Of a stretch of DNA of 64,000 nucleotides, positions 1 through 64,000 are shown in pieces. This DNA is from Methanoculleus horonobensis (GTDB lineage Archaea; Halobacteriota; Methanomicrobia; Methanomicrobiales; Methanoculleaceae): NCBI RefSeq assembly GCF_001602375.1, contig NZ_BCNY01000014.1, forward strand, positions 186,001-250,000, given 5' to 3'. Below the pieces are notes generated by a model that did no database searches, was not told where the DNA came from, and saw only the letters and a program-made list of their open reading frames with translations. Positions within the stretch are counted from its first letter, which is position 1. Every line of letters begins with the position of its first letter. Both the position numbers and the translations under genes were made by a program.

Positions 1-2425
1 AGGCGCTCACGATCCGGTACATCCCGGTGTAGCGTGCATAGACGTCGCTGGTGTGCTCGAAGAGCCGGTACATCAGTTCGAGCACCGGCTGCGCCGCTGT
101 CCCTCCTTCGACCCCTTCGAGTAGATACGCCGTCACCTCGTAGGGGTCGGCCGAGTCGAACTCTTTCGTGTAGTCGGTGAAGAACGTGAGGATCCGCTGG
201 ATCATGGCGGTCCGCTCGTATTCGCCGTCGATCTCGAGCGAGAAGAGCGACATGGGTGCCGCAAAGATCGGGCTCGCGTAGATCTGCGTGTACTCGAGCA
301 TGATATCGACGTAACTTGCTATCTTGATCGATATCTCCTCGTGCGGGGTGCTTGTCTTGAGGAGGTCGAGCGCGATCTCGAACGGTTCCAGCATGCCGTC
401 GAAGATCTGCGCCTCCCCCCGGGAGAGCTGATCTGCCACCTGCAGGCTCCCGACCCGGATGTAGCCTTCGACGAGGGGATCGGCCAGCTGCCGCTGCAGG
501 GACGGGTCGGCGATCTGGGAGAGGATCTGGCCTGCCTCGTCCAGCGCCTGGAGCGAGAGCTGCTCGATCCCGTACATGATCAGGCCGTGGATGACCTTGC
601 CCATCGCGAAGAGGCAGTAGTCCCGCTCTAAGAGGGATGTGGAGAGAACTCGCATCCCGTGGAGCAGGTCGAGGTCGCCGTCCTCAACGGCGAGTACGGC
701 CGCCTGGTCCACGATACCCCCCATTGCCTCGGCCCGGGCCCGCTGATCCACGATCTCGCAGGTGAGTCCGGTCGCGTGCCGGAGGAGATCCCGGTCTTTC
801 CGGGCGACGCCGACCCGTGCCATCTCGACTGCGATGGTCGAGATGGCCTGCTCGCGGAGATTTTGCTCTCCAATCTGGCTCACCAGATCCACGAGGGCCG
901 ACGGCTCTTTCTGGCGGACGAATCCCCGCTCGATCAGGATGGTGTTGCACTCGAGAAGGAGGGTGTCCTGTGCGCGGTGCGAACTCGCGAGTTCCTTTAT
1001 GGCCGGTACGTGCCTGACGACCTCGTCGAAGTCGTACTCCTTGCAGAAGTCGGTCACCGCCTGGTGAACCAGCGAATCGGCGATCTCGATATCCAGTGTG
1101 GCGAGGATGTTCTCGCGAACGAGCCCGATCTCGTCGCGCCGGACACCCTCCTTGATCAGGCGGACACTGGTGTCGAAAAATTGGGCGTTGATCCTCTGCG
1201 CACTACTGCTGGCCTTCTTCATGACCTCGATTGCGTGGTAGAAGTCGCCCATGCGGGAGAGTGCGTCGGTGATCTGCCGGTAGAGCTGGGCCGCTTTCGC
1301 AGCATCACAGGACGCATCGATCAGCGGCGTGATATCGAGGAGGACGGTCGGGTTGCCGCTCTTCTCGACGACCGCGATCCCGGAGAGGACGATCTCCTCG
1401 ATGGGAAGCTGGCTCTCTCCCTCCCCCCGGGCGTTGAACTCGAAAGCCTTCTCGAGGAACCAGCGCTCCCCGCTCCGCTCGGCTTTCTTCAGGAGTTCGA
1501 GGACGAGGATCTGGCCGGCCCACGGCTTTTCGTCGTCGATCCTGAGCAGTCTGGTGTATATCTGTTTCTTGTCCCGCTGGCGGTCGAGGAGCTGCTCGGT
1601 CAGGATCGCGAGAACCTCCGTGAGCCGCTCTTCGGGGATATCCGGGAGAGAGTCGAGGATCTGTTCGATATCGGAGATCTCTTTCTTCAGCGAGGATTTC
1701 CAGGTGGCGTCCACGATATCGGCGATCGAGTTGGTGCGCCGGATCTTCTGGTTGATCTCGGTGGCGCTTGAAAGCCCGCTGATCACGAGGTTGATATCGC
1801 CGGACTCGATGCCGGAACCGGCAATCGCCCGGGCCACGTCGGCGTGGAGTTGCGACTGCCGCGATATGTCGCCGATCTCGGGAAGCATCTGGAGAGCATA
1901 CTGCATGATGTCGACGTTCTGATGCTTCTGACCGTACCGGATGAAGAGCGGGATGATCTCGGAGAGGATTGCCGAGCGGTATTTGCGGATGCTGATCTTA
2001 TTGAAGGCCTCTCCTCCTTTCTCGATATAGTGGATGTCGCCGGATTCAACCCCGGCCTCGACGAGGTCGCGGGAGATGCGGGCGAGGATATCTGATTGAT
2101 GGCTCTTGCGATCGAGTTTGTCGACCAGGGTGAATATTGCCGAGAACCACGCCTCGTTCTTCTTCTCGCTATATATGGCGGCAGCACGCCTTGCGAGATC
2201 GGATATCTCTTCTCTGGTCGGTTCGACGAGCTGGCTTAAGAGTTCCGGCTGGCCTTCGTTGAACGCCGCTTCGACCAGGGCGGCATTCATCTGCTCGTAG
2301 AGCGATCTCTTCTCCTTCCTCGTCTGGGTCTCCGATATGTCCGAAACCACCTTTTCAAGCTCACGCAGATCGCCAGAAGAGATAGCGGAGTTGATCTTCT
2401 GTTTTATCTGTAGTTTCCCATCCAT
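1..2425 (-). CDS. Large alpha-helical-repeat protein of unknown function, 3' end outside window
   Basis: Reading the minus strand from an ATG at 2425 gives one uninterrupted frame of about 808 codons that runs off the left edge, so the C-terminus is missing. The product starts MDGKLQIKQKINSAISSGD. It is soluble in appearance: no signal peptide and no clear membrane segment, but many amphipathic helices of about 30-40 residues. The recurring pattern is Ile/Leu-Ala pairs and short Gly turns, like TPR or other alpha-solenoid proteins. I recognise no catalytic motif. A TATA-like box lies 27 bp upstream of the predicted transcript start. Antisense frames here (for example 659-1771 plus) are shadows. 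A protein-scaffold role would be a guess; I leave the function open. Confidence 0.85.
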   Translation of the reverse strand, partial: MDGKLQIKQKINSAISSGDLRELEKVVSDISETQTRKEKRSLYEQMNAALVEAAFNEGQPELLSQLVEPTREEISDLARRAAAIYSEKKNEAWFSAIFTLVDKLDRKSHQSDILARISRDLVEAGVESGDIHYIEKGGEAFNKISIRKYRSAILSEIIPLFIRYGQKHQNVDIMQYALQMLPEIGDISRQSQLHADVARAIAGSGIESGDINLVISGLSSATEINQKIRRTNSIADIVDATWKSSLKKEISDIEQILDSLPDIPEERLTEVLAILTEQLLDRQRDKKQIYTRLLRIDDEKPWAGQILVLELLKKAERSGERWFLEKAFEFNARGEGESQLPIEEIVLSGIAVVEKSGNPTVLLDITPLIDASCDAAKAAQLYRQITDALSRMGDFYHAIEVMKKASSSAQRINAQFFDTSVRLIKEGVRRDEIGLVRENILATLDIEIADSLVHQAVTDFCKEYDFDEVVRHVPAIKELASSHRAQDTLLLECNTILIERGFVRQKEPSALVDLVSQIGEQNLREQAISTIAVEMARVGVARKDRDLLRHATGLTCEIVDQRARAEAMGGIVDQAAVLAVEDGDLDLLHGMRVLSTSLLERDYCLFAMGKVIHGLIMYGIEQLSLQALDEAGQILSQIADPSLQRQLADPLVEGYIRVGSLQVADQLSRGEAQIFDGMLEPFEIALDLLKTSTPHEEISIKIASYVDIMLEYTQIYASPIFAAPMSLFSLEIDGEYERTAMIQRILTFFTDYTKEFDSADPYEVTAYLLEGVEGGTAAQPVLELMYRLFEHTSDVYARYTGMYRIVSA

Positions 2426-2711
2426 TTTGATCAGCGCTCTCCCGTGGGTTCTGCATCATGCATATCCATTATCCGATATATAGATTGCGCCCCTCTCACA
2501 AGAATGTTTTTCAATGGATTTGGAGAGTTCCTCAAAAATATCAGGGATAGGGTGGAGGATAGCCGTCACCCCGGGCACCCCGGACGGAACTGCTTCATGG
2601 GGGTGCCGATCATGCAGGCGAGGGGTTGGGGCGGCGAGGGGACCTGGATGGCCCACCCGCGTCTGTGGTAGCCTGGGGTTCTACTTCGGCTCTAACGACC
2701 CGTCGCGACTC
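2426..2711. other. Intergenic gap without a supportable gene
   Basis: This stretch separates glmM (which ends at 2726 on the minus strand) from the large helical-repeat gene. Apart from the TATA-like box at 2475-2483 I see no gene. A 75-codon plus-strand frame at 2444-2671 has unlike codon use and no ribosome binding site, so I do not call it. Confidence 0.6.
2475..2483 (-). promoter_or_regulatory. TATA box for the large helical-repeat gene
   Basis: The minus strand reads CTATATATC in an AT-rich patch, centred about 54 nt before the ATG at 2425. Archaeal transcription normally starts 25-27 nt after the box, which would leave a leader of roughly 27 nt. It is the only clear TATA-like run in this gap. 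Confidence 0.5.
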
Positions 2712-2747
2712 GCACCTAACGGTGCTCATGCTCCGGACGTCCCGTCC
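2712..2747 (-). repeat. Two hairpin modules of the mosaic repeat family, overlapping the end of glmM
   Basis: On the minus strand a palindrome GGACG-GGA-CGTCC (2735-2747) is followed by the spacer GGAGCATGAG and a second palindrome GCACC-GTTA-GGTGC (2712-2725). The same words occur in the large arrays: the first palindrome and spacer recur at about 15370-15395. The first hairpin lies inside the last codons of glmM, and the stop TGA is read from the spacer. Confidence 0.8.
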
Positions 2748-4096
2748 GTCGCAACCATCATGATCTCCCGGTACATGGCGTCCGCGACGGCCGGGTCCTT
2801 TGCCTCGATCATGATCCTGATCATCGGTTCCGTGCCCGATGCACGCACCAGCGCCCAGGCGTTCTCCCTGACGATCTTGATGCCGTCGATCTTCTCGATG
2901 GTCTCTCCTCCGAACGCCTCTTCGACGGCGCGGACCAGCGCGGCCGGGTCGGCGGTATGGTATTTCTCTTTGACCAGGTGGTATGCGGGGAGTTCATCGA
3001 CGATCTCCGAGAGTTTCCTGCCCTTGTGGCTCGCGAGCACCGCCACCATCATGGCGGCGGTCATGCCCCCGTCCCGGCAGAACTGGTGGTCGGGGTATAT
3101 CAGCCCGCCGTTTCCTTCGCCCCCGAACGAGACCTTCTTGCCCTCGCCGATCAGCTCGATCATCCTCCTCGCGACGTAGATGCTCCCGACGGGGGTGTAG
3201 TCGACGGTGCAACCGTGTTTCTCTGCGATATCTCGTATCAGCCGGGAGGTGGCGACCGGGGTGACGACGAGTCCGCCGCCGTTTCTACCGCAGACATAGT
3301 CCTCGACCAGGCCGAACTCGTAGTTCTCTTCTATATAGCGTCCTTTGGTGTCGACGAAGACTGCCCGGTCGGCGTCGCCGTCGTGCGCCACCCCGAAGTC
3401 GGCGCCCGTGGCGAGCACCATCTCCGAGAGGGGCTGTAATCCTTCGGGTGTCGGTTCGGGCATCCGCCCAGGGAAGGTGCCGTCGAGCCTGCCGTTGATG
3501 GTATGGACCCGGCACCCCATCCTGGAGAGGATGATCGGGGTCGTGAGCGCCGCGGGCCCGGAACCGGGGTCGACGACGACGGTCATCCCTTTGCCGATGC
3601 CCTCCGGGAAGTACTTCACCACGGCCTCGATGTAATCCTCGAACCGGTCGGGTGCGGCGCTCTCGCTGCCGACGCCGTCCCAGTCGACCACATCGAACTC
3701 CTCTGCAAAGAACCGGCCTTCGAGCCGGATGATCTCCTCGTCGGACATCTCGGTGCCGTCGGCCTCGATGATCTTCACGCCGTTGTACTCGGGCGGGTTG
3801 TGGGATGCGGTGATCATCGCGCCGCCGGCAAACCGGTTGGTCTTGATGATATACTGCAGGGCCGGGGTGGGGAGGACGCCCATGTCCACCACGTCGCACC
3901 CGGTCATCAGGAGCCCGGCCTTGAGGGCATGGGTCAGGGCTTCGCCGGACGTCCGCGTGTCTCTGCCGACCGCGATGGTGCCTCTCCTCATCGATCCGAG
4001 CGCGGCGCCGATCTTGAGGACGAGGGCCGGCGTCATCGTCTCGCCGATCACGCCCCGCACGCCGTTCGTTCCAAACATCTGTTTTCCGTTTCGCAT
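2726..4096 (-). CDS. glmM: Phosphoglucosamine mutase (alpha-D-phosphohexomutase family)
   Basis: GlmM interconverts glucosamine-6-phosphate and glucosamine-1-phosphate on the way to UDP-GlcNAc, used for glycoconjugates and surface polymers. The 456-residue product has all family landmarks in order: the phosphoserine loop TASHNPPEYNG (about residue 97), the metal-binding loop HDGDADRAV (about 240), the sugar-binding GGEGNGG (about 325) and the C-terminal phosphate-binding RASGTEPMIRIM (about 425). An ATG at 4096 follows the preceding stop by 4 nt; a second in-frame ATG at 4078 (MFGTNGVRG) would give the more usual N-terminus. It is the last gene of an operon with DUF5806 and mobB-moaE. The last codons (ATDGTSGA-stop) come from a mosaic-repeat module. 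Some archaeal homologues act as phosphomannomutase, so substrate is less certain than family. Confidence 0.9.
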   Translation of the reverse strand: MRNGKQMFGTNGVRGVIGETMTPALVLKIGAALGSMRRGTIAVGRDTRTSGEALTHALKAGLLMTGCDVVDMGVLPTPALQYIIKTNRFAGGAMITASHNPPEYNGVKIIEADGTEMSDEEIIRLEGRFFAEEFDVVDWDGVGSESAAPDRFEDYIEAVVKYFPEGIGKGMTVVVDPGSGPAALTTPIILSRMGCRVHTINGRLDGTFPGRMPEPTPEGLQPLSEMVLATGADFGVAHDGDADRAVFVDTKGRYIEENYEFGLVEDYVCGRNGGGLVVTPVATSRLIRDIAEKHGCTVDYTPVGSIYVARRMIELIGEGKKVSFGGEGNGGLIYPDHQFCRDGGMTAAMMVAVLASHKGRKLSEIVDELPAYHLVKEKYHTADPAALVRAVEEAFGGETIEKIDGIKIVRENAWALVRASGTEPMIRIMIEAKDPAVADAMYREIMMVATDGTSGA

Positions 4097-4100
4097 CCCA

Positions 4101-4856
4101 TCACTTCTCCACGTCGTGTAATTCCCGTTTCAGCCTGTCGATTGCGTTGGCAGCGGCGGCGAACGCCTCCTGCCGGTGTTCTGCAAGTATAGCAAGATAT
4201 GTTATATCCTCTCCGGCATAGAGCCGCCCTTTCCGGTGGTAAAACCGTGCACCGATGATTCCCGGGACGGTTTCCATCTCTTTCTGGATGCTCTCCGCCA
4301 CGGCATCGACGGTCTCATCAAAGTCCATGTATTCGGTCCGGTCGTCCCCCGACCATTCCCTGACGATCCCGTTGAACGTGAGGATGGCCCCGGCATGCGA
4401 GATGTCGCACTCGCGCTTCAGTTCCCTGACCAGCCCCTCGACGGTATAGTAGTCCTCGAACCGGTCGAGTGCGGTGATCGTCTCCTCGATCGAGGGGTTG
4501 CGGAGCACGACGTTCTCGCTATCGAGATCGCCGATCACTATCCGCGGAAACGATCTCGACTTGAACCCCTCGAGTATGGCATACTCAATCCCGGCGTTGC
4601 AGAGGACTTCGAGCGTGGAGTTAAGATCGTTCTCCCGCCTGACGATGACGGACTTCTCTTCGTCGACCCCGCCGGATATAGCAGCATACGATTCATAATA
4701 CAGGGTAGTGTCCTTTCCGGGCTCGAGCGAAAAGCCGTGGTGCCCCAGGTGTTTGACTGCTCCGACGGTTCCATGCGCGGAAAGCGCCCCGATCAGGCTC
4801 TTTATGAACGTAGTCTTCCCGGTGTTCGAGCGGCCGACGATCTGTATGATCTTCAT
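4101..4856 (-). CDS. MobB-MoaE fusion, molybdopterin cofactor biosynthesis
   Basis: The 251-residue protein joins two molybdenum-cofactor functions. Residues 1 to about 135 are MobB-like, a GTP-binding accessory protein for guanylylation of molybdopterin, with a P-loop GRSNTGKTTF near the N-terminus and the KHLGHHGF region typical of MobB. Residues about 140-251 are MoaE-like, the large subunit of molybdopterin synthase: AGAILTFNGIVRE, then FYHRKGRLYAGE and AEHRQEAFAA. Molybdenum or tungsten pterin cofactors are needed by formylmethanofuran and formate dehydrogenases in methanogens. The gene overlaps the DUF5806 gene by 4 nt and precedes glmM by 4 nt, so all three are probably cotranscribed. 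A separate mobA is at 39308. The last residues lack the usual WKKE-like tail of bacterial MoaE. Confidence 0.87.
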   Translation of the reverse strand: MKIIQIVGRSNTGKTTFIKSLIGALSAHGTVGAVKHLGHHGFSLEPGKDTTLYYESYAAISGGVDEEKSVIVRRENDLNSTLEVLCNAGIEYAILEGFKSRSFPRIVIGDLDSENVVLRNPSIEETITALDRFEDYYTVEGLVRELKRECDISHAGAILTFNGIVREWSGDDRTEYMDFDETVDAVAESIQKEMETVPGIIGARFYHRKGRLYAGEDITYLAILAEHRQEAFAAAANAIDRLKRELHDVEK

Positions 4857-5440
4857 ACCGGTTCCTCTCCTTCTTCTCGATCTGGTAATGCCGGTTCTTC
4901 TTCTGGCTCCTGCATTCCCTGGTCCCCGTCTTCCTGCCCGGGTCGGGTCTTCAGGATGACCGAAGCCGCCTCGGCCACGCCCCGCATCACCTCGGTGATC
5001 CGGTCCTCGACATCGATCTCATCGTCGAGATTCAGGCTCGTCCCTTCCACCTCCAGCAGGAACCGGGCGACTTCGCTCGCCTCAAAGAGGATCTCGTCGA
5101 GTTCCTCTGCGGTGAAAAAGCCGCACATCGCCCCATAAAAGAATGTGGCTCCGGCTTTCTTCACCTTCTTCTTGAACGAACTCCTGGCCTGGTTGACTGC
5201 CTGCGGGGAGTAGGAGTCGACCATGAACGGGCAGAGTTCGGGGAGGTTCTCGCCGATAAACGTCATCTCCGAGCCGCTGGTGGTCTTGAAGTCTGCGCAG
5301 AGGCGGGCTATCGCCCACTCGCGGGCGGTGATGTGGGTGTGTTTGCGCAGGAACTGGTTGACCCGCTGGTAGGTGGCGCCATCCACCTTCTTGAATTTCT
5401 GGTACTTGTTCGGGTCTTTGATGCTGTCAGGATCTTCCAT
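4853..5440 (-). CDS. DUF5806 family protein
   Basis: This 195-residue protein matches, from memory, a family shared by haloarchaea and Methanomicrobia and named DUF5806. The conserved core runs from YQKFKKVDGATYQRVNQFL through ITAREWAIARLCADF and SYSPQAVNQARSSF to FFYGAMCGFFTAEELDE. The C-terminal 30 residues are a Glu/Pro-rich acidic tail. No enzyme motif or membrane segment is visible. An AG-rich stretch (GAGGTAGGT) just before the ATG is a good ribosome binding site. It heads the operon with mobB-moaE and glmM, overlapping the next gene by 4 nt. Its function is unknown to me. Confidence 0.82.
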   Translation of the reverse strand: MEDPDSIKDPNKYQKFKKVDGATYQRVNQFLRKHTHITAREWAIARLCADFKTTSGSEMTFIGENLPELCPFMVDSYSPQAVNQARSSFKKKVKKAGATFFYGAMCGFFTAEELDEILFEASEVARFLLEVEGTSLNLDDEIDVEDRITEVMRGVAEAASVILKTRPGQEDGDQGMQEPEEEPALPDREEGEEPV

Positions 5441-6663
5441 TTTACCTACCTCTTGTTGGTTTTGCTATTTCAATAAGGCTGGTTGAACGGCGGTGGTTCA
5501 AAAGAAACCGGTACGCCCCCGGGATCGGTCTGTCGTGCGGGTGCTGCCGGTGTCATGATCGCCCTGTTCATCATATAGCATCATAGGGTTTATGTCTGCC
5601 TCTTTGCTCCCGGGTTCAGGGCGGTGATCCGGTCATCCGGGTGGGGTGTAACCCTATTTGGGGCGCAATAGTCACCTCGAAGGATCGGCAACAGTTGGCA
5701 GTTGAGATCCTGTTGGGCTTCGAAGAGGGTCTCGATCGTCGGGGCAGTTTTTCTTCGGGAACGATCTTCGGGCACCTGGTTGAAGCGAGACGGGGCTTCA
5801 AGGCATCTTTGAATCGTTGATTGCAACCCGAAATCCATGGTTCTCTCATGTGTATCTCTTATCGGGACGTCACAACATGCCGGTGTGCGTAGCGCTCGGG
5901 GCCTCGGGGGCGTGATCTCGGGGGGTAGATGCTCTGGTTGTCCGGGCCTTCGCCGAAGGCGGTTCCGTCCCGTTCGTTCTCCCGGAGCACGCCGTTGCCC
6001 GGCATTCCGGGGTGACTCGCAGGATCCGGCGTCCTCGTATCGCGATTTTGAGCCGGGATCGTGCTCGTGCCCATGCGTGAGGTTGCCGGGCGGGACGATC
6101 GGGCGCCTGTGCTCGTCTATGGGGGTCATTTATATGTGGGTGGGGTGCGTGGGTCGCGTGGCGCCTGTGTTGCTCCCGGACTGTTCACTTTCTCCCCGCG
6201 CGGTATGGGGTTCATATACCTGAAGGAGGACGTATTCAGTAGGGTTTGCTTCCCCGCCCCCACCTGGGGTGCAGCCCCGCATACCTCCTAACTCCGAAAC
6301 AATCTGCATCACCCTATATCTTTTTTAAGAATCCTCACTCATCCGGCTTTTCTGCAGGTTTCGAAAACGTTTCGGGCTTTTCAGAGCATTCGCCGGGATA
6401 CGTGGGTTGTTTTCCCGGCGATGTGGTGCTGGGGGGCTGTTTCCCCCTGGTTCCCGGCTCTCTGTTCGCCTGCCGTATCTCTGGGGTTCGACGGGTTCGT
6501 ACGGCCGGAGCACGTCCTCGGAACGGCTCCGTGCAGTGCGGGTGTGCGTGGCTCGCCGGTGACTCCCTTCGAGTCGACCCGGGTTCTCCGGCGAGAGAAT
6601 GTGTTGCGGGGAATAGGCATTTACCGCAATCTTGATATGCTCCGTTATTTAATTTATTGTACA
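5441..6663. other. 1.2-kb non-coding gap upstream of the Xer recombinase
   Basis: No convincing gene fills this gap. Frames at 5590-6129 (minus) and 6130-6312 (minus) are open but have poor protein character and no clear ribosome binding sites. AT-rich TATA-like islands stand out at about 5571-5578, 6128-6137 and 6213-6221, and a T-run follows at about 6316-6321, so a short RNA around 6155-6320 is conceivable. Between about 6350 and 6600 several inverted repeats occur, such as CGAAA-ACG-TTTCG and a spaced GCCGGGA/TCCCGGC pair. I could not match the region to a known RNA family. Confidence 0.5.
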
Positions 6664-7578
6664 ATGGAAAACGTCTGTTTCTCGGAATGGCTGGATCGCT
6701 TCAGCAGTTACCTCCGGATGCGGAATTATTCGCCCCGGACAATCGAAAAATACCTGCAGACCATCCGGCGTTTCGCTCGATACGCCTGGCTCCGGCAGAA
6801 CTCGGACGGGGTCGTGTTCGACGAGGCTGCGTTCGAGGGTGCTCCGCTGGATGCCGATGTCAACGTCTCTGCGGCTCTCGTTACCGATTTCTTCTCCTGT
6901 CTTGCGGAAAAACAGGAATATAAGCCCAAGACCCTCCACCGGATGATCTCGACGCTCTCCTCGTTTTACAAGTATCTCTACGTGCAGGGTGCTGTTGTCG
7001 CCGACCCGATGCTCGGGGTGGAGCGGCCCCGGATCAAGAATCAGGAACTGAAATATCTCAAACACAGTCAGGTTCTCCGCCTGATCAACATCATCGAGAG
7101 CGAGCGCGACCGGTTGATTGTCCGCCTGATCTACGCCACCGGCGTCCGTGTTTCGGAGCTCTGTGCGATATGCGTCGAGGACATCGATTTCGAGGAGCAG
7201 ACGATACGGGTGAAGGGTAAAGGCGACAAGATACGGACGGTTTTCATCGATGAAGAGACGCTTGAAGAGATTAACCGGTTTATCGGCAACAAGATCGAGG
7301 GGCCGCTCTTTTTAGGCCAGCAGGGCAACCACCTCTCCCCGCGAACCGTCCAGCATCTCTTCAAGCAATACGCTCCTTCCGGGATTACACCTCATAAAAT
7401 CCGCCATTCCTATGCGAGCGAACTCTATCGCCGCTCAAAGAACCTCCGTGTCGTGCAGGAGAACCTGGGGCACTCTTCCATCAAGACGACCGAGATCTAC
7501 CTGCATACCGATATCGACGAGCGTAAACGCGTCTATCAGCAGTATTTCCCGCTCTCGAACGGGAAAAAAGAGGAGTGA
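6664..7578 (+). CDS. xerA: Tyrosine recombinase of the XerA/XerC/D type
   Basis: The 304-residue protein is a site-specific tyrosine recombinase of the size of XerC/D and archaeal XerA, which resolve chromosome dimers at a dif site. Residues about 1-105 form the SAM-like DNA-binding domain (FSSYLRMRNYSPRTIEKYL). The catalytic domain holds Arg in ATGVRVSELC (about 162), Lys in GKGDK (about 184), the HKIRH box (about 243), LGHSSIKTT (about 269) and the nucleophile Tyr in EIYLHT (about 279). I chose the ATG at 6664; an in-frame ATG at 6637 would add MLRYLIYCT. The AT-rich stretch TTATTTAATTTATTG lies directly before the start. No element or cargo genes surround it, so a housekeeping XerA fits better than a phage integrase, although the large non-coding gap upstream is unusual. 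Confidence 0.88.
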   Translation: MENVCFSEWLDRFSSYLRMRNYSPRTIEKYLQTIRRFARYAWLRQNSDGVVFDEAAFEGAPLDADVNVSAALVTDFFSCLAEKQEYKPKTLHRMISTLSSFYKYLYVQGAVVADPMLGVERPRIKNQELKYLKHSQVLRLINIIESERDRLIVRLIYATGVRVSELCAICVEDIDFEEQTIRVKGKGDKIRTVFIDEETLEEINRFIGNKIEGPLFLGQQGNHLSPRTVQHLFKQYAPSGITPHKIRHSYASELYRRSKNLRVVQENLGHSSIKTTEIYLHTDIDERKRVYQQYFPLSNGKKEE

Positions 7579-7855
7579 TCGGGCCTGCGGGGCGACCTGG
7601 ATAAACCTCATGATGCTATATGTGTGCCGGCCGACGCGGCACTCCATGGCGCCAGGCGTGCCGGGTGGGGTTCCCGGCACCTGCACGGGTTTATTTGCCC
7701 CGTTTCCGCGTCGAGGGCCGGGAAATTTATTGATCCGCGTCCTCATCTTCGCGGAAGAACCCGTCTCGTCCCCTCCCCCCGGGAAGCATTCCCGTGCCTT
7801 TGCCCTTTTCTCTCTCCCGGCAACGCTCAAATCACTGGAGCGCCTATCAATCCAT

Positions 7856-8791
7856 ATGCGGTACATCGTCACGGGCGGGGCAGGGTTCATCGGGTCCAAC
7901 CTCGCAGAGCGGCTGGCACGCGACGGCCACGAAGTCGTGATCGTCGACGACCTCTCCGCCGGGCGGCAGGAGAACATCGTTCATATCCTGTCTCATCCCC
8001 GGGTGACGTTCGTCGAGGGGAGCGTCACCGATCTCGTCCTGCTCGTCGACGCCTGCGCCGGGGCGGACGGCATCTTCCACCAGGCGGCCGTCGCTTCGGT
8101 TCCCCGATCCGTGGCAAACCCCCTGGAGACGAACGCGGTGAACGTGACCGGGACCCTGAACGTTCTCTGGGCCGCAAAGGAGTGCGGCGTCCCGGCGGTC
8201 GTGGCGGCTTCAACCTCGGCGATCTACGGCGACGATCCGGTCTTCCCGAAATGCGAGATGATGGCGCCGACCCCGCTCTCCCCCTATGCGGTCTCGAAAC
8301 TTGCGGGCGAACACTACGGGAAAGTGTTTGCCGACCTCTACGGCATCCGGACGGTATTCCTGCGGTACTTCAATGTCTTCGGGCCGCGGCAGGATCCAAA
8401 CTCCGAGTACGCGGCGGTGATCCCGAAGTTCATCACCCGCCTGCTCGGGGATAAGCCGCCGATCATCTACGGCGACGGCGAGCAGACCCGGGACTTCATC
8501 TTCGTCGCCGACGTGGTGCGGGCGAACATCCAGGCGATGGAAAGCGGTGCTTCCGGCGTCTTCAACATCGCCGGAGGCAGCAGGATCAGTTTGAACCACC
8601 TTTCATCCATTCTCGCGGAGACTACCGGCATACACCACCGGCCGGTATACGAACCGCCGCGGCCGGGCGACGTGCGTGACTCCCTTGCCGAGATCACCCG
8701 GGCGGGGGAGGCCTTCGGGTTTTCGCCACGGTATACGCTTGAAGCGGGGCTCCGCGAGACGGTGGCGTGGTTCCGCGACGGCGGCCGGTAA
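7856..8791 (+). CDS. NAD-dependent nucleotide-sugar epimerase (UDP-glucose 4-epimerase-like)
   Basis: This 311-residue protein is an extended short-chain dehydrogenase that acts on nucleotide sugars. The N-terminus has the Rossmann glycine motif TGGAGFIGSNLAE followed by VIVDDLSAG, and the catalytic Ser-Tyr-Lys set appears as AASTSAIYGDD and SPYAVSKLAGE. Conserved RYFNVFGPRQDP and the GDGEQTRDFIFVADVV segment place it with UDP-glucose or UDP-GlcNAc 4-epimerases rather than reductases. The translated frame is open further upstream, but the ATG at 7856 is the start that gives the canonical N-terminus MRYIVTGGAG. The mannose-1-P enzyme downstream suggests a role in surface glycan precursors. The exact sugar cannot be read from sequence. 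Confidence 0.88.
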   Translation: MRYIVTGGAGFIGSNLAERLARDGHEVVIVDDLSAGRQENIVHILSHPRVTFVEGSVTDLVLLVDACAGADGIFHQAAVASVPRSVANPLETNAVNVTGTLNVLWAAKECGVPAVVAASTSAIYGDDPVFPKCEMMAPTPLSPYAVSKLAGEHYGKVFADLYGIRTVFLRYFNVFGPRQDPNSEYAAVIPKFITRLLGDKPPIIYGDGEQTRDFIFVADVVRANIQAMESGASGVFNIAGGSRISLNHLSSILAETTGIHHRPVYEPPRPGDVRDSLAEITRAGEAFGFSPRYTLEAGLRETVAWFRDGGR

Positions 8792-8857
8792 CGGTTCCGG
8801 GCACCCGGTTGCCCGATTGGGGTTCGCAACGCTCCCGGGCACGGCAGGTGCAGGAAC

Positions 8858-8865
8858 CTATATAT
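8858..8865 (+). promoter_or_regulatory. TATA box of the TPR protein gene
   Basis: CTATATAT lies 39-46 nt before the ATG at 8904. A transcript starting about 26 nt after the box would have a leader near 17 nt containing the GAGGTG ribosome binding site at 8891-8896. Confidence 0.65.
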
Positions 8866-8903
8866 TGTTACTCCACAGTAAAGGGGGGGCGAGGTGCAGA
8901 CGT

Positions 8904-9347
8904 ATGCCCCAATTGGTTACACCGGAGATGCCCCGCAAGGGTAATGACAGAGATACGTCACGGGCGTACAGCGACGTCGCCACGGAGGGCCTATACGACC
9001 CGGCTGCCCTGAACAACAGGGGTGTGGCGCTTGAACGGGAGGGGCGCTACGAGGAAGCGCTCGCTGCATTCAGTGCAGCAATACTCTGCGACAACGATGA
9101 TGTCTATGCATGGAACAACCGGGCGGTGATCCTCACCCGGCTTGACCGCCACCAGGAAGCGGCGCTTGCGTGCAGGCAGGCGCTCGCGCTCGACCGGTCA
9201 TGCATCTTTGCTCTGGTGACGTACGGCATGGTGCTCGGCAGGCTCGGGAACTATCATGAGGCCGAGAATGTTCTTGCGGTGGCCGAAGACCTCGACCCGC
9301 AGGCCCGGGCGCTCTACCCGGGGAACTCGACGATGACCCGGGCTTGA
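8904..9347 (+). CDS. Small TPR-repeat protein
   Basis: The 147-residue protein carries three tetratricopeptide repeats after a 30-residue variable N-terminus. They begin at PAALNNRGVALEREGRYEEALAAFSAAI, VYAWNNRAVILTRLDRHQEAALACRQAL and FALVTYGMVLGRLGNYHEAENVL. TPRs make protein-protein contacts; no enzymatic domain is attached. The start at 8904 has a GAGGTG ribosome binding site at the right spacing and its own TATA box, so it is probably a single-gene transcript. Methanomicrobiales carry many such small TPR proteins and the partner is unknown. Confidence 0.8.
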   Translation: MPQLVTPEMPRKGNDRDTSRAYSDVATEGLYDPAALNNRGVALEREGRYEEALAAFSAAILCDNDDVYAWNNRAVILTRLDRHQEAALACRQALALDRSCIFALVTYGMVLGRLGNYHEAENVLAVAEDLDPQARALYPGNSTMTRA

Positions 9348-9566
9348 TCGATCGGACTCACTCATTTTTCCGGGGTGCTCGGGGCCGATACACTGTCGGG
9401 TGCGATACGGTTTGCCGTATGGTGCAACCCCATGCACCCCCGCCCGACTCCCGGTCGGCATCACGAGATCGCCGGGTTCGTCCGAACTCCCGGAGAACCT
9501 TACGTTTTTATTCTCCCTGCCGCATAGAGTATACAATCGAGTGCCCTCCGGCACGGAGTCGATCCC

Positions 9567-10916
9567 ATGAAGACGCTCATACTTGCAGGCGGGAGCGGCA
9601 CCCGCCTCTTCCCTCTCTCAAGGGAACAGTATCCGAAACAGTTCATCCCGCTCGTCGACGACGAGTCTCTCTTCCAGAAGACCGTGAAGAGGGCGCTCCT
9701 CTTCTCCTCGCCGCAGGAGATCGCCATCGTCACGAACAGCGATCACCGGTTCCTGGTCAGGGACCAACTTGCCGCCATCAGGTGCGACTGCCGCGTCCTC
9801 GTGGAGCCGGTGGGCAAGAACACCCTGCCGGCGATCTACTACGGCGCCCGCGAGATCACCCGGGACGGGCCGGACACGGTCGCGGTTCTCCCTTCCGATC
9901 ACCTGATCACCGCGCCCGGTCCGTTCCAGGATGCATTCCGCCGGGCGGAGCGGCTTAGCAAGGACTATCTGGTTGTCTTCGGGGTGCGGCCGACCTCGCC
10001 GCACACCGGATACGGCTATATCCGGCCCGGCGAGCCTCTCGGCGACGGCTCGCTCGTGGACGCCTTCGTCGAGAAGCCCGATATCGAGACCGCCGGGCGG
10101 TACGTCGCCGACGGCTACCTCTGGAACTCCGGCATGTTCTGTTTCAATGCCGCCCTCTTCCTTGCCGAGTGCGAGACGTGCGCACCGGAGGTGGCCCGGG
10201 CGTTCGAGCAGCCCCTCGATGAGGCGTACGGTGCAGTCCCCGCCCTCTCCATCGACTACGGGATCATGGAGAAGACCCGGAAGGCGGCGGTCGTGCCGCT
10301 TGAATGCGACTGGAGCGACGTGGGGAACTTCGACGCACTTTACACCGCCCTTAAAAAGAACGGGAGCGGTAACGCCGTCAGGGGCGAGCATATCGGGATC
10401 GACTCCTCCGAGAACCTGATCATCGCCGACCGGTTGATTGCCACCGTCGGGGTTCACAACCTTGCCATCGTCGAGACGAAGGATGCGATCCTGGTCGCCG
10501 CCCGTGACGAGGCCCAGCGGGTGGGCGAGATCGCAAAAGCCCTCCGCGAGAAGGGGGATTCGCGTGCCCTCTTCCACACGCAGGTCCACCGGCCCTGGGG
10601 CTCCTACACGAACCTCGAGGAGGGGCAGTCCTATAAGATCAAGCGGGTCACCGTCCCTCCGAATCGCCGCCTCTCCCTCCAGATGCATCATCACCGCTCC
10701 GAGCACTGGGTGGTCGTCACCGGGTGCGCCGAGGTGACGATCGGGGGCGAGACCTCCCTCCTCCGAAACGGCGAGTCGACATTCGTCCCTGCGGGAACGG
10801 TTCACCGGCTTGCGAACCCCGGCCTCCTGCCGCTCGAACTGATCGAGGTTCAGATCGGGGAGTACACCGGCGAGGACGACATCATCCGGTTCGAGGACGA
10901 CTTCGATCGGACGTGA
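9567..10916 (+). CDS. manC: Mannose-1-phosphate guanylyltransferase / mannose-6-phosphate isomerase (type II, bifunctional)
   Basis: The 449-residue enzyme makes GDP-mannose from mannose-1-phosphate and GTP and, in its C-terminal cupin part, can isomerise fructose-6-phosphate and mannose-6-phosphate. The N-terminal nucleotidyltransferase has LAGGSGTRLFPLSREQYPKQF, then VLPSDHLI and the EKPD segment. The C-terminal domain, from about residue 340, shows HRPWGSYTNLEEG, RLSLQMHHHRSEHWVVV and the metal-binding His/Glu set of type II phosphomannose isomerases. Length matches ManC/AlgA. With the epimerase upstream it likely feeds surface glycan or N-glycan assembly. Confidence 0.93.
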   Translation: MKTLILAGGSGTRLFPLSREQYPKQFIPLVDDESLFQKTVKRALLFSSPQEIAIVTNSDHRFLVRDQLAAIRCDCRVLVEPVGKNTLPAIYYGAREITRDGPDTVAVLPSDHLITAPGPFQDAFRRAERLSKDYLVVFGVRPTSPHTGYGYIRPGEPLGDGSLVDAFVEKPDIETAGRYVADGYLWNSGMFCFNAALFLAECETCAPEVARAFEQPLDEAYGAVPALSIDYGIMEKTRKAAVVPLECDWSDVGNFDALYTALKKNGSGNAVRGEHIGIDSSENLIIADRLIATVGVHNLAIVETKDAILVAARDEAQRVGEIAKALREKGDSRALFHTQVHRPWGSYTNLEEGQSYKIKRVTVPPNRRLSLQMHHHRSEHWVVVTGCAEVTIGGETSLLRNGESTFVPAGTVHRLANPGLLPLELIEVQIGEYTGEDDIIRFEDDFDRT

Positions 10917-11049
10917 GCGGCAACGGGTTGGCCGCCCCCCCCTTCCCGGCCATCCCGTCCGCCCGCGACCAAACCGATATAATCCCGGGGTACATAAAAT
11001 ATAAGAGCTGATACCTGCGGTATCGGCGGTTCGAGTTCGTTTCTCTCGC

Positions 11050-11122
11050 ACCCCCGTAGTGTAGTGGTCAATCATGCAGGACTTTGGATCCGGCGACGGC
11101 GGTTCGAATCCGCCCGGGGGTA
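11050..11122 (+). tRNA. tRNA-Gln (anticodon TTG)
   Basis: A 73-nt cloverleaf can be drawn by hand. The 7-bp acceptor stem pairs ACCCCCG (11050-11056) with CGGGGGT (11115-11121), with discriminator A at 11122. The anticodon loop is C-T-TTG-G-A, giving TTG (Gln), and the T arm is GGCGG-TTCGAAT-CCGCC. The A1-U72 pair is typical of archaeal tRNA-Gln, which is charged with Glu and then amidated. One mismatch sits in the anticodon stem. CCA is not encoded. An AT-rich box (about 10993-11004) precedes it. Confidence 0.93.
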
Positions 11123-11242
11123 TTACGTTCGTCCGGCCCTCCTTTTGCGTCTCTTACTTCCATGCGAGTATTTCGGAGTCACCCTCATCCCACCGGCGGT
11201 GCGATCGGAAGGGATTTCCCGGCGTACGGTGAGCATACGAAA

Positions 11243-13154
<1,912 letters not shown>

Positions 13155-13285
13155 TGGGGGGGGTCTCTGAGACCCGTATCGGCAGTGGAATCTCCGGCGC
13201 GGCGGAGAAGCCGTCCCGGATCGCCCTGCAACTCACCGGTGTTCCACGTACTTCTTAAGGGCTCCCTCCCAGATCATGGGTGACC

Positions 13286-14473
13286 ATGGAAAGCGCTGCC
13301 CTAGCAATTGAGATCCAGATGAGCCTCCTCCTCTTCCTCGCGCTCGCCGGCTACCTCGTGGCATCCCGTATCAACCAGTCGGCGACGATCGGGGCGATTC
13401 TTGTGGGGGTTCTGGTCGGACCGAGCGTGCTCGGCCTGATCACCTACACGGACTTCGTCGCGACCCTGGCGCATCTCGGAGCAATCATCCTCCTCTTCGT
13501 CATAGGCTTCGAATTTAACATCAGGGATATCCTCGATCCGCGCTACGGCGTCATCGGCCTTGTCGGCGTGGTCGTCCCGTGGATAGGCGGTTACGCCACT
13601 GCCGTCTTCTTCGGGTTCGACTTCGCGAGCGCGGTCTTCATCGGCACGGCGCTGACAGCGACGAGTATCGCCATAACCGCAAACGTTCTCAAGGAGATCG
13701 GCGTGCTCCAGACCCCGGCAGCGAAGGCAATCATCGGTGCCGCGGTCATCGACGACGTCCTCTCCCTCCTGGTGCTTGCCGTCTCCACCGATCTGGTGGT
13801 GAGCGGGGATATCTCGGCGGTATCGGTCGGCGTGATGCTCGGCAAGGCCGTTGGATTCATCGTCGTCGCCGGCGCCGTCGGGTACTTCGGCATCCGAAAG
13901 GTCATCGAGCGAATGGACGCAACTCCTCTGGCGCGGAAATATCCGGAATTCGTCTTCATCTTCGCCATGATGGTGGCGTTCCTGTATGCGATGCTCGCCG
14001 ACCTGGTGGGCTTATCGGGCATCATCGGTGCGTTCCTTGCCGGGGTTGCCTTTGCCGGCGTCGAGCTCCGGCAGAGTAAGGGCGTCCACGAGGGCGCCGA
14101 ATACTTCCAGATCGTCTTCGCCTCGATCTTCTTCGTATCGCTCGGAATCCTCGCGGACATCCGTGCGCTCACATCCGACATGGTCCTCTTCCTCCTGGTG
14201 CTGACCCTGATCGCCATCGTCACCAAGGTCCTCGGGTGTGCTCTCCCTGCCCGGGCGATGGGGATGTGCCGTGAGGACTCCCTTATCATCGGGTTCGGGA
14301 TGGCCCCGCGGGGCGAGGTGGCGATGATCGTCGCGCTGATCGGGCTCGAGTCGGGGCTGATCGGCCAGAGCGTCTTCGTGGTGGTTGTCTTGATGAGCCT
14401 GCTGACCACGCTCATCACCCCGATCGTCTACCGGAACTGGTTCTACAAAGGCGCATACTGCCCTGTCGACTGA
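13286..14473 (+). CDS. Na+/H+ antiporter-like cation:proton antiporter, CPA2 family
   Basis: The 395-residue integral membrane protein has about 12 hydrophobic segments and no large soluble tail, so no RCK/TrkA regulatory domain follows. The transport core includes the unwound-helix motif ALTATSIAITANVL and the AAVIDDVLSL pair of aspartates on the next helix, the signature of electrogenic CPA2 antiporters of the NapA type. The ATG at 13286 is preceded by GGGTG; a GTG at 13280 would add two residues. A methanogen that couples energy to a sodium gradient would use it for Na+ or pH balance. Ion specificity (Na+ or K+) is inference. Confidence 0.87.
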   Translation: MESAALAIEIQMSLLLFLALAGYLVASRINQSATIGAILVGVLVGPSVLGLITYTDFVATLAHLGAIILLFVIGFEFNIRDILDPRYGVIGLVGVVVPWIGGYATAVFFGFDFASAVFIGTALTATSIAITANVLKEIGVLQTPAAKAIIGAAVIDDVLSLLVLAVSTDLVVSGDISAVSVGVMLGKAVGFIVVAGAVGYFGIRKVIERMDATPLARKYPEFVFIFAMMVAFLYAMLADLVGLSGIIGAFLAGVAFAGVELRQSKGVHEGAEYFQIVFASIFFVSLGILADIRALTSDMVLFLLVLTLIAIVTKVLGCALPARAMGMCREDSLIIGFGMAPRGEVAMIVALIGLESGLIGQSVFVVVVLMSLLTTLITPIVYRNWFYKGAYCPVD

Positions 14474-14493
14474 TGCAGGGGAAGAGCCTGAAC

Positions 14494-14536
14494 CCTTTTT
14501 TTCATCAATCTCTCCCCTCATCGTGCGATAAAAAAA
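14494..14536. terminator. Back-to-back T-rich terminators between convergent genes
   Basis: A T-run at 14496-14502 follows the antiporter stop on the plus strand. An A-run at 14529-14536 is a T-run for the minus-strand ferritin-like gene, which ends at 14561. Oligo-T tracts are sufficient for termination by archaeal RNA polymerase. Confidence 0.6.
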
Positions 14537-14560
14537 GTGGCGGAGCCGCGAAACCCCACC

Positions 14561-15016
14561 TTACCAGGCTTCCGGAAACGCCATGTTGGTGTAGATGTCC
14601 TCGAGGCGCGCCTTGTGGCCCCGCTCCATTGAGGCGAGGCTCTCGAAGAGTTCGATCTGATCCGGGTCAACGCTGAGGCCCGCGAGCTGGGTGTACATCT
14701 GCATTGCGTCGAGTTCTTTTCTGATTGCGATGACGAGGCCGTCGAGCGGCTTTAAGTCGGCCGAGAGCGGTGGCGTCTCCAGGGCATCGGCAACTTTGTA
14801 GTCCCGCTTTGTGTTGAACGCGAGTTTCCCCGGTTCCTTCGTGAGAAGGGCTTCGAGGGTCTTTCGGTGTTTGCTCTCCTCCCCGGCGAGCTCGTTGAAG
14901 AGGTTTTTCAGGTTCTCGTCCGTGACCTTCTCCTTGACTGTGCGGTAGAAGGTGTATGCCTCGATCTCGCGGTCGATGGCATTCGATATGATGGAACGGT
15001 ATTCTTCGGTGTCCAT
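14561..15016 (-). CDS. Ferritin-like/rubrerythrin-family di-iron protein
   Basis: The 151-residue all-helical protein has the ferritin-like di-iron layout: EIEAYTFYR in the first helix, GEESKHRKTLEAL as the ExxH of the second, then RKELDAMQMYTQLA and ASMERGHKARLEDIY in the third and fourth. It lacks the rubredoxin CxxC domain of full rubrerythrin, so it is the short form. Such proteins remove peroxide or store iron in strict anaerobes. The ATG at 15016 gives MDTEEYRS; a GTG at 15028 would add four residues. A mosaic repeat element begins about 190 bp upstream of its start. Confidence 0.85.
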   Translation of the reverse strand: MDTEEYRSIISNAIDREIEAYTFYRTVKEKVTDENLKNLFNELAGEESKHRKTLEALLTKEPGKLAFNTKRDYKVADALETPPLSADLKPLDGLVIAIRKELDAMQMYTQLAGLSVDPDQIELFESLASMERGHKARLEDIYTNMAFPEAW

Positions 15017-15205
15017 GACTTTATGCACCGGTGGGACAGTAGTATTTGAGGCTTTTAAACCTTGTCAGGGGCGGGGTTTGGTAGGGTGGTGGCAAGGCGT
15101 GGTGGGGGATGGTTTGGGGATGGGAGGATGAGTGGTCAAACTGACGATGTCAAACATTGGGTTCCCGCCCTACTGTTGTCAGAAATGTCACAAACCGTAA
15201 ACGGC

Positions 15206-15610
15206 TTTCCACCGGCTTCGCACCTTCGGTGCTCTAGCTCCGGTTCTCCGAACCATCGCCTATCGCCATGGACTGCCCCCGCCCCCTGGGGCGGGGTGCG
15301 ACGGGCCATGGGGCCGGAGCATGAGCACCGCAGGTGCGGAGGAGGAGGCCGGAGACCGGGCGGGGTGTGACGGACGGGACGTCCGGAGCTTGAGAAGACC
15401 GAAGGTCTTCGAGTGGGGGTTACAGGAATTCCCTCGTATGTGGAGACAGGGGAGGGGGGATGCTCCCCCCTCCCCGTCAGCCCCACCCCCGATGGCGATA
15501 TGCGACTGGCCGAAGGTGCGACATTCCTCTGGAACGGAGTTCGAGCACCGGAGGTGCGGGGGCAGGAGCACGAGCACCGAAGGTGCGTAGTCCCCACGGT
15601 CCACTGCAAT
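15206..15610. repeat. Mosaic hairpin-repeat array, including a 61-bp ends-only element
   Basis: The region is a chain of short palindromes with 3-4 nt loops. Examples are GCACC-GCA-GGTGC, GAAGACC-GAA-GGTCTTC, GGACG-GGA-CGTCC, GAAC-GGA-GTTC and GCACC-GAA-GGTGC, joined by GAGCATGAG, GAGCTTGAG or GAGCACGAG. At 15440-15500 the two element ends lie almost next to each other: GTGGAGACAGGGGAGGGGGG on the left and ATGGCGATA (reverse of TATCGCCAT) on the right. This looks like a minimal element without interior modules. Another TATCGCCAT is at 15261-15269. The array lies between the 5' side of the ferritin-like gene and the 3' end of thrS. Open frames across it (15136-15609 and others) are by-products of the repeats. 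Confidence 0.85.
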
Positions 15611-15631
15611 GAACCCCTCCTTATACCGTTG

Positions 15632-15788
15632 CATTAGCAATCACAGCCACCTGCCTCCTGACCTTGCTCCACTGAACCAAACCACGATCAGTGGAGGTTT
15701 GAGCAGCCTCTGCCTGGTTAACCCTCATTGAAAAAGCATGCAGTTGGAAAGAATCCTGAACTGCAGGACACTGTGCAGAAGAAAATCT
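15632..15788 (-). other. AT-richer patch with a possible gene remnant
   Basis: Between the repeat array and the thrS terminator the base composition drops. One minus-strand frame is protein-like: it reads SMRVNQAEAAQTSTDRGLV and ends at a TAA near 15632. Only about 35 codons follow its ATG, and there is no ribosome binding site. It could be the stub of a transferred gene or transposase. I do not recognise the family. Confidence 0.3.
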
Positions 15789-15795
15789 AAAAAAA
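15789..15795 (-). terminator. T-run terminator after thrS
   Basis: Directly after the thrS stop the minus strand has a run of seven T inside an AT-rich stretch (about 15781-15806), as expected for archaeal intrinsic termination. Confidence 0.6.
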
Positions 15796-15799
15796 GAGA

Positions 15800-17635
15800 T
15801 TAAATAAACCGGGGCTTCCGCGAGAGAAGCTTCGGCGTGTAGAGCGGCCGGAAGGGCTTTCCGGCGGTTTCGAGTTTGACCGCCTGGACGAGTTCGCTCT
15901 CGGTCATCGTCTCCTTGTAGGGCTTCTTCTTCTCCGAGAGTTTCCGGATGGTGATCATGAGCCGGCCGGTCTCGGCTTCCTGGTCGCCGATCACTGCGAC
16001 GTAGGGCACCCAGTCCATCCCGGCCTCGCGGATCTTCTTGTTCACGCTCTCGTCCCGGTCGTCGACATCCGCCCGGATACCGGCCGCGTTCAGCCGGGTG
16101 CCGATCTCTTCCGCGAAACAGACATGCCGCTCCGCCACCGGCACCAGCCTGACCTGGGTCGGGGCGAGCCAGGTTGGGAACGAGGGAACCTCCTGTGCCG
16201 CGGTGCCCTCGAGCATCGCGCAGATCACCCGCTCGATCGAGCCCGTCGGCGAGCAGTGGAGGATCGGGGGATGAACCTCCGTTCCGTCCGGTGCGTAGTA
16301 CTTGATATCGAACCGGTCGGCGCTCTCCACGTCGATCTGGACGGTCGGGTTCTCGATGGGTCTCCCCTGTGCATCGATCGCCGCGAGGTCGACCTTTGCT
16401 ATCCAGTAGTGAGTCCGCTCCGAGAGAACCTCAATCAGCATCGGCACGCCAGACTTCGCGACGATCCCCTTCACCCAGAGTTCATACTGGTCGAAGAAGT
16501 CGCGGGTGCACCGGAAGACCCCGACGAGCGGGGTCTCGAGATCCTCGCCGGTCTTCCAGCCTATCGCGAGCTGCTCCTCGAACGCCGTGAGCGCGCCGTC
16601 TGCGTCGCGGCAGAGGGTGTGCATGTCGGGCATCGTGAATGCGCGCAGACGCTTCAGGCCGATAACCTCGCCCTTCTGCTCGTGGCGGAACGAGTAGGTC
16701 GAGAGTTCGTAGAGTTTCAGCGGGAGGGTGTTCGGCGAGATATGCATGTCGTGCATGATCGAGAACATCCCGAAACACGCCGCGAACCGGAGCATCATGT
16801 CGCGGTTGCCGCTCTTGAACCGGTACTGCCGCTCCCCGAACTTGGCCGCGTGCTCCGCGATCGCCTTATCGCCGAGGTCGTACATCACCGGGGTCTCGAC
16901 CGGCATCCCGCCGTAGTCGAGCACCTGTGTGAGGACGTAGTCGGAGAGAAGGTCGCGGATCAGCTTGCCCCGGGGCATCCAGCGGTGGTTTCCAACATCC
17001 GCGCGTGGTTCGTACTCCACGAGCTCCTTCGCACGCATCAGGTCGACGTGAACCGGCTCGGCCCCTTCCGGCCCCGGGTACCCTAGTTCCTTCCGGATCA
17101 GGGCGGCGAAGGGCGTCTCCTCCTTCGCGTAGTCGGCTGCGTCTTTGCGGTCACCTTCAGGGGTGATGACGAAGAACTCGTGCTCGATCTCCTTCTTCGG
17201 CGCGGCCGCCCCTTCTCCCGGGACGATCGTCCGCGAGAGTTCGGAGAGCGGGTGGCCCTTGCAGGAGAGCGAGAATGCCTTATACCAGCCGAACGGCGCA
17301 CGTTTCACGACGAAACCGTCCGTACCGTTGAGAATATCCTGGATACCCTTAAGAGCGCTCACCGCTGCATCCGGCGATGCAAGGTCGGAGGAGAGGTGGG
17401 CATAGGGGTAGATCATGATATTGGTGGTGCCGAGCTGCCGGGCAGTGGTAACGATCTCGTCGGCCGCCTGCCTGACGGCATCCTCGATGTTCTCCTCGTC
17501 GACAGACTCAACCGCGCAGAAGACGGCAAGCGCCTCATCAAGGGCGTCCTTTGGGACGGCATCCTCTTCGGCGACCTTCGTCTTCTTCCGGGCCTCGTAT
17601 TCGATATGATCAGAGTGGATCAGAAGAAGTCGCAT
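15800..17635 (-). CDS. thrS: Threonyl-tRNA synthetase, archaeal type
   Basis: ThrRS charges tRNA-Thr. The 611-residue protein begins [20 protein letters not shown], the archaeal N-terminal editing domain related to D-aminoacyl-tRNA deacylase, in place of the bacterial editing domain. The class II core follows with [21 protein letters not shown] (motif 2 region), zinc-site residues around the [11 protein letters not shown] segment and motif 3 near [18 protein letters not shown]. The anticodon-binding domain occupies the C-terminal 110 residues ([19 protein letters not shown]). It stands alone with its own TATA box. Confidence 0.95.
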
Positions 17636-17673
17636 TGGTATCCCCAGTTGAATCGTTCAATATCTGTTTTCCT

Positions 17674-17681
17674 GCTATATA
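17674..17681 (-). promoter_or_regulatory. TATA box of thrS
   Basis: CTATATAG lies about 42 nt before the thrS ATG at 17635. This predicts transcription start near 17651 and a leader of about 16 nt. Confidence 0.6.
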
Positions 17682-17776
17682 GTGCATGACGCTCGGCGGG
17701 CGGGGGGCACGTGCCCCGGGTCGCCGCTCCTGCCGCGGTATGGGCGGAGGCGTCGAGTTTCACCGGATTCCCGGCA

Positions 17777-18340
17777 TCACTCCTCTGCGCGGCGCGCGTT
17801 CTCGTGGTAGCGGGAGAGGGTCGCCTGCCGCTGATCCATGTACTTCGCGTCCTGCTTCATGTTGTAGGGGCGCGCGGCGCGATCTGTTCTGTAGAAGACC
17901 AGTTGCCCGATCGGCATCCCCGCGTAGACCTTGACCGGCCGGGAGTTCACGTTGCACATCTCGAGCGTGATCGTCCCCCGAAAGCCTGCGTCGATCCAGC
18001 CTCCCGTCTGGTGGAGTTCGACCCCGAGACGCGCGATGCTGCTCTTCCCCTCGATGCTCGCAACGATGTCGTCGGGGAGTTCGATCGCCTCGAGCGTCTC
18101 GGCGAGGAGGAACCGACCCGGTGCGAGGACGATCGAGTCGGCCACCATCTCTTCGGTCTCGGCGCAGACGGTCTCGCTGTCGTAGGGGTCGATCACGCTC
18201 TCTCCCGGAACGTACCAGACAAAGTGCGAACCGAGCCTGATATCCAGGGAATTTGGCTGGATCAGGGAGGGTTCGAAGGGATCAACCCCGATGTGCCCGC
18301 GCCTGATGCGGTCTTCTATCTGCCAGTCGACAAGAATCAT
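17777..18340 (-). CDS. dcd: dCTP deaminase
   Basis: The 187-residue enzyme deaminates dCTP to dUTP for thymidylate synthesis; some archaeal members also hydrolyse dUTP to dUMP. The family motifs are present: [24 protein letters not shown], the catalytic-site [14 protein letters not shown], and [16 protein letters not shown] with the essential Glu, followed by [12 protein letters not shown] start it at the ATG at 18340 ([12 protein letters not shown]); the frame stays open a further 7 codons. It follows the trmJ-like gene by 22 nt and is the last gene of the long minus-strand operon. Whether it is mono- or bifunctional cannot be told from sequence alone. Confidence 0.92.
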
Positions 18341-18362
18341 TCCAATATATCTCTCCCGCAAA

Positions 18363-19061
18363 CTATTCTTTGTTTTCGAGATGCCACTCCGTCCGGCGCA
18401 TCAGCCCGTGAAGCGTGCTCGCCTCGCGGATGGTCAGTTTCGTCCGGCCGAGCACTCGACGGATCAGGGTCATCGTGTTCTCCCGCTTGAAGTCCGGGTG
18501 GTCGATACGGTTCAGGAACGCGTCGATGTGCCGGTAGAGCGAATCCATCTCGACGGGGCTTGCGAGCGGGTAGGTCCCGCGCGGCAGGTTCGCAAGCTCG
18601 TAGCAGAGGATGCCGACCGCGTGAGAGAGGTTGAGGATAGGATAGATCTCCGAGGTCGGGATGGTGCAGATGAGGTTTGCGCGCTTAAGTTCTGTGTTCG
18701 CGAGCCCCCAGTTCTCCCGGCCGAAGAGGATCGCGACCGTGCCGTCGATATCGCCGACGATCTCCCTGACCTCCGCCGGCGCGTAGTAGGGCATCCGCAT
18801 CGGGGTGCAGACCGACTTGCTCACCTCGCCGGTCGTCGCGACGACAAAGTCGAACTCGTTATAGACCTCCTCGACCGTCATCCGCTGGGCGCCCTCGAGG
18901 ACGTCGCGGGCGTGGGAGGCGCGCATGATCGCGTCGTCGCCGAGCGCACAGGGGTTGACGAGAACCAGCCGGGTGAACCCGAAGTTCTTCATCACCCGGG
19001 CGGTAAACCCGACGTTTCCCTCATAGAGGGGTTCGATCAGGACGATTGAGATCTCGGGCAT
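18363..19061 (-). CDS. SPOUT RNA methyltransferase, TrmJ/TrmH family
   Basis: The 232-residue protein is a SpoU-type SPOUT methyltransferase that would 2'-O-methylate a tRNA or rRNA ribose. The N-terminal [26 protein letters not shown] carries the motif 1 Asn and Arg. The knot is formed by [16 protein letters not shown] and [23 protein letters not shown] (motifs 2 and 3). Archaeal TrmJ methylates position 32 of tRNAs, which fits length and motif spacing. It starts 3 nt after the GGGP synthase stop, so the two genes are in one transcript. Confidence 0.88.
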
Positions 19062-19064
19062 GCC

Positions 19065-19757
19065 TCACTGTACCGCCCGGACCGTCGCCCGGAGCACGTC
19101 GATCCCTTCCTCGTAGACCGCGTTCCCCACGACGATCGTGTCGGCATAACGGCCCATCTCCGCCGCCTGCTCGGCCGAACGGATCCCGCCGCCGTAGTAG
19201 AGGGTGGCGTGCTCGACAGCCTCGGATGCCGCCTGCACGATTGCAGGATCCCCATAGGTTCCGCTGTACTCGATGTAGACGATCGGGAACCGGAAATAGC
19301 GGTCCGCGACCTCTGCGAACGCGGCCACGTCCCCGGCCGAGAGGCTGCAGTCTGCCCCCGTCACCCGGCCGACGGCCGAGTTCGGGTTGAGGACGATGTA
19401 GGCCTCGGGCACCACCATATCCCAGTCGATGCTGCTCGTGTGGCGCAGCCAGGCGTAGTGCTTCCCGACGACCCAGCGGACGTCGTTCGTGTTCAATACG
19501 CTCGGCACGAAGAGGTGGTCGATCCCCCTATCAAAGATGGCGCAGTCGGGGCTCGCTGGTTCCACCACCAGCGGCACCCCATAGGAGGAGACCAGATCCA
19601 GGAGTTCGTGGAGGTTCTCCCGCGTCACGTTCAGCGTGCCCGAGAGCATCAGGGCGTCGGTTCCGCTCGTCGCGATCTCCTCGACGACTCCTTTCGGGAG
19701 GCGTTTATCGGGGTCAAGTTTCGTTACGTGTGCCCAGGTCTTCCAGTTCGCGTGCAT
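19065..19757 (-). CDS. Phosphoglycerol geranylgeranyltransferase (GGGP synthase)
   Basis: GGGP synthase joins geranylgeranyl diphosphate to sn-glycerol-1-phosphate, the first committed step of archaeal ether lipids. The 230-residue TIM-barrel protein shows the PcrB/GGGPS pattern: NWKTWAHVTKLDPDK at the N-terminus, ATSGTDALMLSGT, VVEPASPDCAIF, the YIEYSGTYGDP segment that binds the phosphate and catalytic Glu, and LYYGGGIRS and VVGNAVYEEG for phosphate binding. The start follows topA by 4 nt. It sits in an operon with topA and tRNA-modifying genes, a lineage-typical grouping with no mechanistic link I know of. Confidence 0.93.
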   Translation of the reverse strand: MHANWKTWAHVTKLDPDKRLPKGVVEEIATSGTDALMLSGTLNVTRENLHELLDLVSSYGVPLVVEPASPDCAIFDRGIDHLFVPSVLNTNDVRWVVGKHYAWLRHTSSIDWDMVVPEAYIVLNPNSAVGRVTGADCSLSAGDVAAFAEVADRYFRFPIVYIEYSGTYGDPAIVQAASEAVEHATLYYGGGIRSAEQAAEMGRYADTIVVGNAVYEEGIDVLRATVRAVQ

Positions 19758-19761
19758 GGTG

Positions 19762-22557
19762 TCACTTCAGGTGGCCGATGTAGTCGCGGAGTCTGGCCTT
19801 CGGGATGCCGGTGATAGAGGAGACCTTCTCCGGGTCGGCAACACGGAGCGTTGCGGCGTCATAGATGCCTGCAAGGTAGAGCCTGTCCACGGTCGCCTCA
19901 CCGAGCCCGGGGACCTCCAGGAGTTCTTTGCGCCCGCGCTCAAAGACCGTCCTGGAGATCTTCTGGGGGGCAGGGCGCCCGAGGTGCCTGCAGACCAGAT
20001 CCACATGTTTATGTACGGTTTCCGGGTTAATGCCGGTTTTGCTTGCAAGGTAGGGGATGGGGAGGTAACAGAAGTCGTCGGGAGTCGCGACGCCGCCTGC
20101 CTGGTACTTCTTCAGGCTGACCGCGGGAACTCCGGCCTCCCGGAGGGCGCGCTCGTTGCAGAGGCCGCGGGCCGCGTCCAGGAGTTCGGTTCCGGTAGCC
20201 TCCGGGATCCCGGCCTTCTTGATCGCCGCAACGTCGGCCAGCGAGAGCGCGTGGATATCGCCGATCCCCTGTTCGAGAAGGTTTCGGATGATCTTCGCGT
20301 GGCTCCGGCCCTTCCTCGGGGGCACGATCTTCCGGACGAATTTCCTGAGTTCCGAACGGCGCCGGAGAACCTCGAGCGCATCCTCTGCCTCTCTCGCGAG
20401 CTCTGCGGCCTCTTTTGTCTCGACGTCGACGGCTTTCGCGAGGTCTTCAGGCTGCATGCCCGCGATCTCGGAGACCGTGTAGATGTGGTGCGCGTGCAGG
20501 CGCTGCATGAGGTCGTCGGTCATCGAGGGCATCATCCGGAGCGCCTCGACGTTCGAGGCGATATGGCTGCAGAGTGGACAGCCGATGTCCCATGGGCGGG
20601 CGCCTTTCCGGATCAGGCGGACGTGGGAGAGGTTGTGCTCCGGACAGGTCGCTTCGACCCGGATTGCCTTGCCCCAGGTGCTGCCGGGCAGGCTGATGTT
20701 GAACCGGCACTCGGGGTAGCCGGTGCAGCCGATGAACTGGGAGACGCCGATATGCCGGATCCGGAGATCGTGGCCGCAGGCGGGGCAGGGGCCGAGGGTA
20801 TGCTCTTCTGCCGTCTGCTCCATGATCTCGGTGCCGATCTCCGACTTGTGCGCCTCGAGTTTGTCGAAGACCCGATGGAGCATCTCGCGGGACTCGGTGA
20901 CGACGTCGTCGCGGGAGCGCCGGCTCTGCTTGATGAGTTGCATGTGCTCTTCGAGCGTCCGGGTCATCTCCGGCTCCGTGATCGTCTCGGCGTGGTTGTC
21001 GAGCGCGTCGATGACCGCCCGGCCAACGAGCGTCGGGCGGAGCGGGTTGCCCTCCACGTAGCGGCGGGAGACGAGTTTGCCGATCACCTCGTGCCGGGTG
21101 CTCTTCGTGCCGAGGCCGAGTTCCTCCATCACCTGGATGAGCCGGCTCTGGGAGTAGCGCGCCGGCGGCTGTGTCTCCTTCTCCTCGAGGTTCACCTTCT
21201 TGATCGGCAGCCGTTCACCCGGGGCAAGCACCGGGAGGATGTTCTCTTTCGCCTCCGAGTAGGGGTAGATCCGGCGCCACCCGGCATAGAGGAGCCTGCC
21301 GCCCGTGGCCTTGTAGGACTCGCCGGACGCGTCGAAGGTGCACCTGGTGGTCGCCCAGTTCGCGTCGGGAGAGAGGGTCGCGAGGAATCTCCGCACGACG
21401 AGCTCGTAGACCTTCCACCGGTCCTGCCCGAGAGCCTCGCGGGTCGCGGAGCCTGTCGGGTGAATCGGCGGGTGGTCGGTGCTCTCCTTCTTGCCCCGGG
21501 TCGGGACGGGCCGCCGGTTCTGCTGCACCCAGGCGACGTCCTTATCGAAGACTCCTCCTTTGAGGGTATTGAGGATCGCGTTCAGGTTCAGCGACTTCGG
21601 GTAGACCGTGTTGTCGGTTCTCGGGTAGGAGATGTACCCGTTCATGTAGAGGTCTTCGGCGATCCGCATCGCGTTCGCCGCCGAGAGCCCCAGGCGGCTC
21701 GCCGCGACGATGAAGGTCGTGGTGTCGAACGGCGTCGGCGCCCGGTCGGTCTTCTGCCCCTCTTTCACGTCCGTGACGACGAGCGGCTCCTTCGTCCCTG
21801 CCTCCGCGGCGAGGGCTGCTTCGTGGTCGGTGAATCGCCCGGCGGTATGCCGCGCCTCGATCGTTACGCCGTCCTTCTCGGTATCGAGCGAGAGCATCCA
21901 GTAGGTCTGGGGGACGAAGCTCTCGATCTCGCGCTCCCGCTCGACGATCATGGCGAGCGTCGGGCTCTGGACCCGGCCGACGGAGAGGATGTTCGTGCCG
22001 CCCCGGCGTGCCGCGAGGCTGATGAACCGGGTCAGCGCCGCCCCCCACATCAGGTCGACCGTCTGGCGGGCCTCCCCTGCGGCCGCGAGGTCGAAGTCGA
22101 GGTCGGTCAGGTTCTCAAACGCGGTGCGGATCTCCGCAGGGGTTATCGCGGAGAACCGGGCACGGTTGATCCTGACGTTGGGGTTCACCGCACGGACGAG
22201 CTCGTAGGCCTCTTTGCCGATCAGTTCTCCTTCCGTATCGTAATCGGTGGCAATGGTGACGAGATCCGCTTTCTTCGAGAGTTTCTGAATGAGGTTGACG
22301 ATCTTCTTCTCGGTCGGCTTCTTGATGATGCCCGCGTCGATGAGGGTTCGCGGTGTATGGGTCTCGCTCCGCCAGTTGGTGTAGCCCGGTTCGAAGTCCA
22401 CCTCCACCACGTGCCCTTTGAGGCCGACCACCGTCTTCGTGTCGAAGGAGTAGGCGGATACGCTCCCGTCCTTTGTCGCTCTCACTTTTTCGTTGCCGGC
22501 GAGGATCTGCGCGATCCGGTTTGCCGAGATGTTCTTCTCTGCGATGATTAAATGCAC
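19762..22557 (-). CDS. topA: DNA topoisomerase I, type IA (archaeal)
   Basis: The 931-residue enzyme relaxes negatively supercoiled DNA through a 5'-phosphotyrosyl intermediate. The N-terminal TOPRIM domain has AEKNISANRIAQILAG and IATDYDTEGELIGKEAY. The active-site tyrosine is in GYISYPRTDNTVYP at about residue 310. After the catalytic core come zinc-finger motifs CPACGHDLRIRHIG/CTGYPEC and CPEHNLSHVRL/CPLC (about 600-690). A long C-terminal part follows with helix-hairpin-helix repeats (GIPEATGTELLDAA, VPGLGEATVDRLYLAG). The gene follows gatB by 6 nt. The 971-codon open frame opposite is a shadow. Confidence 0.95.
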   Translation of the reverse strand: MHLIIAEKNISANRIAQILAGNEKVRATKDGSVSAYSFDTKTVVGLKGHVVEVDFEPGYTNWRSETHTPRTLIDAGIIKKPTEKKIVNLIQKLSKKADLVTIATDYDTEGELIGKEAYELVRAVNPNVRINRARFSAITPAEIRTAFENLTDLDFDLAAAGEARQTVDLMWGAALTRFISLAARRGGTNILSVGRVQSPTLAMIVEREREIESFVPQTYWMLSLDTEKDGVTIEARHTAGRFTDHEAALAAEAGTKEPLVVTDVKEGQKTDRAPTPFDTTTFIVAASRLGLSAANAMRIAEDLYMNGYISYPRTDNTVYPKSLNLNAILNTLKGGVFDKDVAWVQQNRRPVPTRGKKESTDHPPIHPTGSATREALGQDRWKVYELVVRRFLATLSPDANWATTRCTFDASGESYKATGGRLLYAGWRRIYPYSEAKENILPVLAPGERLPIKKVNLEEKETQPPARYSQSRLIQVMEELGLGTKSTRHEVIGKLVSRRYVEGNPLRPTLVGRAVIDALDNHAETITEPEMTRTLEEHMQLIKQSRRSRDDVVTESREMLHRVFDKLEAHKSEIGTEIMEQTAEEHTLGPCPACGHDLRIRHIGVSQFIGCTGYPECRFNISLPGSTWGKAIRVEATCPEHNLSHVRLIRKGARPWDIGCPLCSHIASNVEALRMMPSMTDDLMQRLHAHHIYTVSEIAGMQPEDLAKAVDVETKEAAELAREAEDALEVLRRRSELRKFVRKIVPPRKGRSHAKIIRNLLEQGIGDIHALSLADVAAIKKAGIPEATGTELLDAARGLCNERALREAGVPAVSLKKYQAGGVATPDDFCYLPIPYLASKTGINPETVHKHVDLVCRHLGRPAPQKISRTVFERGRKELLEVPGLGEATVDRLYLAGIYDAATLRVADPEKVSSITGIPKARLRDYIGHLK

Positions 22558-22563
22558 TGCGGA

Positions 22564-23979
22564 TTACACCCCGCCTGTATCAATATACTCGGATACGATG
22601 CGGCCGAGTTCCCGCGGATCCGCCCGGCCGCGGGTTTCTTTCATCACCTGCCCCACGAGGAAGTTCAGGGCTCCCTTCTTGCCGGCCCGGTAGTCCTCCA
22701 CGGCCCGGGGGTTCGCGGCGACCGCCTTCTCGACGACCTGTGTGAACTCGTCTCCTGTGGCCCTGGCGAGCCCTTCGCGCTCCACGATGACAGCGGGAGG
22801 CTCGCAGGGCTTGCCGGCGGCGCAGGCATCGAGCATCTCTCTGAGCACCTGGACACCGGCCTTATCGGTGATCGTCTCCGTCCGCAGAAGCGCGAGGAGT
22901 TCCGCGATGCGGTCGGCCGGGACGACGGCGATACCCATGTCGCGGTAGTTGAGTTCTCCAAGCAGTGTGTCGGCCACCCAGGTGGCAGCGAGAACCGGGT
23001 CGACGGATGCAACGCGCTCGTAGAAGTCGGCGAGTTTTGGGTCGCCGGTCAGCGTCCGGGCGTGGTTGAGCGATATGCCGTACTGCGCTACGAACCGGTT
23101 CTTCCGGGCGACGGGCAGTTCGGGGAGGTCGATCGCCGCGACCCGGTCAGCGACCCGGAGCGGTCGGAGATCGGGCTCGGGGAAGTAGCGGTAGTCGTGC
23201 TCCTCCTCCTTGCTGCGGGCGGAGGTGGTGATCCCGCGCCCTTCCATGAAGTGCCGGGTCTCTCGCGTCACCTTCTGGCCGCGCCGGAGCAGGTTCTTCT
23301 GCCGGGTCACCTCGAACGTGAGGGCCTTCTCGACGCCCTTGTAGGAGGAGATGTTCTTGACCTCGACCCGTTCGGAGCCTTCGAGGGAGATGTTTGCGTC
23401 CACACGGAGGCCGCCTTCCCGGTCGCCGTCGAAGACACCGAGATACTCGAGGATCGTCCGGAGTTTGTTGAGGAACCGGCGTGCCTCCTGCGGGGAGCGC
23501 ATGTCCGGTTCGGTGACGATCTCAAGGAGCGGGATACCCGATCGGTTGTAGTCGACGAGCGAGTACTTCGAGCCGCCCGCGACGTGGACGAGCCTCCCCG
23601 GATCCTCTTCGAGGTGCACCCGGGTGATCCGGACGATCTTCTCGTGCCCCTCGTCGTCCTCGATCTCGACCGTCCCTTCGACCGCGAGCGGTTTGTCGTA
23701 CTGCGTGATCTGGTAGGCTTTCGGGAGGTCGGGATAGAAATAGTTCTTCCGGGCGAACTCCGACTCTTCCAGGACTTTCATGTCGAGGGCCTTTGCAACC
23801 TTCAGGCCGTAATCGACCGCTTTTTTGTTCAGGCGCGGGAGCGCTCCGGGCAGGGCGAGACAGACCGGACAGCAGTGGGTGTTCGGCTCGTCGTCGCGGT
23901 AGTCGGTCGAGCACCCGCAGAAGAGTTTTGTCGCGGTCGAGAGCTGGACGTGGATCTCGAGCCCGACGATCGTCTTCAT
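22564..23979 (-). CDS. gatB: Aspartyl/glutamyl-tRNA amidotransferase subunit B
   Basis: GatB binds misacylated tRNA, activates the Asp or Glu side chain with ATP and passes it ammonia from GatA. The 471-residue protein has the family start [20 protein letters not shown], the metal/ATP region [36 protein letters not shown] and the [12 protein letters not shown]-like [15 protein letters not shown]. It ends with a YqeY-like tail helical domain (about 390-471: [18 protein letters not shown]). In archaea GatCAB mainly makes Asn-tRNA-Asn, because GatDE makes Gln-tRNA-Gln. It overlaps gatA by 4 nt. Confidence 0.95.
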
Positions 23980-25277
23980 GCCCTCACCTCCTGCTCGTAA
24001 GCAAACGCAGCATCGACGACGCGCTCGTCCTCGAACTGCCGTCCCATCAACTGGAGCCCCACCGGGAGGCCGTCAACTCTGCCGCACGGGACGGATATCG
24101 CCGGGATGCCGGCGAGGTTCGCCGGCACCGTGAGGATGTCGGAGAGGTACATCGAGAGCGGATCGGACTTCTCGCCGAGGCGGAAGGCCGTCGTCGGCAT
24201 CGTCGGGCCGGCGATGACGTCCGCTTCCCGAAGGGCCCGTTCGAAGTCCTCTCTGATATTGCGGCGGGCTACCTGCGCTTTCGCGTAGTACCGGCCGGCG
24301 TAGCCTGCCGAGAGGGCGAAGGTTCCTAGCATGATCCGGCGCCGAACCTCGGTGCCGAACATCTCCTGCCGCAGGTCCTGATAGGCCTCGTGCCAGGACT
24401 TCCTGGTATCGACCGCCGGGCCGTAGCGGACGCCGTCGAACCGGGCGAGGTTCGAGGAGGCTTCGCTCGTGCAGATGACGTAGTAGGCCGCGAGCGCGTG
24501 CTGCATCCCGGGGATGCTCACCGGGACGGTCTCTGCCCCGAGCCCTTCGAGAACCCCGATGGCGTCCCTGACCCTCTCTCCTACACGGGGGTCGACGCCT
24601 TCGCCGAAGTACTCCTCCGGTATCCCGACCCGGAGCCCTTTGATCTCGGTCGACGGCCGGTGGTCGTACGGACGGTCGAGCATCGTCGAGTCGCGGGGGT
24701 CATAGCGCGCGATCACCGACATCAACTTCGATACGTCTTCGACCGTCCGTGCCATCGGCCCGATCTGTTCGAGGGAGTTCGCGTAGGCGATGAGGCCGTA
24801 GCGGGAGACCCGGCCGTAGGTGGGTTTGAGCCCTACGATCCCGCAGAACGCCGCGGGGCACCGGATCGAGCCGCCGGTATCGGTGCCGAGTGCCATCGGG
24901 ACGAGGCCCGCGGCGACGGCGGCGGCGCTCCCGCCGGACGACCCGCCGGGCACCCTTGACGGGTCCGCTGGGTTTTGGGTGGGGCCGAACGCGCTCGTCT
25001 CGGTGGTGGTGCCCATCCCGAACTCGTCCATGTTGGTCTTGCCGACGATCGCGGCTCCAGCCTGCCGGAGGAGTTCCACGACGTAAGCGTCATACGGCGG
25101 GACGTAGCCTTCGAGGATCTTCGATGCGCAGGTGGTCTGGATGCCCTTCGTGGATATATTGTCCTTGACCGCGACGGCGGTGCCGGCGAGTGCCCCGTCG
25201 GTGAACGGCGCTCTACTGCAGGTGGTGATGAAGGCGTTGTACCGGTCGTCCGGCGAGAATTCGAGGGTTCCCGCCAC
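23976..25277 (-). CDS. gatA: Asp/Glu-tRNA amidotransferase subunit A (amidase)
   Basis: GatA is the glutaminase that supplies ammonia to GatB. The 433-residue product is an amidase-signature protein with the Ser-cisSer-Lys triad: Lys in [12 protein letters not shown], cis-Ser in the [17 protein letters not shown] loop and nucleophile Ser in [17 protein letters not shown]. GatA-specific [24 protein letters not shown] follows. It begins on the nucleotide after the gatC stop and overlaps gatB by 4 nt, so the three subunits are translationally coupled. Confidence 0.95.
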
Positions 25278-25547
25278 TCACATCACCCTCGGCGCCTTGA
25301 TGAACCCGTTCTCGGTCGACCCTGCGTTCGCGAGTGCCTCTTCCTGCGAGAGACCGGGCCGCGGCTCGTCGTCCCGGAATACGTTCACAGCCCCGGCGTC
25401 CGGGGCGCTTTCTCCCTCGACGGTGTCGAGAACCTCGAAGTAGTCGAGGATCGCGTTGAACTGGGTGGTGAACTCCGGCACCTCGTCTTTTGAAATGCCG
25501 ATATCCGCAAGTTCTGCTATATGTTCAATATCGCTCTCAGTAATCAT
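25278..25547 (-). CDS. gatC: Asp/Glu-tRNA amidotransferase subunit C
   Basis: The 89-residue GatC wraps around the GatA-GatB interface and stabilises the complex. The sequence matches the family: ITESDIEHIAELADIGIS, a short amphipathic helix with FTTQFNAILDYFEVL, then VNVFRDDEPRPGLSQEEAL and a C-terminal GFIKAPRVM. It overlaps the end of the upstream asparagine-synthase-like gene by 11 nt and abuts gatA. Confidence 0.93.
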   Translation of the reverse strand: MITESDIEHIAELADIGISKDEVPEFTTQFNAILDYFEVLDTVEGESAPDAGAVNVFRDDEPRPGLSQEEALANAGSTENGFIKAPRVM

Positions 25548-26535
25548 GTTCCGCCCTACTGATCTCCGTTAAGTACCCTTGTACCGACTTTTTATAACCA
25601 TTGTCACGTGCGAGCCGTTGCATCGCTCTCCAGATCCCGCTCCCGTATTGCATCGCTTTCTTCTCGGCCCGGGCGATTTCGGCGGGAATGTGGTGTTCTG
25701 CGACCTCGCGCAGGGGGTGTTTTCTCACCCCGCCGCGCACCCGCTCGGCGGCCGGGATTGCCCGGGTGGCGCGCACCACCCGGATGTCGAGGTAGGGCAT
25801 CGAGAAGTATGCCCCGTGAAGCCCCGCCACCGCCTGATCCCGCGTTCTCTGGCGGGCGAGGTCGGCGAAGTCCCGTTCGAGTTCCGCCGCGAGGTCGGGG
25901 GAGGTGAGGTAGCGGGCGTAGCCGCCGAAGAGCTCGTCCGCCCCCTGCCCGGCGAGGATCCGGGTATGGCCGCGCTCTTCCGCCCACGCGGCGACGAAGG
26001 AGAGAGTCGTCGCGATCGAGGCCTCGAGGGGGTTCGTCGGGTCGGGGATGACCCGGACGACCCGGGCGAGCGCCTCCGCGACCTCTTCCTCTGTCGGCGT
26101 GACAATATCGAGGTCGAGCTCCATCATCCGGGCGGCTGCGGCGGCCCGCCTGACGTCGTGCGACCCTTCGAGCCCCACCGCCACGCAGGGGAGGCGGGCG
26201 AGGTGGGCGACGAGAGCGGAGTCGACGCCGCCGGAGAACGCCACCGCGCCCTCGTCGCTCCTGAGGTTGACCGCGGTGACGATCGCCTCCTCAAGGGTGC
26301 AGGGCGCCGGATCGGGGACTATCCGGGCCACCTCCCGTCCGTCGCAACAGATGGTTCCGGGCGGGACCGGGCCGGGCATGATCCCGAAGGCGTCGCGGGC
26401 GGTGCAGTCACCGTAGGTGAGCAGGAACTCGCCGCCGCACCGGGAAAGGGCCTCAGGTTCGTCTTCGAGCATCCGCTCCACATCGGCGGGGGTGAGGCGC
26501 ATTCCGTCACGTTCTATCCAGCCCTTCAGGTTCAT
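25537..26535 (-). CDS. Asparagine-synthase-like PP-loop protein without a glutaminase cysteine
   Basis: This 332-residue protein belongs to the asparagine synthetase class. The AMP-forming PP-loop SGGVDSALVAHLA is at about residue 98, followed by GQGADELFGGYARYL and a C-terminal KHPLREVAEHHIP segment. The N-terminal part keeps traces of the glutamine amidotransferase fold (GGEFLLTYGDCTARDAFGIMPG) but is short, and residue 2 is Asn where AsnB needs Cys. The frame stays open to a TTG at 26664, but that stretch contains a TATA-like TTTATAC, so I use the ATG at 26535. It heads the gatCAB operon. It may amidate a carboxylate with free ammonia or from a partner amidase; substrate unknown. Confidence 0.75.
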   Translation of the reverse strand: MNLKGWIERDGMRLTPADVERMLEDEPEALSRCGGEFLLTYGDCTARDAFGIMPGPVPPGTICCDGREVARIVPDPAPCTLEEAIVTAVNLRSDEGAVAFSGGVDSALVAHLARLPCVAVGLEGSHDVRRAAAAARMMELDLDIVTPTEEEVAEALARVVRVIPDPTNPLEASIATTLSFVAAWAEERGHTRILAGQGADELFGGYARYLTSPDLAAELERDFADLARQRTRDQAVAGLHGAYFSMPYLDIRVVRATRAIPAAERVRGGVRKHPLREVAEHHIPAEIARAEKKAMQYGSGIWRAMQRLARDNGYKKSVQGYLTEISRAEHDY

Positions 26536-26704
26536 AGTCGGCGCATTCCGTAATCCGGCAGTTCTCGCCACGAGGTTCACGCGATACGCGATCCCCTCAA
26601 AAAACGGATCCGTGTCAGTGTTTGCACTGATGAAGTATAAACCTACGTGCAGCATCCGGCGCAAAATGCGCGCGTTTCCTGGGATTCCTGCCGGAAATCC
26701 GCCG

Positions 26705-26953
26705 TCAACGGGCGGAGACGGCGACCCTGACCGGACGCAGCGTCACCTCGGGCGCGTGCCCCTCGGCAAAGGTGAGCGTCACCCGGCCGTCTCCGGAGGA
26801 GGACGTGCAGTTAACGACATCGGCATATGTCCTTGTCTCGTGCAGCGTCTCGTTGCACGCCTCCCAGAGTGGCGTGTTCAGCGGAACCGGGAGGCCTGTA
26901 TTGACCACGATTTCGATCGTGGGCGGTGATTGGGAAGTCAGGTTGATCTTCAT
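26705..26953 (-). CDS. Small conserved-looking hypothetical protein
   Basis: This 82-residue frame starts MKINLTSQSPPTIEIVVNT and ends RPVRVAVSAR. It is rich in beta-forming residues and Thr/Val, has high GC at third positions and no membrane segment. I recognise no family. It is predicted because of its codon use; frames overlapping it on the other strand belong to a different remnant further right. It has no strong ribosome binding site. It might be part of a decayed locus with the CobN-like fragment next to it. Confidence 0.5.
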   Translation of the reverse strand: MKINLTSQSPPTIEIVVNTGLPVPLNTPLWEACNETLHETRTYADVVNCTSSSGDGRVTLTFAEGHAPEVTLRPVRVAVSAR

Positions 26954-27025
26954 CGTCTCCACCGACGTATCGAGCGAAAGCGTCCCCCCACGCCGTTTCC
27001 GCTCGCGAACGTCTGCTCCCACGAG

Positions 27026-27256
27026 AATCCCTGGGGGCTGGAGGAGATCGGGAGACGGCTGCTTGAAGCGCACGAACGCGGCCTCTGGGATGCCGATCCG
27101 GATGTTCTCGAAGGGTTGCGGGCGGCGTACCTGGAGATGGAGGGCTGGATCGAGGACCGGATGGGCGATGCCGGAGGCGACGTCCAGGGCGGTGAGGTTC
27201 GCGTGGTGACCGTGGGGGATGTAAAAGCACTGCGGGGAGCACGGGAGAAGGAGTGA
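27026..27256 (+). pseudogene. Fragment resembling the C-terminus of a CobN-type cobaltochelatase
   Basis: About 76 codons ending at a TGA at 27256 read NPWGLEEIGRRLLEAHERGL, then a DPDVLEGLRAAYLEMEGWIED segment. This resembles, from memory, the extreme C-terminus of CobN/BchH-like chelatase large subunits, where an NPWAL-type helix, LLEA..RGLW and YLE.EG are conserved. Those proteins exceed 1,000 residues, and no upstream part is found in any frame, so the fragment would be a 3' remnant after a deletion. The frame upstream to 26930 is not protein-like. The similarity is recalled, not searched. Confidence 0.5.
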
Positions 27257-27311
27257 GCGGCGTGAAGACGGCGATGGCGATAAGCGACGTTTCGGCAGAA
27301 ACGGATCTCGA

Positions 27312-27325
27312 GCACCGTCAGGTGC
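27312..27325 (+). repeat. Single mosaic-repeat hairpin module
   Basis: CGAGCACC-GTCA-GGTGCGC contains the palindrome GCACC/GGTGC with a GTCA loop and the flanking GAGC and GCG words. The same module recurs at about 61740-61755. It is 65 bp beyond the stop of the beta-propeller gene and may act in 3'-end formation or be an element relic. Confidence 0.6.
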
Positions 27326-27389
27326 GCTACTCGTTAACGCGTCGCGCTCCACCGGTAATCGTCTTCGTGCGGCACGTTCCCGCTCCCCC

Positions 27390-28535
27390 TCATTCCTGGT
27401 TTCGCAGTCTGAGCAGACATACCGTGAGAAGCAGTGCACCCGCTGCAGAAACTACCTCAAATCCCGGCGATGCGGGTGCCGCTGGATCTTCGAGCTGGAT
27501 CGCATACAGGTCGTTTCCATCGCTCACGAGGATCGTCCTGCCATCGGGAGACCACTGCTGCATCATGAATGCCGGGTTATCGGGGCCGAGGGGTGCGAGG
27601 TCCGATCCGTCGCTCTTCATCACCCAGAGCGTCTGGTCCCGCGATTCCGACCGGAAGGCGATCCTGGTACCGTCCGGCGACCAGACCGGTGATGTGTCCC
27701 AGTTTCCGGTTGTCAATTGCTCCGAACCCGATCCGTCGCTATCGATAACCCAGAGAGAGAACTCCGGCAATGTCCCCGGCGGTGACGCGACGACGTAGGC
27801 GATCCTGGCACCGTCCGGGGACCAGGAATACCCGGATACGCTCCCCTCGCTGAACGTCACCTGTGTCTTGCCCGTTCCGTCGCTCTGCATGGTCCAGATC
27901 TCCCGGTTCCCGGTTCTGTCTGCGAGGTATGCGATCCTGTCCCCCTGCGGCTGCCACAGGGGCAAACGCGCATCTCCATCGGTCGTCAGCTGCTTCTTGT
28001 TGCCGCCGTCCGCGTCCATGATCCAGATGTCCGCTTCCGTGCGGATGGCCGAGAGGTTCACTTCCTGGATGGCTGCATCATCGAAGAGGCAGGAGGTATA
28101 GACGATCCGCCTCCCATCGGCGCTCCAGTCCGCCCCGTAGCCGGATAGCCCCGGAATGGGGACGATGCGGCCGCCTTCGGTCAGGCGCACCTTCCCGGTC
28201 CCGTCCGGGTTCATCGTCCAGAGGTCGAGCCCTCCTCCGTCGTCGGAGAGGAAGAGGAGTTTCTTCCCGTCCGGCGACCAGAGATCGAACTCGGTGAAGA
28301 GATTCCACGAACGGTTGTCCGTCACCGGTACCGGGTTTCGGCCGTCGCGCTCCATCACCCGGATGCCGACATGGACTCCGTCGGATGAGACGAAGGCGAT
28401 CCTATCCCCGTCCGGCGACCAGAAAGGATACGAATTGAATGCCGAATCGTTTGTTAGCTGGACGACGGGTGCAGCCGCTGCCGGGAGAGTGCATGTGATC
28501 AGCAGCAGGACGATACATATCGCTTTTCGGTTCAT
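27390..28535 (-). CDS. Secreted TolB-like (PD40) beta-propeller protein with PGF-CTERM anchor
   Basis: The 381-residue protein begins with a signal peptide (MNRKAICIVLLLITCTLPAAAA). Then come about seven WD40-like PD40 repeats recognisable by recurring WSPDG(D/K)RIAF blocks, such as YPFWSPDGDRIAFVS, DLWSPDGKKLLFLS, YSWSPDGARIAYV and PVWSPDGTRIAFRS. The C-terminus SPGFEVVSAAGALLLTVCLL followed by RLRNQE is a PGF-CTERM signal, processed by archaeosortase A and linked to a lipid in surface proteins. GGAGAGG lies 5 nt before the ATG at 28535, which decides the start over ATGs at 28559 and upstream. TolB-like propellers bind protein partners; the ligand is unknown. Confidence 0.85.
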   Translation of the reverse strand: MNRKAICIVLLLITCTLPAAAAPVVQLTNDSAFNSYPFWSPDGDRIAFVSSDGVHVGIRVMERDGRNPVPVTDNRSWNLFTEFDLWSPDGKKLLFLSDDGGGLDLWTMNPDGTGKVRLTEGGRIVPIPGLSGYGADWSADGRRIVYTSCLFDDAAIQEVNLSAIRTEADIWIMDADGGNKKQLTTDGDARLPLWQPQGDRIAYLADRTGNREIWTMQSDGTGKTQVTFSEGSVSGYSWSPDGARIAYVVASPPGTLPEFSLWVIDSDGSGSEQLTTGNWDTSPVWSPDGTRIAFRSESRDQTLWVMKSDGSDLAPLGPDNPAFMMQQWSPDGRTILVSDGNDLYAIQLEDPAAPASPGFEVVSAAGALLLTVCLLRLRNQE

Positions 28536-29044
28536 ACAGGCCTCTCCTGTGCGTTTCATGGGTATATTTCGGCACATTTCCTTCCCATTGCAATACTATG
28601 TCACTCGAAATTCCGTAACGGTGCCTGAAGGGACACGGAACCGCAACGGCTATCCCCTGGCAGCCAGCAGCCCTATTGCCCTCCGGGCACGCTTTTGGGG
28701 GTCGGGATACGACGGCAATCGGGGTTCCCGGCCGCCGCGGGATACCTTACACGGCGTCACTGTTCAAGGCGTCAACGTTCCCCCATATACCTTTTCTGTG
28801 ACAAACATCGAACAGTCGCGGCTGTACCCGGGCCGTTGCATTCTCCTGATACGCCCTCGTTGTTCCATCTCCTGGCAGTACGGCCGATTTCCAGTGGAAA
28901 TATACCTCGATCCCCGGATCGCAGGTATGAGTGCATACCCCGGCAAGATCCCTGTATACCTTCCCCTAATATCGAAACCCGGTGGAATAATCGGGTTGCC
29001 TCCGATGCAGCCCCTCCCCGGGAGCGAAAGTGCGCGCCCGTCTA
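28536..29044. other. Gap without a supportable gene
   Basis: No frame in this 500-bp stretch has good protein character on either strand. Its composition is less GC-rich than neighbouring genes, with TATA-like pieces at about 28784-28793 and 28895-28905. It may hold decayed genes; I see no RNA fold I recognise. Confidence 0.5.
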
Positions 29045-29206
29045 TCATCGGATATCCGTCCGCATGAACCGCGTGTATGTGATGGCAAAGAAGACGACGG
29101 GAGAGAGGATCAGCCCCACCACGCTTGACCATATCTCGCCGGGTGTATCTTCAAGTGTCGCCCCCGGGAGGCGTGAATCCTCAGGATCAGGATGCTCCTC
29201 AGGGAG
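29045..29206 (-). pseudogene. 3' remnant of a membrane-protein gene
   Basis: A minus-strand frame reads LPEEHPDPEDSRLPGATLED, then TPGEIWSSVVGLILSPVVFF ending AITYTRFMRTDIR-stop. This looks like the acidic linker, last membrane helix and positively charged tail of a real protein, with high GC at third positions. Upstream the frame runs into a hairpin module (29217-29230) and then Arg/Pro-rich noise, and there is no start codon, so only the 3' end survives. The parent family is not recognised. Confidence 0.4.
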
Positions 29207-29216
29207 CGTCCTTCGA

Positions 29217-29230
29217 GCATCGTCAGGTGC
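29217..29230 (+). repeat. Degenerate mosaic-repeat hairpin module
   Basis: GAGCATC-GTCA-GGTGCAC has the family layout with one G-T pair in the stem (GCATC/GGTGC). It lies at the broken 5' edge of the membrane-protein remnant. Confidence 0.45.
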
Positions 29231-29280
29231 ACGTCCGGTGAACCGTCGCGCCGCGGGGCGGTGACGCAGGCGGGGCATTC

Positions 29281-29508
29281 GTGCGCGGAAGGGATCTCTA
29301 CCTGCACGAAGAGGAGGGGCTGCCGGATATCTACTACATCCATACCCGGTCGATGGAGCCCGGCGAGGACGAGCAGCTTCAGCCCATCTCCATCGTATCC
29401 GCCGAGGAGTTCCTGGAGTTGGGGGGACTCGTGCTTGCCGCATACCCGGAACAGAGGGGAAGCTGGGTACTGCGGTCCTACGGTTACGGCATCGCGGAAG
29501 AGTTCTGA
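29281..29508 (+). CDS. Small hypothetical protein or gene remnant
   Basis: This 75-residue acidic frame starts at a GTG (in-frame ATG only later at 29353) and reads LHEEEGLPDIYYIHTRSMEP to GSWVLRSYGYGIAEEF. Codon use is typical for this genome with G or C at nearly all third positions, so it was or is coding. No ribosome binding site is seen. The frame begins within 60 bp of the hairpin module at 29217, suggesting a lost 5' part. A 30-codon frame (29511-29603, starting MPAGALPDRRPF) follows by 2 nt. Family not recognised. Confidence 0.45.
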   Translation: MRGRDLYLHEEEGLPDIYYIHTRSMEPGEDEQLQPISIVSAEEFLELGGLVLAAYPEQRGSWVLRSYGYGIAEEF

Positions 29509-29797
29509 ACATGCCGGCGGGGGCACTACCCGATCGCCGACCTTTCGGGCTCCTGCGGGAGATCGCGGCGGCCGAACGGGATGCGATGGTGCATCCCGCC
29601 TGAATCGCCGCCAGCCTCTTTCCCCGTCGGGTGCCGTGCTCTGCTCCGATTTCCGTCTCGTTATTCTATTTTGGGCAAGCGGTCGGCCGGTATCGGCTGT
29701 TCGCGTCGGATATCCTTGCGAAACACCGATACGTATCTTAGTTTCATGCCCTTTATTTGCAGAACGCGAATAGATAGATAGACCGGTGAAAACCACA

Positions 29798-30445
29798 ATG
29801 CACGAATCAGCACTCGCCCGGTTCAGAAGCGAGATCCGGCACTTCTATGTTGTTACTGTCGCGAACATCGTCTTTGCCGCCCTCGTGATGGCGTTCGGCA
29901 TCAGCGTGATCGTCGGAGAGGCGGGCTCTATGTACGAGACGTTCTCTACCGCACAGTATGTGATCTATTCCCCGGTCGTCCTGTTCGTCGCACTTGTTGC
30001 CGTTCTTACGGGCTTGCGCTGGATTCTCACCAGCATTGGGGTCTTCGAAGGGATCGAGGCGATCAAGGACGACCTTGACGGGATGGGAGGCGAGGTTCCG
30101 GACGAGGCTCTCACCCGTCTCATAGTAAGCGTGCTCGCCCACTACCGCGACAACCGCGCGACCATCCGCACCATGATCCTGGTCTGCACGCTCGGCGGCG
30201 TCTGCTCATTTTTCCTCGGGGTCGCCGTCAGTCTGGAACACCTTTCCGTCTCACCGGACGGTATCGCCTTCACCATCAACAACTATCTGGTCATCCCGTC
30301 GCTCCTCACGCTCTGTGTCGCCCTCGTCAGCCTTGCCTCTTCATACTACTTCTCCCGGTTTGCAAAAGTCTGGGACGAGCGGCTCGACGAGATCATGGAG
30401 TCCGAGGCTCTCCTGAAAGAAACCCTGGAGCTGGATCGACGATGA
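29798..30445 (+). CDS. Four-helix membrane protein of unknown function
   Basis: The 215-residue product has two pairs of hydrophobic helices, at about residues 18-42 and 56-80 and again at about 125-147 and 165-190. A charged, cytosol-like loop between them contains IGVFEGIEAIKDDLDG and VLAHYRDNRATIR. It ends in a Glu-rich helical tail. GGTG lies 8 nt before the ATG at 29798; a GTG at 29786 is in frame. It overlaps a winged-helix gene by 4 nt. Pairing of a small membrane protein with a winged-helix regulator is common in methanogens and suggests a membrane sensor/regulator pair, which is inference. Confidence 0.75.
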   Translation: MHESALARFRSEIRHFYVVTVANIVFAALVMAFGISVIVGEAGSMYETFSTAQYVIYSPVVLFVALVAVLTGLRWILTSIGVFEGIEAIKDDLDGMGGEVPDEALTRLIVSVLAHYRDNRATIRTMILVCTLGGVCSFFLGVAVSLEHLSVSPDGIAFTINNYLVIPSLLTLCVALVSLASSYYFSRFAKVWDERLDEIMESEALLKETLELDRR

Positions 30446-30717
30446 GGGGGCGCAGGACGGCGTTCGAGATCTACTGGGAGATCCTGGTCTTCTGCAGAAC
30501 GCCGCAGTCGTTTACCGGCATCATCAACCGGTGCGACCTGAACTCGAAGACCGGGCAGGAGTATCTCCGGTTTCTCGTGGAAAAAGGGTATATCGTTGAA
30601 GTGGCGGAGGAGGACAGGACCCGTTACCTCGCCACCGAGAAGGCCGGGGAGTACACCGCGCTCTTCAGCTCGCTCTATCGAAAACTCTTCGATGCCCCTC
30701 CCCGGTTCAAGCTATGA
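30442..30717 (+). CDS. Winged-helix DNA-binding protein
   Basis: The 91-residue protein fits a single winged helix-turn-helix domain of the archaeal kind: EIYWEILVFCRTPQSFTGII, then RCDLNSKTGQEYLRFLVEKGYIVEV (recognition helix and wing) and TEKAGEYTALFSSLYRKLF. It has no ligand domain. The ATG overlaps the stop of the membrane-protein gene (ATGA), so the two are translationally coupled. It probably regulates its own operon or is controlled by the membrane partner. Confidence 0.8.
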   Translation: MRGRRTAFEIYWEILVFCRTPQSFTGIINRCDLNSKTGQEYLRFLVEKGYIVEVAEEDRTRYLATEKAGEYTALFSSLYRKLFDAPPRFKL

Positions 30718-30735
30718 GGGGCTCCCGAGATCCTT

Positions 30736-32076
30736 TCACCGGCAGAGCGGCGCGAGTTTCTCGATCAGCCGCTCCACCTGCCGGACGGCCGTCCCGATGT
30801 AGGCGTCCGGGTCGAGGAGTGCGTCGAGTTCCTCGCGGGTGACGAACTTCGTGACCTCCGGCCGCTCGCCGAGCACCTGGCTGAGGTCGCGGTCCTCGGC
30901 GAGGGCCTGCATGCTCGCCGTCCGCATCGCCTCGTGGGCCTCCTGCCGGTTCATGCCCCGCCGGGTGAGGTCGATCATCACCGACTCGGCGAGGTTCACG
31001 CCCCGGAGCAGCATCAGGTTCTTCCGGATGTTCGGCTTGTTGAACTCGAGGCCCTCCATCACGCCGATCATCACGTTGAGGATATGGTCGGCGAGCACCG
31101 ACGCCTCGGGAAAGAGCACCCGCTCGGGGGAGGAGTTCGTCAGGTCGCGCTCGTCCCAGAGGACGTTGTTCTGCAGCGCCGGTTCGACCGCGGAGCGGAC
31201 GATCCGGGCAAGCCCGCAGACCTGCTCGCTCTTGATCGGGTTTCGCTTGTGGGGCATGGTGCTCGAGCCCACCTGCTTCTTCCCGAACGCTTCCGCGAGT
31301 TCCCCGATCTCGGAGCGCTGCATCAGCCGGAGTTCAAGCCCGATCTTGTCGAGGGTGGTCGCGATGTTTGCAAGGAGCATGAAGTACTCCGCGTAGCGGT
31401 CCCGCGCTATGATCTGGTTCGAGACGTCCACGGCTCCGATCCCGAGGAACTCCATCATCGTCTCCTGAACCTCGATGCCGGCATCCCCGAGCGCCGCCTG
31501 GGTGCCTACGGCACCGGTGAGCTGCCCGACGACGACCCGCGGGCGCATCTGGCGGAGCCGCTCGATGTGGCGGGAGACCTCGCTCGCCCAGATCGCGAAC
31601 CGGAGGCCGTAGGTCGTCGGGACGCCGATCTGCCCGTGGGTGCGGCCGGCGCAGACCAGGGTCTTCGTCTCGGCGCTCCGGGCAAGAAGCACGCAGAGGA
31701 GTTTACCGAGTTTTTCCTCGATGAGCGCGAGGCTGTCCCTGACCTGCAGGGCGGTCGCCGTATCCAGGATGTCGTTCGAGGTCGCGCCGTAGTGGATCCA
31801 TCTGCCCGCGTCGCCGCAGACCTCGGTGACGGCCTTGACGATCGCCATCATATCGTGGTTGATCTCGGCCTCGATCTCCTTCGCCCGCTCGAGGCGCGCG
31901 TCATGCGCAGAGATCGCGATCGTCTCCGCATCCTCGCGGGGGATCATCCCGTGCGCCGCCTCCGCTCGTGCCAGCGCCACTTCGGCCGTGACGATAGCCC
32001 GGAAGCGGTTCTCCTCACTCCAGACGGCACGCATCTCCGAAGTGCCGTACCGGTAGTCGATGGGATGGATTGCCAT
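30736..32076 (-). CDS. purB: Adenylosuccinate lyase
   Basis: PurB splits fumarate from SAICAR and from adenylosuccinate in purine synthesis. The 446-residue protein shows the fumarase/aspartase signature GSSTMPHKRNPIKSEQ, the N-terminal IDYRYGTSEMRAVWSEENRF, the TSNDILDTATALQ loop and GRTHGQIGVPTTYGLRF containing a catalytic His. It ends facing the winged-helix gene with only 18 nt between the stops. It has its own AT-poor promoter region and no operon partner. Confidence 0.95.
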   Translation of the reverse strand: MAIHPIDYRYGTSEMRAVWSEENRFRAIVTAEVALARAEAAHGMIPREDAETIAISAHDARLERAKEIEAEINHDMMAIVKAVTEVCGDAGRWIHYGATSNDILDTATALQVRDSLALIEEKLGKLLCVLLARSAETKTLVCAGRTHGQIGVPTTYGLRFAIWASEVSRHIERLRQMRPRVVVGQLTGAVGTQAALGDAGIEVQETMMEFLGIGAVDVSNQIIARDRYAEYFMLLANIATTLDKIGLELRLMQRSEIGELAEAFGKKQVGSSTMPHKRNPIKSEQVCGLARIVRSAVEPALQNNVLWDERDLTNSSPERVLFPEASVLADHILNVMIGVMEGLEFNKPNIRKNLMLLRGVNLAESVMIDLTRRGMNRQEAHEAMRTASMQALAEDRDLSQVLGERPEVTKFVTREELDALLDPDAYIGTAVRQVERLIEKLAPLCR

Positions 32077-32149
32077 AATAGAGAAGTGTTAGCATTCTCG
32101 CTACAAAAAAGGGGTTGCCGCCCCTCTCCCCGCTACGCGGGGTCCGCCG

Positions 32150-33148
32150 TCATATCCACTCTTTCTTCCTGAAGTAAAGGAGCATCGCGAACGCGACGCC
32201 TACCATGAGGAGGAGGACGAGAGGATACCCGAGCGGCGAGTCTTCGAGCGGTATGTCCCTGAGATTCATCCCGTAAAACCCGGTGATGAAGCTTAAAGGA
32301 ATGAAGATGCTCGCGACGATGGTGAGGATCGTTGTGATCTCGGCGAGCCTGTTGTTCTGGTTCGAGGTGTGGAGATCCATCACGCCGGAGAGGGTATCCC
32401 TGGTATACTCCGCGACCTCTGCCGCCTGGATGCACCGGTCGTATATATCCCGGAAGTACGGGATCGTCTCCTTCCGGACAAGGCTCAACTCCCGGCTTGC
32501 GAGCGCCCCGAGAACCTCGCGTGCCGGCACGGCAGCTCTCCGGATGGTCAGGAGATCTTCTTTGAGTTCGTAGATCTGCTTTAAGGCAAGCGGATCCGCG
32601 ACGGCCAGAACCCTGCCCTGGAGATCTTCCACCCGGTCGTCGACCGCGTCGAGGATGGCGAGGTAGACGGTCACGATGGCGTCGAGGAGCGTGTACGCGA
32701 GGAAGTCCGGCCCCGTGCCCCGGATGACGCTCAGCTCGTTCCTGAGCCGTTCCCGGACCTGTTCGAAGACCTGGAAAGGCTGCTCCCGGAACGTTATGAC
32801 GTAGTTCTCCCCGAAGATCAGGCTGACCTGCTCGCTTGCAACCCTGCCGTCTCTCTCCGAGAGCATCCTCGCGATGACGGCGACGTAGCTCCCGAACTCC
32901 TCCACCTTCGGCCGCTGGTCGGGGGCCGTGATATCCCCCATCGTGAGCGGGTGGATTCCCGCCTGTTTGCCGAGGGTCACGAGTTCGTCGCGCTCCGGCA
33001 CCCCGACGACGTCGATCCAGGTGACCGTCTCCCGGCCGATCCACGACCAGGCCTCGGTGAGTTCGATGCACTCGTGCTCCTCGATGCGGTCCTGCGTGTA
33101 GTCAATCACTCTGATCGAGAGTCTCCCACAGGTTTTTGCCGGCTGCAT
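32150..33148 (-). CDS. corA: CorA-family divalent metal (Mg2+/Co2+) channel
   Basis: The 332-residue protein has the CorA plan: a soluble alpha/beta N-terminal funnel (about 1-240), one long helix, and two C-terminal membrane helices. The signature YGMNL is in FITGFYGMNLRDIPLE and the short basic tail is LLYFRKKEWI. CorA forms a pentameric Mg2+ channel gated by bound Mg2+. GGAGGTG stands 5 nt before the ATG at 33148, which fixes the start. A second CorA-type gene is at 34378-35424, with an MscS gene between them; the two share the ending YFRKKxWI. Confidence 0.92.
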   Translation of the reverse strand: MQPAKTCGRLSIRVIDYTQDRIEEHECIELTEAWSWIGRETVTWIDVVGVPERDELVTLGKQAGIHPLTMGDITAPDQRPKVEEFGSYVAVIARMLSERDGRVASEQVSLIFGENYVITFREQPFQVFEQVRERLRNELSVIRGTGPDFLAYTLLDAIVTVYLAILDAVDDRVEDLQGRVLAVADPLALKQIYELKEDLLTIRRAAVPAREVLGALASRELSLVRKETIPYFRDIYDRCIQAAEVAEYTRDTLSGVMDLHTSNQNNRLAEITTILTIVASIFIPLSFITGFYGMNLRDIPLEDSPLGYPLVLLLMVGVAFAMLLYFRKKEWI

Positions 33149-33302
33149 CAACACCTCCGGACTGCCTGCTCCCCCGGGAAGAGGCGGATACACCTCGCCG
33201 GTCTCGGGAAATCAACCGGCGAGCCGCCCGGCAGGAGTCGCGAACACCGTCCCCCGGGAAGGGGCATTCATCCCAAGGTATAAAACATCACTGTCCGCCC
33301 GA

Positions 33303-34286
33303 TCACGCGTCTTCGAAAGGCCCGCCGTCGTAGACGATGATGTTCTCGGTCGCGATGGCGATGCCGTCGGCCGCTTCGATCGCCGCGAGGAGTTTGCGGG
33401 AGAGGTCGTCTTTCGTGACCCGCTTTCTCCTGACGTCGGTCACGTACCGGATATCAAAGGTGATCCAGTTGTCGGTGAGGGTCAGGTAGACGGACGGCTC
33501 CACATCCCGCTTCGGCAGGTAATAGCGCTTGCCGACCCTCTCGATCTCCCGCTCGGCCCGCCAGGCCGTCGCCGCGGTCTCCTCCCGGACGATATCGAGG
33601 ACGAGGGAGATCGCCCGCCGCCAGTCCGATCCATAGGTGATGGGAATGGAGATCTCGTCCCAGACGAAGGTGAGATCCACTGTGTAATTGAAGACCCGCG
33701 ATGATAGGATGTGGCCGTTCGGGATAATGACAATCCTGCCGGTCGCCTGGTCCCCCTTCACGTCGCGGGCGTGAATCTCGAGCATCCTCGTCGTGAGGAT
33801 CCCGATGTCGATCACGTCGCCAATCGTCTCGCTGATCTCGATGCGGTCCCCTATTCGGTAGGGGTTGGAGAAGATGATCAGGATCCCCCCGACAAAGTTC
33901 CTGAAGAGATCCTGGAGTGCGACGGCGATTCCCGCACCGATGATACCGTAGGCGACCAGGATGTAGTTGGTGTCGATCCAGACCCGGAGGAGGATGACGC
34001 CGACAACGAGGATCTTTAAGATGGCTACCGTTCTCCGGAACGAGTAGCGCTCCCGCTCGTCCTTTATGCGCCGGATGGTGAGCGACTCGACGACGAGGAA
34101 GAAGAAGTAGACGAGGCTGATCGTGAGGGAGGAGTAGAAGATGCGTTCGAGGAAGATGTCCGGGTAGAGGAGTGCTGCAAGCAGGAAGAGAGCCGTGGCG
34201 GTGCCGGAGATCACGATTACGGCGACGGTTCTCAGCGTCGCACGCTTCTCTTCCTGCTTCTCCGTGTGTCGTCGGTCTGCCTGCAT
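33303..34286 (-). CDS. Mechanosensitive ion channel, MscS family
   Basis: The 327-residue protein has three to four N-terminal membrane helices (about 18-130), the pore-helix-like stretch IIGAGIAVALQDLFRNFVGG with the conserved NFVGG end, then the beta domain FSNPYRIGDRIEI..GDVIDIG and a C-terminal alpha/beta domain. MscS proteins open on membrane tension and release solutes on hypo-osmotic shock. The open frame continues upstream of 34286 in Arg/Pro-rich noise, so I use the ATG there, preceded by GGGCGAGGG. It sits between two corA-type genes on the same strand. Confidence 0.9.
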   Translation of the reverse strand: MQADRRHTEKQEEKRATLRTVAVIVISGTATALFLLAALLYPDIFLERIFYSSLTISLVYFFFLVVESLTIRRIKDERERYSFRRTVAILKILVVGVILLRVWIDTNYILVAYGIIGAGIAVALQDLFRNFVGGILIIFSNPYRIGDRIEISETIGDVIDIGILTTRMLEIHARDVKGDQATGRIVIIPNGHILSSRVFNYTVDLTFVWDEISIPITYGSDWRRAISLVLDIVREETAATAWRAEREIERVGKRYYLPKRDVEPSVYLTLTDNWITFDIRYVTDVRRKRVTKDDLSRKLLAAIEAADGIAIATENIIVYDGGPFEDA

Positions 34287-34377
34287 ATCCCTCGCCCTGT
34301 CTCCGCTGGCGCACGCGGACTTCGACGCAGCGAGAGATAATGGTATCCGGGTATGAGGGGGAGGTGCCGGCCGCGGT

Positions 34378-35424
34378 TCAGATCCACCCTTTCTTCCTGA
34401 AGTAGACGAGCATCGCGACCGCGACGGCCGCCATCGAGGCGAGGGCCAGAGGGTAGCCCCAGGGATGGCTGATCTCCGGCATGTAGGCAAAGTTCATGCC
34501 GTAGACCCCGGCGATGAAGGTGAGCGGGATGAAGATGGTGGCGATGACGGTGAGGACCTTCATGATCTCGTTCATCCGGCTGCTCTGGCTCGAGAGGTAG
34601 ACGTCGAGCGTCCCGGACATCGTATCCCGGTAAGTCTCCACCGTCTCGGCGACCTCTATGACGTGGTCGTAGACGTCCCGGAGGTAGAAGAGTGTCGGTT
34701 CCCCGATCAGGGGCGACTCGCCCCGCTCGAGTTGTGCGACCGCTTCGCGGAGCGGCCAGACCGACCGCCGGAGCGCTATAAGGGATCGCTTCAAGGAGTA
34801 GATCGCCTGCAGGGTCTCGCGGTCGGGTTCTGCCACCACCTCCTCCTCGACCACTTCGATACGCTCCCCGAAGACCTCGATCACAGAGAAGTAGCCGTCG
34901 ACGATAGCGTCCAGCAGGGCGTAGAAGAGGTAATCGGCCCTCTCGCTCCGGAGCCGTCCGGCTCCCGCACGCAGCCGCTCCCGGATACGCTCGAAGACGT
35001 CGCCCGGATGTTCCTGGAAGGATACTACGTAACCCCTCCCGAGAACCAGGCTGACCTGCTCGCTATGGAACTCGCCGTCGCCGGGAGCAAGCATCCGGAC
35101 CGCAACGTAGAGGTAATCGCCGTAATCCTCGATCTTCGGCCGCTGGTGGGTGTTCGCGATATCCTCCAGGGTCAGGGGGTGAATCCCGACGGCATCCCCG
35201 ACGGTCTGGATCACCCCGGTATCGTGGACGCCGTCGACGTCGATCCAGGTGACCCCCTCATGGAGGACGGAGAGCCGGAACTCCCCCGGCAGCGTGTACG
35301 CTCGCTCTTCGAGGCGGGACTCATCGTAGTCGATGACCGTGACGGTGACCGGTCGTGAGCGGGAAACGTCCGTTTCGGTAATGCGTCCGCTCGATCCCCG
35401 GCTCTGGTCGTCGTGCGGGCTCAT
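34378..35424 (-). CDS. corA: Second CorA-family divalent metal channel
   Basis: This 348-residue paralogue has the same plan as the product of 32150-33148: N-terminal funnel with WIDVDGVHD and EQVSLVLGRGYVVSFQEHPGD, a long helix, the YGMNF variant of the pore signature (AGVYGMNFAYMPE) and the tail VYFRKKGWI. The common pore loop is YGMN-L, so Phe after it is a small departure. No ribosome binding site precedes the ATG at 35424. It probably transports Mg2+, Co2+ or Ni2+. Confidence 0.9.
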   Translation of the reverse strand: MSPHDDQSRGSSGRITETDVSRSRPVTVTVIDYDESRLEERAYTLPGEFRLSVLHEGVTWIDVDGVHDTGVIQTVGDAVGIHPLTLEDIANTHQRPKIEDYGDYLYVAVRMLAPGDGEFHSEQVSLVLGRGYVVSFQEHPGDVFERIRERLRAGAGRLRSERADYLFYALLDAIVDGYFSVIEVFGERIEVVEEEVVAEPDRETLQAIYSLKRSLIALRRSVWPLREAVAQLERGESPLIGEPTLFYLRDVYDHVIEVAETVETYRDTMSGTLDVYLSSQSSRMNEIMKVLTVIATIFIPLTFIAGVYGMNFAYMPEISHPWGYPLALASMAAVAVAMLVYFRKKGWI

Positions 35425-35482
35425 GGAAGGTAGGATTGATTCCGGTTCAGATGAATCTGCCGAAAAAGAGTGGATCTGTGTT

Positions 35483-35737
35483 TCACCGTCTTGTTGCCGC
35501 TATCTCATCCTCTCTCTTCGCCTTCCCTGCGGCGCGGCCGATCAGGATGACCGCGATCACCGCGACGATCGTCACGACGATGGCATACACAAACATTGCA
35601 ACGAGCGAGCTCTGATCTCCAAATATGACCTTGAAAAGTTCCTGAATGGCTCCGTTCCATGCGAGAGCGGCGATCAGGCCGAATGCAGCTGCGAGAAGAG
35701 CCGATATCTTATCGATGACCTCAGCCTTGAGTGACAT
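35483..35737 (-). CDS. DUF5654 small membrane protein
   Basis: The 84-residue protein has two membrane helices (about 10-30 and 44-68) and a basic, charged C-terminal tail (AAGKAKREDEIAATRR). The motif FGLIAALAWNGAIQELF in the first helix matches, from memory, DUF5654 of archaea. It is divergent from the helicase gene, with 163 nt between the starts, and 58 nt upstream of corA. Its role is unknown. Confidence 0.75.
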   Translation of the reverse strand: MSLKAEVIDKISALLAAAFGLIAALAWNGAIQELFKVIFGDQSSLVAMFVYAIVVTIVAVIAVILIGRAAGKAKREDEIAATRR

Positions 35738-35900
35738 ACAGTCTCACCGGTGAGCGGTAAGCGGGTTGGAATATAAAACTTTCGTAAGTGCGTCCCGGTC
35801 GGCGCTTTCTCCCCATTCCGCCGTTCGGGCAGCATCGCCAGCGTTCACTTTCACCCCGGACACCCAAACTACATTGACGTACGACGTCGAACTGTATGCA

Positions 35901-37910
35901 ATGGATAGCCTCGACGACTGGTTCCCGTACCGGGAGTACCGGCCCAATCAGCGGGAGATGCTTGAAGCGGCCGCATCTATCGCACGCGACGGCGGCATCG
36001 CCATGATCGATGCGCCGACCGGGAGCGGCAAGTCGAGTGTGGTCTCTGCGCTCCTCGCGGAGAGCCGGGGCCGAAAAGTGCTCGTCGCCGTCCGGACCAT
36101 CAGCCAGCTTGCGACGTTCATGCGCGAGCTCGAGCTCATCCGGAAGAAGCACGGCAACCTCAAGTTCGCTTACCTCATCGGCAAATCCAGCATGTGCCCG
36201 CTCGGGGGCGAAGGCGATATCTACCGGCGGTGCGAGGGCGTCAAGTCTTTCTCGACGGCCTTGATGCGGGAACGGGCGCAGAAGGGGTCGCTCGTCCCGG
36301 CGAACGACCGCCAGATAAAGCAGCAGATCCGGAAGATGGATCCGGAGCACCCGCTCATCTGCCCCTACTTCATCCACGGGAAATCCTTCGTGGAACCCGA
36401 GGACGGGGGGCTGAAGATGATCCCGTCGGCGGCCCTGCGCGTCCGGGCCGAGCGCGTGAGCACCGAGATGATCTGGCCCGACCAGCTTGCCGGGTTCTGC
36501 GGCGACATCTGCCCCTACGATACGATGATGCACGCCGCCCGGGACGCCGACGTGGTGCTCGTGAACTTCTACCACCTCTTCGACGATGCCATTCGCGAAC
36601 AGCTCTACCAGTCGCTCGGGATCGAGGGGCACGACGCCATGCTGCTCATCGACGAGGCTCATAACTGCGGGGACGTCGTCCAGAGTATCGAGAGCGTGAC
36701 GATCGAGGAGCGGGATATCGTGCAGGCCGAGCATGAGCTCTCCGGACGCCGGCGGTCGCCGCAAGCGGATGCCGTCGTCCAGATCCTGCCGCAGATCACC
36801 CGGTTCATGGAGGCGCTCAAGGGCTCGCACGAGGCCGAGGACTGGTTCGACCCCGCCATCTTCCAGCGGATGATCCTCTCCGGCACGCTCTACCGGAGCG
36901 TAGAGGAGATCGTGGACGACCTCCTCAAGATCAGCGAGGGGATCCGCGAGAAGAACATGCAGGCGGGAGAGTTCCGGGAGAGCGCGATCGAGCGGCTGAC
37001 CATGTTTTTCTACCGGATCTTCCGCTCCGCCGCCGACCCGGCTTACCTCACGGTCTACCGCAAGGAGGAGGACGGGGCTGTGGCGCTTGAGGTCAGAAAC
37101 ATCGACCCGAGCATCAAGCTCCAGGAGATCGCCCGGGCGCACGCCTGCTGCGTCCTGATCTCGGGGACGCTCTCGCCCATCGAGAGTTATCGCCGCTACT
37201 ACTTCGGGGACCTTCCCGTCACGACGATCTCGCTCCCGAACTCTTTCCCCCCGGAGAACCGCCGCATCTTCTGCGCAACCGACATCACCACCGCCTACTC
37301 GATGCGCCGGGACAGAGAGAATCTCGCACAGACCGAGGACTACATCACCACATTTGCCCGCCTCCCCGGGAACCTCGCGGTCTATTTCCCCTCCTACGAC
37401 CTCCTGAACACTTTCGCGGAGCGGTGCGCCCCCCGGATCAGAAAGAAGCAGATCTATATCGAGTCCAAGGATACCGCGGCCTCGGCCGCGATGCTCCGTG
37501 AGTTCATGGCCCTCCCCGGGACCGGCCGCTCGGGCATCCTCTTTGCGGTCTGCGGCGGCAAGTGGAGCGAGGGCCTGGACTACCGCGGCGAGATGCTCTC
37601 GGGGGCGCTCGTCATCGGCCTCCCGCTCGCGCCGTTCAACCGTGTCAGGAGGATGGTGATCGACTACTTCCGGATGAAGTTCGGCGAAGAGGGGGAGTTC
37701 ATCAGTTATACCCTCCCGGCGGTCAACCGCGCCCTGCAGGCGCTCGGCCGGGTGCTCCGGACGCCCGAGGACCGGGGCATGCTCGTCCTCGGGGAGAAGA
37801 GATTCCTGGAGCGCCGGGTTCATGCGGGGCTGCCGCCGTGGATGCAGGAGGAGATGACGGCATGCACCGTCGAAGCGTTCCGAAAGGAGGCCGAGAGATG
37901 GCGATCCTGA
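35901..37910 (+). CDS. XPD/Rad3-like (DinG-type) superfamily 2 DNA helicase
   Basis: The 669-residue helicase has Walker A APTGSGKSSV (about 34-43), the Walker B box LLIDEAHNCGD (DEAH, about 250) and C-terminal motifs ISGTLSP and the QALGRVLRTPEDRG arginine-finger region. Four cysteines are placed as in the Fe-S cluster of XPD: one in MCPLGG, one in RRCEG, then ICPYF and FCGDICPY. XPD acts as a 5'-to-3' helicase in repair. I use the ATG at 35901 (MDSLDDWFPYREYRPNQREML); the frame upstream has noise. It overlaps ogt by 13 nt. Confidence 0.9.
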   Translation: MDSLDDWFPYREYRPNQREMLEAAASIARDGGIAMIDAPTGSGKSSVVSALLAESRGRKVLVAVRTISQLATFMRELELIRKKHGNLKFAYLIGKSSMCPLGGEGDIYRRCEGVKSFSTALMRERAQKGSLVPANDRQIKQQIRKMDPEHPLICPYFIHGKSFVEPEDGGLKMIPSAALRVRAERVSTEMIWPDQLAGFCGDICPYDTMMHAARDADVVLVNFYHLFDDAIREQLYQSLGIEGHDAMLLIDEAHNCGDVVQSIESVTIEERDIVQAEHELSGRRRSPQADAVVQILPQITRFMEALKGSHEAEDWFDPAIFQRMILSGTLYRSVEEIVDDLLKISEGIREKNMQAGEFRESAIERLTMFFYRIFRSAADPAYLTVYRKEEDGAVALEVRNIDPSIKLQEIARAHACCVLISGTLSPIESYRRYYFGDLPVTTISLPNSFPPENRRIFCATDITTAYSMRRDRENLAQTEDYITTFARLPGNLAVYFPSYDLLNTFAERCAPRIRKKQIYIESKDTAASAAMLREFMALPGTGRSGILFAVCGGKWSEGLDYRGEMLSGALVIGLPLAPFNRVRRMVIDYFRMKFGEEGEFISYTLPAVNRALQALGRVLRTPEDRGMLVLGEKRFLERRVHAGLPPWMQEEMTACTVEAFRKEAERWRS

Positions 37911-38365
37911 CCGGGTCGTGCCGGTTCGGCCTCTGGCACGTCCACGTCGCGTGGCAGGACGACCTCGTCTACCGGGTGCGGTTCGCGCGTGACGGGATCG
38001 CGGGCTCGGTGCCGGAAGAGATCCTCCGCTACTGTGCCGGGCGGCCGGCGGATCTCTCCTCGCTCAGGAGCGTCGCGACCGAGGGCGACACGACCTTTGC
38101 GAAGATCTACCGTGCCGTCCGGGCAATTCCCTGCGGGGAGACCCTCACCTACGGGGAGGTTGCCCGGATCGTTGGGACCGCGCCCCGGGCGGTCGGAGCG
38201 GCGATGGCCCGGAACCCGACCCCGATCGTGGTTCCCTGCCACCGGGTCGTCGCGAAGACCGGCATGGGCGGGTTTTCCCCCGATCTCGCGATCAAAGAGA
38301 CCCTGCTCGACATGGAACGCCGGGGGGATGTCTGCACGCCGGAAAAGAGAGGAGTTAACAGGTAA
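37898..38365 (+). CDS. ogt: O6-alkylguanine-DNA alkyltransferase
   Basis: The 155-residue protein repairs O6-methylguanine by transferring the alkyl group to its own cysteine, once. The active-site motif is VVPCHRVV (about residue 115), preceded by the helix-turn-helix GETLTYGEVARIVGTAPRAVGAAMARNP. The N-terminal domain is short. AAAGGAGGCC is 8 nt before the ATG at 37898, inside the end of the helicase gene, so the pair is translationally coupled: a small DNA-repair operon. Confidence 0.94.
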   Translation: MAILTGSCRFGLWHVHVAWQDDLVYRVRFARDGIAGSVPEEILRYCAGRPADLSSLRSVATEGDTTFAKIYRAVRAIPCGETLTYGEVARIVGTAPRAVGAAMARNPTPIVVPCHRVVAKTGMGGFSPDLAIKETLLDMERRGDVCTPEKRGVNR

Positions 38366-38385
38366 CTCCGCCATACTATAGTGAA

Positions 38386-39297
38386 ATGAAGATCGTGGTC
38401 CTGGGTGCCGGGGCGGTCGGGCTGACCGTTGCTGCAAAGTTGTCCCGCGTCGCAGACGTTCACGCCGTTACCCGGACGCGGCACGCTGATGCGGTGCAGG
38501 AACGGGGCTTCCTGATGACCGGCATATGGGGAGAGGGCGCATACCGGTTCAGCTGCTCCGAGGATCTCCCCGACGCATGGCTGGATGCCGACTATTACAT
38601 CATCTCCGCAAAGTCCACCGATACAGAGGCGATCTGCCGCCAGTTCGCCGACGTCATCGGAGGACATGAGGTGGTGAGCCTCCAGAACGGCATCGGAAAC
38701 GAGGAGATCATCGCGCGCTTCACCGACCGGGTCATCGGCGGCATGATCATCACCGGGTTCGAGTGGCGGGGCGATGCGTCGGTTCACGTCTCCGTGGAGG
38801 CAGCGCCCATGAAGATCGGGCGGTTCCCGTCCGGTACGGACGACGCGGTCGAAGACCTCGCAGTTCTCATCCGGGAGGCCGGTATCCGGGCGGAGGCGAC
38901 CGCCGGCATCAGGACGGATATCTGGAGTAAGACCCTCTACAACTGCGCATTAAACCCGCTCGGCGCCCTCATGAACGTCCCTTACGGCGCGCTCACCGAT
39001 CCGCACGCATGGGCGGTCGTCGCCGCGATTGTAGAGGAGGCTTACCGGGTGGCTGAGGCCGAAGGCGTCCCCCTCCCCTGGGAGACCGCGGAGGCGTACC
39101 TCGCGTATCTCCGGACGACCCAGCTCCCCGCGACGGCTGCCCACCACTCGTCGATGCTCCAGGATATCGCCGGCGGGAGAAAGACCGAGATTGAGTTCAT
39201 GAACGGTGCGGTGGCGGCACTCGCCGAAAGGCACGGTATTATGGCGCCTTACAACACCTGCATCGCCGAACTGATCCGCTTCCGGGAGCGGCTCTGA
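38386..39297 (+). CDS. panE: Ketopantoate reductase family protein (2-dehydropantoate 2-reductase)
   Basis: The 303-residue protein has the NADP-binding glycine motif VVLGAGAVGLTVAAKL, the conserved LQNGIGNEEII, and in the C-terminal helical domain the catalytic Lys in DIWSKTLYNCALNPL. In archaea this family supplies pantoate for coenzyme A. Some members reduce other 2-keto acids, so panE is the best guess. It follows ogt by 20 nt and precedes mobA by 10 nt, likely cotranscribed. Confidence 0.82.
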   Translation: MKIVVLGAGAVGLTVAAKLSRVADVHAVTRTRHADAVQERGFLMTGIWGEGAYRFSCSEDLPDAWLDADYYIISAKSTDTEAICRQFADVIGGHEVVSLQNGIGNEEIIARFTDRVIGGMIITGFEWRGDASVHVSVEAAPMKIGRFPSGTDDAVEDLAVLIREAGIRAEATAGIRTDIWSKTLYNCALNPLGALMNVPYGALTDPHAWAVVAAIVEEAYRVAEAEGVPLPWETAEAYLAYLRTTQLPATAAHHSSMLQDIAGGRKTEIEFMNGAVAALAERHGIMAPYNTCIAELIRFRERL

Positions 39298-39307
39298 CGG
39301 TTGGAGA

Positions 39308-39937
39308 ATGATCATGCGATCTGCGATAGTCCTTGTTGGCGGGGCGGCACGACGTGCCGGCGGGCGGGAGAAGTACTTTTTCACGTTCCGGGGCAAGACC
39401 TTCATCGACCGCCTCGTCGACACCCTGAAGGAGGCGGTCGACGAGATCGTCGTCGTCGCGCGGGACCCCGGGCAGTGCGAGCGGTTCGGCCATATCGGGA
39501 ATATCAGGTGCATATCCGACGTCCGGCAAGGTCTCGGCCCCATCGGCGGCCTGCACGCGGGGGCGCTCGCGGTGCATGGCGAGTACGTCTTCGTTGCCGC
39601 CTGCGATATGCCCTGCATCAATCCCGGGGTGGTTCGGCTGCTCTTCGACGCCGCAGTCGGCTGCGATGCCGCCATTCCCAGCTGGAACGCCGAGATGCTC
39701 GAACCGCTTCACGCGGTCTACCGGAGGAGCGCACTGCTCGATTACCTGGAGGAGCACGAGTCGCTCTCGGTCCGGGCGATGATCTGGGGTCTCGATACCC
39801 GGTACGTGCCCGTAGAAAAGATTCGCGAGATCGATCCGGATCTCCTGACGTTTACGAATATCAACAACCTCGAAGACCTGGAGTCGATCGGTCCCGCGGC
39901 AGGATGCGATACAGACGACCTGCGCGGCCCTTGCTGA
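39308..39937 (+). CDS. mobA: Molybdenum cofactor guanylyltransferase (MobA-like)
   Basis: MobA adds GMP to molybdopterin, giving the bis-MGD form of Mo/W enzymes. The 209-residue protein has the nucleotidyltransferase start SAIVLVGGAARRAGG with the basic KYFFTFRGKTFID following, DVRQGLGPIGGLHAGALA and the metal-binding VAACDMPCINP. The C-terminal FTNINNLEDLE matches MobA. The bacterial signature is LAGGRSSRMG, so the glycine loop here is a variant. It cooperates with the MobB-MoaE fusion at 4101. Confidence 0.88.
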   Translation: MIMRSAIVLVGGAARRAGGREKYFFTFRGKTFIDRLVDTLKEAVDEIVVVARDPGQCERFGHIGNIRCISDVRQGLGPIGGLHAGALAVHGEYVFVAACDMPCINPGVVRLLFDAAVGCDAAIPSWNAEMLEPLHAVYRRSALLDYLEEHESLSVRAMIWGLDTRYVPVEKIREIDPDLLTFTNINNLEDLESIGPAAGCDTDDLRGPC

Positions 39938-40177
39938 ACGTCTCGGTTAATCTTCGCCCGGAGCCCTGACCCGTAAGCGGGCGGGTGACCGTCCCGCCTG
40001 CCGTATTCCCCTTTTCGTGCCCGGGCCGGTGAGTTCCCGGCTCCGCCCCTCCCGAATCCTCAAAAAGTTCTACCGCCGCTCAGAAAACCCCGGCAACCTC
40101 CGGCCGTTCCTGGCCGGGGTCGGGCAGGTACCGCCGAACCGTCCTGGAATCTGGAGGGGGCAGGTTGCCCGAAAAGA

Positions 40178-40185
40178 TTATATAT
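40178..40185 (+). promoter_or_regulatory. TATA box, predicted leaderless start
   Basis: TTATATAT is centred 27 nt before the ATG at 40209. That is the spacing at which archaeal transcription starts at or next to the start codon. Confidence 0.55.
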
Positions 40186-40208
40186 CATCTCCGAGAACTC
40201 AGGCCGTG

Positions 40209-41459
40209 ATGTCATCGGGGGAAGTGACGTCATCCAGTTCTACCGCCAGGGTCCGGGCAGATACGGGGATGATGCTTTTTGAGCGTGAGATCAGGGGAGA
40301 TCGAGCCGGACGTATCGCAACGCCGCTCCTTATCTTCTGCCTTCTTATTGCAGCCATATGCGGGGTTGTCTCTGCCGACGAGGGGGAGTACGTTCCCGTC
40401 TGGAGCCTGGGGGCAAACGGCCCGGTCAGTTCCGTGGCGGTCACGCACGACGGTTCGACGATCGTTGCCGCTGCGGGTTCGGTGGTGTATCTTCTCGACC
40501 AGCAGGGCAATGTCCTCTGGCAGAACCCCATCGGTTCACGTGTGAACGGTGTCGGGGTATCGCCCGAAGGTTCGCGGATAGGCGTTGCTGCGGACAAACT
40601 CTACCTCTACAACAGGGACGGAGACCTGCTCTGGACGGTGAAGACGGGTTACGTCTACCGGAGCGTGGACCTCTCCTCGAACGGGATGTATGTCGCCGCC
40701 GGCTGCGACAACGGCGCGGTCTACATCTTCGATCGGAACAAGAAGCAGCTCTGGGACTACGATATGGGAACCGACAGCTACGATCTCGCGATATCGGAGA
40801 ACGGCCGCAGGATCGCGATCGGCTGCGATAACCAGGGAGTCTACCTCCTCAACAGCAGGCAAGGAGAGTCCTGGAGTTACGGTACCGGCAAAATGGTGAG
40901 AGGAATTGCCCTCACCCCCGACGGGAGGTTCGTGGCGGCCGGGTCGGTCGACAGGTGCCTCTACCTCTCCACGGGAGAGGGCGAGCACCTCTGGAAATAT
41001 CCCATTGGGGATGCCGTCTCCTCGACGGCTCTGACGAACGAGGCTAAGAGGATCTTCGGTGCAGCCGGCAAGACGATCCACGTCATCGACCGCACGGGAG
41101 CCGTGGTTCAGAAGATTGGCCTTGCCGGTCGCGCGGAGTCCGTCGCGGTGACACCCGACGGTTCGTTCCTCGTCGTCGGGGGCGGCGAGGGCGATCGGTC
41201 GATCCGTCTCTTCACAAACGATCCTGACCTGGTCGAGACCTGGAATCCGCCGGAGGCCGCGCTCGACGGAACAGAACTACCGGAGAACACAACGGCAGGC
41301 GTGAACGCTCCCCCGGTATCCGGGAACGGCAGGACGGATACGGAGGCGGGAGTTAGCGCCGATGCCCAGGAGAACGTCCCGATAACCTCAAGGGTCTCCG
41401 GGTGGGTGGAGAACATCATCTCCCTTCTCTTTAAACCCCAGGAAGACTTCCTGGCCTGA
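40209..41459 (+). CDS. Secreted PQQ/WD40-like beta-propeller protein
   Basis: The 416-residue protein has a membrane helix near the N-terminus (about 36-57, TPLLIFCLLIAAICGVVSA) and an extracellular seven-bladed propeller built from repeats of about 40 residues, such as VSSVAVTHDGSTIVAAAGSVVYLLD, VNGVGVSPEGSRIGVAADKLYLYN and VSSTALTNEAKRIFGAAGKTIHVID. A Thr/Asn/Pro-rich linker follows, then a hydrophobic amphipathic end (WVENIISLLFKPQEDFLA). The start is uncertain: ATGs at 40269 and 40272 give a shorter N-terminus and a standard signal peptide. It probably binds a partner at the cell surface. Confidence 0.78.
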   Translation: MSSGEVTSSSSTARVRADTGMMLFEREIRGDRAGRIATPLLIFCLLIAAICGVVSADEGEYVPVWSLGANGPVSSVAVTHDGSTIVAAAGSVVYLLDQQGNVLWQNPIGSRVNGVGVSPEGSRIGVAADKLYLYNRDGDLLWTVKTGYVYRSVDLSSNGMYVAAGCDNGAVYIFDRNKKQLWDYDMGTDSYDLAISENGRRIAIGCDNQGVYLLNSRQGESWSYGTGKMVRGIALTPDGRFVAAGSVDRCLYLSTGEGEHLWKYPIGDAVSSTALTNEAKRIFGAAGKTIHVIDRTGAVVQKIGLAGRAESVAVTPDGSFLVVGGGEGDRSIRLFTNDPDLVETWNPPEAALDGTELPENTTAGVNAPPVSGNGRTDTEAGVSADAQENVPITSRVSGWVENIISLLFKPQEDFLA

Positions 41460-41487
41460 CCCACTCTTTTCGGGCCCGACGGGCGGA

Positions 41488-42252
41488 CTAGATGCGGCGC
41501 CTGCTCCCGCTCGCGTCGCGTGAATAATGCCCGAACTCGCTCTCGAGCAGGACGTCGCCGGAGAAGACGGGCCCGTCCCTGCAGACCCGCAGGCCGTGCG
41601 GGTCGGTGCAGCACGAGCCGCAGAGGCCGACCCCGCACTTCATGTAGCGGTGGAGGGAGAAGAGTCCCCGCCCGGCACACCCCTCCCGGTCGAGGACGGC
41701 GAGCACCGCCGCCATCATCACCTCGGGGCCGCAGACGCAGATGTGGTCGAAGTCGGCGAGATCCACCCGTGATATGAGTTCCGTCACGAACCCGTGGTGG
41801 CCGGCGGTGCCGTCGTCGGTCGCGACCATCAGCGTCGCCGCATCGCGTATCCTCTCCGCGAAGAGGAGTTCGGAGGCCGTCCTGGCGCCGAGGAGGAAGG
41901 TGTCTACCTGCCCGGCCGTGACCAGCGGCAGGAGCGGGGAGGCACCGACGCCGCCGCCGACGGCAAGCGTCCGCCCGGAGACGGCAAACCCGTTCCCGTA
42001 AGGCCCTCTGACACCGATCCGGTCGCCCTCGTGCATCGCAAAGAGAGCGGCGGTCGCGTCCCCGACCTTCTGGACGGTGATCGAGGACGGGGAGGAGAGA
42101 GCCATCGGCACCTCGTCCACGCCCGGCACCCAGACCATCGCGAACTGGCCCGGCCGGGCAGCGATCTCGCGGTCGAAGACGAACGTCCTGATCGACGGCG
42201 TCTCCTCCACGATCTTTGTTATCGTAACCGCTGCGGGCATCTGCTCATGCAT
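41488..42252 (-). CDS. pyrK: Dihydroorotate dehydrogenase electron-transfer subunit
   Basis: PyrK passes electrons from PyrD to NAD+ through FAD and a 2Fe-2S cluster. The 254-residue protein has an N-terminal FAD domain (FVFDREIAARPGQFAMVWVPG), an NAD domain AVGGGVGASPLLPLV, and near the C-terminus the 2Fe-2S ligands in MKCGVGLCGSCCTDPHGLRVC. It overlaps pyrD by 8 nt, as in many archaea and Gram-positive bacteria that use the PyrD-B/PyrK form. GGGGTG stands 6 nt before the ATG at 42252; an alternative is the ATG at 42240. Confidence 0.92.
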   Translation of the reverse strand: MHEQMPAAVTITKIVEETPSIRTFVFDREIAARPGQFAMVWVPGVDEVPMALSSPSSITVQKVGDATAALFAMHEGDRIGVRGPYGNGFAVSGRTLAVGGGVGASPLLPLVTAGQVDTFLLGARTASELLFAERIRDAATLMVATDDGTAGHHGFVTELISRVDLADFDHICVCGPEVMMAAVLAVLDREGCAGRGLFSLHRYMKCGVGLCGSCCTDPHGLRVCRDGPVFSGDVLLESEFGHYSRDASGSRRRI

Positions 42253-43132
42253 GGGCGCACCCCACGATCTCGCCCGCGTCGGCGCCGTCGGGGGCGTAAA
42301 GGTCGTCTGCAATCGCAGCAAAGATGCCGATATCGTCGATGACGGCGCTCCCGATCTCGACGGCGCTTGCTCCCGCCATCATCATCTCGACGACGTTGTC
42401 GGCGGTGGAGACCCCGCCGCACCCGACGATCGGGATGGAGCAGGCCTCGTAGAGGTCGTAGACGCACCGGACGGCGACGGGGAAGATGGCCTTCCCCGAG
42501 AGCCCCCCGAACCGGTTCCCGAGCACCGGCCGGCGGAGCGCCGTCGATATCCGCATCGCTTTCACGGTGTTGACCGCGACGATCGCGTCCGCCCCGCCGC
42601 GCTCCGCTGCCGCCCCGATATCTGCGATATCGGCGACGTTCGGGGTGAGTTTCACCCAGGTCGGAACCCCGAGGGAGGCTACCGCCCGGGTGCACTCCTC
42701 CACGAGAGCCGGGTCGCTCCCGATCGCCGCCCCGTAGCCCTCCGCGTGGGGGCAGGAGAGGTTCAGTTCGAGCCCGGAGGCCGTGCCGGCGAACCACCCG
42801 GCGACCGTCCGGAACTCCTCAGGCGTCCCCCCGAAGATGCTCACGACCACCGGCTCGCCCGCGAGAGAAGCCAGTTCGTCCACAAACGCGGCCGAGGGGT
42901 TCGGCAGGCCCATGGCGTTGATGATGCCGCCGTCGACCACGACGAGGCAGGGGCCGGGGTGCCCCTCTTTCGGGCTCGGGCCGATGGATTTCGTGACCAC
43001 GCCGCCCGCACCGTTCGCGAGAATTCGGGAGAGCGACGCCCCGGTGGTACCGAGGATGCCGGCCGCGAGCAGGAGGTGGTTCCTCAAGCGAATGCCGCCG
43101 ACCTCGACGGGGCCTGGATAAAGCGCAACCAT
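42245..43132 (-). CDS. pyrD: Dihydroorotate dehydrogenase, class 1B catalytic subunit
   Basis: PyrD oxidises dihydroorotate to orotate in pyrimidine synthesis using FMN. The 295-residue TIM barrel shows RNHLLLAAGILGTTG, the substrate-binding NAMGLPNP, LELNLSCPHAEG with the catalytic Cys/Asn region, KLTPNVADIADI and the FMN-binding VGCGGVSTADNVVEMMMAGAS. It pairs with pyrK. A TATA box 27 nt upstream of the ATG at 43132 indicates a leaderless transcript. The frame upstream of 43132 is not protein-like. Confidence 0.94.
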   Translation of the reverse strand: MVALYPGPVEVGGIRLRNHLLLAAGILGTTGASLSRILANGAGGVVTKSIGPSPKEGHPGPCLVVVDGGIINAMGLPNPSAAFVDELASLAGEPVVVSIFGGTPEEFRTVAGWFAGTASGLELNLSCPHAEGYGAAIGSDPALVEECTRAVASLGVPTWVKLTPNVADIADIGAAAERGGADAIVAVNTVKAMRISTALRRPVLGNRFGGLSGKAIFPVAVRCVYDLYEACSIPIVGCGGVSTADNVVEMMMAGASAVEIGSAVIDDIGIFAAIADDLYAPDGADAGEIVGCAHA

Positions 43133-43153
43133 TGAAAAAAGGTGGGAGCAGGG

Positions 43154-43163
43154 TATTATTATA
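43154..43163 (-). promoter_or_regulatory. TATA box of pyrDK, predicted leaderless
   Basis: The minus strand reads TATAATAATA, centred about 27 nt before the pyrD ATG at 43132, so transcription should begin at or next to the start codon. No ribosome binding site is present, which agrees. Confidence 0.65.
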
Positions 43164-43337
43164 CTCTCGCGCCAAGTGTACTGACAGGAAAGCATGTGCT
43201 CCGCTCTCCGGAGCCCGGGTACCGGCACGGGAAGCGGTAAAGAGGCTCTTTTTCCCGCCGGATCGTTATTCTCCGTGCAGTCGGGAGCCTCTTTGCGCGC
43301 ATAACATATACCACTACTTGAGATCAGGACCAATACT

Positions 43338-44204
43338 ATGACCTCGCTTGCAATCTTGGGCGTCGGAAAGGTGGGGGGCGAGACGGCGTTCCTCTCCGCC
43401 GCGCTCGGTCTAGTAGACGAGATCGTCGTCTACGACGTATACGAGCCCCTCCTCCGGGCACAGGTGCTCGACCTGCAGCACACGGGTATCGACGTCGCGG
43501 TCTCCACAAAAACGGCGGCGATGCGGGATGCCGATATATTCGTCTTTGCGGCGGGCACCCCGAGGACACCGGATATCAAGACCCGTGCCGACCTCCTCGA
43601 GGCCAATATTCCGGTGGCGAAGCGGTGCAGCGAGATCCTGGAGGGGTTTGACGGGGTCGTCATCTCCGTCACGAACCCGATGGACGCGAACAACTACGCC
43701 CTCTGGAAGATGATGGGCATCGACCGGCGGCGGTGCATCGGTTTCGGCGGGCAGCTCGACAGCGCACGGTTTGCCGGTTTCCTCCGCGAGGCGGGGATCG
43801 GCGGGCCGGCCTGGGTGCTCGGTGAGCACGGCGACCGCCAGGTGCCGGTCTTCTCAAGGACCGGCAGCGACGTCGATACCAGAGAGCGGGAAGCAATCCT
43901 CTCCCGGATGCGGGGGGCGAGCATGGAGGTGATCCGCGGCAAAGGAGGGACGGTCTTTGGGCCTGCGTATCACATCGCCATGCTGATCCGTGCGATCCTC
44001 GAAGATCGGCGCGAGGTGCTGCCCTGCTCGTGCGTGCTCGACGGCGAATACGGTCTCTCCGGCTGCTCCCTCGGCGTCCCCGCCCGGATCGGTCGCGAGG
44101 GCATCCTGGGCATCGAGGAGTGGGAACTCGATGACTGGGAGTCCGCGAAGATGGCGGAGGCGGGAGCGTTTGTCCGAGACCTCTCGAGGAGGTTCGATGG
44201 CTGA
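43338..44204 (+). CDS. mdh: Malate dehydrogenase (LDH/MDH family)
   Basis: The 288-residue enzyme oxidises malate to oxaloacetate with NAD(P). The N-terminal Rossmann motif ILGVGKVGGETAFL is followed by VVYDVYEPLL, the mobile-loop AGTPRTPDIKTRADLL, the substrate-binding Asn in SVTNPMDANNYAL and the catalytic His in WVLGEHGDRQVPVFS. Arg placement in the mobile loop favours malate over lactate. A TATA box (about 43304-43311) lies about 27-30 nt before the ATG, giving a very short leader. The end overlaps the start of polB by 8 nt. Confidence 0.9.
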   Translation: MTSLAILGVGKVGGETAFLSAALGLVDEIVVYDVYEPLLRAQVLDLQHTGIDVAVSTKTAAMRDADIFVFAAGTPRTPDIKTRADLLEANIPVAKRCSEILEGFDGVVISVTNPMDANNYALWKMMGIDRRRCIGFGGQLDSARFAGFLREAGIGGPAWVLGEHGDRQVPVFSRTGSDVDTREREAILSRMRGASMEVIRGKGGTVFGPAYHIAMLIRAILEDRREVLPCSCVLDGEYGLSGCSLGVPARIGREGILGIEEWELDDWESAKMAEAGAFVRDLSRRFDG

Positions 44205-46638
44205 CCGGGTTTCCGGGTCCGGCATGAGCGTTCCGGCAACGCTGGAGGAGTTCGGGAAAGCCCGGATCGGCATCCACCAGGTAGAGTACAGCACCGGTTC
44301 CGGGTTCGAGATCCCGGTCATCCACGTCTTCGGCCGGGACGCCTCGGGGAAGGCAGTCCGGATCGACGTGACCGGCTTTCGCCCCTACTTCTATGCTCCC
44401 GCCGGGCAGGTGGGGTCGGCGTCCCTCCCGCAGGGGGTCGAACTGGAGCCGGGCACGACCTATCGCTCCATCCGCGGCGAACCGCTCCGGCGGCTCTACA
44501 CCCGGCGGCCCGGCGACGTCCGCGACGTCCGTGACCGATTCCTGCACTTCGAGGCCGATATCCCGTTCGCCACCCGGTTCATGATCGACTGCGGCCTCTC
44601 CGCCGGCATGGAACTTCCTGCCGGTCTGTCTACGGTGGATTACCATGAACTCGCGCCGGCCGAGATCAAGGCTCCCGCCCGCACCTGCATCATGGATATC
44701 GAGTGCGTGGACGAGCAGGGGTTCCCCGAGCCCGAGCGCGACCCGATCATCTGCGTCACCTGCTGGGACTCGTTCGACGACGACTACACGACGCTCCTCT
44801 GGCAGCCCGGCGGGGCGGCGGGCGACGTGCCCGACCTCTCCGTCAGCGAGCGGCACCGGGTCGTCCGGTACCCGGACGAGGTCTCGATGCTCAAGGGGCT
44901 CGCCGCCTACACGAAGGAACGCGACCCGGATATCCTCTCGGGCTGGAACTTCGTGGAGTTCGATATCCCCTACATCGTGAAGCGGATGGCGGCGCTCGGC
45001 CTCAAGGCCGAGGGTCTCGCCCGTATCCCGGGGCAGACCGAACGGAACGCCGTCCGTGGACGCTCGATCTTCGATCTCCTCGGCGCCTACCGGAAGATGC
45101 ACCAGGCCCAGAAGGAGTCCTACCGGCTCGATGCGATCGCCGAAGAGGAACTCGGGGTGACGAAGGTCCGCTACACCGGGACGATCACCGATCTCTGGCG
45201 TACCGACCCGAAGCGGCTCGTGGAGTACAACTACCGCGACGTCGAGCTCTGCGTCGGGATCGATCAAAAGAACAACATCATCGAGTTCTACCGGGAGATC
45301 GCCCGGTACGTCGGGTGTCCGCTCGACCGGACGCTGAACTCCTCGAACGTCATCGATATCTTCGTTCTCCGGAAGGCGTCGGGCACGTTCGTTCTCCCCT
45401 CAAAAGGGCTCGCTGCAGGCGACGAGTTCGAGGGGGCGACCGTCTTTGAGCCCGCGACCGGTCTCCGGGAGAACGTGGTGGTTCTCGACCTGAAGTCGCT
45501 CTACCCGATGGCGATGATGACGATCAACGCCTCGCCCGAGACGAAGAACCCGGACGGCGAACTGCGGGCGCCGAACGGCATCCGGTTCTCCCGTGAGCCG
45601 GACGGGTTGACGAGGAGCATCATCGCCGAGCTCCTCGAGGAGCGTGACGAGCGCAAGCGGCTCCGAAACCTTTACCCCTTCGGGTCGCCGGAGTACGTCC
45701 TCTACGACCTCCAGCAGAACGTCCTGAAGGTGATCATGAACTCCTACTACGGGGTCTCGGGCTACACCCGGTTCAGGCTCTACGACCGCGAGATCGGGTC
45801 GGCCGTCACCTCGGTCGGCCGGGCGATCATCAGGCACACCCGGGATATCATCACCAATCTCGGCTATACTGTGCTCTATGGCGACACCGACTCCTGCATG
45901 GTGCAGGTGCCGCCGGGCGACCTTGAGGCGACGATCGCCCGTGCGCGGGCCATCGAGGCGACGTTGAACGCGAGTTACGGCGACTTCGCGAAGACCGAAC
46001 TGAACGCCGATACGCATTACTTCTCCATCAAGTTCGAGAAGGTCTACCGCCGCTTCTTCCAGGCAGGCAAGAAGAAGCGCTACGCGGGGCACCTGGTCTG
46101 GAAGGAGGGCAAGGACGTCGACGAGGTGGACGTCGTCGGCTTCGAGATCCGGCGAAGTGACTCCCCGCAGATCACGCGGGAGGTGCAGCGCGCCGTCATC
46201 GAGATGATTCTCCGCGGGGACGCGTTCAGCGACGTGCAGGCGTATCTCCGCGACGTCATCAGGAAGTATCGCCGTGGAGAGTACTCGCTCGACGAGGCCG
46301 GTATTCCCGGCGGTATCGGGAAGAACCTCGACAGTTACGAGAACGACGACGCCCACATCCGGGGCGCCAAGTACTCGAACGAGCATCTCGGAACCGACTT
46401 CAAGCGTGGCAGCAAGCCCAAACGGGTCTACATCAAGGCCGTCACGGCGAAGTACCCGCGAACGGACGTGGTCTGCTTCGAGTACGCCGACCAGGTGCCG
46501 CCGGAGTTCGTCGTCGACTGGGAGACGATGCTCGAGAAGACGCTCAAAGGCCCCCTCTCGCGGATCATCGAGCCGCTCGGGTGGGACTGGCACGACGTCG
46601 ACCCCTCGCGGACGACGCTCTTTGATTTCGGGATGTAA
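44197..46638 (+). CDS. polB: DNA polymerase, family B
   Basis: The 813-residue replicative-type polymerase has the 3'-5' exonuclease motifs CIMDIECVDEQG (ExoI, about 166), WNFVEFDIPYI (ExoII) and YNYRDVELC (ExoIII). The polymerase motifs are LDLKSLYPMAM (A, about 432), LKVIMNSYYGVSGY (B, about 514), VLYGDTDSCM (C, about 560) and KKRYAGHL. The ATG at 44197 is preceded by GAGGAGG and overlaps the mdh stop, so expression is coupled to mdh. Methanomicrobiales also carry the two-subunit family-D polymerase, so this may be the second replicase. An antisense frame at 45400-46593 is a shadow. Confidence 0.95.
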   Translation: MADRVSGSGMSVPATLEEFGKARIGIHQVEYSTGSGFEIPVIHVFGRDASGKAVRIDVTGFRPYFYAPAGQVGSASLPQGVELEPGTTYRSIRGEPLRRLYTRRPGDVRDVRDRFLHFEADIPFATRFMIDCGLSAGMELPAGLSTVDYHELAPAEIKAPARTCIMDIECVDEQGFPEPERDPIICVTCWDSFDDDYTTLLWQPGGAAGDVPDLSVSERHRVVRYPDEVSMLKGLAAYTKERDPDILSGWNFVEFDIPYIVKRMAALGLKAEGLARIPGQTERNAVRGRSIFDLLGAYRKMHQAQKESYRLDAIAEEELGVTKVRYTGTITDLWRTDPKRLVEYNYRDVELCVGIDQKNNIIEFYREIARYVGCPLDRTLNSSNVIDIFVLRKASGTFVLPSKGLAAGDEFEGATVFEPATGLRENVVVLDLKSLYPMAMMTINASPETKNPDGELRAPNGIRFSREPDGLTRSIIAELLEERDERKRLRNLYPFGSPEYVLYDLQQNVLKVIMNSYYGVSGYTRFRLYDREIGSAVTSVGRAIIRHTRDIITNLGYTVLYGDTDSCMVQVPPGDLEATIARARAIEATLNASYGDFAKTELNADTHYFSIKFEKVYRRFFQAGKKKRYAGHLVWKEGKDVDEVDVVGFEIRRSDSPQITREVQRAVIEMILRGDAFSDVQAYLRDVIRKYRRGEYSLDEAGIPGGIGKNLDSYENDDAHIRGAKYSNEHLGTDFKRGSKPKRVYIKAVTAKYPRTDVVCFEYADQVPPEFVVDWETMLEKTLKGPLSRIIEPLGWDWHDVDPSRTTLFDFGM

Positions 46639-46659
46639 GAAATGTTTTGAGGGGCCGCT

Positions 46660-47073
46660 TTACGCGAGACCCCTTCTCGCGCGCTCCTCATCAAGGAACG
46701 CGCTCCTCTCGATGTTCTTCGCCCAGGTGATGCGGCCACCGACGATCTGCCAGTTGCCCATCTCCAGGACGTCGACTCCCTCGGGAACCTCCGGGACGGC
46801 CGCCCCGCCGGGCACGACGAGAACAGCCCTGTCGGCGTTGCCGGCGCTTGCGGCAGCCTGGAGCGCCTGGACGGTGCCTGCCTGGACACTGGGGGTCATC
46901 TTCACGTTCACGAGCACCCGTTCCGTCCTGCCGGCGACCCGGCGGGAGATCAGACCCTCCGGCTGCGCACTGCCGGAGGGAGACCATGCGAATTGCCACC
47001 CGTCCAGGGGAGAGAACCGCCGGGCGAGGGCTTTCTGGACATCTAGATACGTAGAATCCTTTATGCCACCCAT
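46660..47073 (-). CDS. Unrecognised small protein, possibly nuclease-like fold
   Basis: This 137-residue frame starts MGGIKDSTYLDVQKALARRF and holds a VLVNVKMTPSVQAGTVQALQAA strand-helix pair and a DRAVLVVPGGAAV strand. The pattern of Trp/Phe strands followed by a helix and a second strand resembles restriction-endonuclease-like (PD-D/ExK) folds, but without an obvious catalytic set. Codon use is normal. An AGGA-type ribosome binding site precedes the ATG. It faces polB with 21 nt between the stops. Function unknown. Confidence 0.6.
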   Translation of the reverse strand: MGGIKDSTYLDVQKALARRFSPLDGWQFAWSPSGSAQPEGLISRRVAGRTERVLVNVKMTPSVQAGTVQALQAAASAGNADRAVLVVPGGAAVPEVPEGVDVLEMGNWQIVGGRITWAKNIERSAFLDEERARRGLA

Positions 47074-47284
47074 ATCAATATCCTCTGCTTTACTCTATGG
47101 TCCCGTTTGAATATAAGCATTATAGTTCTTCCCTCTTCTCACGTATTCGGTGGCGCGCCGGTAATTTTCCTTCTCCGGGACCGATGCGGAGGTGGGCACA
47201 TACGCCTATCCGGGCGGCGTGTCAGGAAACCACGGAGGAACACTTTTATCCTACCCCCGGTATTATGCACCGGGGTTTGTTGAT

Positions 47285-47917
47285 ATGGCAGAGGCAACGC
47301 AGAAAGAGGCCGGGGTTGTGGAAGCGTACGAGAATCTGGCCCGGCAGGTGCTGGATCGGCCGGAGAGCATTCCGAGCGCCATCCACAATCTCCTCTTGAA
47401 ACTGGCGGAGACGCACCCGGGAGCGGTCTACTGGATCGTCCGGAAGTTCTACCAGGAGTATCTCCGGCTCTACGTCTCCGATACCGGTTACATAGGCATC
47501 GCCGATCGATACGAGCCGGAACTGATGTACCCGGGTGACATCGTCCTCTACGTGGTGCCCGAGAGCCCGCAGCCGGGCGATGTCGTCCAGGTCACCTTCA
47601 CCGACAAAGACGAGGTGAGCGTCTACGTCATCCACGCCCGGGTCATCGGGTGCAACGACGACCGGTCGGTACAGGTGACGGATACCAGTACCGGAGAGGA
47701 GTATAAGGTCGTCGACTGGAATATCCTCGGCAAACTGGTCCGGGTGATCCCGTTCGGCTCCGGGGAGTGGCAGGAACTCTTCGCGGCCTCCGGCGTCCCG
47801 AAGGAGTGGGTGGCCACGTCGGTCGAGGAGAACATCCGTTCCGTCCAGGACTCGGAAATTCCCGGGAAGGACGAGGCGCTCGCCGAGCTCAAGCGCCGCC
47901 TCGGCGATCTGGTTTAA
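47285..47917 (+). CDS. Unrecognised protein with an S24/S26-like beta core
   Basis: This 210-residue frame begins MAEATQKEAGVVEAYENLAR, with an N-terminal helical part to about residue 65. A beta-rich middle follows (YEPELMYPGDIVLYVVPESP, then PGDVVQVTFTDKDEVSVYVI). It ends in a helical, acidic tail. The PGD-V-L words recall the beta-barrel of S24/S26 peptidases, but no Ser/Lys dyad is visible. A TATA-like CTTTTATC is 37 nt before the ATG. A CCCCGG/CCGGGG inverted repeat at about 47255-47275 overlaps the expected transcript start. Function unknown. Confidence 0.65.
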   Translation: MAEATQKEAGVVEAYENLARQVLDRPESIPSAIHNLLLKLAETHPGAVYWIVRKFYQEYLRLYVSDTGYIGIADRYEPELMYPGDIVLYVVPESPQPGDVVQVTFTDKDEVSVYVIHARVIGCNDDRSVQVTDTSTGEEYKVVDWNILGKLVRVIPFGSGEWQELFAASGVPKEWVATSVEENIRSVQDSEIPGKDEALAELKRRLGDLV

Positions 47918-48039
47918 GAGAGGCGGTTTATCCGGATGGCGGGAGGATCGGCCTTCGTATCGGCCGAGAACATAGCCGCGCCGGTATTGCCTCCCCTTCC
48001 GCACGAAGGTTTTTGAGGGGAGCGATCCATTCCTGGTAT

Positions 48040-49020
48040 ATGAAGCATCTGGCAGTGCTGATTCTCGGCCTGCTGCTCATCCCGTCCGGAGCCCAGGCGC
48101 TCACGTTCCTCAGCGGGGATCAGCAGGTGATCGAGACTCCCATCCCCGACGACGTGGTCGCCTCGGGCGGATCCGTGACCGTCAACGCCCCCGTAGACAG
48201 CCTGACGGTCGCCGGGGGCATGGTGACGGTGGATGCGCCGGTCGCCGGCGACGTCATCGCCGCGGGAGGCACCCTGATAGTCAACGGCGATGTCGGCGGG
48301 AAGGTGCTTGCCGCCGGGGGCGAGATCGAGTTGAACGGGAACGCTACGAACGCTCTCATCACCGGGGGCACGGTCAGGATCGGGGAGAATGCCGTCATAG
48401 AACGCGACGCGTTCATCTCGGCGGGGGAGGTCACCAACGCGGGATCGGTCCTCCGGAACCTGACGGTATCGGGCGGGACGTTCAACAATCCCGGCACGGC
48501 CGGGAACGTGACGTTCGAGGAGCCGGAGGAGCCCGGACTGTTGCCCGACCTCTTCTCGGTGCTCTTCGCCGTCGGGTTCCTTATCCTCGGCCTTCTCCTC
48601 ATCCGGGGGTTCCCCGACCTCTTTGCGGCGGTGGTCGGGCAGGTCGAGAAGAACCCGGTTCTCCTGACGGTTCTCGGGTTCGTCGCGATCATCGTATCGG
48701 CGATCATCCTCTTCATCATCGCGATCACGATCGTCGGTCTCCCCGTCGCACTCGTCGCAGGACTGCTCTTCATCGTTGCCCTGATGCTCTCGTCGCTCTT
48801 TGTCGCATACGCCCTCGGGGACGTCATCGCTTCCCGGGCGGGATGGAGCCCGGGGCGCGCGTGGATCTTTGTCCTCGGGTTCGTGATCCTGCAGATCCTC
48901 ATCTTCATCCCGCTGCTCGGGGGGATCGTCCAGATCGTCGCGGTCAGTCTCGGTTACGGGGGGCTGCTCTACGCGCTCAGGGATGCCTCTCCGTTCCGTG
49001 CCGGTGGCGGCGGGGCGTAG
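48040..49020 (+). CDS. Bactofilin-like secreted membrane protein
   Basis: The 326-residue protein has a signal peptide (MKHLAVLILGLLLIPSGAQA). A right-handed beta-helix-like domain follows (about 25-160) made of repeats of 18-20 residues with a Val-Ala/Gly-Gly turn (ADDVVASGGSVTV-like DDVVASGGSVTV, DSLTVAGGMVTV, GDVIAAGGTLIV, GKVLAAGGEIEL). Then come four or five membrane helices (about 172-315). The repeats resemble bactofilins and polymer-forming cytoskeletal proteins, but here they follow an export signal, so they would lie outside the membrane. This domain order is known in methanogens and haloarchaea. Function unknown. Confidence 0.8.
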   Translation: MKHLAVLILGLLLIPSGAQALTFLSGDQQVIETPIPDDVVASGGSVTVNAPVDSLTVAGGMVTVDAPVAGDVIAAGGTLIVNGDVGGKVLAAGGEIELNGNATNALITGGTVRIGENAVIERDAFISAGEVTNAGSVLRNLTVSGGTFNNPGTAGNVTFEEPEEPGLLPDLFSVLFAVGFLILGLLLIRGFPDLFAAVVGQVEKNPVLLTVLGFVAIIVSAIILFIIAITIVGLPVALVAGLLFIVALMLSSLFVAYALGDVIASRAGWSPGRAWIFVLGFVILQILIFIPLLGGIVQIVAVSLGYGGLLYALRDASPFRAGGGGA

Positions 49021-49024
49021 TATC

Positions 49025-49031
49025 TTTTTTT
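49025..49031 (+). terminator. T-run terminator after the bactofilin-like gene
   Basis: Seven T residues begin 5 nt after the TAG stop (TATCTTTTTTT), enough for archaeal intrinsic termination. Confidence 0.6.
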
Positions 49032-49165
49032 GGCCGAATGCCCTCAGTCCGGCAGATTCACCGCAACCTTGCTAATATCATAGGGTTTTTCCGGGGACGT
49101 TATCGGCATGCGGAATCGCCGGTGGTACTTGCTACCTGCTATACCCCATTTACGGATTTCGAGGG

Positions 49166-49284
49166 GGTATCGCCATGGGGGGTGGGGACAATGGGGAGTG
49201 CGACCGAAGGGAGCATGAGAAGAACGAAGTTCTTCGAGGGGGGTCTCCCCCCTCCCCTGAAACCCCTCCCCCAGACGCGATAGC
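49166..49284. repeat. Short mosaic hairpin-repeat element
   Basis: The element begins with GGTATCGCCAT (49166-49176) and the G-rich words shared with other copies. It contains AGTGCGA-CC-GAA-GG-GAGCATGAG and the perfect palindrome GAAGAAC-GAA-GTTCTTC (49219-49235), followed by GAGGGGGG-TCT-CCCCCCTC (49236-49254) and CTCCCCTG. The right end departs from the other elements after that and finishes with GCGATAGCC, which partly mirrors the left end. It lies between two convergent genes. The 419-bp gap around it (49021-49439) holds no gene. Confidence 0.8.
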
Positions 49285-49439
49285 CACCACGGTCCAGTTG
49301 ATCGGGTTTTTATCGAGCTCTTACTGCTCTGAGGTGCTATCGAAGAGCCCGTTCTGCAATCGGTTCCTGTTTTCTCTTCTCGCCTGTGATAAGATGACGG
49401 TAACTATACCTGAGTGCCGGCAGGAGGAGTAACTCCTGC

Positions 49440-50780
49440 TTACATGTCCGCCACTCTGCCCCCTTCTCCCCCCGAACACCCGACCGGCTCGATCCGCGTC
49501 CCCGGCAGGACGACCAGGTTGTAGGCGCCGTGGTCGCGGTTGAACCGGACGAGAACCCCGTAGAGCCGGACGATATCGCCGTAGGGGAGACCATCGAGCG
49601 CGTCGCGGTTCGTGCCGCGGAGGGTCGCCGGGACGACGGCGTAGGCGGGGTCTGCCGGCGTCCCGTCGCAGACCTTGTAGACCTTCGTCCGGTTATCCCC
49701 GAGGTTGCCGGAGATCAGCGCGGCGACGACGTTGATCTTTTTGTCGCGGTGCCGGCGGAGGTGGGAGAGAGGAGCGAACTTCGCTCCCGGCGGGACGCGG
49801 TAGGCGTGCTGCGTCTTTGTATCCTTTCGCAGGAGCGCCGACGAGTATTTGATATCGGTGTTCACGAACCGGTAACCGTCTTTCTCCGCTGCGAGGCGCT
49901 CCATCAACCGGGTCGGCCGGATGTCGCCTTTCTGCTCGAACGTCCAGCACCGGACGGGGTTGCAGGCGGTTCCGCGGATGAACGAGCAGGGGCTGTAGAT
50001 GGTAAGGCCGCGCTCCGCTATCGCCCGCACGGTCTGCCGCATGGCGGTGGAGTTCGCGAGGTCGGCGGGCTCCACGACGACGATCGTCCCGTCGGGCGCG
50101 AGCCGTTCGGCAAGGGAGGCGACAAGGTCGGCGCGCCGGTCGGTATCGAGGTGGCGGAGTTCGTTCAAGACGTTCGAGAAGACCATGAGGTCAATCCGGT
50201 CGGGCAGGTCACCTGCCTCGAGCGCCCCGATGTCGGCGCGGATGGGCTTTTCCACCCGCACGGCGTTGCCTCGCGCCGCAGCGGCGGCCGGGACGAGGGC
50301 GTTGTAGGCCTCGAGGTGCTCCTCCGACTGCTCGACGGCGTAGACATCCGCGGAACCGTTCCCGAGCCGTCCGAGAAGGTCGATGACGGCGAGCGGCACG
50401 ACTCCCGGCCCGGTGCCGAGATCGAGGATCCGCATATGGGGTTTTGCGAGCCCCTGGTTGATGACCTGCCAGAGGATGTGCTCGAACTGCACCAGGTAGA
50501 CCGGTGCGTGGTAGGCCAGGTAGCCGAGAACCTGGTAGGCCTTCCGGTAACTCACCCGCTTCTCCTTCCAGTATCGGCTCTTCTGGGCGAGGATGGCGTT
50601 ACGCATCCGGTCGAGCACGACCGGGTCGTCCCAGGACTTGGCGGTCTTCTTCTCGGTGTAGGACTCGACGATCCTCTGGATATAGTCCGGAACCTCCGGC
50701 TTCTCGAAGAACGCGAGCTGCCGCTCGCGCCCGGCATCGTCGACCGCTAACGGCCCTTCAACGCTACCCCGCTCGCTCAT
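49440..50780 (-). CDS. Rsm22/METTL17-like methyltransferase
   Basis: The 446-residue protein matches the Rsm22 family linked to ribosomal small-subunit assembly, in which members bind SAM. The SAM motif is MRILDLGTGPGVVPLAVI, with VFSNVLNELRHLD later. Four cysteines (SPCSF, TACNP and RCWTFEQ) make the cluster-binding set seen in the family. The C-terminal part after about residue 330 (HAYRVPPGAKFAPLS, INVVAALISGNLGDN) is an OB-like domain. The start is the ATG at 50780. An antisense frame at 49530-50750 is a shadow. Confidence 0.85.
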   Translation of the reverse strand: MSERGSVEGPLAVDDAGRERQLAFFEKPEVPDYIQRIVESYTEKKTAKSWDDPVVLDRMRNAILAQKSRYWKEKRVSYRKAYQVLGYLAYHAPVYLVQFEHILWQVINQGLAKPHMRILDLGTGPGVVPLAVIDLLGRLGNGSADVYAVEQSEEHLEAYNALVPAAAAARGNAVRVEKPIRADIGALEAGDLPDRIDLMVFSNVLNELRHLDTDRRADLVASLAERLAPDGTIVVVEPADLANSTAMRQTVRAIAERGLTIYSPCSFIRGTACNPVRCWTFEQKGDIRPTRLMERLAAEKDGYRFVNTDIKYSSALLRKDTKTQHAYRVPPGAKFAPLSHLRRHRDKKINVVAALISGNLGDNRTKVYKVCDGTPADPAYAVVPATLRGTNRDALDGLPYGDIVRLYGVLVRFNRDHGAYNLVVLPGTRIEPVGCSGGEGGRVADM

Positions 50781-50862
50781 GGCATACCAGCTCGGCAGGA
50801 TGAGTTATACAGGTTACGGCACCCCGTTCTGCGGTAAAATAGGGGTGGGGGGTGGATCTCTC

Positions 50863-51450
50863 TCAGGGCGCGCCGGCGCCCTTCTCCCGGCCGAGCCGGA
50901 ATGCTGCGGTGTTGACCTCGACGGTCTTTTGCGGCACGCACCGCCGCACCGCCTCTTCGAGGGTCTCGGCCCGGAGGGGGATATCGCCCGACGCCGCGCC
51001 GAGCATCACGATGTTCTGCGAGAGGATGCTCCCCGCCTCCTCTGCGAGGGCCGCGGCGTCGATGCAGGTGACGTCGAGGTCGGCGAGCGCGGCAAGGATG
51101 CTCTCCTCGTCGGGGACGTCCATGCCCTGCTGGTAGACCGACGTCGGGACGACCAGGTTCCGGTTCACGACAAGCCTCCCTCCTGCCGGGAGGTAATGCC
51201 GGTAGCGGAGCGCCTCGAGGAGGTCGAAGGCGACGAGGAGATCGGCCGTCCCCGGCACGATCAGGGAGCCGTGCTTTCCGTCGATGCGGATGTGGCTCTC
51301 CACCGACCCGCCGCGCTGCGCCATCCCGTGGGTCTCGGCGCTCCGGACGGTCCGGTTCTCGATGATGCAGGCCTCCCCGAGGACGTTCGAGGCGAGAACA
51401 GTTCCCTGGCCGCCGATACCGACGATCAGGACGTCGAACGAGGGTTTCAT
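50863..51450 (-). CDS. iorB: Indolepyruvate:ferredoxin oxidoreductase, beta subunit
   Basis: IorB is the gamma-type 2-oxoacid oxidoreductase subunit that with IorA converts aryl pyruvates to aryl-acetyl-CoA, reducing ferredoxin. The 195-residue protein has IVGIGGQGTVLASNVLGEA at the N-terminus, SAETHGMAQRGGSVESHIRI and a DLLVAFDLLEALRY segment. Its ATG overlaps the iorA stop (ATGA). In methanogens the complex can also run in reverse for aromatic amino acid synthesis. Confidence 0.93.
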   Translation of the reverse strand: MKPSFDVLIVGIGGQGTVLASNVLGEACIIENRTVRSAETHGMAQRGGSVESHIRIDGKHGSLIVPGTADLLVAFDLLEALRYRHYLPAGGRLVVNRNLVVPTSVYQQGMDVPDEESILAALADLDVTCIDAAALAEEAGSILSQNIVMLGAASGDIPLRAETLEEAVRRCVPQKTVEVNTAAFRLGREKGAGAP

Positions 51451-53216
51451 CGCCGTCCCTCCAGAACGATCGCGCCCGACGGACAGATATCCGTGCAGAC
51501 GCCGCAGCCGGCGCAGAGTTCGGTGATCGTCGCGTTCTTGTCGACGAACGCGATCGCCGGGCAGCCGAACGATCTGCAGGCGCCACAGCCCGTGCACCGT
51601 TCGGGGTCGACCGTGTAGGGTTTGCGCTTGATCCCGCTCCGTCGTGCGGTGATGACGCAGGGCTGTTTTGCGATGACGACCCGGACGCCCCTCCTCTCCT
51701 TCGCCTTTCGGAAGGTGTCGAGGAGCACGGGCAGGTCGTAGGGGTCGACCGTCTCGACCCAGGAGACCCCGCACGACCGGCAGATCGCATCGAGCGATAT
51801 CGGGGTGCTCTCCTCGCCCGTTGCGGTCATTCCGGTGTTGGGGTTCGGCTGGTGGCCGGTCATGGCGGTGATCCGGTTGTCCAGGATGACGACGACCATA
51901 TCGGCGCCGTTGTAGACGGCGTTCAAGAGCCCCGGTATGCCCGTGTGCAGGAACGTCGAGTCGCCGATGGTCGAGACCACGGGGCGCTCCTCTCCCGACC
52001 GGGCGATCCCGCTCCCGACGGTGATCGAGGCGCCCATGCAGATGGTGGTGTCCACCGCGCCGAGCTGGAGCCCGAGGGTGTAGCACCCGATGTCGCTCGG
52101 GAAGATGCCGTCGCGGAAGACCTTCCGGATCGCGTAGAACGTCGGCCGGTGCATGCACCCTGCGCAGAGGATCGGCGGGCGGGGCGGCACTCCCGGAACC
52201 GGGGCGGCCGCCGGGAAAGTCGCCGTGGGTGCCATGCCCGCCTTATCGAGCGCGGCGGCGACGATCGCCGGGGTGAACTCCCCTTCGTACGGGACCGTAC
52301 CGGTCATCTTACCGAAGACCTCGGTCTTCGTCGCCACCTGCCGGACAACCTCTTCGACGACCGGGTCGAGTTCCTCGACGACGAGAACCTTCTCGTGCCG
52401 GTCGACGAAGGCCGCCAGCCACTCCTCGTCGATCGGGTAGGCGCCGACGATCGCGAGCGAGACGTCTTCGGGGAGCACTTCCTGGACGTAGGCGGCCGAG
52501 ACGCCGCTCGCGACGACGGCGGTTCTGCCCCGGACGGTGTGGCGGTTGTAGCCGAGTTCGACCAGCCGCTCCTTCAGGGCCGGCTGTTTCTTGTTCAGTA
52601 TCTTGTGCAGAACCCGGGTGTGCGCGGGGATGACCACATACTGCTTCGGGTCGCGCCGGAACTCGGCGGTCCGGTGATCGGTGCCGATCTCACCGAGGTC
52701 GACGTCGCCCTTCGAGTGGCAGATCCGGGTGGTGGGGCGGAAGATCACCGGCAGGCCGAACTCCTCGGAGAGGGCGAAGGCGTCCCGTATCATGTCGTGC
52801 GCTTCCTGGACTGATGCCGGGTCGAGGCAGGGGAGCCGGGCGAAGTGCGCGTAGCGCCGGGTGTCCTGCTCGTTCTGGGAACTGTGCGCGAAGGGGTCGT
52901 CGGCGGAGAGGATGACGAACCCGCCGGTCACCCCGGTGTATGCGCTCGTCATCAGGGGATCGGCCGCCACGTTCAGCCCGACGTGCTTCATGGTGCAGAG
53001 CGCGCGAACCCCGCACCAGGCGGCGGCGAGCGCGTTCTCGAAGGCGACCTTCTCGTTCGTGGACCACTCCACGGTGAAGGGCCGCTCCTTCTGTACCCTG
53101 AGGACGTCGATCACTTCGGAGGACGGCGTTCCCGGGTAGCCGCTGGCAAAATCAATATTTGCCTCCAGGCATGCGTGAGCGATGCCCTCGTTTCCGAGTA
53201 GGTATCGTACTGCCAT
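51447..53216 (-). CDS. iorA: Indolepyruvate:ferredoxin oxidoreductase, alpha subunit
   Basis: The 589-residue subunit binds thiamine pyrophosphate and two 4Fe-4S clusters. The N-terminal pyrimidine-domain region has FASGYPGTPSSEVID, and the central TPP domain has CIGMGASITVGSGIARSG-like text reading ICMGASITVGSGIARSG, GDSTFLHTGIPGLLNAVYN and VVILDNRITAMTGHQPNP. The C-terminal ferredoxin domain is CTGCGACRSFGCPAI then CAGCGVCTDICPSGAI. GAGTGG lies 6 nt before the ATG at 53216; a TTG at 53228 is also in frame. The CoA-binding region lies between the two TPP domains. Confidence 0.94.
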   Translation of the reverse strand: MAVRYLLGNEGIAHACLEANIDFASGYPGTPSSEVIDVLRVQKERPFTVEWSTNEKVAFENALAAAWCGVRALCTMKHVGLNVAADPLMTSAYTGVTGGFVILSADDPFAHSSQNEQDTRRYAHFARLPCLDPASVQEAHDMIRDAFALSEEFGLPVIFRPTTRICHSKGDVDLGEIGTDHRTAEFRRDPKQYVVIPAHTRVLHKILNKKQPALKERLVELGYNRHTVRGRTAVVASGVSAAYVQEVLPEDVSLAIVGAYPIDEEWLAAFVDRHEKVLVVEELDPVVEEVVRQVATKTEVFGKMTGTVPYEGEFTPAIVAAALDKAGMAPTATFPAAAPVPGVPPRPPILCAGCMHRPTFYAIRKVFRDGIFPSDIGCYTLGLQLGAVDTTICMGASITVGSGIARSGEERPVVSTIGDSTFLHTGIPGLLNAVYNGADMVVVILDNRITAMTGHQPNPNTGMTATGEESTPISLDAICRSCGVSWVETVDPYDLPVLLDTFRKAKERRGVRVVIAKQPCVITARRSGIKRKPYTVDPERCTGCGACRSFGCPAIAFVDKNATITELCAGCGVCTDICPSGAIVLEGRR

Positions 53217-53558
53217 TGTTCCACTCAACTATACTTCTATCATCGGTTTTCAACATAGCCCTTTGGATGCCTGTCAGAACCAATCCGGTGCCGAAACGCC
53301 GGGTATTGCAGGGCAGTCGCGACGGCCGGTATCCTTTGCATATCATTGTTCTCAGGGGGATTGTCGGTCGTGTCCCCGATACGGTCATGCACGCCGGCTT
53401 CATTTGCGGGTGGGTAGCCATCTCTGGAGTTCGTCCCGTGCCGTTACCCCTGCATCTTCTTCGCCGGTGCCATTCTCAGACGATTCTGGAGCAGAGTCCT
53501 TGCACAACCTTTAAATTGAATATTGTACAATATTTGTAGGCACCAGTACAGGTGTATC
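53217..53558. other. Gap between iorA and tRNA-Ile
   Basis: This 342-bp stretch contains no supportable gene. It is the shared upstream region of iorA (minus) and tRNA-Ile (plus). A TTTAAATT box lies at 53510-53517 and a perfect 16-bp palindrome at 53519-53534. Confidence 0.5.
53519..53534. promoter_or_regulatory. 16-bp perfect palindrome in the tRNA-Ile promoter
   Basis: AATATTGTACAATATT is its own reverse complement and ends 24 bp before the mature tRNA 5' end. The tRNA TATA element should be in this position, so it may be simply the core promoter, or a protein-binding site overlapping it. Confidence 0.45.
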
Positions 53559-53631
53559 GGGCCCGTAGCATAGCCGGTGGTGCACCCGGCTGATAACCGG
53601 GAGGTCGTGCGTTCGAATCGCACCGGGCCCA
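53559..53631 (+). tRNA. tRNA-Ile (anticodon GAT)
   Basis: A complete 73-nt cloverleaf: acceptor GGGCCCG (53559-53565) with CGGGCCC (53624-53630), discriminator A. The anticodon arm is CCCGG-CTGATAA-CCGGG, giving GAT (Ile). The T arm is GTGCG-TTCGAAT-CGCAC. CCA is not encoded. A degenerate copy of its middle follows downstream. Confidence 0.95.
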
Positions 53632-53676
53632 TTGTTTTTCGTTCCATCTCGTTTTCAGGGTTTGTTCGAACAGATA

Positions 53677-53716
53677 GTGCATCCGGCTGATAACCGGTGG
53701 TCGTCCGAATCTCGCT
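53677..53716 (+). pseudogene. Partial, decayed copy of tRNA-Ile
   Basis: About 40 nt repeat the tRNA from the D-stem end through the T loop: GTGCATCCGGCTGATAACCGG aligns with GTGCACCCGGCTGATAACCGG (one change), then TGGTCGT and CCGAATC follow with small deletions. The 5' acceptor half is missing and no acceptor stem can form, so it is not functional. It starts 46 nt after the intact gene. Confidence 0.75.
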
Positions 53717-53774
53717 GTCCTATTTTTAATCCCGAGAAACGTGAGGCGGTGGACGAGCGCACCGAGCGCATCCG

Positions 53775-55061
53775 TTAGGTTCGATCTGCCTGTCGCCGCC
53801 GGTAGACGATATGCTCGAGGACGAGGACGGTGACGATGCCCACGACAAAGCCGTTGGTGAGCAGGGGGCGGATCATTGCCGGGAGTCCTGTGGCGACCTC
53901 CGGAGGCAGGAAGGCTACCAGTGTCCCGAGAAGGAGGGGGATGCCGACGATCAGCCCTCCGTCGAACGTTCCGACCGCCCCGCTCTCCTGCCCGAGCATG
54001 AGCCCCGCCGCGATCTGGGCGGCCATGACGTAGGCGAGGACGACGCCGATGACCGGCCCGGGGATGCTGCTGAGGAGACTGATGGCAAGCGGCGATGCGG
54101 CCATGAGCGCGATCGCTACGGCGGCCGGGACGAGAGCGAACCGGGACGCGCACCCGGTGGCGGCGATGATGCCCGGGGAGAGCGAGAAGTTCACCGGGCC
54201 GATCACTCCGGTAACGCCCGCGAGGACGTTCCCGAGGCCGGTGACGGCCACCCCGCGCTTTGCCCGTTCGCCCATTCCGTCGGCTTTGAGCAGACCGCTC
54301 ACCGACTGGATCGACCCGAGGTCGTTCGTGGCGAGCGCGAGGTAGCAGATCAGGAAGGCTGCGAGCACCCCGGCGTCGGGCACGGCGAGCGGCGCGAGAA
54401 GGTTTTGGGGCAGCGCGACGAGGGCGGTATCCGCGGGCGGCAGGGAGACCGCACCGAAGAGAGCGATGTAGATCGGGGTGCCGAGAAGGATCGCCCAGAG
54501 CGCCAGAGTTGACTTCCATATCCCTGTGAGATATCCGTTTGCGGCGAAGAGGATGAGAGCGAACGCGACGGCAAAGAGGAAGGTCTGCGTCGCCGGAGCG
54601 GTGCCGCCGCCGTCCGTGATGAGATCGAGGATGGTGGGTGCGAGGGTGAACGCGATGAGCATGAGGACGACCGCGACCACCCGGGACGTGAAGAGCCTCT
54701 GGAGGTGCCCGATGAGACCGGTCGCCGCAAGACCGGCGAGGAGGAGCCCGCCGATCACCAGCGACGCATTGATGGCTGGAAACCCTGTATCGAGGCTTGC
54801 AAGGATGCCGACCAGGAGCACCGTCGCCGGGCCGAGCACCAGGGGGAGCCTGTGCCCGAGATACACCTGCGCGAGCAGCACCAGCGCGACGAGGAGGAAG
54901 AGTCTCTGGAGGTACGGGACGGTCGATCCGTCGGTATCGAGCCCGGCAACCACCCTGCCGATGATGAGGACGAGGGGAACGCTCACCGCGAGCCACTGGA
55001 GGCCGAAGATGAGGAGCGATGCCGGTCGCGGCCGGTCGTCGATGCCGTAAGCGAACTCCAT
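53775..55061 (-). CDS. NCS2-family nucleobase permease (purine/xanthine type)
   Basis: The 428-residue protein has about 12-14 membrane helices and belongs to the nucleobase:cation symporter-2 family. Conserved spots are LIFGLQWLAVSVPLVLIIGR near the N-terminus, the LPLVLGPATVLL helix, and in helix 10 region NVLAGVTGVIGPVNFSLSPGII with the conserved Asn/Ser cluster; TNDLGSIQSVSG carries the family's Glu/Asp site. GGAG is 9 nt before the ATG at 55061. It is alone, with no purine gene beside it, so uracil, xanthine or urate are all possible. Confidence 0.85.
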   Translation of the reverse strand: MEFAYGIDDRPRPASLLIFGLQWLAVSVPLVLIIGRVVAGLDTDGSTVPYLQRLFLLVALVLLAQVYLGHRLPLVLGPATVLLVGILASLDTGFPAINASLVIGGLLLAGLAATGLIGHLQRLFTSRVVAVVLMLIAFTLAPTILDLITDGGGTAPATQTFLFAVAFALILFAANGYLTGIWKSTLALWAILLGTPIYIALFGAVSLPPADTALVALPQNLLAPLAVPDAGVLAAFLICYLALATNDLGSIQSVSGLLKADGMGERAKRGVAVTGLGNVLAGVTGVIGPVNFSLSPGIIAATGCASRFALVPAAVAIALMAASPLAISLLSSIPGPVIGVVLAYVMAAQIAAGLMLGQESGAVGTFDGGLIVGIPLLLGTLVAFLPPEVATGLPAMIRPLLTNGFVVGIVTVLVLEHIVYRRRQADRT

Positions 55062-55282
55062 GGTAGTGGCTCCTGGCGAAACGACCGGCCCGGGGTGGAG
55101 CACGGGGCGTTCCTGCCTATAATGATGATAATCTCCTCTCCGCCTCCATAATAGTTCCCATTTCAGCGGGAGAAGGTCTGGGCCGGATGGAGGATATGGG
55201 GCGCGGTGCGTCCGGGTGTTTGGCGATACCTCTTTGCAGCCTCTTACCAATCCGGTATATCTGTTGTAACCCCACCCCACCC
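55062..55282. other. Upstream region of the permease, no gene seen
   Basis: This is the left part of the divergent gap between the permease and the ABC genes. It contains ACGGACGCACCGCGCCCC-type GC-rich text (rev. of 55190-55215) but no gene. The repeat element starts at about 55283. Confidence 0.4.
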
Positions 55283-55870
55283 GGCCTTCGGCCTCCTCCT
55301 CCGCACCTTCGGTGCTCAAACTCCTGCTGTTCCAGCAGTCGTTCCCCGCCCCTTGGGGCGGGGGCAGTCATGGCGATACCCCCACGGTACACTGCCTGGG
55401 GATAGGCTCTAGATAGGGGGATGTATGGCTCCCCTCCCGGATACGGCTTTCGTGGGGGTATCGCCATTGGGGGAGTGCGACTGGCCGAAGGGCAGGAGCA
55501 TGAGAAGAACGAAGTTCTTTGAGGGGCTGACGGGGAGTGCGACTGGCCGGAGGGTGCGACTGCCGGAACGGCAGGAGCATGAGAAAACGCGAAGCGTTTT
55601 CGGGGCAGGAGCATGAGCACCCGAAGGGTGCGGAGTGCGAGCGTAGCGAGCTTGAGCACCGGAGGTGCGAGTGCGATGGTTCGTAGAACCGGAGCTCGAC
55701 CACCGTCAGGTGGGAAGTGCGAGCGTAGCGAGCTTGAGCACCGGAGGTGCGAAGGGGAGCATCCCCCCTCCCCTGTCTCCACCTGCCGCGGATAACTGTA
55801 GCCCCCACCCCACCCGCGCTTCACGCTCCTCCCCCTTCCTGCGGGGCGGGGGCAGTGTGTGGGGATAGCC
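55283..55870. repeat. Large mosaic hairpin-repeat array with both element ends
   Basis: The array holds a long chain of palindromes. Examples are GGCC-GAA-GGCC, CTGCTG-GAA-CAGCAG (minus), AAGAAC-GAA-GTTCTT, CTGCCG-GAA-CGGCAG, AAAACGC-GAA-GCGTTTT, CACCC-GAA-GGGTG, GC-GTA-GC, CACC-GGA-GGTG, GGTTC-GTA-GAACC and CCACC-GTCA-GGTGG. Spacers alternate between GTGCGA-type and GAGC(A/T)TGAG-type words. A full-length element runs from TATCGCCAT (55459-55467) to CCCCCCTCCCCTGTCTCCAC (55763-55782). A second, shorter part sits left of it in the opposite orientation, with ATGGCGATA at 55370-55378. Open frames here are artefacts. Confidence 0.88.
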
Positions 55871-56146
55871 GGTGGGAAGTCGTGTCCGGTTCATCTCGGG
55901 TTCTTCGCGGCAATGCGAGGGAGAAGAGCCGGGTGAAACTTCAGATGCGTTCCTTCTCCGACCTCCCCTACCCTACAGGATATGGTTCCGGCGCAATCTC
56001 ATGGTTGTTTCCGCACAAACCGATGGATTGATGCCCCGTGGCCGGGAATTGATCGGTATGCTTTCACCCAGTCATGCGGCTGGATCCTGTATCCGTCCCG
56101 CCCTCTCCCGGCCCTGTGCCGTGCGGCGCGGGAGGAGGAGGCGGGC
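55871..56146. other. Region between repeat array and ABC genes
   Basis: No gene is seen. The sequence loses the palindromic words after about 55870 and becomes less regular; it is the likely leader or promoter region of the ABC transporter genes, but I find no clear TATA box close to the GTG at 56147. Confidence 0.4.
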
Positions 56147-57073
56147 GTGAACGCCGTCGAAGTCCGGGGACTCTCGCGGTCGTTCGACGGCCGCGATATC
56201 CTCCGCGACGTCTCGTTCACCGTCGGGCACGGCGAGATCTTCGGCTACCTCGGCCCGAACGGCGCCGGGAAGACCACGACAATCCGGATCCTGCTCGGCC
56301 TCCTTGCCCCCGGCGCGGGCGAGGTCCGGGTTCTCGGCCGCGACCTTGCTGCGGATGACGATGCGCGGGCGCGGGTCGGGGTGCTCTTCGAGAACAACGG
56401 TCTTTCCGACCGGATGAGCGCCGCGGACAACCTGGCCTACTACGCCGGTCTCTACGGTCTCGAAGAGCCTGGAGAGCGGATCGACGAACTCCTCGCGCTC
56501 GTCGATCTCGCCAACCGGCGGGACGACCCGGTCGGGACGTTCTCGACCGGCATGAAGCGGAAGCTCGGTATCGCCCGGGCGATCCTTCACCGGCCCGAGG
56601 TGGTCTTCCTCGACGAACCCTCCTCCGGCCTCGATCCCGGCGCACAGAGGATGGTTCGCGACCTCATCGTCGAACTCTCCCGGCGGGAGGAGATGACCGT
56701 CTTCTTGAACTCCCACCACCTCGACGAAGTTCAGCGGATCTGCTCGACGGTCGCGATCCTCGCGGGAGGGAGGATCCGGGCCTTCGACTCGGTAGAGAAC
56801 CTCACCGCGGCATCCGGCCGCCCGGCCGTGACGATCACCCTCGCCGGTGCCGTCGACCGCGCGTGCGAGGTCGTGGGGAGATTGCCGTACGTCACGGAGT
56901 GCGACGCGGACGGCGACCGCCTCGGTTGCATCCTCGCCGACTCCGGCGCGACACCCGACCTCGTTGCAGCCCTTGTCGGGGCGGGGTTCCGGATCGAGGA
57001 GGTCCGCCGGTCGTCGCGGTCGCTTGAGGAGATCTATCTCGAACACGTCGGCAGAGCGGAGGGCGAGGCATGA
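56147..57073 (+). CDS. ABC-2 type transporter, ATP-binding subunit
   Basis: The 308-residue subunit has Walker A GPNGAGKTTTIR (about 36-47), the signature FSTGMKRKLGIARAIL (a variant of LSGGQ), Walker B VVFLDEPSSGLDP and the H-loop NSHHLDEV. A C-terminal region of about 90 residues is typical of drug or daunorubicin-type DrrA subunits. The start is a GTG at 56147 with a strong GGAGGAGGAGG site upstream. It overlaps the permease gene by 4 nt. Substrate unknown. Confidence 0.9.
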   Translation: MNAVEVRGLSRSFDGRDILRDVSFTVGHGEIFGYLGPNGAGKTTTIRILLGLLAPGAGEVRVLGRDLAADDDARARVGVLFENNGLSDRMSAADNLAYYAGLYGLEEPGERIDELLALVDLANRRDDPVGTFSTGMKRKLGIARAILHRPEVVFLDEPSSGLDPGAQRMVRDLIVELSRREEMTVFLNSHHLDEVQRICSTVAILAGGRIRAFDSVENLTAASGRPAVTITLAGAVDRACEVVGRLPYVTECDADGDRLGCILADSGATPDLVAALVGAGFRIEEVRRSSRSLEEIYLEHVGRAEGEA

Positions 57074-57771
57074 GCACGTTTGCCATCATCGCCCGGCGGG
57101 AAATGAAGCTCGCCTTCCGGAACCGGAGCGCCCTCATCGCGGCGCTCATCTTCGCCGTATGGTTCCCCGTTGTGACGATCCTCGGGATCGCTGCAAGCGC
57201 CGGTGAAGACGCTACGGCCGTTGCCGGCGGCATCGCCGCAATCACCCTCCCGGTCGGGGTATTTATGGGCTATCTCTTCTGCGCCGACGCCTTCTTCCGG
57301 GAGAAGCGGGACGGCTCCATCGAGACGCTCCTCTGCACCCCGGTCTCTCTCCGCCGCCTCTGGGAGGGGAAGGCCGCCGGGGTCGCCGTGCCGGCGTATC
57401 TGATGACTCTTGTCTCGGCCGCAGTGGCCCTTGCGGCGGTTTACACCCTGTCGAGCGCTCCCGTAGCCGGCGAACCCCTGCTCATCCTTCACCTCGCGGT
57501 CGTCGTCCCGGTCTGGATCGCCGCCGCGGCCGGGCTGATCGGCGCGGCCCAGCTTGCGCTCGGGATGCGGGAGAACCAGATCCTCGGGTTCGTGCTGATA
57601 TTCGGGTTCATCTTTCTCATCGTCGTGCTCCAGGGGATCGCACCGGGCGGGTCGGGCATCTCGGTGACGACGGAGGTTATCTTCGCGGCGGTCGGGATCG
57701 TGCTCCTCGCGCTCGCCCGATTCATTGCCGGGAAGGTGACGAGGGAGCGGATCGTCAGGACGATTCCGTGA
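57070..57771 (+). CDS. ABC-2 type transporter, permease subunit
   Basis: The 233-residue protein has six hydrophobic segments in the ABC-2 layout: an N-terminal helix, then GVFMGYLFCADAFFREKRDGSIETLLCTPVSLR (the coupling-helix region), and four more helices to the C-terminus. It starts inside the last codon and stop of the ATPase gene (ATGA). The two subunits form an exporter. The next gene encodes a regulator with sensor domains, which may control it. Confidence 0.87.
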   Translation: MSTFAIIARREMKLAFRNRSALIAALIFAVWFPVVTILGIAASAGEDATAVAGGIAAITLPVGVFMGYLFCADAFFREKRDGSIETLLCTPVSLRRLWEGKAAGVAVPAYLMTLVSAAVALAAVYTLSSAPVAGEPLLILHLAVVVPVWIAAAAGLIGAAQLALGMRENQILGFVLIFGFIFLIVVLQGIAPGGSGISVTTEVIFAAVGIVLLALARFIAGKVTRERIVRTIP

Positions 57772-57834
57772 GGTGTTGGGCAGGGATGCGTCCCCGGCAG
57801 AAGTAAGATATACCGGTGCAGCAAGTGTGCACCC

Positions 57835-59376
57835 ATGATGCAGGAGGAGCACGATCTCCCGAACCGTATCCTTCGTGCCCTCCGGTTTCGGCCGAAGGGC
57901 ATGACCATCACCGAGGTGGCGAAACAACTCGGCGTCACCCGGAACTCGGTCTCGAAACACCTCGAGATCCTTCAGATCGCCGGTAAAGTCGATGTGCGGC
58001 ATATCGGGAACGCGAAACTCTACTCCCTCGCCCAGCGCGTCCCGATCTCCGCCTTCCTCTGCTTCACGAAGAACCTGATCCTGATCCTTGACAACGAGCA
58101 GCGAATCGTCCAGGTCAACGACCAGTGCCAGAGAGCCCTCAAACGCTCGAAAGATGATCTGATCGGCCTGACGCTCGCGGAGGCCGCCCTTCCCGTCGTC
58201 TCCTCCCCGGAGGCGATCGCCGTCATCGAAGGCCTGGAACGCGAGCAGGTGATGACCGATCTCCTTTACCGGCGGGACGAGGGAGGAGACCTCTTCTACC
58301 AGATGCAGGCGATCCCGACGACGTTTGAGGACGGCGAGAAGGGGTGCACCCTCGTCCTCGAGGATATCACCGAGCGGAAGCGGTACGTCCGGAACATGGA
58401 GTTCCTCGCCCGGACCGCGATGGAGCTCGTCGATATGCCGACGGAGGCGGACATCTACGAGTATATCGCTGAAACAATTGCGGAAATCGTTCCGAATCCA
58501 CGCTGTTACGTGCATTCTTATGATGAGGCCAAACAGGAGTTCTTCATACGTGCGATGACTCCCGATAGCATTCGGAACGCGGTGAGGGAGATCATAGGAG
58601 AAGATCCTGTTGGCAAGGTCTTTCCCGTCCGCGGGGTCTTTTACTCTGCCCCATTCAATGAGTCTCCGTCGACGTTTTTCGCCATGAGAGAGATGCATTT
58701 TAGTCCCTATTTTGAGGATGAAGAGTTATCGTTTGCCGATGCGTGCTTGCACGTATTTCCCGAAGATACCTACGAGAGGCTCCAGCAGAGATTCGAGATC
58801 GCGAAGATATACCTCACCGGGCTGGTATGGCAGGAACAGCTCTTCGGGCTGGTCGGGATATGCATGGGACCCGAGGAAGTGCTCGAAGATAGGTCTGCAA
58901 TCGAATCTTTCCTCCGCCAGGCTTCCATTGCCCTCGCCCGGCGGCAGACCGAGGAGCGGCTCCGCCGGAGCGAAAGCCGGTTCCGGGACCTGATCGACTC
59001 CTCGCCCGTTCCATCGGCCGTCATCGAGAGCGACGGCCGCTACACCTTCATTAACCGGGCGTTCACCGACCTTTTTGGGTATACGCTCGCGGATATCCCC
59101 ACCGGGAAAGACTGGTTCCGGCTTGCGTTCCCGGATCCCGTCCGCCGCCGCGAGGCGATCGCTGCCTGGAAGGCAGACCGGGAAGCGGCCGGCCCCTGCC
59201 ACTCACGGCCGCGGACGTATCCCGTCCGGTGCAGGGATGGGGAAGGGAAAGAGATCCGCTTCTCGCCTGTCGAACTCTCCGACGGGACAGAGTACGTCAC
59301 CTATGAGGACGTCACCGAGGAGCGCCGGATTCATGGTGTCCTGATCGGCGAGATAGCGGGACTGCGAAGAAAGTAG
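57835..59376 (+). CDS. Winged-helix PAS-GAF-PAS sensor-regulator
   Basis: The 513-residue protein joins a DNA-binding domain to sensory domains without a kinase. Residues about 1-70 form a winged helix (LRFRPKGMTITEVAKQLGVTRNSVSKHLEIL). PAS1 spans about 75-185 (LILILDNEQRIVQVNDQCQRAL), GAF about 195-375 and PAS2 about 380-500 (SSPVPSAVIESDGRYTFINRAF). A TATA-like AGATATAC 25 nt before the ATG at 57835 suggests a leaderless mRNA. The GAF segment (nt about 58440-58760) has visibly lower GC and more A/T third positions than the flanks. It may regulate the ABC genes. Confidence 0.85.
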   Translation: MMQEEHDLPNRILRALRFRPKGMTITEVAKQLGVTRNSVSKHLEILQIAGKVDVRHIGNAKLYSLAQRVPISAFLCFTKNLILILDNEQRIVQVNDQCQRALKRSKDDLIGLTLAEAALPVVSSPEAIAVIEGLEREQVMTDLLYRRDEGGDLFYQMQAIPTTFEDGEKGCTLVLEDITERKRYVRNMEFLARTAMELVDMPTEADIYEYIAETIAEIVPNPRCYVHSYDEAKQEFFIRAMTPDSIRNAVREIIGEDPVGKVFPVRGVFYSAPFNESPSTFFAMREMHFSPYFEDEELSFADACLHVFPEDTYERLQQRFEIAKIYLTGLVWQEQLFGLVGICMGPEEVLEDRSAIESFLRQASIALARRQTEERLRRSESRFRDLIDSSPVPSAVIESDGRYTFINRAFTDLFGYTLADIPTGKDWFRLAFPDPVRRREAIAAWKADREAAGPCHSRPRTYPVRCRDGEGKEIRFSPVELSDGTEYVTYEDVTEERRIHGVLIGEIAGLRRK

Positions 59377-59439
59377 TCGTTTCCTGGCGGTTCGTCTCCG
59401 CCAGGGAATGTATTGTGGATCCAGAGGCCCCGGAGTGCT

Positions 59440-60717
59440 CTACAGCGTCTCGCTGCCGTAGAGGTAGGGCCTGAGAGCCTTCGGGATCGTGACCGAGCCG
59501 TCCTCGTTCTGGTTGTTCTCGAGGATCGCCCGGATCGCGCGGGAGGTCGCGATCGCGGTGCTGTTTAAGGTGTGCAGATAGCGCTTCGAGGTGAACTCGG
59601 TCGGATCGCGCGCCTTGATGTTCAGCCTGACCGACTGGTAGGCCGTGCAGTTCGAGCAGGAGACCGCTTCGCGGTAGCAGCCCTCGCGCGGCATCCAGAC
59701 CTCGAGGTCGTACTTCTTTGCGGCGACCGTTCCGATATCCCCCGTGCAGATCAGGACAACCCGGTAAGGAAGGCCGAGCTGCTGGAAGACCTCCTCTGCG
59801 TTCGCCATCAATTCCTCGTGGAGGTCCCAGGACTGCTCCGGCGTGGCGTAGACGAACTGCTCCACCTTGTGGAACTGGTGGACGCGGAAGAGGCCTTTCG
59901 TATCGAGTCCGTGCGCCCCGATCTCGCGCCGGAAGCACGGGCTCAAGCCCGCCAGACGGAGCGGGAGATCCTTCTCCTCGAAGATCTCGTCGCTGTACAT
60001 CGCGGCCATCGGGTGCTCGCTCGTCGCGATCAGATACTCGTCCTCGCCGTCGATCCTGTACATGACGTTCTCGAAGTCGGCAAGGTCGGTCACGCCCTCG
60101 TATGCGGCCCGGTTCAGCATGTAGGGCGGGATGATCGGGGTGTATCCGCGTTCGACGAGAAGGTCCATAGCAAACCGCTGGAGCGCCATATCGAGCAGAG
60201 CGAGCCTGCCTTTCAGGAAGTAGAACCCGGATCCGGCGATCTTCGCCGCGCGCTCGAAGTCCGCCCAGTCGTGTTCGACGGCGAGCGCGCCGTGGTTCTT
60301 CAGGTCGAACGCGGGAAGTTTCGGTTCGCCCCACCGCCGGATCTCGACGTTCTCGGAGTCGTCCTTGCCGACGGGCACGCTCTCGTGCAGGATGTTCGGG
60401 AGCCGCATCAGGCGGTACTTTATCGCTTCGGTGAGGTCGTCGTACTCCGCCTCGGCCTCGTTGACCCGCGCGGGAAGGCCCGCCGCCTCGGCAAGGAGCC
60501 CATCGATCTCCGCTCCCGCCTTCCTCGCCTGGCTGATCTCGCGGGAAATGACGTTTCTGCGGTTTCGCAGGCTCCCGATCGCCACGGTGAGTTCCCGTGC
60601 CCTCCTGTCCATCTCCAGCACCTCGTCGATCCAGACAAGTTTCTCGGTGTCTCCTCTCTTCGTGAGGTCTGCCCGGACGATCTCGGGGTGTGCACGAACG
60701 AACTTCAACTCAAGCAT
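59440..60717 (-). CDS. serS: Seryl-tRNA synthetase, standard (bacterial-like) type
   Basis: The 425-residue enzyme charges tRNA-Ser and also tRNA-Sec where present. It has the N-terminal coiled-coil arm (about 30-100, GSLRNRRNVISREISQARKAG), motif 2 CFRREIGAHGLDTKGLFRVHQFHKVEQ and motif 3 LNSTAIATSRAIRAILENNQ. This is the common form, not the rare methanogen-type SerRS of Methanosarcina barkeri or Methanocaldococcus. A TATA box is at about 60745-60752, 30 nt before the ATG. Confidence 0.95.
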   Translation of the reverse strand: MLELKFVRAHPEIVRADLTKRGDTEKLVWIDEVLEMDRRARELTVAIGSLRNRRNVISREISQARKAGAEIDGLLAEAAGLPARVNEAEAEYDDLTEAIKYRLMRLPNILHESVPVGKDDSENVEIRRWGEPKLPAFDLKNHGALAVEHDWADFERAAKIAGSGFYFLKGRLALLDMALQRFAMDLLVERGYTPIIPPYMLNRAAYEGVTDLADFENVMYRIDGEDEYLIATSEHPMAAMYSDEIFEEKDLPLRLAGLSPCFRREIGAHGLDTKGLFRVHQFHKVEQFVYATPEQSWDLHEELMANAEEVFQQLGLPYRVVLICTGDIGTVAAKKYDLEVWMPREGCYREAVSCSNCTAYQSVRLNIKARDPTEFTSKRYLHTLNSTAIATSRAIRAILENNQNEDGSVTIPKALRPYLYGSETL

Positions 60718-60876
60718 AACTCTCTCGTACGTACTTCGCGATGACGGTATATGGTCGTGTTGCCCTTCCTCGATGATGGACTCGGGTGGCTCCCGGGGCA
60801 GAGCGCCCGAACCCCGTCCCGCCGCTACCGCACAAGAAACCTACTCTTATAATTCCCGGTAAGCCAACCCATTAGC

Positions 60877-61329
60877 ATGGATAAGAACCAGAAGATCGTT
60901 CTGGTGATGGGCGGCCTCATTGTGCTCGGGCTACTCACCATCGAGCCCTTCTTCGCTCTCATCGCGCTGATCCTCGTGCTCGCCATCCTGATGAGTCTCC
61001 GTATCATGGGAGATACGGAGGACTACCCGCTCGTCACCGCAGGGCTCTCGGAGGATGCGCGGGAGATCATCGTCATCAATACGGGGACCGGGAAGGCACA
61101 GAAGATTCACGTCGCCCTCGTTCCGCTCGACATCGTGTTCGAGGTCGCCTCGCTCGACCCGGACGAGGAGTCCGGGTTCAGTCTGCCGTCGATGGTCTCG
61201 GAGGCAAAAGCAGTCGTCACCTACGAGAACGCCGAGGGACAGCAGTTCCAGCGCTCGTATCCCCTCACGGCCCTCGGGGCCGGGCACGACCTCACCGAAC
61301 CGCTCATTCCCATCTTCGGGCGCCGGTGA
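60877..61329 (+). CDS. Small membrane-anchored protein of unknown function
   Basis: The 150-residue protein has two closely spaced N-terminal membrane helices (about 8-22 and 26-42), then a soluble domain rich in beta strands (LVTAGLSEDAREIIVINTGT, KIHVALVPLDIVFEVASLD, AVVTYENAEGQQFQRSYPL). The domain is predicted inside or outside depending on helix count. A TATA-like TCTTATAATT (60844-60853) is about 27 nt upstream, so the mRNA may be leaderless. Family not recognised. Confidence 0.75.
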   Translation: MDKNQKIVLVMGGLIVLGLLTIEPFFALIALILVLAILMSLRIMGDTEDYPLVTAGLSEDAREIIVINTGTGKAQKIHVALVPLDIVFEVASLDPDEESGFSLPSMVSEAKAVVTYENAEGQQFQRSYPLTALGAGHDLTEPLIPIFGRR

Positions 61330-61344
61330 TGGGTTGGGGGTTAC

Positions 61345-61820
61345 ACGAACTCATTAGTACGTGGAGACAGGGGAGGGGGGCAAGCCCCCTCGAAGAACTT
61401 CGTTCTTCTCGTGTTCGCTTCGCTCGCACCTCGAAACTCTTCGAGTTTCTCATGCTCACTACGTTCGCACCTCGCACCTATCGGTGCTCAAGCTCGCTTC
61501 GCTCGCACCTCGAAACTCTTCGAGTTTCTCATGCTCACTACGTTCGCACCTCGCACCTATCGGTGCTCAAGCTCGCTTCGCTCGCACTTCCCACCTGACG
61601 GTAGTCGAGCTCCGTTCCTTCGCACCTTCGGTGCTCACGCTCCGGTTCTCGCACCTTCGGTGCTCAAACTCCTGCCGGGACGGCAGTCGCACTCACGAAC
61701 CGTCGCGCTTCGAACCGTCGCACCCCCCGTCAGCCCTTCGCACCTGACGGTGCTCCAGCTCCGTTCCGTTGGAACGTCGCACCCTCCGGCCAGTCGCACT
61801 CCCCTATGGCGATATCCCGT
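61345..61820. repeat. Mosaic hairpin-repeat element, full length with both ends
   Basis: On the minus strand the element runs from TATCGCCAT (61806-61814) to CTGTCTCCAC, whose complement GTGGAGACAGGGGAGGGGGG is at 61361-61380. Between the ends are about fifteen palindromes with GNA or GNNA loops, such as CTGCCG-TCC-CGGCAG-type stems, GCACC-GAA-GGTGC, GC-GAA-GC, AC-GTA-GT, AAACTC-GAA-GAGTTT and CACC-GATA-GGTG. The spacers are GTGCGA and GAGC(A/T)TGAG words. A 79-bp unit is duplicated in tandem. The 662-bp gap (61330-61991) between convergent genes has no gene. Confidence 0.9.
61415..61587. repeat. 79-bp tandem repeat inside the element
   Basis: The unit starting TCGCTTCGCTCGCACC begins at 61415 and again at 61494 and, in part, at 61573, so the period is 79 bp. 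Copies 1 and 2 look identical. Read on the minus strand, one unit is two spacer-hairpin pairs: GTGCGA with GC-GAA-GC and AC-GTA-GT mini-hairpins, and GAGC(A/T)TGAG with CACC-GATA-GGTG and AAACTC-GAA-GAGTTT. Confidence 0.9.
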
Positions 61821-61978
61821 GGAAATCCGTGCACGGGTGTGGTGTCCCACCCATTGCTCTTCGGGACACCCGAGGCTCGGAAGTTGCTGGCCTCCCCCCA
61901 CCACACGCATGCAGCGATCAAAACCCCCAGGGCGGCCCGCTAAACCCGGCCCTCCCTCGATATCCGGGGGCGCTTTCC

Positions 61979-61985
61979 AAAAAAA
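61979..61985 (-). terminator. T-run terminator after the 61992 gene
   Basis: The minus strand has seven T residues (complement of the A-run 61979-61985) within 13 nt of the TGA stop at 61992-61994. Confidence 0.6.
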
Positions 61986-61991
61986 TGTTTT

Positions 61992-62516
61992 TCAGGACCC
62001 GAGATACTCGAGCGTCCGCGCGAGCGCGGCCGTCAGCTCCTCGTCCATCTCTGCGTACTCGTAGAGCGCCCGGTAGAGCATGAAGACGAGTTCGTAGCCG
62101 TAGATCTCGAACGCCTCCTCCGGCGCGAGCGGCGCGAGATAGGATTCCGTCCGGATCTCGGTGTTGGTGTACATCAGTTCGTGGAAGGCCCCGTCCTCGT
62201 CGAGGACGCAGATCTGCGCATCGACGGGCTTCGTCGGGTCGTCGGGGCGGTAGGGGAGCGGGTCGCCTTTCCCGAGAACGATCATCTTCTTCTCGTAGAA
62301 CTCCTGGTCGTAGAGATCCCCCGATGCCTCTCTCTTTGCGCGCCGGAGCATATCGAGCCCGATCTGTTTCACGACCGGCGCCGTATCGGCAGCCATCCGC
62401 GCAAGAAGGGCACCCATGTTGCCCCGGAGTTCCGAGGCCGACTCTTCCTTCTTCGCCTGCAGTTCCTCAAGGGTTTCGAGGAGGCGGGCGTATCCCTCTT
62501 CGATGATCGGATCCAT
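61992..62516 (-). CDS. Conserved-looking hypothetical protein, all alpha
   Basis: The 174-residue protein starts MDPIIEEGYARLLETLEEL and has an N-terminal coiled-coil-like helix, the DLYDQEFYEKKMIVLGKGDP loop, DPTKPVDAQICVLDEDG and a C-terminal helical segment rich in Tyr and Glu (GYELVFMLYRALYEYAEMDE). Composition and codon use are normal. It has no membrane segment. It lies between the repeat element and the metal transporter genes, 50 nt from znuB. Family and function not recognised. Confidence 0.65.
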   Translation of the reverse strand: MDPIIEEGYARLLETLEELQAKKEESASELRGNMGALLARMAADTAPVVKQIGLDMLRRAKREASGDLYDQEFYEKKMIVLGKGDPLPYRPDDPTKPVDAQICVLDEDGAFHELMYTNTEIRTESYLAPLAPEEAFEIYGYELVFMLYRALYEYAEMDEELTAALARTLEYLGS

Positions 62517-62566
62517 TGCTCACTCACCTCTCGCGTATGCCGGCATAAGCGCACCGGTTTGTCCTG

Positions 62567-63376
62567 CTAATCGCCCTGCCGGAGGCGCTCGGTCGCGAGG
62601 GCGCCCGCATACGCGACCGTGCTCACGAGAATGATCGTCGCGCCCGAGGGGACGTCGAGGAGGTAGGAGAGCAGGATCCCCGCAATGGTGAAGGCGATGC
62701 CGAGGATGACGGCGAGGAGCATCATGCTCCGGATCCGGGTGGTGTAAAGGCGGCTGATCGCCGCCGGGAGCGTCAGGAGAGCGATCACCAGGATGATCCC
62801 CACCACCCGGATCAGCATCACCACCGTCAGCGCAATCAGCACGAGGAGGAGGAGCGAGAGCCGCTCGACCGGGAGGTTCATGACCGTCGCATAGTCCGGG
62901 TCGAACGTGACCGCCTGGAGCTCCCGGTAGAGGAGAGCCACGACGGCGACGATGATGGCGACGAGCACCCCCATCAACAGGATGTCTCCCCTTGGGACGA
63001 GGAGGATGTTCCCGAAGAGGTAGGAGAAGAGATCTGGAGCGAATCCCGGGGTTAAGTAGACGAAGAGGATCCCGATGGCCATCCCCGCCGCCCAGACCGC
63101 GCCGATGATGGTGTCCATCTGCTGCCGGGCCCGGAGCTGGAGCGTGCCCATCCCGAGCGCCGTCGCCACGGTGAACCCGGTCGCGCCGAGGAGCGGGTCT
63201 ATCCCGAGGAAGTAACCGAGGCCGATCCCCCCGAAGGCCGCGTGGGATATGCCGCCGCTGACCGAGACCATCCGCCGCACCACGACGTAGGTGCCGATGA
63301 TGCCGCAGGCTACGCTCGCGAGCACCCCGGCGATGAGGGCGTTCCTGAAGAACTCGAATCCGAGAATCTCGAACAT
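62567..63376 (-). CDS. znuB: Metal ABC transporter permease (ZnuB/TroC-like)
   Basis: The 269-residue permease has about eight membrane helices. Family landmarks are LIAGVLASVACGIIGTYVVVRRMVSVSGGISHAAFGGIGLGYF, with the conserved SGGISHAAFGGIG stretch, and a terminal helix ending LATERLRQGD. It imports Zn2+ or Mn2+. GGAGGAG is 9 nt before the ATG at 63376; a GTG at 63382 is in frame. It follows the ATPase gene (stop at 63379) by 2 nt. Metal specificity is inference. Confidence 0.87.
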   Translation of the reverse strand: MFEILGFEFFRNALIAGVLASVACGIIGTYVVVRRMVSVSGGISHAAFGGIGLGYFLGIDPLLGATGFTVATALGMGTLQLRARQQMDTIIGAVWAAGMAIGILFVYLTPGFAPDLFSYLFGNILLVPRGDILLMGVLVAIIVAVVALLYRELQAVTFDPDYATVMNLPVERLSLLLLVLIALTVVMLIRVVGIILVIALLTLPAAISRLYTTRIRSMMLLAVILGIAFTIAGILLSYLLDVPSGATIILVSTVAYAGALATERLRQGD

Positions 63377-63378
63377 GC

Positions 63379-64000
63379 TCACTCCTCCTCCGCGTGCTCC
63401 GAAAAGACCCGGTGCGGAACTCCGTGGGCGATGAGATCGACCGGGCAGTGGTATGCGGCTTCGAGCATATCCGGCGTGATCTCGTTCGTGTCGTGCGTGT
63501 AGAGGCGCCGGTTTAAGCAGGCGACCCGGGTCACGTGCTCCGGGATCACCCCGATGTCGTGGGTCACGAGGACGATCGCCATCCGTTCGCGGAGTCGGTC
63601 GAGGATACTGTAGAACTGCGCCGCCGTCGGGGCGTCCACGTAGACCGTCGGTTCGTCGAGGAGCAGCACCTTCGGGTCGCCGACGAGCGCCCGGGCAATG
63701 ATCGCGCGCTGCTGCTCTCCGCCGGAGAGATCCCGGATCTGCCGGTCGGCGAGATCGGCGATGCCCATCATCCTGAGCGCTTCCTCTGTCCGGGCATGGT
63801 CTTCAGCCCCGTAACGCCGCGGGATTCGGGTGATGTGGCCGAGGCGGCCGGAGAGGATCATCTCCCGCACGGTGATGGGATACTCGAAGTCGAACGTCCG
63901 GAACTGGGGGACGTAACCGAGTTCCTTCCTCGCCGCCGCCCCCGTGCCGCCGAGGATCCTGACCGTGCCGCGGGAGGGCTGGAGGAGGCCGAGGATCACC
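63379..64000 (-). CDS. znuC: Metal ABC transporter ATP-binding protein, 5' end outside window
   Basis: The 3' 206 codons are present; the Walker A motif and true start lie beyond the right edge. Visible are the Q-loop GYVPQFRTFDFEYPITV, the signature LSGGEQQRAIIARAL, Walker B VLLLDEPTVYVDAP and the H-loop VTHDIGVI. The C-terminus has ACLNRRLYTHDTNEITPDML, common in ZnuC-type ATPases. It forms the importer with the following permease gene. Confidence 0.88.
   Translation of the reverse strand, partial: VILGLLQPSRGTVRILGGTGAAARKELGYVPQFRTFDFEYPITVREMILSGRLGHITRIPRRYGAEDHARTEEALRMMGIADLADRQIRDLSGGEQQRAIIARALVGDPKVLLLDEPTVYVDAPTAAQFYSILDRLRERMAIVLVTHDIGVIPEHVTRVACLNRRLYTHDTNEITPDMLEAAYHCPVDLIAHGVPHRVFSEHAEEE

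Follow-up and report, generated by a model that had tools for sequence, protein, structure and literature searches.

An uninterrupted rPQS core in a mosaic extragenic repeat of Methanoculleus, and a separate family of double-hairpin units

The 61 bp studied here lie in an intergenic spacer, flanked by thrS and a ferritin-like gene, within a 64,000-nucleotide stretch of DNA (hereafter, the window). They are an uninterrupted copy of the dispersed core of the recurrent potential quadruplex sequence (rPQS) of Methanoculleus, a core already published (PMC8044849). The hairpin modules found near it are a second family, separate from the core. It seems reasonably probable that the core belongs to a mosaic extragenic repeat, and that a separate family of 45–51 nt double-hairpin units is turned over by exchange between copies, with no dedicated enzyme.

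The published archaeal quadruplex repeat appears here as one component of a fast-changing mosaic, which a second hairpin family enters at two points. Since relatives carry these loci in bare, filled, or core-free states, they allow direct questions on how small hairpin repeats spread without a recognised transposase, and on whether quadruplex or triplex DNA drives this spread. The findings also suggest that the variability of rPQS sites should be weighed before such sites are read as regulatory signals.

The 61-bp core and its setting

The two end words described in the initial annotation indeed face each other (GTGGAGACA at 15440–15448 and ATGGCGATA at 15492–15500) and enclose no hairpin module. 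Between them lie the G-run/C-run stem, GGGGAGGGGGGA-TGC-TCCCCCCTCCCC, with perfect 12-bp arms, and the GGGGTGGGG text, which is present on the minus strand (CCCCACCCCC at 15481–15490). Modules in the outward flanks were recovered with model R1 (Table 1), the match at 15567–15590 being weak (E 0.005). Read on the minus strand, the core runs TATCGCCAT-C-GGGGGTGGGG-CTGAC-GGGGAGGGGGG-AGCAT-CCCCCCTCCCC-TGTCTCCAC. The structure is well beyond chance expectation. Extended versions of both end words occur genome-wide in 20 exact copies and in 55 with up to two mismatches (reversed-pattern controls, 0 and 2); folded as DNA, the 61 nt have z = -3.5, with 1 of 200 shuffles as good. The word TATCGCCAT is also found inverted at 15261–15269; therefore, a larger frame probably spans 15261–15500, and the 61 bp are probably its G/C-rich half, not two outer ends joined.

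Table 1. Features of the window discussed in the text (positions in the window)
Feature	Position	Strand	Remarks
Unit outside any core	2708–2753	-	other arrays at that place in relatives
Ferritin-like gene	14561–15028	-	
Double-hairpin unit outside the frame	15216–15260	-	R1 57.6 bits
Probable full extent of the frame, bounded by inverted TATCGCCAT/ATGGCGATA words	15261–15500		probable boundaries; MH98A match stops at 15501
Double-hairpin unit after GGGGCGGGG	15297–15341	+	R1 59.6 bits
Double-hairpin unit, second stem longer	15366–15414	+	R1 33.2 bits
Bare rPQS core, 61 bp: TATCGCCAT word, G-run 1-T-G-run 2, CTGAC, G-run 3-A-G-run 4, loop, C-tract, TGTCTCCAC word	15440–15500	-	layout of PMC8044849 and sequence
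G-runs 3–4, loop, and C-tract; perfect 12-bp inverted repeat	15449–15475	-	
GGGGGTGGGG, G-runs 1–2; possible third strand of a triplex	15481–15490	-	
Unit array between segments matching different relatives	15502–15590	+	R1 units 15517–15561, weak 15567–15590
thrS	15800–17635	-	
Solo unit	27283–27329	+	in window, G011, and G012
Short frame, one unit at third gap	49168–49282	+	unit stems differ in G006 and G007
Long frame, unit arrays at first and third gaps	55459–55867	+	bare in G007, not found in G006
Core words enclosing a long unit array	61361–61814	-	

The rPQS of Methanomicrobiaceae has been defined by Chashchina et al. (2021) as four G-runs with a single base between runs 1 and 2, a centre of 3–5 nt, and one A separating run 3 from run 4; CTGAC is the central loop in Methanoculleus, a C-rich tract lies at the 3′ side, and the repeats are intergenic, with their strand unrelated to genes (PMC8044849). 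The focal core has the same four G-runs, a single base in the first gap, the CTGAC centre, a single A in the third gap, and a tract complementary to runs 3–4, CCCCCCTCCCC, where C3TC3 or longer is expected. The definition further demands at least four intergenic copies per genome; a strict bare-core pattern has 29 matches in the genome of the window (G000, 2.45 Mb; control 0), the intergenic position having been checked for the focal copy. The likeness thus extends from the G-runs, gaps, loop, and C-tract to multiple copies, intergenic location, and the lack of strand relation to genes. Oligonucleotides with GCA and ACC loops form a quadruplex, hairpin, or antiparallel triplex as judged by CD and S1 nuclease, and those described in the available text did not include the CTGAC variant (PMC8044849).

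An "ends-only" copy was initially regarded as a special form. However, bare is the commonest form of the core here: among the cores with the TGTCTCC word at the G000 loci examined, 30 of 43 are uninterrupted and 13 are interrupted. In the five short interrupted cores readable end to end, the unit is inserted at GGGGAG/GGGG. The strict pattern is present in 30 of the 35 genomes of the genus. Across the order it matches 32 of 232 genomes, and the only ones from other genera are G035 (7, control 2) and G054 (1); matches of its control are confined to G016 (1), G023 (5), and G035 (2). For the loose core pattern, the reversed control is unclean because cores with A in the first gap match too, and in G035 control and pattern are equal (21 vs 20).

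The core is also laid out like a class I purine-motif intrastrand triplex in the sense of PMC4666352, i.e., a 5′ third strand followed by the purine and pyrimidine strands, with G-G-C and T/A-A-T triplets. Wherever a third strand was recognised (54 distinct contexts), T (32) or A (22) faces the purine-strand A; C is never found there, and exactly four Gs follow. The regular expression picked up no third strand in the other 56 of the 110 contexts, many of which read the palindrome on its opposite strand. The same paper mentions that polymerases are arrested at purine-motif triplexes, and reports higher variability around such motifs in E. coli (PMC4666352).

Cores bear no strand relation to neighbouring genes (23/44 and 24/44), and their neighbours are convergent in 9 cases, divergent in 10, and tandem in 25, all by crude calls from long ORFs; the shares given for annotated genes in PMC8044849 (about half tail-to-tail, 11% head-to-head) were not reproduced. 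With neighbours called in this crude way, a strand-specific RNA role was rejected for want of a strand bias. Other candidates were discarded too. Comparison of the window with Rfam at the gathering threshold returned two tRNAs only and no RNA family of known type for the repeat, the region 14400–16600 had no match in a plasmid collection, and ORFs do cross the array on both strands, but spacer content varies among relatives, which speaks against a coding role.

The thrS protein of G000 is at most 97% identical to that of named Methanoculleus contigs. Elsewhere in the window, 32150–33026 and 34378–35254 form a neighbouring paralogous pair, about 65% identical via cross-matches to relatives, and degenerate repeats about 130–150 bp apart occur at 27600–28423, apparently in coding sequence; presumably, they resemble the repeats of beta-propeller proteins.

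Double-hairpin units and their points of entry

The unit comprises two adjacent hairpins repeated as one, about 45–51 nt in all. In order, it has between one and three outer pairs and a GA; a 6-bp stem, commonly with a GNA/GNNA loop, and another GA; a short linker; and then GA before a second stem of at least 5 bp with such a loop, often with a final GA. In the literature searched, supplements aside, no description of this family, its entry points, or its turnover was found. A covariance model built from 22 units has at least 169 matches in G000 at E ≤ 0.01 and at least 161 at E ≤ 0.001, both lower bounds obtained with 150 candidate stretches scored. At E ≤ 0.001, 33 of the 35 genomes of the genus contain at least one match (range 0 to 169), and of five genomes from the rest of the family, two have matches, G038 (60) and G039 (one); with stricter filters and E ≤ 1e-4, matches occur in 41 of 232 genomes of the order. 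Covariation within the model is partly circular, since most stem pairs were chosen for complementarity. The unselected pair next to the outermost one is GC in 13 units, AU in seven, GU in two, and unpaired in none, while outermost pairs form in 14 of 22 only.

Loops of distinct hairpins bracketed by GA on both sides are of restricted types. Three-base loops are GNA in 40 of 101 cases versus 402 of 4690 in other hairpins, four-base loops are GNNA in 22 of 63 versus 250 of 4740, and a C-G pair closes 53 of these 62 GNA/GNNA loops. The distinct GNNA loops include 14 GNYA and 8 GNRA; by occurrence, GNYA makes up 40 of the 42 listed. According to PMC4686876, DNA mini-hairpins of extraordinary stability arise when GNA or GNNA loops are combined with G-C pairs, and the loop types lean towards DNA rather than RNA as the acting form, a leaning that proves nothing. 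DNA folding of the three focal units does not favour the GNA strand (z of -3.3, -2.2, and -0.4 versus -3.6, -1.4, and -1.5 for the complements), and one of the three folds no better than shuffles. Loop energies calculated with RNA and DNA parameters tie for three-base loops and are hence uninformative.

The core and unit families are distributed partly independently. Units with few or no cores are found in G002 (159 units, no strict and two loose cores) and G038 (60 units, no core); cores with few or no units are found in G010 (33 strict cores, five units), G035 (seven strict cores, control 2, no unit), and G036 (28 loose cores, control 7, no strict core, no unit). The independence is not full, because unit and core counts correlate over 40 genomes (Spearman 0.65).

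Across all loci examined, 14 distinct contexts have a unit in the first single-base gap of the core and 25 have one in the third; by the patterns tried, none enters the central loop or the C strand, and one lies after run 4. Genic matches overwhelmed a loose regular expression for acceptor sites (111 of 221 "other"), and stricter patterns were used instead. Outside core gaps, units follow GGGGCGGGG, GCGATA, or another unit. Junction repeats, judged by eye, are AG or GAG.

Recent tandem arrays with equal scores were seen in G000 at C15:383514–383881 (eight units, 46 bp apart), C11:126–493 (eight, 46 bp), C4:45445–45720 (six, 46 bp), and C7:9834–10013 (four, 45 bp). The contig ends C7:36, C8:1, C11:34, C13:12, C14:33 and 520172, and C15:9 of this genome lie within the repeats; therefore, its assembly probably breaks at the repeats, and copy numbers there are probably underestimates.

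Turnover at the focal and other orthologous loci

Among relatives, the thrS to ferritin-like spacer measures 172 to 931 bp and exists in bare, filled, and core-free forms, and other loci behave alike, which bears out the earlier suggestion that modules are gained and lost. Bare cores of the focal type occur in MH98A and Afa-1, units within the core in FWC-SCC3 and DJKA97, and short core-free spacers (172–292 bp) in UBA303, UBA430, UBA77, and G002; the automatic labels of these states are rough, and G027 was labelled "none", yet its spacer has a core-like hairpin. In the comparison of this locus proposed by the initial annotation, an identical structure in all relatives would have pointed to a fixed, old arrangement; when the comparison was run, the structure was not identical in all. 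In a small thrS–ferritin tree, drawn without support values, the states are scattered, and the nearest neighbour of the window, FWC-SCC3, is filled.

Window positions 15029–15501 match MH98A (L087) at 94% over 485 bp, positions 15591–15794 match DJKA97 at 94% over 204 bp, and the intervening 89 bp are a unit array. The focal allele is a mosaic with its break at the end of the core (15501); therefore, recombination is supported, whereas the idea that the core was inserted into an older array gains no support. Such an insertion of the 61 bp had been suggested; however, MH98A shares both the bare core and all of the ferritin-side array, and the array without the core was seen in no relative. Of the earlier interpretation as a whole, the gain and loss of modules stands; the special ends-only copy and the insertion into an older array are not supported. 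On the ferritin-side flank, positions 15141–15268 have an inverted match in G003 and G009 (L090, L093), as if the element had been flipped.

The frame might also be a MITE, with its TATCGCCAT/ATGGCGATA ends as terminal inverted repeats, a transposase acting in trans, and the units riding along. Its inverted end words (TATCGCCAT at 15261, ATGGCGATA at 15492) are of the kind expected for terminal inverted repeats, the repeat is multicopy and intergenic, the break in the focal allele falls exactly on the TATCGC word, and the locus is core-free in several relatives. However, comparison of the loci yielded no frame-level empty site that was clean and had a target duplication, and the core often keeps its position across several species with a changing interior, which makes a MITE distinctly unlikely. 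An action of the core or units in transcription (termination, initiation, or RNA stability), a possibility raised in PMC8044849, would be in line with intergenic positions near gene ends and with structural lability in vitro (PMC8044849). It is nevertheless very unlikely, given that no strand relation to neighbours exists either here or in PMC8044849, and that the contents of the focal locus are exchanged or absent among close relatives, while, by eye, the T-run after the thrS stop and the TATA-like stretch before the ferritin-like gene persist across them.

Elsewhere, 15 of the 20 repeat islands could be compared with at least one relative. Lengths differ by more than 30 nt in 33 of 38 island comparisons versus 16 of 46 repeat-free intergenic spacers (Fisher 1.7e-6), a contrast inflated by the choice of islands in the genome of the window and of plain spacers of 80–600 bp as controls. 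Even the five comparisons of near-equal length include two with exchanged stems (49 kb) and one with different content (61 kb, G007), the other two being a shared solo unit. At 55.46–55.79 kb, G007 has a bare core versus arrays at both gaps in the window and G011, and the element was not found in G006 (195 nt between anchors versus 1028). No recent donor of this array was found among the G000 loci examined, which do not span the whole genome; at ≥90%, other matches reach 125 bp at most. G000 has 179 nt more than the bare G006 at 302,275 of the extended contig, made up of one unit (about 40 bp) and an array (about 135 bp). At 49.2 kb, the frame is common to the window, G006, and G007, and both hairpin stems are exchanged. 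The solo unit at 27283 is absent from G003 and G006, and the G007 spacer is shorter.

Two further observations concern relatives. About 250 bp of units and frame at 306842–307188 of the extended G000 contig are nearly identical in G006, the surrounding DNA differs by several percent, and a fully exchanged block adjoins; a recent transfer or conversion is possible. At the place corresponding to about 40010 of the window, G003 has an element with inverted ends (CTCAGTACTT...AAGTACTGAG) holding double-hairpin units, which is absent from the window.

Possible routes of unit spread and comparison with known systems

Units are gained, lost, or exchanged at fixed junctions of the mosaic repeat, most likely by recombination, gene conversion, or template switching between dispersed copies. 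Replication stalling at the core and hairpins may provoke the exchange. Such turnover would need no dedicated enzyme and would presumably bring the host no benefit. A more daring version, which we consider rather improbable, makes the quadruplex- or triplex-forming cores landing pads: replication would stall in the G-runs, the nascent strand would switch to another array at AG/GGG and copy in a GA-bracketed, GNA-looped double hairpin, and the hairpins would be a selfish kind of DNA for which shape matters more than sequence and which spreads, with no transposase, through template switching that structure provokes.

Plain replication slippage within tandem arrays might by itself suffice; consistent with it are two G006 arrays (5.5 x 51 bp and 6.8 x 49 bp, 99–100% matches) and the regular 45–46 bp series in G000. 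Losses could indeed be due to slippage, but alone it cannot fill a bare core, swap stems at an unchanged position, or join segments resembling two relatives; as a sufficient cause it is highly improbable.

The units could, instead, be true mobile elements like the mitochondrial double-hairpin elements, an enzyme recognising GA-bracketed, GNA-looped hairpins and joining them at AG/GGG in G-rich strands. Copy numbers of up to 169 matches per genome, and from 0 to 169 within one genus, accord with mobility, as do the precise presence or absence of units at loci (55 kb; the extended contig), the AG/GAG junction repeats of 2–3 bp seen by eye, and the units inside the unrelated inverted-repeat element of G003. 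The solo unit at 27283, with its unfilled relatives, lies in otherwise unique DNA and is explained more simply by transposition than by exchange, though its junction is blurred by substitutions. Against mobility, the junctions coincide with short homologies common to all copies. Moreover, searches for two mobility domains, Y1_Tnp and RVT_1, found neither in G000. Y1_Tnp occurs in 7 of the 35 genomes of the genus, over the cut-off in six, five of which have 0–5 units and the sixth, G017, 112, while the below-cut-off G032 has 152; RVT_1 occurs in 3 of 35 (G022, G025, and G026). A Y1 transposase and a reverse transcriptase were rejected as movers of the units because their distribution across genomes does not fit. 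Overall, true mobility of the units appears unlikely, and exchange between copies remains our preferred reading. Another Methanoculleus genome, G033, has 19 Y1 transposase matches, many of them broken, and contains no unit and no core.

Several known systems share features with this mosaic. The available text of PMC8044849 describes the rPQS core without double-hairpin units, unit-split copies, a TATCGC-bounded frame, or orthologous turnover. The TMECO/BoxC triplex motifs of E. coli (Holder et al., 2015; PMC4666352) likewise combine a G/C hairpin with a G-rich third strand having T or A opposite the purine-strand A, are intergenic, and have been linked to raised local variability; however, the E. 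coli motif belongs to class II and starts from the C tract, and entry of hairpin units does not figure in the available text of that paper. REP/BIME palindromes are also short, high-copy, intergenic, and grouped into mosaics (PMC3733652). They are tagged GTAG/CGTC and their GTAG class is tied to RAYT (IS200/IS605-type) transposases (PMC3733652), whereas G000 has no Y1 domain. The units here begin with NRCGA. The mitochondrial double-hairpin elements of Allomyces and the repetitive hairpin elements of sponges are compact double hairpins too; their copy number varies between close relatives, and mobility has been suggested for them without flanking duplications, but they are mitochondrial, and an RNA intermediate was suggested there (PMC2800124), while RVT_1 is absent from G000. 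Finally, M. marisnigri has satellite families of 45 and 51 nt (PMC6749651), lengths that, in a comparison by length only, equal those of the unit arrays here (45–46 nt in G000 and 51 nt in G006); these satellites may be tandem arrays of the same double-hairpin units.

Follow-up and report, generated by a model that had tools for sequence, protein, structure and literature searches.

Between two genes at positions 61345..61820 of the window, the whole 64-kb stretch of Methanoculleus horonobensis DNA that was analysed, lies an array of short palindromes with differing stems and closely similar loops. The question raised by this locus is whether it is a fold that has been retained here and, if so, on which strand, in which form and by what route such units have spread.

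Hairpin arrays of the window

The array comprises at least six two-hairpin units and includes a 79-nt tandem duplication. An earlier note had described G-N-A and G-N-N-A loops at this place; the loops are present, but on the minus strand, the plus strand reading TTC, TAC and TATC. The minus-strand hairpins are GAAGAAC-GAA-GTTCTTC (61392..61408) and GAAACTC-GAA-GAGTTTC (61433..61449, second copy at 61512-61528), both with GA flanks, the mini-hairpin AC-GTA-GT (61458..61464, second copy at 61537-61543) with the linkers GTGC-GA and GA-GCAT around it, GCACC-GATA-GGTGC (61474..61487, second copy at 61553-61566), in which the loop is GNNA and not GNRA, and GCACC-GTCA-GGTGC (61740..61753).

Seven such places had been named in all, and on re-reading the motif was present at each of them. 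The composite locus at 55283..55870 uses both strands, with minus-strand hairpins at 55302-55338 followed by carrier pieces and then by a plus-strand array (55470..55755); the query for genome searches was taken from 55480-55780. The hairpins of this plus-strand array are CTGCCG-GAA-CGGCAG, GAAAACGC-GAA-GCGTTTTC, CGGTTC-GTA-GAACCG, CCACC-GTCA-GGTGG and GC-GTA-GC. A second composite locus, at 15206..15610, has CGGACG-GGA-CGTCCG and GAAGACC-GAA-GGTCTTC on the plus strand and GCACC-GAA-GGTGC on the minus strand. The minimal carrier at 49166..49284 holds one plus-strand unit, GTGC-GA-CC-GAA-GG-GA-GCAT-GA-GAAGAAC-GAA-GTTCTTC-GA, and a plus-strand unit of CGTTTC-GGCA-GAAACG followed by GCACC-GTCA-GGTGC occupies 27288..27325. 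At 29217..29230 (plus strand) the motif stood, but the perfect stem attributed to it did not, the hairpin GCATC-GTCA-GGTGC being decayed by a mismatch. A phosphoglucomutase-like gene (2726-4096) has a single minus-strand unit (2712..2748) at its 3' end, and its stop codon is the TGA within the linker GCATGA (GAGCATGAG); the gene end is supplied by the unit.

The carrier at 55370..55467 has a 17-nt inverted repeat, ATGGCGATACCCCCACG / CGTGGGGGTATCGCCAT, matching at 100%. A larger, MITE-like carrier that holds arrays was seen at 49148-49305, 55370-55467 and 61797-61837 and at loci L111, L113 and L114. Its ends, GTGCACGGATTTCCATTGGATATCGCCA / GGTGCAGTGGACCGTGGTGGATATCGCCA, are imperfect and its inner parts G-rich, and at L114 it occurs without GNA hairpins.

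Loop rule and selection of the fold

The window was scanned for hairpins with a stem of at least 4, a loop of 3-4 and GA immediately on each side. Loop ends were G..A in 21 of 35 such hairpins against about 2 expected; the 15 other classes together made up 14, with a maximum of 3 in any one class. All but one of the G..A hairpins (20 of 21) fall within the places of the earlier note, the observation of which is confirmed and is stronger than first seen; the GA flanks, complementary linkers, insertion of units in loops and the carrier element are features beyond it. The full unit reads GTGC-GA-[stem-GNA-stem]-GA-GCAY-GA-[stem-GNA-stem]-GA, with loops of GNA or GNNA. Linkers of 4 nt alternate between the hairpins, and those around one hairpin form complementary pairs (GTGC/GCAY, GAAC/GTTY, GCGC/GCGT). 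Since GA stands on both sides of each hairpin, the stem may be continued by a tandem G.A step.

In the genus sample, 77 distinct hairpins combine GA flanks with a G..A loop; they are built on 46 distinct stems and divide into 43 triloops and 34 tetraloops. That the loops are nearly always closed by a C-G pair was too strong a statement, as this pair closes 57 of the 77, and one of a unit's two hairpins often has G-C or T-A. The G-N-A or G-N-N-A rule holds within the family with the exceptions TCC, ATA, ACA, AAC and TTTA. A TCC loop can mark an inverted GGA hairpin: hairpins of the type CTGCCG-TCC-CGGCAG equal a GGA hairpin read on the opposite strand, and look as though they had been flipped in place.

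Anchoring on the true spacer gave distinct hairpins with a GN(N)A loop in 36 of 83 cases downstream and 22 of 56 upstream; four decoy spacers gave 1 of 45 and 1 of 40, respectively. A repeat-poor congener showed no bias, with G..A ends in 2 of 44 GA-flanked hairpins. The earlier note had held that loop triplets random over all palindromes would make the rule accidental. When all perfect palindromes with stems of at least 6 were counted in a 400-kb sample, GNA was only weakly enriched (33 of 206 against 21 of 166 in a Markov control), which indicates that the loop rule is a property of this repeat family and not of palindromes generally. The other ground named for regarding it as an accident, stems varying without compensation, failed, in that stem changes are compensated across units.

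Compensation was assessed on units gathered by their anchors alone (CGA, 15 nt, GAG, 3 nt, GAG), leaving stem and loop unconditioned. This yielded 71 distinct units, 60 of which form 4 or more of the 6 stem pairs, with a GNA loop in 53 of those 60. Over the 71 units 83.5% of cells were paired, compared with 65.7% after shuffling, and double changes numbered 132 against 58 in shuffles (0 of 500 shuffles); in slid registers paired cells were all at or below about 44%. The 4-bp linker helix taken alone gave a covariation score of 0.402 against 0.271 (0 of 500 shuffles), and in a separate test it exceeded all 2000 permutations. The 6-bp stems contain 29 G.T/T.G cells against about 11 A.C/C.A cells, and this excess of wobbles identifies the GNA strand as the folding strand independently of the loop. 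The proposal that one strand is selected to fold is borne out by covariation of stem and linker and by the asymmetric wobble, and selection of the fold is well supported. The unit was recovered by folding programs both as DNA and as RNA, its GA hinges forming a 2x2 internal loop, and in both cases the GNA strand was more stable than its complement, the advantage being modest with DNA parameter sets.

The GNA strand had further been said to fold as DNA rather than to make protein. Folding by one strand stood, and DNA rather than RNA is favoured as the folding form by the GNNA tetraloops, in which the third base is a pyrimidine in 24 of 34 distinct cases of the genus sample. GNRA loops of RNA require a purine in third place and C(GNNA)G loops of DNA do not; the pyrimidine-rich third base fits the latter and not the former. 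Mini-hairpins of the d(GCGAAGC) type, C(GNA)G, follow the same loop and hinge rules in DNA, with tandem sheared G.A. That the repeats do not serve to make protein is reasonable, given tandem periods (46, 79, 87 and 97 nt) that are mostly not multiples of three.

Distribution and probable mobility

The 301-nt query (55480-55780) gave 76 matches in the 2.45-Mb genome, on most contigs; the genome sequence itself was read in sampled stretches. Of 41 genomes searched 21 contained matches, and each of these belongs to the genus Methanoculleus; 16 genomes of other families of the order contained none. As judged by these matches, the family appears confined to the genus Methanoculleus at the DNA level.

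The core GCGARCGNAGYGAGC has a wider range. Of 295 genomes from the phylum, 116 contain it, with up to 96 per genome, and among the matches listed it was found in named Halobacteria; in the scan of named genomes many bacterial matches must be chance. As a loop-swap control over the phylum, the ANT core was found in 34 genomes against the 116 with the GNA core. Base composition makes C(ANT)G cores 5-12 times rarer, so that this count is lenient and a permutation test of flank pairing was used. At 40 GNA-core sites of other euryarchaeal families, outer flank pairing was 3.02 bp against 0.92 permuted (0 of 1000), and at 20 ANT-core control sites 0.70 against 0.63 (396 of 1000). Core sites of named Halobacteria (2.08 against 0.84, 1 of 1000) and bacterial core sites (0.73 against 0.31, 0 of 1000) pointed the same way. 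Pairing of the flanks beyond that of permuted sites shows that the core fold is shared across archaeal families with outer stems that are unrelated in sequence and complementary. A haloarchaeal-type 400-kb sample showed no G..A excess (6 of 114 GA-flanked hairpins with inner stems of at least 4), which indicates that the feature shared there is the 2-bp core fold only. Bare 2-bp GNA hairpins of a haloarchaeal-type genome had GA/GA flanks in 2.4% of cases, compared with about 1% for most loops and 2.2% for A.G loops; this enrichment was absent from the sample of the present genome (G000).

Several haloarchaeal-type core sites adjoin tRNA genes (L145, L147, L152, L158, L163, L164, L171), some of them lying between copies of the T-arm-like sequence GGTTCGAATCC. 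An Omnitrophota repeat, CGTCATTGCGAGGA-GCGAACGAAGTGAGC-GACGAAGCAATC (L229), obeys the order stem/GA/stem/GA/GNA and starts with the CGTC tag of the CGTC-REPs discussed below, which is a lead. The bacterial repeats beginning CGTCATTGCGAGGAGCG and GTCATTCTGAGCG (L201, L229, L198, L200) seem to keep the order stem/GA/stem/GNA.

Occupied and empty sites were compared within the genus. In several species, and in paralogues, a nucleotidyltransferase gene has the uninterrupted sequence GGGGCGA/AGAGCG, an empty site (the slash marks the junction). The congener G016 has one two-hairpin unit there, and G000 has the same unit plus 95 nt of array placed exactly at the GAA loop, CGCTCT/GAA-AGAGCG; the gene with insert has stops in the one frame translated. 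At a second locus a unit of G004 (L354) is absent in G006 and M. marisnigri (L353/L352). The site of the 61345 array is empty in congener loci L115, L120, L130, L136 and L137 and holds other material in L111-L114 and L131. Nesting was also seen where the outer arms CGGTTC...GAACCG and CGTTCC...GGAACG are split by a whole unit, the splitting units beginning with G and ending with GA or GAA; the list of nested forms includes some matches within coding sequence that are due to chance and have no linkers. Tandem expansion of units has also occurred, at periods of 46, 79 and 87 nt among others. Satellites with periods of 46, 87 and 97 nt from unit expansion were seen at L003, L006 and L366, and are probably those listed for M. 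marisnigri (PMC6749651). The target rule is approximate, with GA on both sides and no clear long duplication; the hairpin unit itself lacks the terminal inverted repeats and target-site duplication of a classical MITE, and the carrier ends are imperfectly inverted. On these sequence comparisons the units are likely mobile, the differences between sites representing gain or loss.

Explanations and known systems

The reading that we consider probable, though with limited assurance, is that of short mobile elements, non-autonomous and marked out by the way one strand folds. The GNA strand would fold as single-stranded DNA in replication or repair, sheared G.A pairs in loop and hinges giving the folded strand unusual stability. 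A candidate activity of the host or of an element would recognise the fold and not the stem sequence, and may copy or move units to GA sites, with the loops of other units among the targets. Recognition of this kind would allow the stems to drift freely while GA and G..A stay fixed, and would turn arrays into nested mosaics. Benefit to the host, if any, would be secondary.

A less probable explanation places the effect in RNA: the arrays would be transcribed at gene 3' ends as structured RNA acting on mRNA stability or termination, as for many REPs. Intergenic arrays lie mostly 3' of genes, with 20 between convergent, 22 between codirectional and 5 between divergent genes, and where the pair is codirectional the GNA strand matches the sense strand 15 times and the antisense strand 5 times. 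The sense bias and the rarity of divergent sites fit RNA-level effects or selection against promoter insertion, and REPs are likewise found at 3' ends, seldom at divergent sites and with a sense bias; together with common G.U-type wobbles and recovery of the unit by RNA folding, this placement keeps an RNA reading alive. Its standing is reduced by the 15 of 57 arrays that contain units in both orientations, by tetraloops that are not GNRA and by insertion in loops and tandem expansion, which are DNA events. Only two tRNAs scored above the gathering score in an Rfam scan of the window, and the repeats match no family. Mutation alone is an unlikely source. Self-templated repair or template switching would perfect quasi-palindromes, G..A being the tightest DNA turn, and ectopic recombination would spread the arrays, with neither selection of the fold nor a recognising enzyme. 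Such an origin gives rise to tandem expansion and to stems that are perfect yet varied in sequence, and accounts for DNA-type loops without function or transposase, but leaves unexplained the fixed GA hinges, the alternating linkers, the covariation of the 4-bp linker helix, the lasting G.T wobbles and the insertion of a whole two-hairpin unit in a gene and a loop.

That the units are REP-type elements moved by an IS200/IS605-like enzyme, whether a Y1 HUH transposase (RAYT) or a different one, is very improbable. The preference of the hairpins for one strand, the intergenic 3' location and the mosaic arrays do recall REP/BIME (PMC3733652). The hairpin feet, however, lack GTAG, and the Y1 transposase PF01797 (IS200/RAYT) had no matches in G000, G003, G004, G005, G006, G012 and G020; it is missing from most congeners rich in repeats and occurs in several that are poor in them. 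Y1 transposases were seen mainly in congeners with few or no repeats. The IS110 transposase family (PF01548) was not detected in G000. Accidental origin from a small number of recent duplications could draw on the tandem duplications that make up some arrays and on the weak loop enrichment over all palindromes; it was ruled out by the 46 stems among 77 distinct hairpins together with the compensatory changes, and with recurrence in other archaeal families also against it, its probability is close to nil.

A wider proposal on such elements can be made tentatively, and may well prove too broad: the units would belong to a class of fold-coded mobile DNA that reaches across the archaea and probably into bacteria, recognised in single-stranded DNA by GNA loops and tandem sheared G.A largely irrespective of stem sequence, and inserting in GA sites and in each other's loops via a putative single-strand DNA recombination activity. 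If true, it would offer a sequence-independent rule for finding and explaining palindromic repeats without a transposase or common sequence, perhaps bacterial ones too, as well as natural genomic evidence for in-cell selection on C(GNA)G and tandem G.A folds, so far a matter of oligonucleotide studies. A cultured species with a closed genome would then allow the spread of enzyme-less REP-like elements to be tested.

Among known systems the CGTC-tagged REPs of five bacterial phyla, including Rickettsia RPE-4/RPE-6 (Di Nocera et al. 2013, PMC3733652), are closest in behaviour. They are dispersed short palindromes, variable in stem and small in loop, that lie between genes (mostly convergent or codirectional) and sometimes within them, and have no dedicated transposase. 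Their definition requires an unpaired CGTC tag, stems of 8-9 bp with AT at the start, loops of 4-5 nt and a CCA tail (PMC3733652). The Methanoculleus units start with linker-GA-stem, without a CGTC, TGTC or CCTC tag, AT stem start or CCA tail, have 43 triloops and 34 tetraloops among 77 in place of 4-5 nt loops, and differ further in GA on both sides, GNA or GNNA loops, two-hairpin units, complementary linkers and nesting in loops. GTAG REPs and BIMEs, which are served by RAYT (TnpA-REP), are alike in their one-strand hairpins, mosaic arrays, 3' intergenic location and capacity to supply stop codons. Unpaired GTAG or GTGG was not found at the foot of the Methanoculleus hairpins, where GTGCGA, GAACGA, GCATGA, GCTTGA and similar sequences stand, and this genome has no RAYT. 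Rickettsia palindromic elements insert in genes in frame and encode a conserved peptide; here the insertion is in the nucleotidyltransferase gene.

Most alike in the way they work are the yeast mitochondrial GC clusters, whose mobile hairpin units insert at AG and form larger mosaics by merging and shuffling, with no enzyme known (PMC4478555); their stems are constrained, and sequence homology is not claimed. GA flanks and merging were seen in the Methanoculleus units and may correspond to the dinucleotide target and the merging of GC clusters. In GC42 of yeast the loops are variable, whereas here the G..A loop ends are fixed and the stems vary with compensation. The satellite passages for M. 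marisnigri (PMC6749651) treat families of 45 and 51 nt as tandem repeats and are silent on the hairpin rule; to judge from unit length, these satellites are probably tandem expansions of the present units. In a literature search that covered mostly open-access papers, no description of the GNA and tandem-GA rule for a genomic family was found, and searching by repeat sequence found nothing. C(GNA)G mini-hairpins have been used as aptamer caps (PMC4686876) and, with tandem G.A, have been studied as oligonucleotides; the Methanoculleus family follows the same loop and hinge rules. The repeats are REP-like or GC-cluster-like, with the GNA and tandem-GA rule as an extra.
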